Assembly: GCA_945916625.1 (NCBI GenBank)
Contig: CAMEGY010000037.1
Coordinates: 1-8,100, forward strand
From: an uncultured Anaerococcus sp.
Lineage (GTDB): Bacteria; Bacillota_A; Clostridia; Tissierellales; Peptoniphilaceae
DNA length: 8,100 nt
Reading direction: 5' to 3'
Below are positions 1 through 8,100 of this stretch, one piece after another. The notes under the pieces are model-generated. The model was not told the DNA's origin. It saw only the letters and a program-made list of their open reading frames with translations, and made no database searches. The stretch's first letter is position 1; each line of letters begins with the position of its first letter. A program made the translations under genes and the position numbers.

Positions 1-150
1 ACCGAAGGATTCTATCATTTGTTTTTGCGAGTTTGAAATCCCTGTAGCAAAGGCAAGCATGAGTATGATTGATGTGGCGCCGATGACAACTGATAGGACT
101 GTAAGGATGGTTCTTGATTTCCTACGGGAGAGGTTTCTTAGCGCCATCAT
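1..150 (-). CDS. ABC transporter permease, MacB/FtsX type (N-terminus only)
   Basis: This is the first 50 codons of a gene that continues past the left edge. The translation opens MMALRNLSRRKSRTILTVLS and continues with a hydrophobic segment (about residues 15-37: ILTVLSVVIGATSIILMLAF). This is the classic start of MacB/LolCE/FtsX-type permeases: a short amphipathic stretch with RNLxRRKxRT followed by the first transmembrane helix. Such permeases have four helices and a large extracellular domain between helices 1 and 2, and they pair with a MacB/LolD-like ATPase. That ATPase is two genes upstream here (1145-1849). The start lies 10 bases after the stop of the 161-1144 gene. Two ATG codons occur in tandem (150-148 and 147-145). 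The AGG just upstream is better spaced for the second, so the true start may be 147. Confidence in the family is good; the substrate is unknown. Confidence 0.85.
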   Translation of the reverse strand, partial: MMALRNLSRRKSRTILTVLSVVIGATSIILMLAFATGISNSQKQMIESFG

Positions 151-160
151 TAACCTATCA

Positions 161-1144
161 CTAATCTTCATCGTCTATCAGCAGCTCCTCATCTTCTTTT
201 TTGTTCTTTTTCTTTTTGTATAGGACTCCCGCCAGGATAATAATTACTATTAGGCCAATCCATAAAAATGGCGAGCTAAGAGGAGATCCTCCTCCCATTT
301 CTGGGGAATCCATGCCTATTTCTTCGCCCATTTCCCCATTCACTCCAGCTTCCATATCTTCTAACATGCCTGGTGACACTTCTTTTGAGAAGTCTTTTAT
401 TTGAGTGTGTACCTTGCCGGTTGAGTCCTCATAGGAAAGCATGATTTGCCCTTCTATTTCGCCCTCTCTGGTAGGGGTTGCTGTGAAGGAAAAGGTCTCT
501 TGGGTACCAGTATTAAAATTACCTATAAATTTTTGGTCGTTATCAATCTTGATTCCTTTGCCGATTACATCACACATAAAGGTATTTAGGTTATCTTTTC
601 CTGTATTATAGATGCTTACAGACATTTCTGTTGGGTTACCAACCATTAGTTCATCAGATTTGACTTCTCCCATTGTAACTCCTGCCCTTTGGACTACTGG
701 TATGCCTATTGCTTCTGTTGTTTTGTATTGGTTTCCATCTGCATCTTCATATTCTATAGAAAGGTTAATTACATAATTACCTGCTACAGCATTAGGAAGT
801 ACACTCATTGTTATATTTTTGTTTGCTGTATTCCAAGGATAAAGAGCCGCCACATAAAATGAATTTGATTGGTTAACTGGAGAGAAAACCGAACCATCAG
901 ATACCATAGCATTATTTTCTCCAGTATTTTGTGGCTGGGCTCCCAAGTTTTGCTCGATAGTTGCCTTTAGATTATAGATTGCGTTTTTATTATTTGTATT
1001 GTAAAGGGAGAAAGATAGGTCAAAGGTCTTGCCAGCTTCAGCGATTTTGGGATTTAGCTGGTAGGAAGAGATCATAATCTTTGGTTGGTTCTTTACATTA
1101 GCTGACATTTCCATTTGGTTATTTTCGTTTCCGTTTTCGTTCAT
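161..1144 (-). CDS. Membrane-anchored protein with two CARDB/NEW3-like Ig-fold domains, ABC operon accessory
   Basis: A 327-residue protein of the COG1361/CARDB-like class. Two beta-rich repeats are visible, at about residues 22-150 and 152-257. Each has a conserved-looking 'G-x-T/P-F/E-x-L/V-S-F/I-S/Y-x-x-N-T' strand followed by an 'Y/E-G-x-Y/I-x-I-x-L-S-I/Y-E' strand, typical of Ig-like surface modules. A Gly/Met/Glu-rich linker (258-290) leads to one transmembrane helix (about 293-309), then KKKKNKK and an acidic tail. The basic cluster after the helix predicts a cytoplasmic C-terminus and an extracellular N-terminal part. Oddly, there is no signal peptide: the protein begins MNENGNENNQMEMSANVK, which is hydrophilic. 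The start looks real because GAGG sits 8 bases upstream and the ATPase stop codon immediately precedes the ATG, leaving no room for extension. It is probably an accessory or substrate-capturing subunit of the flanking ABC transporter; its ligand is unknown. Confidence 0.8.
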   Translation of the reverse strand: MNENGNENNQMEMSANVKNQPKIMISSYQLNPKIAEAGKTFDLSFSLYNTNNKNAIYNLKATIEQNLGAQPQNTGENNAMVSDGSVFSPVNQSNSFYVAALYPWNTANKNITMSVLPNAVAGNYVINLSIEYEDADGNQYKTTEAIGIPVVQRAGVTMGEVKSDELMVGNPTEMSVSIYNTGKDNLNTFMCDVIGKGIKIDNDQKFIGNFNTGTQETFSFTATPTREGEIEGQIMLSYEDSTGKVHTQIKDFSKEVSPGMLEDMEAGVNGEMGEEIGMDSPEMGGGSPLSSPFLWIGLIVIIILAGVLYKKKKNKKEDEELLIDDED

Positions 1145-1849
1145 CTATAATACCTCATCAATAGTTAGTTTTTCGTGGACCTTATCAAGTTTACCATCTC
1201 TCATAAAAAGGGTCCTGTCTGCAAATTCTGTCATCTCCTCATCGTGGGTCACCATGATGAAGGTTTGATTGTTTTTTGTTGTTATATCTTTTATAAGTTT
1301 CATAATTTCAAAACTTGTCTTTGTATCAAGGTTGCCGGTAGGTTCGTCCGCAAATATTATAGATGGACTTCCCACAAAGGCCCTTGCGATTGAGACCCTC
1401 TGCTGCTGGCCGCCTGATAATTCGTTTGGCTTGTTGTAAATTCTGTTTTCAAGTCCAACTGCTTTTAGGATTTTTTCTGCCTCAATCTTTCGATTTTTGC
1501 TATCAATCCCCTTAAAGGTTAGGGGAATAGCCACATTCTCCCAAGCCGTTAGGTAGGGTAGAAGATTATAGGACTGGAAGATAAAGCCTATATTTAAATT
1601 CCTAAACTTGGTTATCTTTGTCTCGCTTATCTTTGTAAGGTCTATATTTCCGTATTTAATAGTCCCCTTTGTCGGTCTTTCTAGTCCTGCTAGCATATTT
1701 AAGAGGGTAGACTTGCCAGAACCAGATGTGCCTAGAAGAGCTATAAATTCGCCCTTTTCTATATCGATATTAATACCGTCTAGAGCTTTTATAATGGTGC
1801 CACCCAATTTATAATATTTTTTTAAATCTCTAACTTCTATTAAGCTCAT
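1145..1849 (-). CDS. ABC transporter ATP-binding protein, MacB/LolD-like
   Basis: A complete 234-residue nucleotide-binding subunit, the usual length for this family. All motifs are present: Walker A GTSGSGKST (40-48), Q-loop Gln92, signature LSGGQQQR (144-151), Walker B IIFADE (164-169) with the following TGNLD D-loop, and switch His202 in MVTHD. The ADEPTGNLD wording and the short length point to the MacB/LolD/FtsE group, which couples cytoplasmic ATP hydrolysis to FtsX-like permeases for export, lipoprotein extraction or signalling rather than classical uptake. The likely permease partner begins at 150. The start overlaps the 3' end of the femAB-like gene by 20 bases, with an AGAGAGAAG purine stretch as ribosome binding site, so translation is probably coupled. 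The TAG stop directly abuts, in the same frame, the ATG of the next gene. The substrate cannot be read from the sequence. Confidence 0.95.
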   Translation of the reverse strand: MSLIEVRDLKKYYKLGGTIIKALDGINIDIEKGEFIALLGTSGSGKSTLLNMLAGLERPTKGTIKYGNIDLTKISETKITKFRNLNIGFIFQSYNLLPYLTAWENVAIPLTFKGIDSKNRKIEAEKILKAVGLENRIYNKPNELSGGQQQRVSIARAFVGSPSIIFADEPTGNLDTKTSFEIMKLIKDITTKNNQTFIMVTHDEEMTEFADRTLFMRDGKLDKVHEKLTIDEVL

Positions 1850-2861
1850 TTTCTTCTCTCTTATAGTGTGGATTTAAATCTTCCATATAAAGATCGTATA
1901 CATCAGGATCTATAACCATATCAATCTCACCCACTGTTTCAAAGACGTTATCCTCAGTAAATTTCTTCTTGAAGTTATAGAGTCCATCTGTCCCGTCGGT
2001 TTCAAATATACCGCCCATATCGTAATATCTTATATTATTTTCTATGGCGTACTTAATCTCTTCAAAATTAAGCTGGTAATTTTGGCCCATATTCTTATAT
2101 TCATTAGATGAGCCTCCGTAAAGCGAGGTTGCCCTATTGCCATAGCACAAAAGAAGTGAGGCGCAGACAGGTTTTCCTTCATAAAAGGCAACAGAAAGTC
2201 TTATTTCATCCTTAAAAAGTTCATAAAGTTTTTTGAAATATTCATAAGGCCTGTGCCCAATTTTAGCCCTTATAGCAGTTTCTTCTATCTGGCCATACAA
2301 GATATTAATACCTTCTTCATTTAGGATTTTTGTTTCTATTCCGTCTTTATAGGATTTTCTAAGGTGTTTCCTGGTATTTTTGCTAAAACTACCTCGGATT
2401 TCTTCCTCCCTCCTGCCATTTATATCAAGTACCATATTTAGGATCGGCTGGCTTGACCTCATCTTATCTCTCCTAAAAATAAGGCCAGACTTTTTGAAAG
2501 AATCATCTATCTTTAAATCATAGGGTAAATAAGGATCTATCCTTAGGAGAAAACCGTCATTTTCTTTTGCAAATTCCCTAGATTCTCCTATGAGTTTCTT
2601 AAAATAGTCAATATTGTTTGGGTCACAAACAGGACCTCTTGGCCCGTAGAAAAAGTTCTTACCTGCCTTTTTATCTCTAATATATATTACAGATAAGGCT
2701 GCCCTTATTTCGCCTTCCTCTTCTATGTAAAAATATACACTGTCCCAAGCACTTTTTAGTTCTGCCCACCTTAGGTCCTGTTGGAAGTGGCCGTATGGGG
2801 AAGTTTTTACAAAATCATTATATTTTTCTAGCAATTTTTCGTTATTCTTATCTAATATCAT
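1830..2861 (-). CDS. FemAB/FemX-family peptidoglycan interpeptide-bridge aminoacyltransferase
   Basis: A 343-residue FemAB-family protein. The family transfers an amino acid from aminoacyl-tRNA to the stem-peptide lysine of peptidoglycan precursors, and it consists of paired GNAT-like folds acting at the inner face of the membrane. Matching blocks are FFYGPRGPVCD (70-80), SQPILNMVLDI (137-147) followed by the basic KNTRKHLRKSYKDG stretch (161-174), YGGSS (248-252), YYDMGGI (279-285) and GLYNFKKKF (293-301). The length resembles short FemX-type enzymes, and I see no long coiled-coil insertion like that of staphylococcal FemA. The added amino acid cannot be predicted. It is the first gene of the operon after the promoter at 2913-2941, with GAGAAG just upstream of the ATG. 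It overlaps the ABC ATPase gene by 20 bases, suggesting a shared role in the cell envelope. Confidence 0.88.
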   Translation of the reverse strand: MILDKNNEKLLEKYNDFVKTSPYGHFQQDLRWAELKSAWDSVYFYIEEEGEIRAALSVIYIRDKKAGKNFFYGPRGPVCDPNNIDYFKKLIGESREFAKENDGFLLRIDPYLPYDLKIDDSFKKSGLIFRRDKMRSSQPILNMVLDINGRREEEIRGSFSKNTRKHLRKSYKDGIETKILNEEGINILYGQIEETAIRAKIGHRPYEYFKKLYELFKDEIRLSVAFYEGKPVCASLLLCYGNRATSLYGGSSNEYKNMGQNYQLNFEEIKYAIENNIRYYDMGGIFETDGTDGLYNFKKKFTEDNVFETVGEIDMVIDPDVYDLYMEDLNPHYKREENELNRS

Positions 2862-2912
2862 GTCACTTCTCTTTCTCTTTAGTGTTTGGTTTTATGTATT
2901 ACACCTATCTTT

Positions 2913-2941
2913 ATTTTACTACATAGATTTTTTCTTGACAA
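2913..2941 (-). promoter_or_regulatory. Sigma-A-type promoter of the femAB-ABC operon
   Basis: Reading the minus strand, TTGTCA (2941-2936) is followed by a 17-base spacer and TAAAAT (2918-2913). Each hexamer is one mismatch from consensus. Transcription would start near 2906, leaving a leader of about 45 bases before the ATG at 2861. It lies downstream of the NUDIX gene terminator, as expected for a new transcription unit. Confidence 0.7.
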
Positions 2942-2967
2942 TAGTATTTACTTAATTATACCGTCAA
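2935..2967 (-). promoter_or_regulatory. Possible operator: inverted repeat overlapping the -35 box
   Basis: On the minus strand, TTGAC (2967-2963) and GTCAA (2939-2935) form 5-base inverted arms separated by 23 bases. The right arm overlaps the -35 hexamer of the femAB-operon promoter. Partly complementary GTAT and ATAC lie inside the arms. The spacing would suit a dimeric repressor or response regulator, but arms this short can arise by chance in AT-rich DNA. Confidence 0.2.
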
Positions 2968-3015
2968 ACCTATTAAATTTACCTTAAATTTTTTGTAATA
3001 CTTTAAAATTTCAAC

Positions 3016-3043
3016 AAAAAAAGACTAGGTTTAACCTAATCTT
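3016..3043 (-). terminator. Intrinsic terminator after the NUDIX gene
   Basis: On the minus strand, AAGATTAGG (3043-3035), loop TTAAA, and CCTAGTCTT (3029-3021) form a 9-bp stem with one G-U pair. A run of seven T follows (3022-3016, sharing the last stem bases). It starts 2 bases after the NUDIX stop codon and separates that gene from the femAB operon. Confidence 0.88.
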
Positions 3044-3044
3044 A

Positions 3045-3494
3045 CTAAAAATAATGGACCTGATCCTTATCAGATCTTAAATCCCATAAAACTTCCCTGT
3101 ATTTGCCATCATAGATTCCTAGAATCTTATCCATGGACATTGACTTGTCAGGAATTTTTTTAAAGTCCTCATAGTCCATCCAGGAGAGTTTTCCCTCCCT
3201 ATTTTCTTCTATAAGTTCTCCATCAAAATCACTTGTTTCATAGATTAGACCCACATCCTTGCTCTCATCTGTTATCCAAGTTATAATACCTATAAGTTTT
3301 GGATTCTTGATATCAAGGTTGGTTTCTTCCTTGGCTTCTCTTATGACCGAATCCTCAAAAGATTCGTAAGGTTCGACCTTGCCACCAGGAAAAGTTAGAC
3401 CTTCCCAGCCATATTTTTTGACCTTATCAAGGACAAGGACTTCTCCCGTATCCTTATTATAAATTTTTACCATATTCATTAAAACAGTTTTCAT
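3045..3494 (-). CDS. NUDIX hydrolase, 8-oxo-dGTP diphosphatase-like
   Basis: A 149-residue single-domain NUDIX protein, the usual length for MutT-type enzymes. The Nudix box spans residues 38-60: G-x5-E-x7-R-E-A-K-E-E-T-N-L. Metal-binding Arg52-Glu53 and Glu56-Glu57 are intact, and the usual final Gly is replaced by Asn59, a common tolerated variant. The preceding GLTFPGG (32-38) is typical of the family. These enzymes cleave nucleoside diphosphates linked to another moiety; the closest pattern I recognise is the 8-oxo-dGTP/house-cleaning group, so nucleotide-pool sanitation is likely but the substrate is inferred. The start is supported by a strong AAGGAG 6 bases before the ATG. The gene stands alone, with its own promoter interleaved with the ileS terminator and a terminator directly after the stop. 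Confidence 0.9.
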   Translation of the reverse strand: MKTVLMNMVKIYNKDTGEVLVLDKVKKYGWEGLTFPGGKVEPYESFEDSVIREAKEETNLDIKNPKLIGIITWITDESKDVGLIYETSDFDGELIEENREGKLSWMDYEDFKKIPDKSMSMDKILGIYDGKYREVLWDLRSDKDQVHYF

Positions 3495-3511
3495 ATCGCT
3501 CTCCTTGTGAG

Positions 3512-3540
3512 ATTATATTGCAAAAGAAAAAATCCCGCAA
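3512..3540 (-). promoter_or_regulatory. Promoter of the NUDIX gene, overlapping the ileS terminator
   Basis: A perfect TATAAT (3517-3512) sits 17 bases from TTGCGG (3540-3535), a weak -35 with three matches that itself lies in the right arm of the ileS terminator. Predicted initiation near 3506-3505 puts the start of the message at or inside the AAGGAG ribosome binding site (3506-3501), so the leader would be only about 12 bases. Confidence 0.5.
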
Positions 3541-3553
3541 ATCAATGCGAGAC
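3527..3553 (-). terminator. Intrinsic terminator of ileS
   Basis: On the minus strand, TCTCGCA (3552-3546), a 6-base loop, and TGCGGGA (3539-3533) form a 7-bp stem with one wobble. TTTTTT follows (3532-3527), with more T after one C. It begins about 11 bases after the ileS stop codon. Confidence 0.85.
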
Positions 3554-3564
3554 TTTCCTCAATT

Positions 3565-6500
3565 TTATAGTCTTTCTAACTCAATTTTAATTTCCTTATC
3601 ATTAAGCTCAATTGCGTCTTGGTCAAGACTTGTATTTTCTAGACTGTCAGCCAAGGTTTCTTTTTTTATTTCATCTTTAAACTTATCTAGGGATTTGGCT
3701 AGATCCTCATCTGCCTGATAAGAAATATTTATCCTATCAGTTACTTCAAAACCAGAATCTTTTCTAAGATTTTGAATCTTTGAGATAAATTCTCTAGCAT
3801 AACCTTCGTCTTTTAGGTCTTCTGTAATCTCTGTATCAAGGATTACAAAGACATTTCCATCAATTTCAACATCGAAACCTTCTTTGGCAGAAATTCTTAT
3901 ATCTAGGTAATCTTTTGTTACTTCAAACTCTTCCCCACCGATTTCTACATTTACAGGTCCCTTATTTACCTTATCGATAAAGTCTTTGGCATCTACACTT
4001 GCTAGGTATTTTGCAAAGTCATTTACCTTTGATTGGAAAATCCTACCTACTACTCTAAAGTCTGGTTTTAGGAAATAGTCCATAAAGGCTGATAGGTCAT
4101 CTTCAAAGTCAACTTCTTTGATATTTAGCTCTTCTTTTATAAGTGGAAGGAGCTTTTCTAGTCTTTCTTTGTATGAGCCATCAACGATTATCTTCGAAAG
4201 TGGCTGACGAACCTTGATTGATTCCTTTTCTCTTGAAGCACGGCCTAGGTTTACAATCTTACGTACTAGGTCCATGTCAGCTTCTAGGTTTGTATCGATT
4301 AGGCTTTCGTCTACTTCTGGTAAAATTTGTGTGTGAACAGTCTTATCACCAGTTAATTTTTGGTAGATTTCTTCTGCTATAAATGGTGTAATTGGCGCAA
4401 TAAGTTTTGTTAAAGTTACAAGAACATCATAGGTTGTCTTGTATACAGATTTTTTAGACTCTGTTAAATCTTGTGACCAGAATCTTTTCCTATTACGTCT
4501 GATATACCAGTTCGACAAATCTTCTACTACAAAGTCAGAAATTTCGTGGACAACCTTGTTGTATTCAAATTCTTCCATCTCTTCATAATAAGATTTGACT
4601 AGGGAATTTAGTCTAGAATATAACCAGCGGTCAATTCCATCCTTCTCTACTCCCTCAAAGCCTTTGATATCGGCTAGGCTTAGGCCATCTGTACCTGCAT
4701 ATAGGCTGAAGAAGTTATAGACATTTTCAAATGTCCTAAAGAAGTTGTTTCTAACTTCAACTAGGCCTTTTTCGTCAAATTTGGTTTGCATCCAAGCTGG
4801 AGATACATATAGAGAATAGAACCTAACTGCATCTGCTCCGTACTTATCGAAAAGTTCGAATGGATCTAGGGTGTTACCCTTTGATTTTGACATTTTTTGG
4901 CCGTTTTTATCTACAACTAGGTCGTTTACAAGGACGTTTTTGTATGGTGCCTTGCCTGTTGTGATTGTAGAGATTGCCATTAGGGAATAGAACCAACCCC
5001 TTGTTTGGTCTATACCTTCGCAGATAAAGTCTGCTGGGTAGTAGCCTTCTTCAAATAGGTCTTTGTTTTCAAATGGATAGTGGAGTTGGGCAAATGGCAT
5101 AGCTCCTGAGTCAAACCATACGTCCATTACGTCAGGTACCCTTGTCATAGTGCCGCCGCACTTATCACATTTGATGTGGACATTATCTACATATGGTCTG
5201 TGTAGCTCTATATCTTCTGAAATATCTTCGATTGCACGTTCTTTAAGCTCAGCACGACTAGCAACTGTGTCTGTATGGCCGCACTCGCATCTCCAGATAT
5301 TAAGTGGTGTACCCCAGTATCTAGATCTTGAAATCGCCCAGTCTTTGACATTTTCTAGCCAGTTTCCAAATCTCTTATCTCCGATTGTTTGTGGATACCA
5401 ATTTACTGTCTTGTTATTTTCTACCATCTTATCTGAGAATTTGCTCATTTCGATATACCAAGATGGTCTTGCATAATAGATTAGTGGTGTGTGGCATCTC
5501 CAACAGTGTGGGTAGTTATGTTCTACTGTTTCTTTTGCAAAAACCTTGCCTTCTTCTTGGAGGTGGCGCCAGATTTTTTCATTTGTATCAAATACAAATT
5601 CACCCTTCCATGGTGTTTCTGTAAATTTACCATCTAGGTCAACTGGTTGGATAAAGTCTAGGTCATATTTTCTACAAGCTTGGTAGTCGTCCTCACCAAA
5701 GGCAGGAGCGATGTGAACTATACCTGTACCATCTTCTGCTGATACATAGTCAGCTAGAATTACCTTAAAGGCCTTACCTGGTTGGGTTTTGACATATGGT
5801 AGGAGTTGCTCATATTCCATAAGCTCTAAATCAGTACCCTTAACTTCTTCTACCACTTCATATTCTCTTTTGTCCATGAGTTTATTCATTAGAGATTTTG
5901 CCATATAATAGTAACAATCATCTTCTTTGTCAAGCACTTTTACATAGCTTAGCTCTGGATTTACAGCAAGGGCAAGGTTTGATGGAAGTGTCCATGGTGT
6001 TGTTGTCCATGCTAGAAAATACTCATTGTCTGCATCTTTTTTCTTAAACCTAACTGTAAGAGTAAGGGTCTTTTCCAATTCATAACCTTGGGCAACCTCG
6101 TGGCTTGCAAGACCAGTTCCACATCTTGGGCAATATGGCATAACCTTTGCACCTTCATAGATATAACCATTTTTGAAGGCCTTATCTAATAGCCACCACT
6201 CAGTTTCGATGTAGTTATTATCCATAGTTACATATGGGTGGTCCATGTCATATAAGAAGCCCATCCTATCTGACATGTCCCTCCACATATCAGAATATTT
6301 CCAAACAGATTCCTTACATAGGTGGTTGAATTTTTCTATACCATATTCTTCTATGTCATTTTTATCATGAAAACCTAGTTGTTTTTCAACTTCGATTTCT
6401 ACAGGTAGGCCGTGTGTATCCCAGCCTGCCTTTTTAAGTACCTTATAGCCTTTCATATTTTTATAACGGCTAGTCATATCCTTAAGTGTCCTTGCTATAA

Positions 6501-6684
6501 CGTGGTGGATACCCGGCTTGCCGTTGGCTGTTGGAGGTCCGTCATAAATTACGTATTCGTCCGCATCCTCGCGTGTCTTAAAGGTTTCTTCTAATAGGTC
6601 AATCTCATTCCAATAGTCTTTGAGTTTGGCTTCTCTTTGCCTTACATCTTTGGAATTTACTTCTTCAAATCTCAAATCGCACAT
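3565..6684 (-). CDS. ileS: Isoleucyl-tRNA synthetase, IleRS2 type with altered HIGH motif (GIHH)
   Basis: A full-length 1039-residue class I synthetase that charges tRNA-Ile in the cytoplasm. In order: YDGPPTANGKPGIHH (47-61) holding the HIGH-equivalent motif; CPRC (185-188); the CP1 editing domain with WTTTPWT (226-232) and GTGIVHIAPAFGEDD (319-333); zinc-type pairs C394/C397, C466/C468 and C506/C509; WFDSG (523-527); GIDQTRGWFYSL (557-568); KMSKS (597-601); then the anticodon-binding domain (about 680-830) and a long C-terminal region. The PPTANG wording, GWDTHGLPVE (87-96) and the length place it in the eukaryote-like IleRS2 group rather than IleRS1. The signature HxGH reads G58-I59-H60-H61, with first and third residues exchanged; I confirmed this from the codons at 6513-6502. 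IleRS2 enzymes resist mupirocin, and this swap is reported to raise resistance further. The ribosome binding site AGGAAGG precedes the ATG by 7 bases. A T-box leader controls expression. Confidence 0.98.
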   Translation of the reverse strand: MCDLRFEEVNSKDVRQREAKLKDYWNEIDLLEETFKTREDADEYVIYDGPPTANGKPGIHHVIARTLKDMTSRYKNMKGYKVLKKAGWDTHGLPVEIEVEKQLGFHDKNDIEEYGIEKFNHLCKESVWKYSDMWRDMSDRMGFLYDMDHPYVTMDNNYIETEWWLLDKAFKNGYIYEGAKVMPYCPRCGTGLASHEVAQGYELEKTLTLTVRFKKKDADNEYFLAWTTTPWTLPSNLALAVNPELSYVKVLDKEDDCYYYMAKSLMNKLMDKREYEVVEEVKGTDLELMEYEQLLPYVKTQPGKAFKVILADYVSAEDGTGIVHIAPAFGEDDYQACRKYDLDFIQPVDLDGKFTETPWKGEFVFDTNEKIWRHLQEEGKVFAKETVEHNYPHCWRCHTPLIYYARPSWYIEMSKFSDKMVENNKTVNWYPQTIGDKRFGNWLENVKDWAISRSRYWGTPLNIWRCECGHTDTVASRAELKERAIEDISEDIELHRPYVDNVHIKCDKCGGTMTRVPDVMDVWFDSGAMPFAQLHYPFENKDLFEEGYYPADFICEGIDQTRGWFYSLMAISTITTGKAPYKNVLVNDLVVDKNGQKMSKSKGNTLDPFELFDKYGADAVRFYSLYVSPAWMQTKFDEKGLVEVRNNFFRTFENVYNFFSLYAGTDGLSLADIKGFEGVEKDGIDRWLYSRLNSLVKSYYEEMEEFEYNKVVHEISDFVVEDLSNWYIRRNRKRFWSQDLTESKKSVYKTTYDVLVTLTKLIAPITPFIAEEIYQKLTGDKTVHTQILPEVDESLIDTNLEADMDLVRKIVNLGRASREKESIKVRQPLSKIIVDGSYKERLEKLLPLIKEELNIKEVDFEDDLSAFMDYFLKPDFRVVGRIFQSKVNDFAKYLASVDAKDFIDKVNKGPVNVEIGGEEFEVTKDYLDIRISAKEGFDVEIDGNVFVILDTEITEDLKDEGYAREFISKIQNLRKDSGFEVTDRINISYQADEDLAKSLDKFKDEIKKETLADSLENTSLDQDAIELNDKEIKIELERL

Positions 6685-6701
6685 ATAATTTCCTTCCTAA
6701 T

Positions 6702-6729
6702 AAAAAAGGACCATCCATACAGACGGTCC
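6702..6729 (-). terminator. T-box-controlled terminator hairpin of ileS
   Basis: On the minus strand, GGACCGTCT (6729-6721), loop GTAT, and GGATGGTCC (6716-6708) form a 9-bp stem with two wobbles. TTTTTT follows (6707-6702). The left arm reuses the ACC-containing end of the T-box sequence, so pairing of the T-box with upstream RNA would exclude this hairpin. It lies 17 bases before the ileS start codon. Confidence 0.88.
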
Positions 6730-6895
6730 ACTTATTTCCTAGTTTGCTCTTAAGGCTTGGCATTCCTAATTGGCTAATATTTTCACCAATCAAACAATAA
6801 AGTGATTTTCATCTATAAAGCCCCTAGCATTCTCACCAACCATGCCTCTCTGAAGGTTTTTTATAAATTACTCTTCTTTATATAGTCATTATTCT
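6725..6895 (-). promoter_or_regulatory. T-box riboswitch leader of ileS, isoleucine specifier AUC
   Basis: This leader senses uncharged tRNA-Ile and permits ileS transcription when charging is low. Stem I is recognisable on the minus strand. Its base helix is ATAAAG (6881-6876) with CTTTAT (6802-6797). The 5' side of the specifier loop carries AGTA (6872-6869), and the 3' side carries GAAA followed by ATC (6806-6804), an isoleucine codon. The distal part has the AGAGAG bulge (6851-6846), GCAT/ATGC, and the GGTTGGTGAG terminal-loop motif near 6842-6833. The T-box itself is AAGTGGACCG (around 6733-6724), leading into the terminator. The consensus TGGNACC is shortened here to TGGACC. I could not draw a convincing complete antiterminator by eye. 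The T-box class is clear; the details of its 3' part are less so. Confidence 0.88.
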
Positions 6896-6901
6896 CCATT
6901 T

Positions 6902-6929
6902 AATGTACTATTTTAGCCGTATTTGTCAA
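6902..6929 (-). promoter_or_regulatory. Promoter of the ileS T-box transcript
   Basis: A perfect TTGACA (6929-6924) lies 16 bases from TACATT (6907-6902), which matches four of six positions. Transcription would start near 6895, just before Stem I of the T-box. The -35 hexamer contains the TGA stop codon of the AMMECR1-like gene (6928-6926), and no terminator intervenes. Confidence 0.6.
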
Positions 6930-7417
6930 ATATGTCTTATGATCTTAAACTTTTCCATAGTGTAGATATCAAAGTCGTCCACATTTGCTATATCCTTTGC
7001 ATCTTCATACATCTGAAAGTCTGATTCATAATCTTCCCTAAAGACTATTGCAGGGTTATTGGCATAGGAAAGTAAAAGTCCCGAATAAACTCCAAAGTCT
7101 TCTATTTCTTCAATTTGCTCAACCTTATTTATCTCTAAAACCTGGATATAAATATCATCAAGGTCTTCCATTTTTAGGGCAAAGGCATTATCAAAAACAC
7201 CTAGATTGATAGTCTCATGGATTATATCAAGGGCAATATTGGCCCTAGTTGGATAAATCGATCCGGACCATTCCGTCCTATCGCCTTTGGTAATTTGAAC
7301 TAAGACTCCGTTATGGTTGTTCTTAAATTCTTCGTCATACTTATCAAGGAACTTGCCTGTCTCTAGATAATATCTTAGAGAATCAAAGGCAAGGTCTACA
7401 AATTTATCCTTATGCAT
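6926..7417 (-). CDS. Divergent AMMECR1-like protein
   Basis: A 163-residue cytoplasmic-looking protein with no signal or membrane segment. The central part resembles AMMECR1: GVLVQITKGDRTEWSGSI (37-54), the YPTRANIALDIIHETI block (55-70), then LKMEDLDDIYIQVLEI (81-96) and a QIEEIEDFGVYSGLLL stretch (101-116). These match the family order of 'GxFVTL', 'LRGCIG-xxPTRxNIAxxI', 'ELxDLxIxVxVL' and the strand that follows. The hallmark LRGCIG reads EWSGSI here, so its Arg and Cys are missing. AMMECR1 occurs in the three-part AmmeMemoRadiSam set (AMMECR1, Memo-like dioxygenase fold, radical SAM), but neither partner is in this window. It is probably translationally coupled to the peroxidase gene: its ATG overlaps that gene's end by 8 bases and GAGG lies about 9 bases upstream. 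The family call is by sequence pattern only, and the function is unknown. Confidence 0.65.
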   Translation of the reverse strand: MHKDKFVDLAFDSLRYYLETGKFLDKYDEEFKNNHNGVLVQITKGDRTEWSGSIYPTRANIALDIIHETINLGVFDNAFALKMEDLDDIYIQVLEINKVEQIEEIEDFGVYSGLLLSYANNPAIVFREDYESDFQMYEDAKDIANVDDFDIYTMEKFKIIRHI

Positions 7418-7892
7418 TAATCTCAGCCTCTATATCTTTTGCAATATTTGCTGGTTTCTTCATAGAATCATACCTTTTTACAACTCCGCCTTTTTTATTT
7501 ATCAAAAACTTGGTAAAGTTCCACCTAATATCCTTAGAAGATTTAGCTGGAATCTGATCTTTTAGAAAGGTGTAGAGTGGCGCTTCTTCTTCACCATTCA
7601 CATCAATTTTGTCAAAACGATTGAAGCTTGTACCGAAATTAAGCTCACAGAAACTATTGATTTCTTCGATTGTACCAGGAGCTTGACCTCCAAATTGGTT
7701 GCATGGGAAATCTAGGATTTCAAAACCCTGGTCCTTATATTTCTTATAAAGTTCTTCAAGGCCATCATATTGCTTTGTAAATCCACATTTTGTGGCAGTA
7801 TTTACTATAAGAAGAACCTTACCTTTGTATTTTTCAAGAGAAACTTCTTCGCCCTTGTCATTTTTTACTTTAAAATCATAAATTGTTGTCAT
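7410..7892 (-). CDS. Glutathione peroxidase-family thiol peroxidase (Cys type)
   Basis: A complete 160-residue Gpx-fold peroxidase, the normal bacterial length, cytoplasmic with no signal peptide. The peroxidatic site is NTATKCGFT (31-39) with Cys36 in place of selenocysteine. FPCNQFGGQ (62-70) and WNFTKF (124-129) supply the other members of the catalytic tetrad, Gln70, Trp124 and Asn125. Cys64 and Cys82 sit at the positions of the middle and resolving cysteines of thioredoxin-dependent Gpx enzymes. That makes reduction by thioredoxin more likely than by glutathione; this is inferred from the family. It would reduce hydrogen peroxide or organic hydroperoxides, useful to an anaerobe meeting oxygen. 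AGAGGAG 5-6 bases before the ATG supports the start. It heads a two-gene unit with the AMMECR1-like gene. I see no clear PerR box or well-formed promoter in the leader, only a TATAAA at 7967-7962 without a good -35. Confidence 0.96.
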   Translation of the reverse strand: MTTIYDFKVKNDKGEEVSLEKYKGKVLLIVNTATKCGFTKQYDGLEELYKKYKDQGFEILDFPCNQFGGQAPGTIEEINSFCELNFGTSFNRFDKIDVNGEEEAPLYTFLKDQIPAKSSKDIRWNFTKFLINKKGGVVKRYDSMKKPANIAKDIEAEINA

Positions 7893-7982
7893 ATCTACTC
7901 CTCTATTATCATCACTATTACTGTACGGTTTTCCCCACTAAATTCAGCCTTTTCTCTATATTTTATAGGAAATTATCAAAAG

Positions 7983-8002
7983 AAAAAGAGCCCCAAAAGG
8001 CT
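7983..8002 (-). terminator. Probable weak intrinsic terminator of the upstream gene
   Basis: On the minus strand, AGCC (8002-7999) and GGCT (7992-7989) pair around a short T/G loop, extendable by a T-G pair. CTTTTTCTTTT follows. Flanking AAGAAGAA and TTTTTCTTT may lengthen the helix and make it bidirectional. It would end a transcript entering from the right edge. Confidence 0.5.
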
Positions 8003-8026
8003 AATTCTTCTTAAACTTTTTTGCAA

Positions 8027-8050
8027 GGCCTGGAATGGTTGGACCAGGCC
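8027..8050 (-). repeat. Perfect inverted repeat of unknown role
   Basis: GGCCTGG (8027-8033) and CCAGGCC (8044-8050) are perfect 7-base inverted arms around a 10-base spacer. The arms are GC-rich in an AT-rich setting. Neither strand has a T-run after the hairpin, so it is not an ordinary intrinsic terminator. It lies between the last possible reading frames entering from the right edge and the weak terminator at 7983-8002. It could be a 3'-end stabilising hairpin, a regulatory site, or chance. Confidence 0.5.
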
Positions 8051-8100
8051 ATTAAAAAGGAGAGTTTGTATAGGTTGATATTAGTCTAAAAGAGCTTTTT

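What the first reader, a model, noticed from the sequence alone, without database searches (positions are those of the whole stretch)
6502..6513. IleRS with first and third HIGH residues swapped (GIHH)
The class I synthetase signature HxGH reads Gly-Ile-His-His, directly legible in codons GGT ATC CAC CAC. All other catalytic blocks (KMSKS, WTTTPWT, GWDTHGLP) are intact, so this is not decay. Established knowledge: IleRS2-type enzymes are mupirocin resistant, and a natural GxHH swap in some IleRS2 proteins has been reported to give hyper-resistance. Inference: if this T-box-controlled gene is the only ileS, the organism should be intrinsically and strongly mupirocin resistant with no acquired mupA.
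Basis: partly seen in the sequence, partly recalled or inferred. Interest (0 to 1): 0.7.

Follow-up and report, generated by a model that had tools for sequence, protein, structure and literature searches.

The report
Anaerococcus IleRS2 with swapped HIGH motif
This gene, likely from an Anaerococcus bacterium and predicted to encode its ordinary isoleucine-charging enzyme, reads a swapped active-site motif (Gly-Ile-His-His) that every Anaerococcus relative read here shares, and that, by published work on other enzymes of this type, would make the enzyme strongly insensitive to the antibiotic mupirocin.

Summary
Observation confirmed: the 1039-aa IleRS at 3565-6684(-) reads GIHH (GGT ATC CAC CAC, 6502-6513). 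It is a type 2 IleRS (DUF5915 C-terminus, no IleRS1 zinc finger), likely from an Anaerococcus. The GxHH swap and its mupirocin hyper-resistance were published in 2023 (PMC10485003), so this is a new member of a known kind. It is not recent: 80 of 80 best-matching loci kept and 31 of 31 Anaerococcus genomes carry it, with much synonymous codon variation, and 38 of the 39 GxHH rows on the tree form one clade. Each of those 31 genomes holds one ileS, so no sensitive IleRS1 is seen; the window's own genome is not held. Mupirocin insensitivity is inferred, not tested.

Two things noticed on the way are less ordinary. (1) The ileS T-box of this genus appears to have lost antiterminator helix A2 and the base facing the tRNA discriminator (UGGA(C/T)CGU in 32 of 32 leaders; 41 of 41 other T-box matches in three of these genomes are canonical). 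(2) IleRS1 of Ruminiclostridium/Acetivibrio-type bacteria reads HxGT instead of HxGH (7 of 20 IleRS1 in a class sample).

The parts
3565..6684 (-). ileS2: type 2 isoleucine--tRNA ligase, 1039 aa
   Evidence: TIGR00392 956 bits, cut-off 621.4; best PDB relatives are the IleRS2 entries 8c8w/8c8u/8c8v/8c9d
6502..6513 (-). swapped class I signature GIHH (residues 58-61)
   Evidence: codons GGT ATC CAC CAC
4882..4896 (-). KMSKS motif (residues 597-601), intact
   Evidence: translation; alignment
4921..4926 (-). Asn587-Asp588 before KMSKS; mostly (Leu/Met)-Gly in HxGH IleRS2
   Evidence: column counts: D588 in 125 of 129 GxHH rows, G588 in 37 of 37 HxGH IleRS2 rows; rows include repeats and the split is confounded with descent
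3571..4143 (-). C-terminal DUF5915 (PF19302), used here as mark of type 2; no zf-FPG_IleRS
6705..6892 (-). T-box leader (RF00230), below gathering score
   Evidence: 67.6 bits, gathering 93, E 1.3e-14; none at gathering
6804..6806 (-). predicted specifier codon AUC (Ile)
   Evidence: placed by eye after GAA of the specifier loop; GAA-x-ATCA(C/T) found upstream in 31 of 31 Anaerococcus ileS leaders checked
6723..6730 (-). UGGACCGU in place of UGGNACC plus helix A2 of the antiterminator
6708..6729 (-). predicted intrinsic terminator hairpin, followed by U6 at 6702-6707
   Evidence: RNA fold, (56-nt stretch, z -3.00, 2 of 200 shuffles fold as well; -14.4 kcal/mol)

Best explanation
The gene is predicted to be the sole housekeeping isoleucyl-tRNA synthetase of what is likely an Anaerococcus, a type 2 enzyme whose class I signature reads GIHH instead of HxGH, and its third His would take over the catalytic role of the usual first His while sterically blocking mupirocin. 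Shown here: the motif, the type 2 domain layout, the conservation in all relatives read, and the single ileS copy in 31 of 31 genus genomes. Inferred from published work on other IleRS2 enzymes: the catalytic substitution by the third His, the clash with mupirocin, and an inhibition constant in the high micromolar to millimolar range. The swap was inherited from an ancestor of one IleRS2 clade, not acquired recently. Transcription is predicted to be controlled by an isoleucine-specific T-box.
For: Motif in frame; type 2 domain layout; nearest solved relative is 8c8w, whose printed sequence itself reads PGVHH, ahead of 8c8u and 8c8v, which read PHVGH. GxHH in 80 of 80 loci kept, in 120 of 120 best-listed proteins, and in 31 of 31 Anaerococcus genomes (30, the last); these sets overlap. 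39 codon spellings in 80 loci argue for selection on the residues. One ileS in 31 of 31 Anaerococcus genomes; one match over the family cut-off in each of 8 genomes of named relatives, three of them Anaerococcus. 38 of the 39 GxHH rows on a 71-row tree form one clade, SH-aLRT 100. PMC10485003: 86 of 379 IleRS are G/AXHH IleRS2; D. radiodurans ALHH enzyme Ki 6.6 mM, 823-fold lower with a canonical motif.
Against: No measurement on this enzyme or any Anaerococcus; no mupirocin MIC for anaerobic cocci surfaced in the listings, none of whose papers I opened. The window's own genome is not held. GVHH put into canonical IleRS2 enzymes gave Ki of only 35 and 460 uM, so the level cannot be read from the motif alone.
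Confidence: 0.92

Rival explanations
1. The motif swap is mainly a neutral or catalytic feature fixed by descent in this IleRS2 clade, and mupirocin has played no selective role in Anaerococcus; insensitivity is then a by-product.
For: The swap marks one old clade. [quoted passage not shown] Neighbouring active-site columns differ along with the motif: D588 in 125 of 129 GxHH rows against G588 in 37 of 37 HxGH IleRS2 rows, Ala/Ser64 in 128 of 129 against Thr64 in 35 of 37.
Against: The published authors argue for antibiotic selection. The column differences follow one main branch of the tree, so they cannot separate coupling from descent; the one GxHH row outside that clade, Riemerella L192, keeps G588.
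Confidence: 0.4
2. A second, mupirocin-sensitive IleRS1 is present and this gene is an accessory resistance gene like mupA or P. megaterium ileS2.
For: Such pairs exist in a small group of Bacillaceae (PMC10485003).
Against: 31 of 31 Anaerococcus genomes and each of the 57 of 60 class-sample genomes with a match hold exactly one ileS at E 1e-120. The MupA model scores 923.9 against a cut-off of 1900. The neighbouring frames of L001 match the window in order and nearly in length, as for a resident gene.
Confidence: 0.03
3. Decay or sequencing error at the signature motif.
For: None found.
Against: Shared by 80 of 80 loci kept, with diverse codons; frame intact over 1039 codons.
Confidence: 0.005

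Closest known systems
G/AXHH type 2 IleRS (PMC10485003; D. radiodurans ALHH, Streptomyces griseus)
   Same: Swap of first and third signature positions in an IleRS2; housekeeping role
   Different: This one is from Anaerococcus and T-box-led; its inhibition has not been measured
P. megaterium IleRS2 (PDB 8c8u/8c8v; GVHH form 8c8w)
   Same: Nearly the same length, aligned over residues 7-1032
   Different: The native P. megaterium enzyme is HVGH and coexists with IleRS1; here GIHH and the only ileS in genus relatives
MupA, plasmid-borne (L191)
   Same: Type 2 IleRS, 40.9% identical
   Different: L191 reads HAGH, canonical; the window protein misses the NCBIfam MupA cut-off
IleRS2 on a Riemerella anatipestifer plasmid (L192)
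   Same: Also reads GIHH
   Different: 39.3% identical, Bacteroidota, outside the main GxHH clade on a long branch whose place is unsure
T-box leader RF00230
   Same: Full-length model match with stem I, AUC specifier and terminator
   Different: UGGACCGU directly on helix A1: no N facing the tRNA discriminator base, no helix A2

Membership tests
Isoleucine--tRNA ligase (TIGR00392) | Score over curated cut-off 621.4 | tested here: met
   956 bits
Type 2 IleRS | Type 2 C-terminal domain, no zinc-binding zf-FPG_IleRS | tested here: met
   PF19302 178.6 bits, no PF06827; an IleRS1 (L085) shows the reverse. That PF19302 marks type 2 is my reading of these profiles
G/AXHH IleRS2 | Gly or Ala at position 1 and His at position 3 of the signature | tested here: met
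   GIHH
G/AXHH IleRS2 | Mupirocin Ki far above that of HxGH IleRS2 | not testable with these tools
   needs enzyme kinetics
G/AXHH IleRS2 | Housekeeping role as sole ileS | tested here: inconclusive
   31 of 31 Anaerococcus genomes have one ileS; own genome not held
MupA (NF000257) | Score over curated cut-off 1900 | tested here: not met
   923.9 bits
T-box leader (RF00230) | Rfam gathering score 93 | tested here: not met
   67.6 bits
T-box leader (RF00230) | Specifier codon matching the downstream synthetase | tested here: met
   AUC, pattern in 31 of 31 genus leaders checked; placement by eye
T-box leader (RF00230) | 7-nt bulge UGGN-ACC between helices A1 and A2 (PMC7583486, passages) | tested here: not met
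   UGGA(C/T)CGU in 32 of 32 genus ileS leaders (31, one)

The most novel reading that the evidence does not exclude
The switch in front of this gene is a miniature T-box: the ileS leader of Anaerococcus has discarded antiterminator helix A2, the part that carries the published steric sensor for charged tRNA, and the base that reads the tRNA discriminator, and works with a bare 8-nt loop (UGGACCGU) on helix A1. It would be an exception to a core described as essentially identical in all known T-boxes, sitting on a synthetase whose own signature motif is also rewired.
Probability: 0.4. Interest if true: 0.6.

Novelty: new member of a known kind. Interest (0 to 1): 0.27.

Why it matters
It places the genus Anaerococcus, and the wider IleRS2 clade around it, among bacteria predicted to be intrinsically very insensitive to mupirocin, a drug used to clear nasal Staphylococcus; that predicts they ride through decolonisation. 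The signature swap itself is already explained in print. The T-box variant, if functional, would test how a T-box senses tRNA charging without helix A2; the HxGT IleRS1 group would test whether the fourth His of HIGH is dispensable and whether it affects mupirocin binding.

Tried and rejected
Sequencing error, decay, acquired mupA and a second ileS were each tested and rejected as far as relatives can tell. I tested the idea that the residue aligned with P. megaterium His582 (Leu589 here; alignment by my count) switches with the motif: it does not strictly, since 10 of 37 HxGH IleRS2 rows also have Leu. G588 to D does track the motif among most relatives, but Riemerella L192 and L036 (GxHH with Gly588) break it, and almost all the rest is one clade, so I keep it as a lead only. 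Complementarity between GUGGACC of the ileS leader and the tRNA-Ile acceptor 3' strand (GGUCCAC) was noted; it would need an opened acceptor stem, and Helcococcus has the same acceptor end (L258) with a UGGUAAC-type T-box (L012), so I do not rely on it. Literature searches for mupirocin in anaerobic cocci and in Clostridium or Bifidobacterium gave listings only; I opened none of those papers. Structure prediction was not run: sequence already placed the protein beside solved IleRS2 entries.

Full report
What is there. The window carries seven likely genes on the minus strand (my reading of the ORF list); the one in question is 3565-6684(-), 1039 aa, intact. Residues 58-61 read Gly-Ile-His-His from GGT ATC CAC CAC at 6502-6513. 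NCBIfam places it as isoleucine--tRNA ligase (TIGR00392, 956 bits over a cut-off of 621.4). Pfam gives the class I core, the anticodon-binding domain and DUF5915, and no zf-FPG_IleRS; an IleRS1 run beside it (L085) shows the zinc finger and no DUF5915. It is therefore type 2. The best solved relative is 8c8w, whose own letters read PGVHH in the printed alignment, ahead of 8c8u and 8c8v, which read PHVGH.

Where it comes from. The nearest proteins with a name are 94% identical (uncultured Anaerococcus sp.) and 93% (A. lactolyticus ATCC 51172); the nearest locus of genome contigs is Anaerococcus sp. Marseille-P3915, 87%, whose neighbouring frames match the window in order and nearly in size. No genome is held for the window itself.

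How widespread is the swap. The 80 loci kept all read GxHH: 76 GIHH, 3 GLHH, 1 GVHH. The 120 proteins listed all do. In the genus search 31 of 31 genomes read GIHH (30, the last, G340). These sets overlap. The four positions are spelled in 39 ways in the 80 loci and 10 ways in 30 Anaerococcus loci, so the residues are held while the codons drift. In a sample of G001's class (60 genomes, G001 included; 57 with a match, each with one; 3 without), I read all 57: IleRS2 GxHH 12, IleRS2 HxGH 25, IleRS1 HxGH 13, IleRS1 HxGT 7. On a tree of 71 chosen rows with the motif columns left out, 38 of the 39 GxHH rows form one clade with SH-aLRT 100; the 39th, from a Riemerella plasmid, sits apart on a long branch whose place is unsure (quick tree, LG+G4, no bootstrap). 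The swap in this window is thus old and inherited.

Copy number. With TIGR00392 at E 1e-120, 31 of 31 Anaerococcus genomes have one match and none has two. In 8 genomes of named relatives one match each passes the family cut-off; the weaker rows, which I take for other class I synthetases, do not.

What it should do. Brkic et al. (PMC10485003; I read the introduction, parts 1 and 2 of 3 of the results, the modelling section, the discussion and two passages) report 86 G/AXHH IleRS2 among 379 IleRS, a 6.6 mM Ki for the natural ALHH enzyme of D. radiodurans, an 823-fold drop when it is given a canonical motif, about 200- to 430-fold rises in the reverse experiment, and loss of activity when IleRS1 is given the swap. 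Their structures show the third His taking the place of the first, and a modelled clash with mupirocin. A second paper gives 10 mM for the S. griseus enzyme (PMC4861432, passages). By inference the Anaerococcus enzyme is active and strongly insensitive. No MIC for the genus surfaced (listings only), so this remains a prediction.

The leader. RF00230 matches 6705-6892(-) with 67.6 bits, under the gathering score of 93. A specifier AUC stands at 6804-6806(-). The tRNA-binding end of the leader is odd: it reads UGGACCGU where Finegoldia L016 and Peptoniphilus L022 read UGGUACC followed by the first bases of a helix A2. UGGA(C/T)CGU is present in 32 of 32 Anaerococcus ileS leaders (window and 30 loci, G340), between three kinds of flanks that can close a helix A1 (AG/CU, GGG/CCC, GG/CC with outer A-U pairs); the sister-like locus L009 reads UGGUUCGU. 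Of 20 leaders from other genera, 9 show UGGNACC by pattern and none UGGACC; of the 11 others I read four, three of which are UGGUAAC-type and one is L009, and seven were not read. In three Anaerococcus genomes all 41 T-box matches other than ileS have the canonical UGGN-A(A/C/T)C with the next bases of helix A2 (38, 3; matches). The ten tRNA-Ile(GAU) genes read from seven Anaerococcus genomes end in GGUCC-A-CCA, so the discriminator base is A73 (ARAGORN for six of them), which the A after UGG cannot pair with. [quoted passage not shown] The TBDB paper notes 48 leaders without a findable UGGN (PMC7778990, passages). Against a working switch: with the closing pair of A1 forced, leaders of the window's type fold between -2.4 and +1.0 kcal/mol (window -1.4), against about -14 for the terminator; the other two types are firmer, -3.8 to -10.1. 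An unforced fold of the stretch before the terminator shows no antiterminator. So the leader may have decayed towards a plain terminator. The literature searches listed no paper whose title or abstract tells of a T-box without A2; PMC9413887, seen only in the listing, holds the words Anaerococcus and T-box riboswitch.

A second HIGH variant. Nine of 51 IleRS1 rows in my alignment have Thr at the fourth position (HLGT, HMGT, HIGT). Relatives of one of them (L085) include Ruminiclostridium cellulolyticum, R. papyrosolvens, Pseudobacteroides cellulosolvens and Acetivibrio mesophilus; of the 120 listed, 103 are HxGT, 14 HxGH and 3 not readable by my pattern. PMC10485003 states that HXGH is present in all IleRS1 of its set and mentions laboratory-selected S. 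aureus with Gln at the fourth position. Whether HxGT affects mupirocin is unknown, and I made no search for it in print beyond.

Verdict. The signature is a known natural variant, here genus-wide, so interest is modest; the leader and the HxGT IleRS1 group deserve the follow-up.

Noticed in passing
window 6685-6892 (-); ileS leaders of L141-L170 and L286: ileS T-box of Anaerococcus reads UGGA(C/T)CGU as a bare loop on helix A1 in 32 of 32 leaders: no base for the tRNA discriminator (A73) and no helix A2, while 41 of 41 other T-box matches in three Anaerococcus genomes are canonical.
   Followed up: partly
L085, L086, L088, L089, L096, L112, L113, L208, L213: Natural IleRS1 with HxGT instead of HxGH: 7 of 20 IleRS1 in the class sample; 103 of 117 readable among 120 listed relatives of L085, named ones from Ruminiclostridium, Acetivibrio, Pseudobacteroides. 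L208 also reads AMHKS for KMSKS.
   Followed up: partly
window 4921-4926 (-), residues 587-588: Asn-Asp before KMSKS in nearly all GxHH IleRS2 rows where HxGH IleRS2 rows mostly have (Leu/Met)-Gly; also Ala/Ser64 for Thr64. Confounded with descent; L192 and L036 are exceptions.
   Followed up: partly
L192 (Riemerella anatipestifer plasmid): A plasmid-borne IleRS2 with GIHH, 39% identical to the window protein.
   Followed up: no
L193 (Pseudoalteromonas plasmid pTML1): IleRS2 on pTML1 reads HHGH, with an odd KMSKRLRN block; I recall this plasmid as carrying thiomarinol synthesis, not checked.
   Followed up: no
L197, L198: Two unverified 'Bacteriophage sp.' records hold a nearly full-length HxGH IleRS2; more likely bacterial DNA in phage scaffolds.
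   Followed up: no
L210, L211: GxHH IleRS2 rows with KMHKS in place of KMSKS.
   Followed up: no
window 6926-7417 (-): 163-aa protein between ileS and a glutathione peroxidase-like gene with only a sub-threshold AMMECR1 match and no NCBIfam match.
   Followed up: no
window 1830-2861 (-): FemAB-family gene, below the NCBIfam FemX cut-off, next to an ABC transporter ATPase gene.
   Followed up: no
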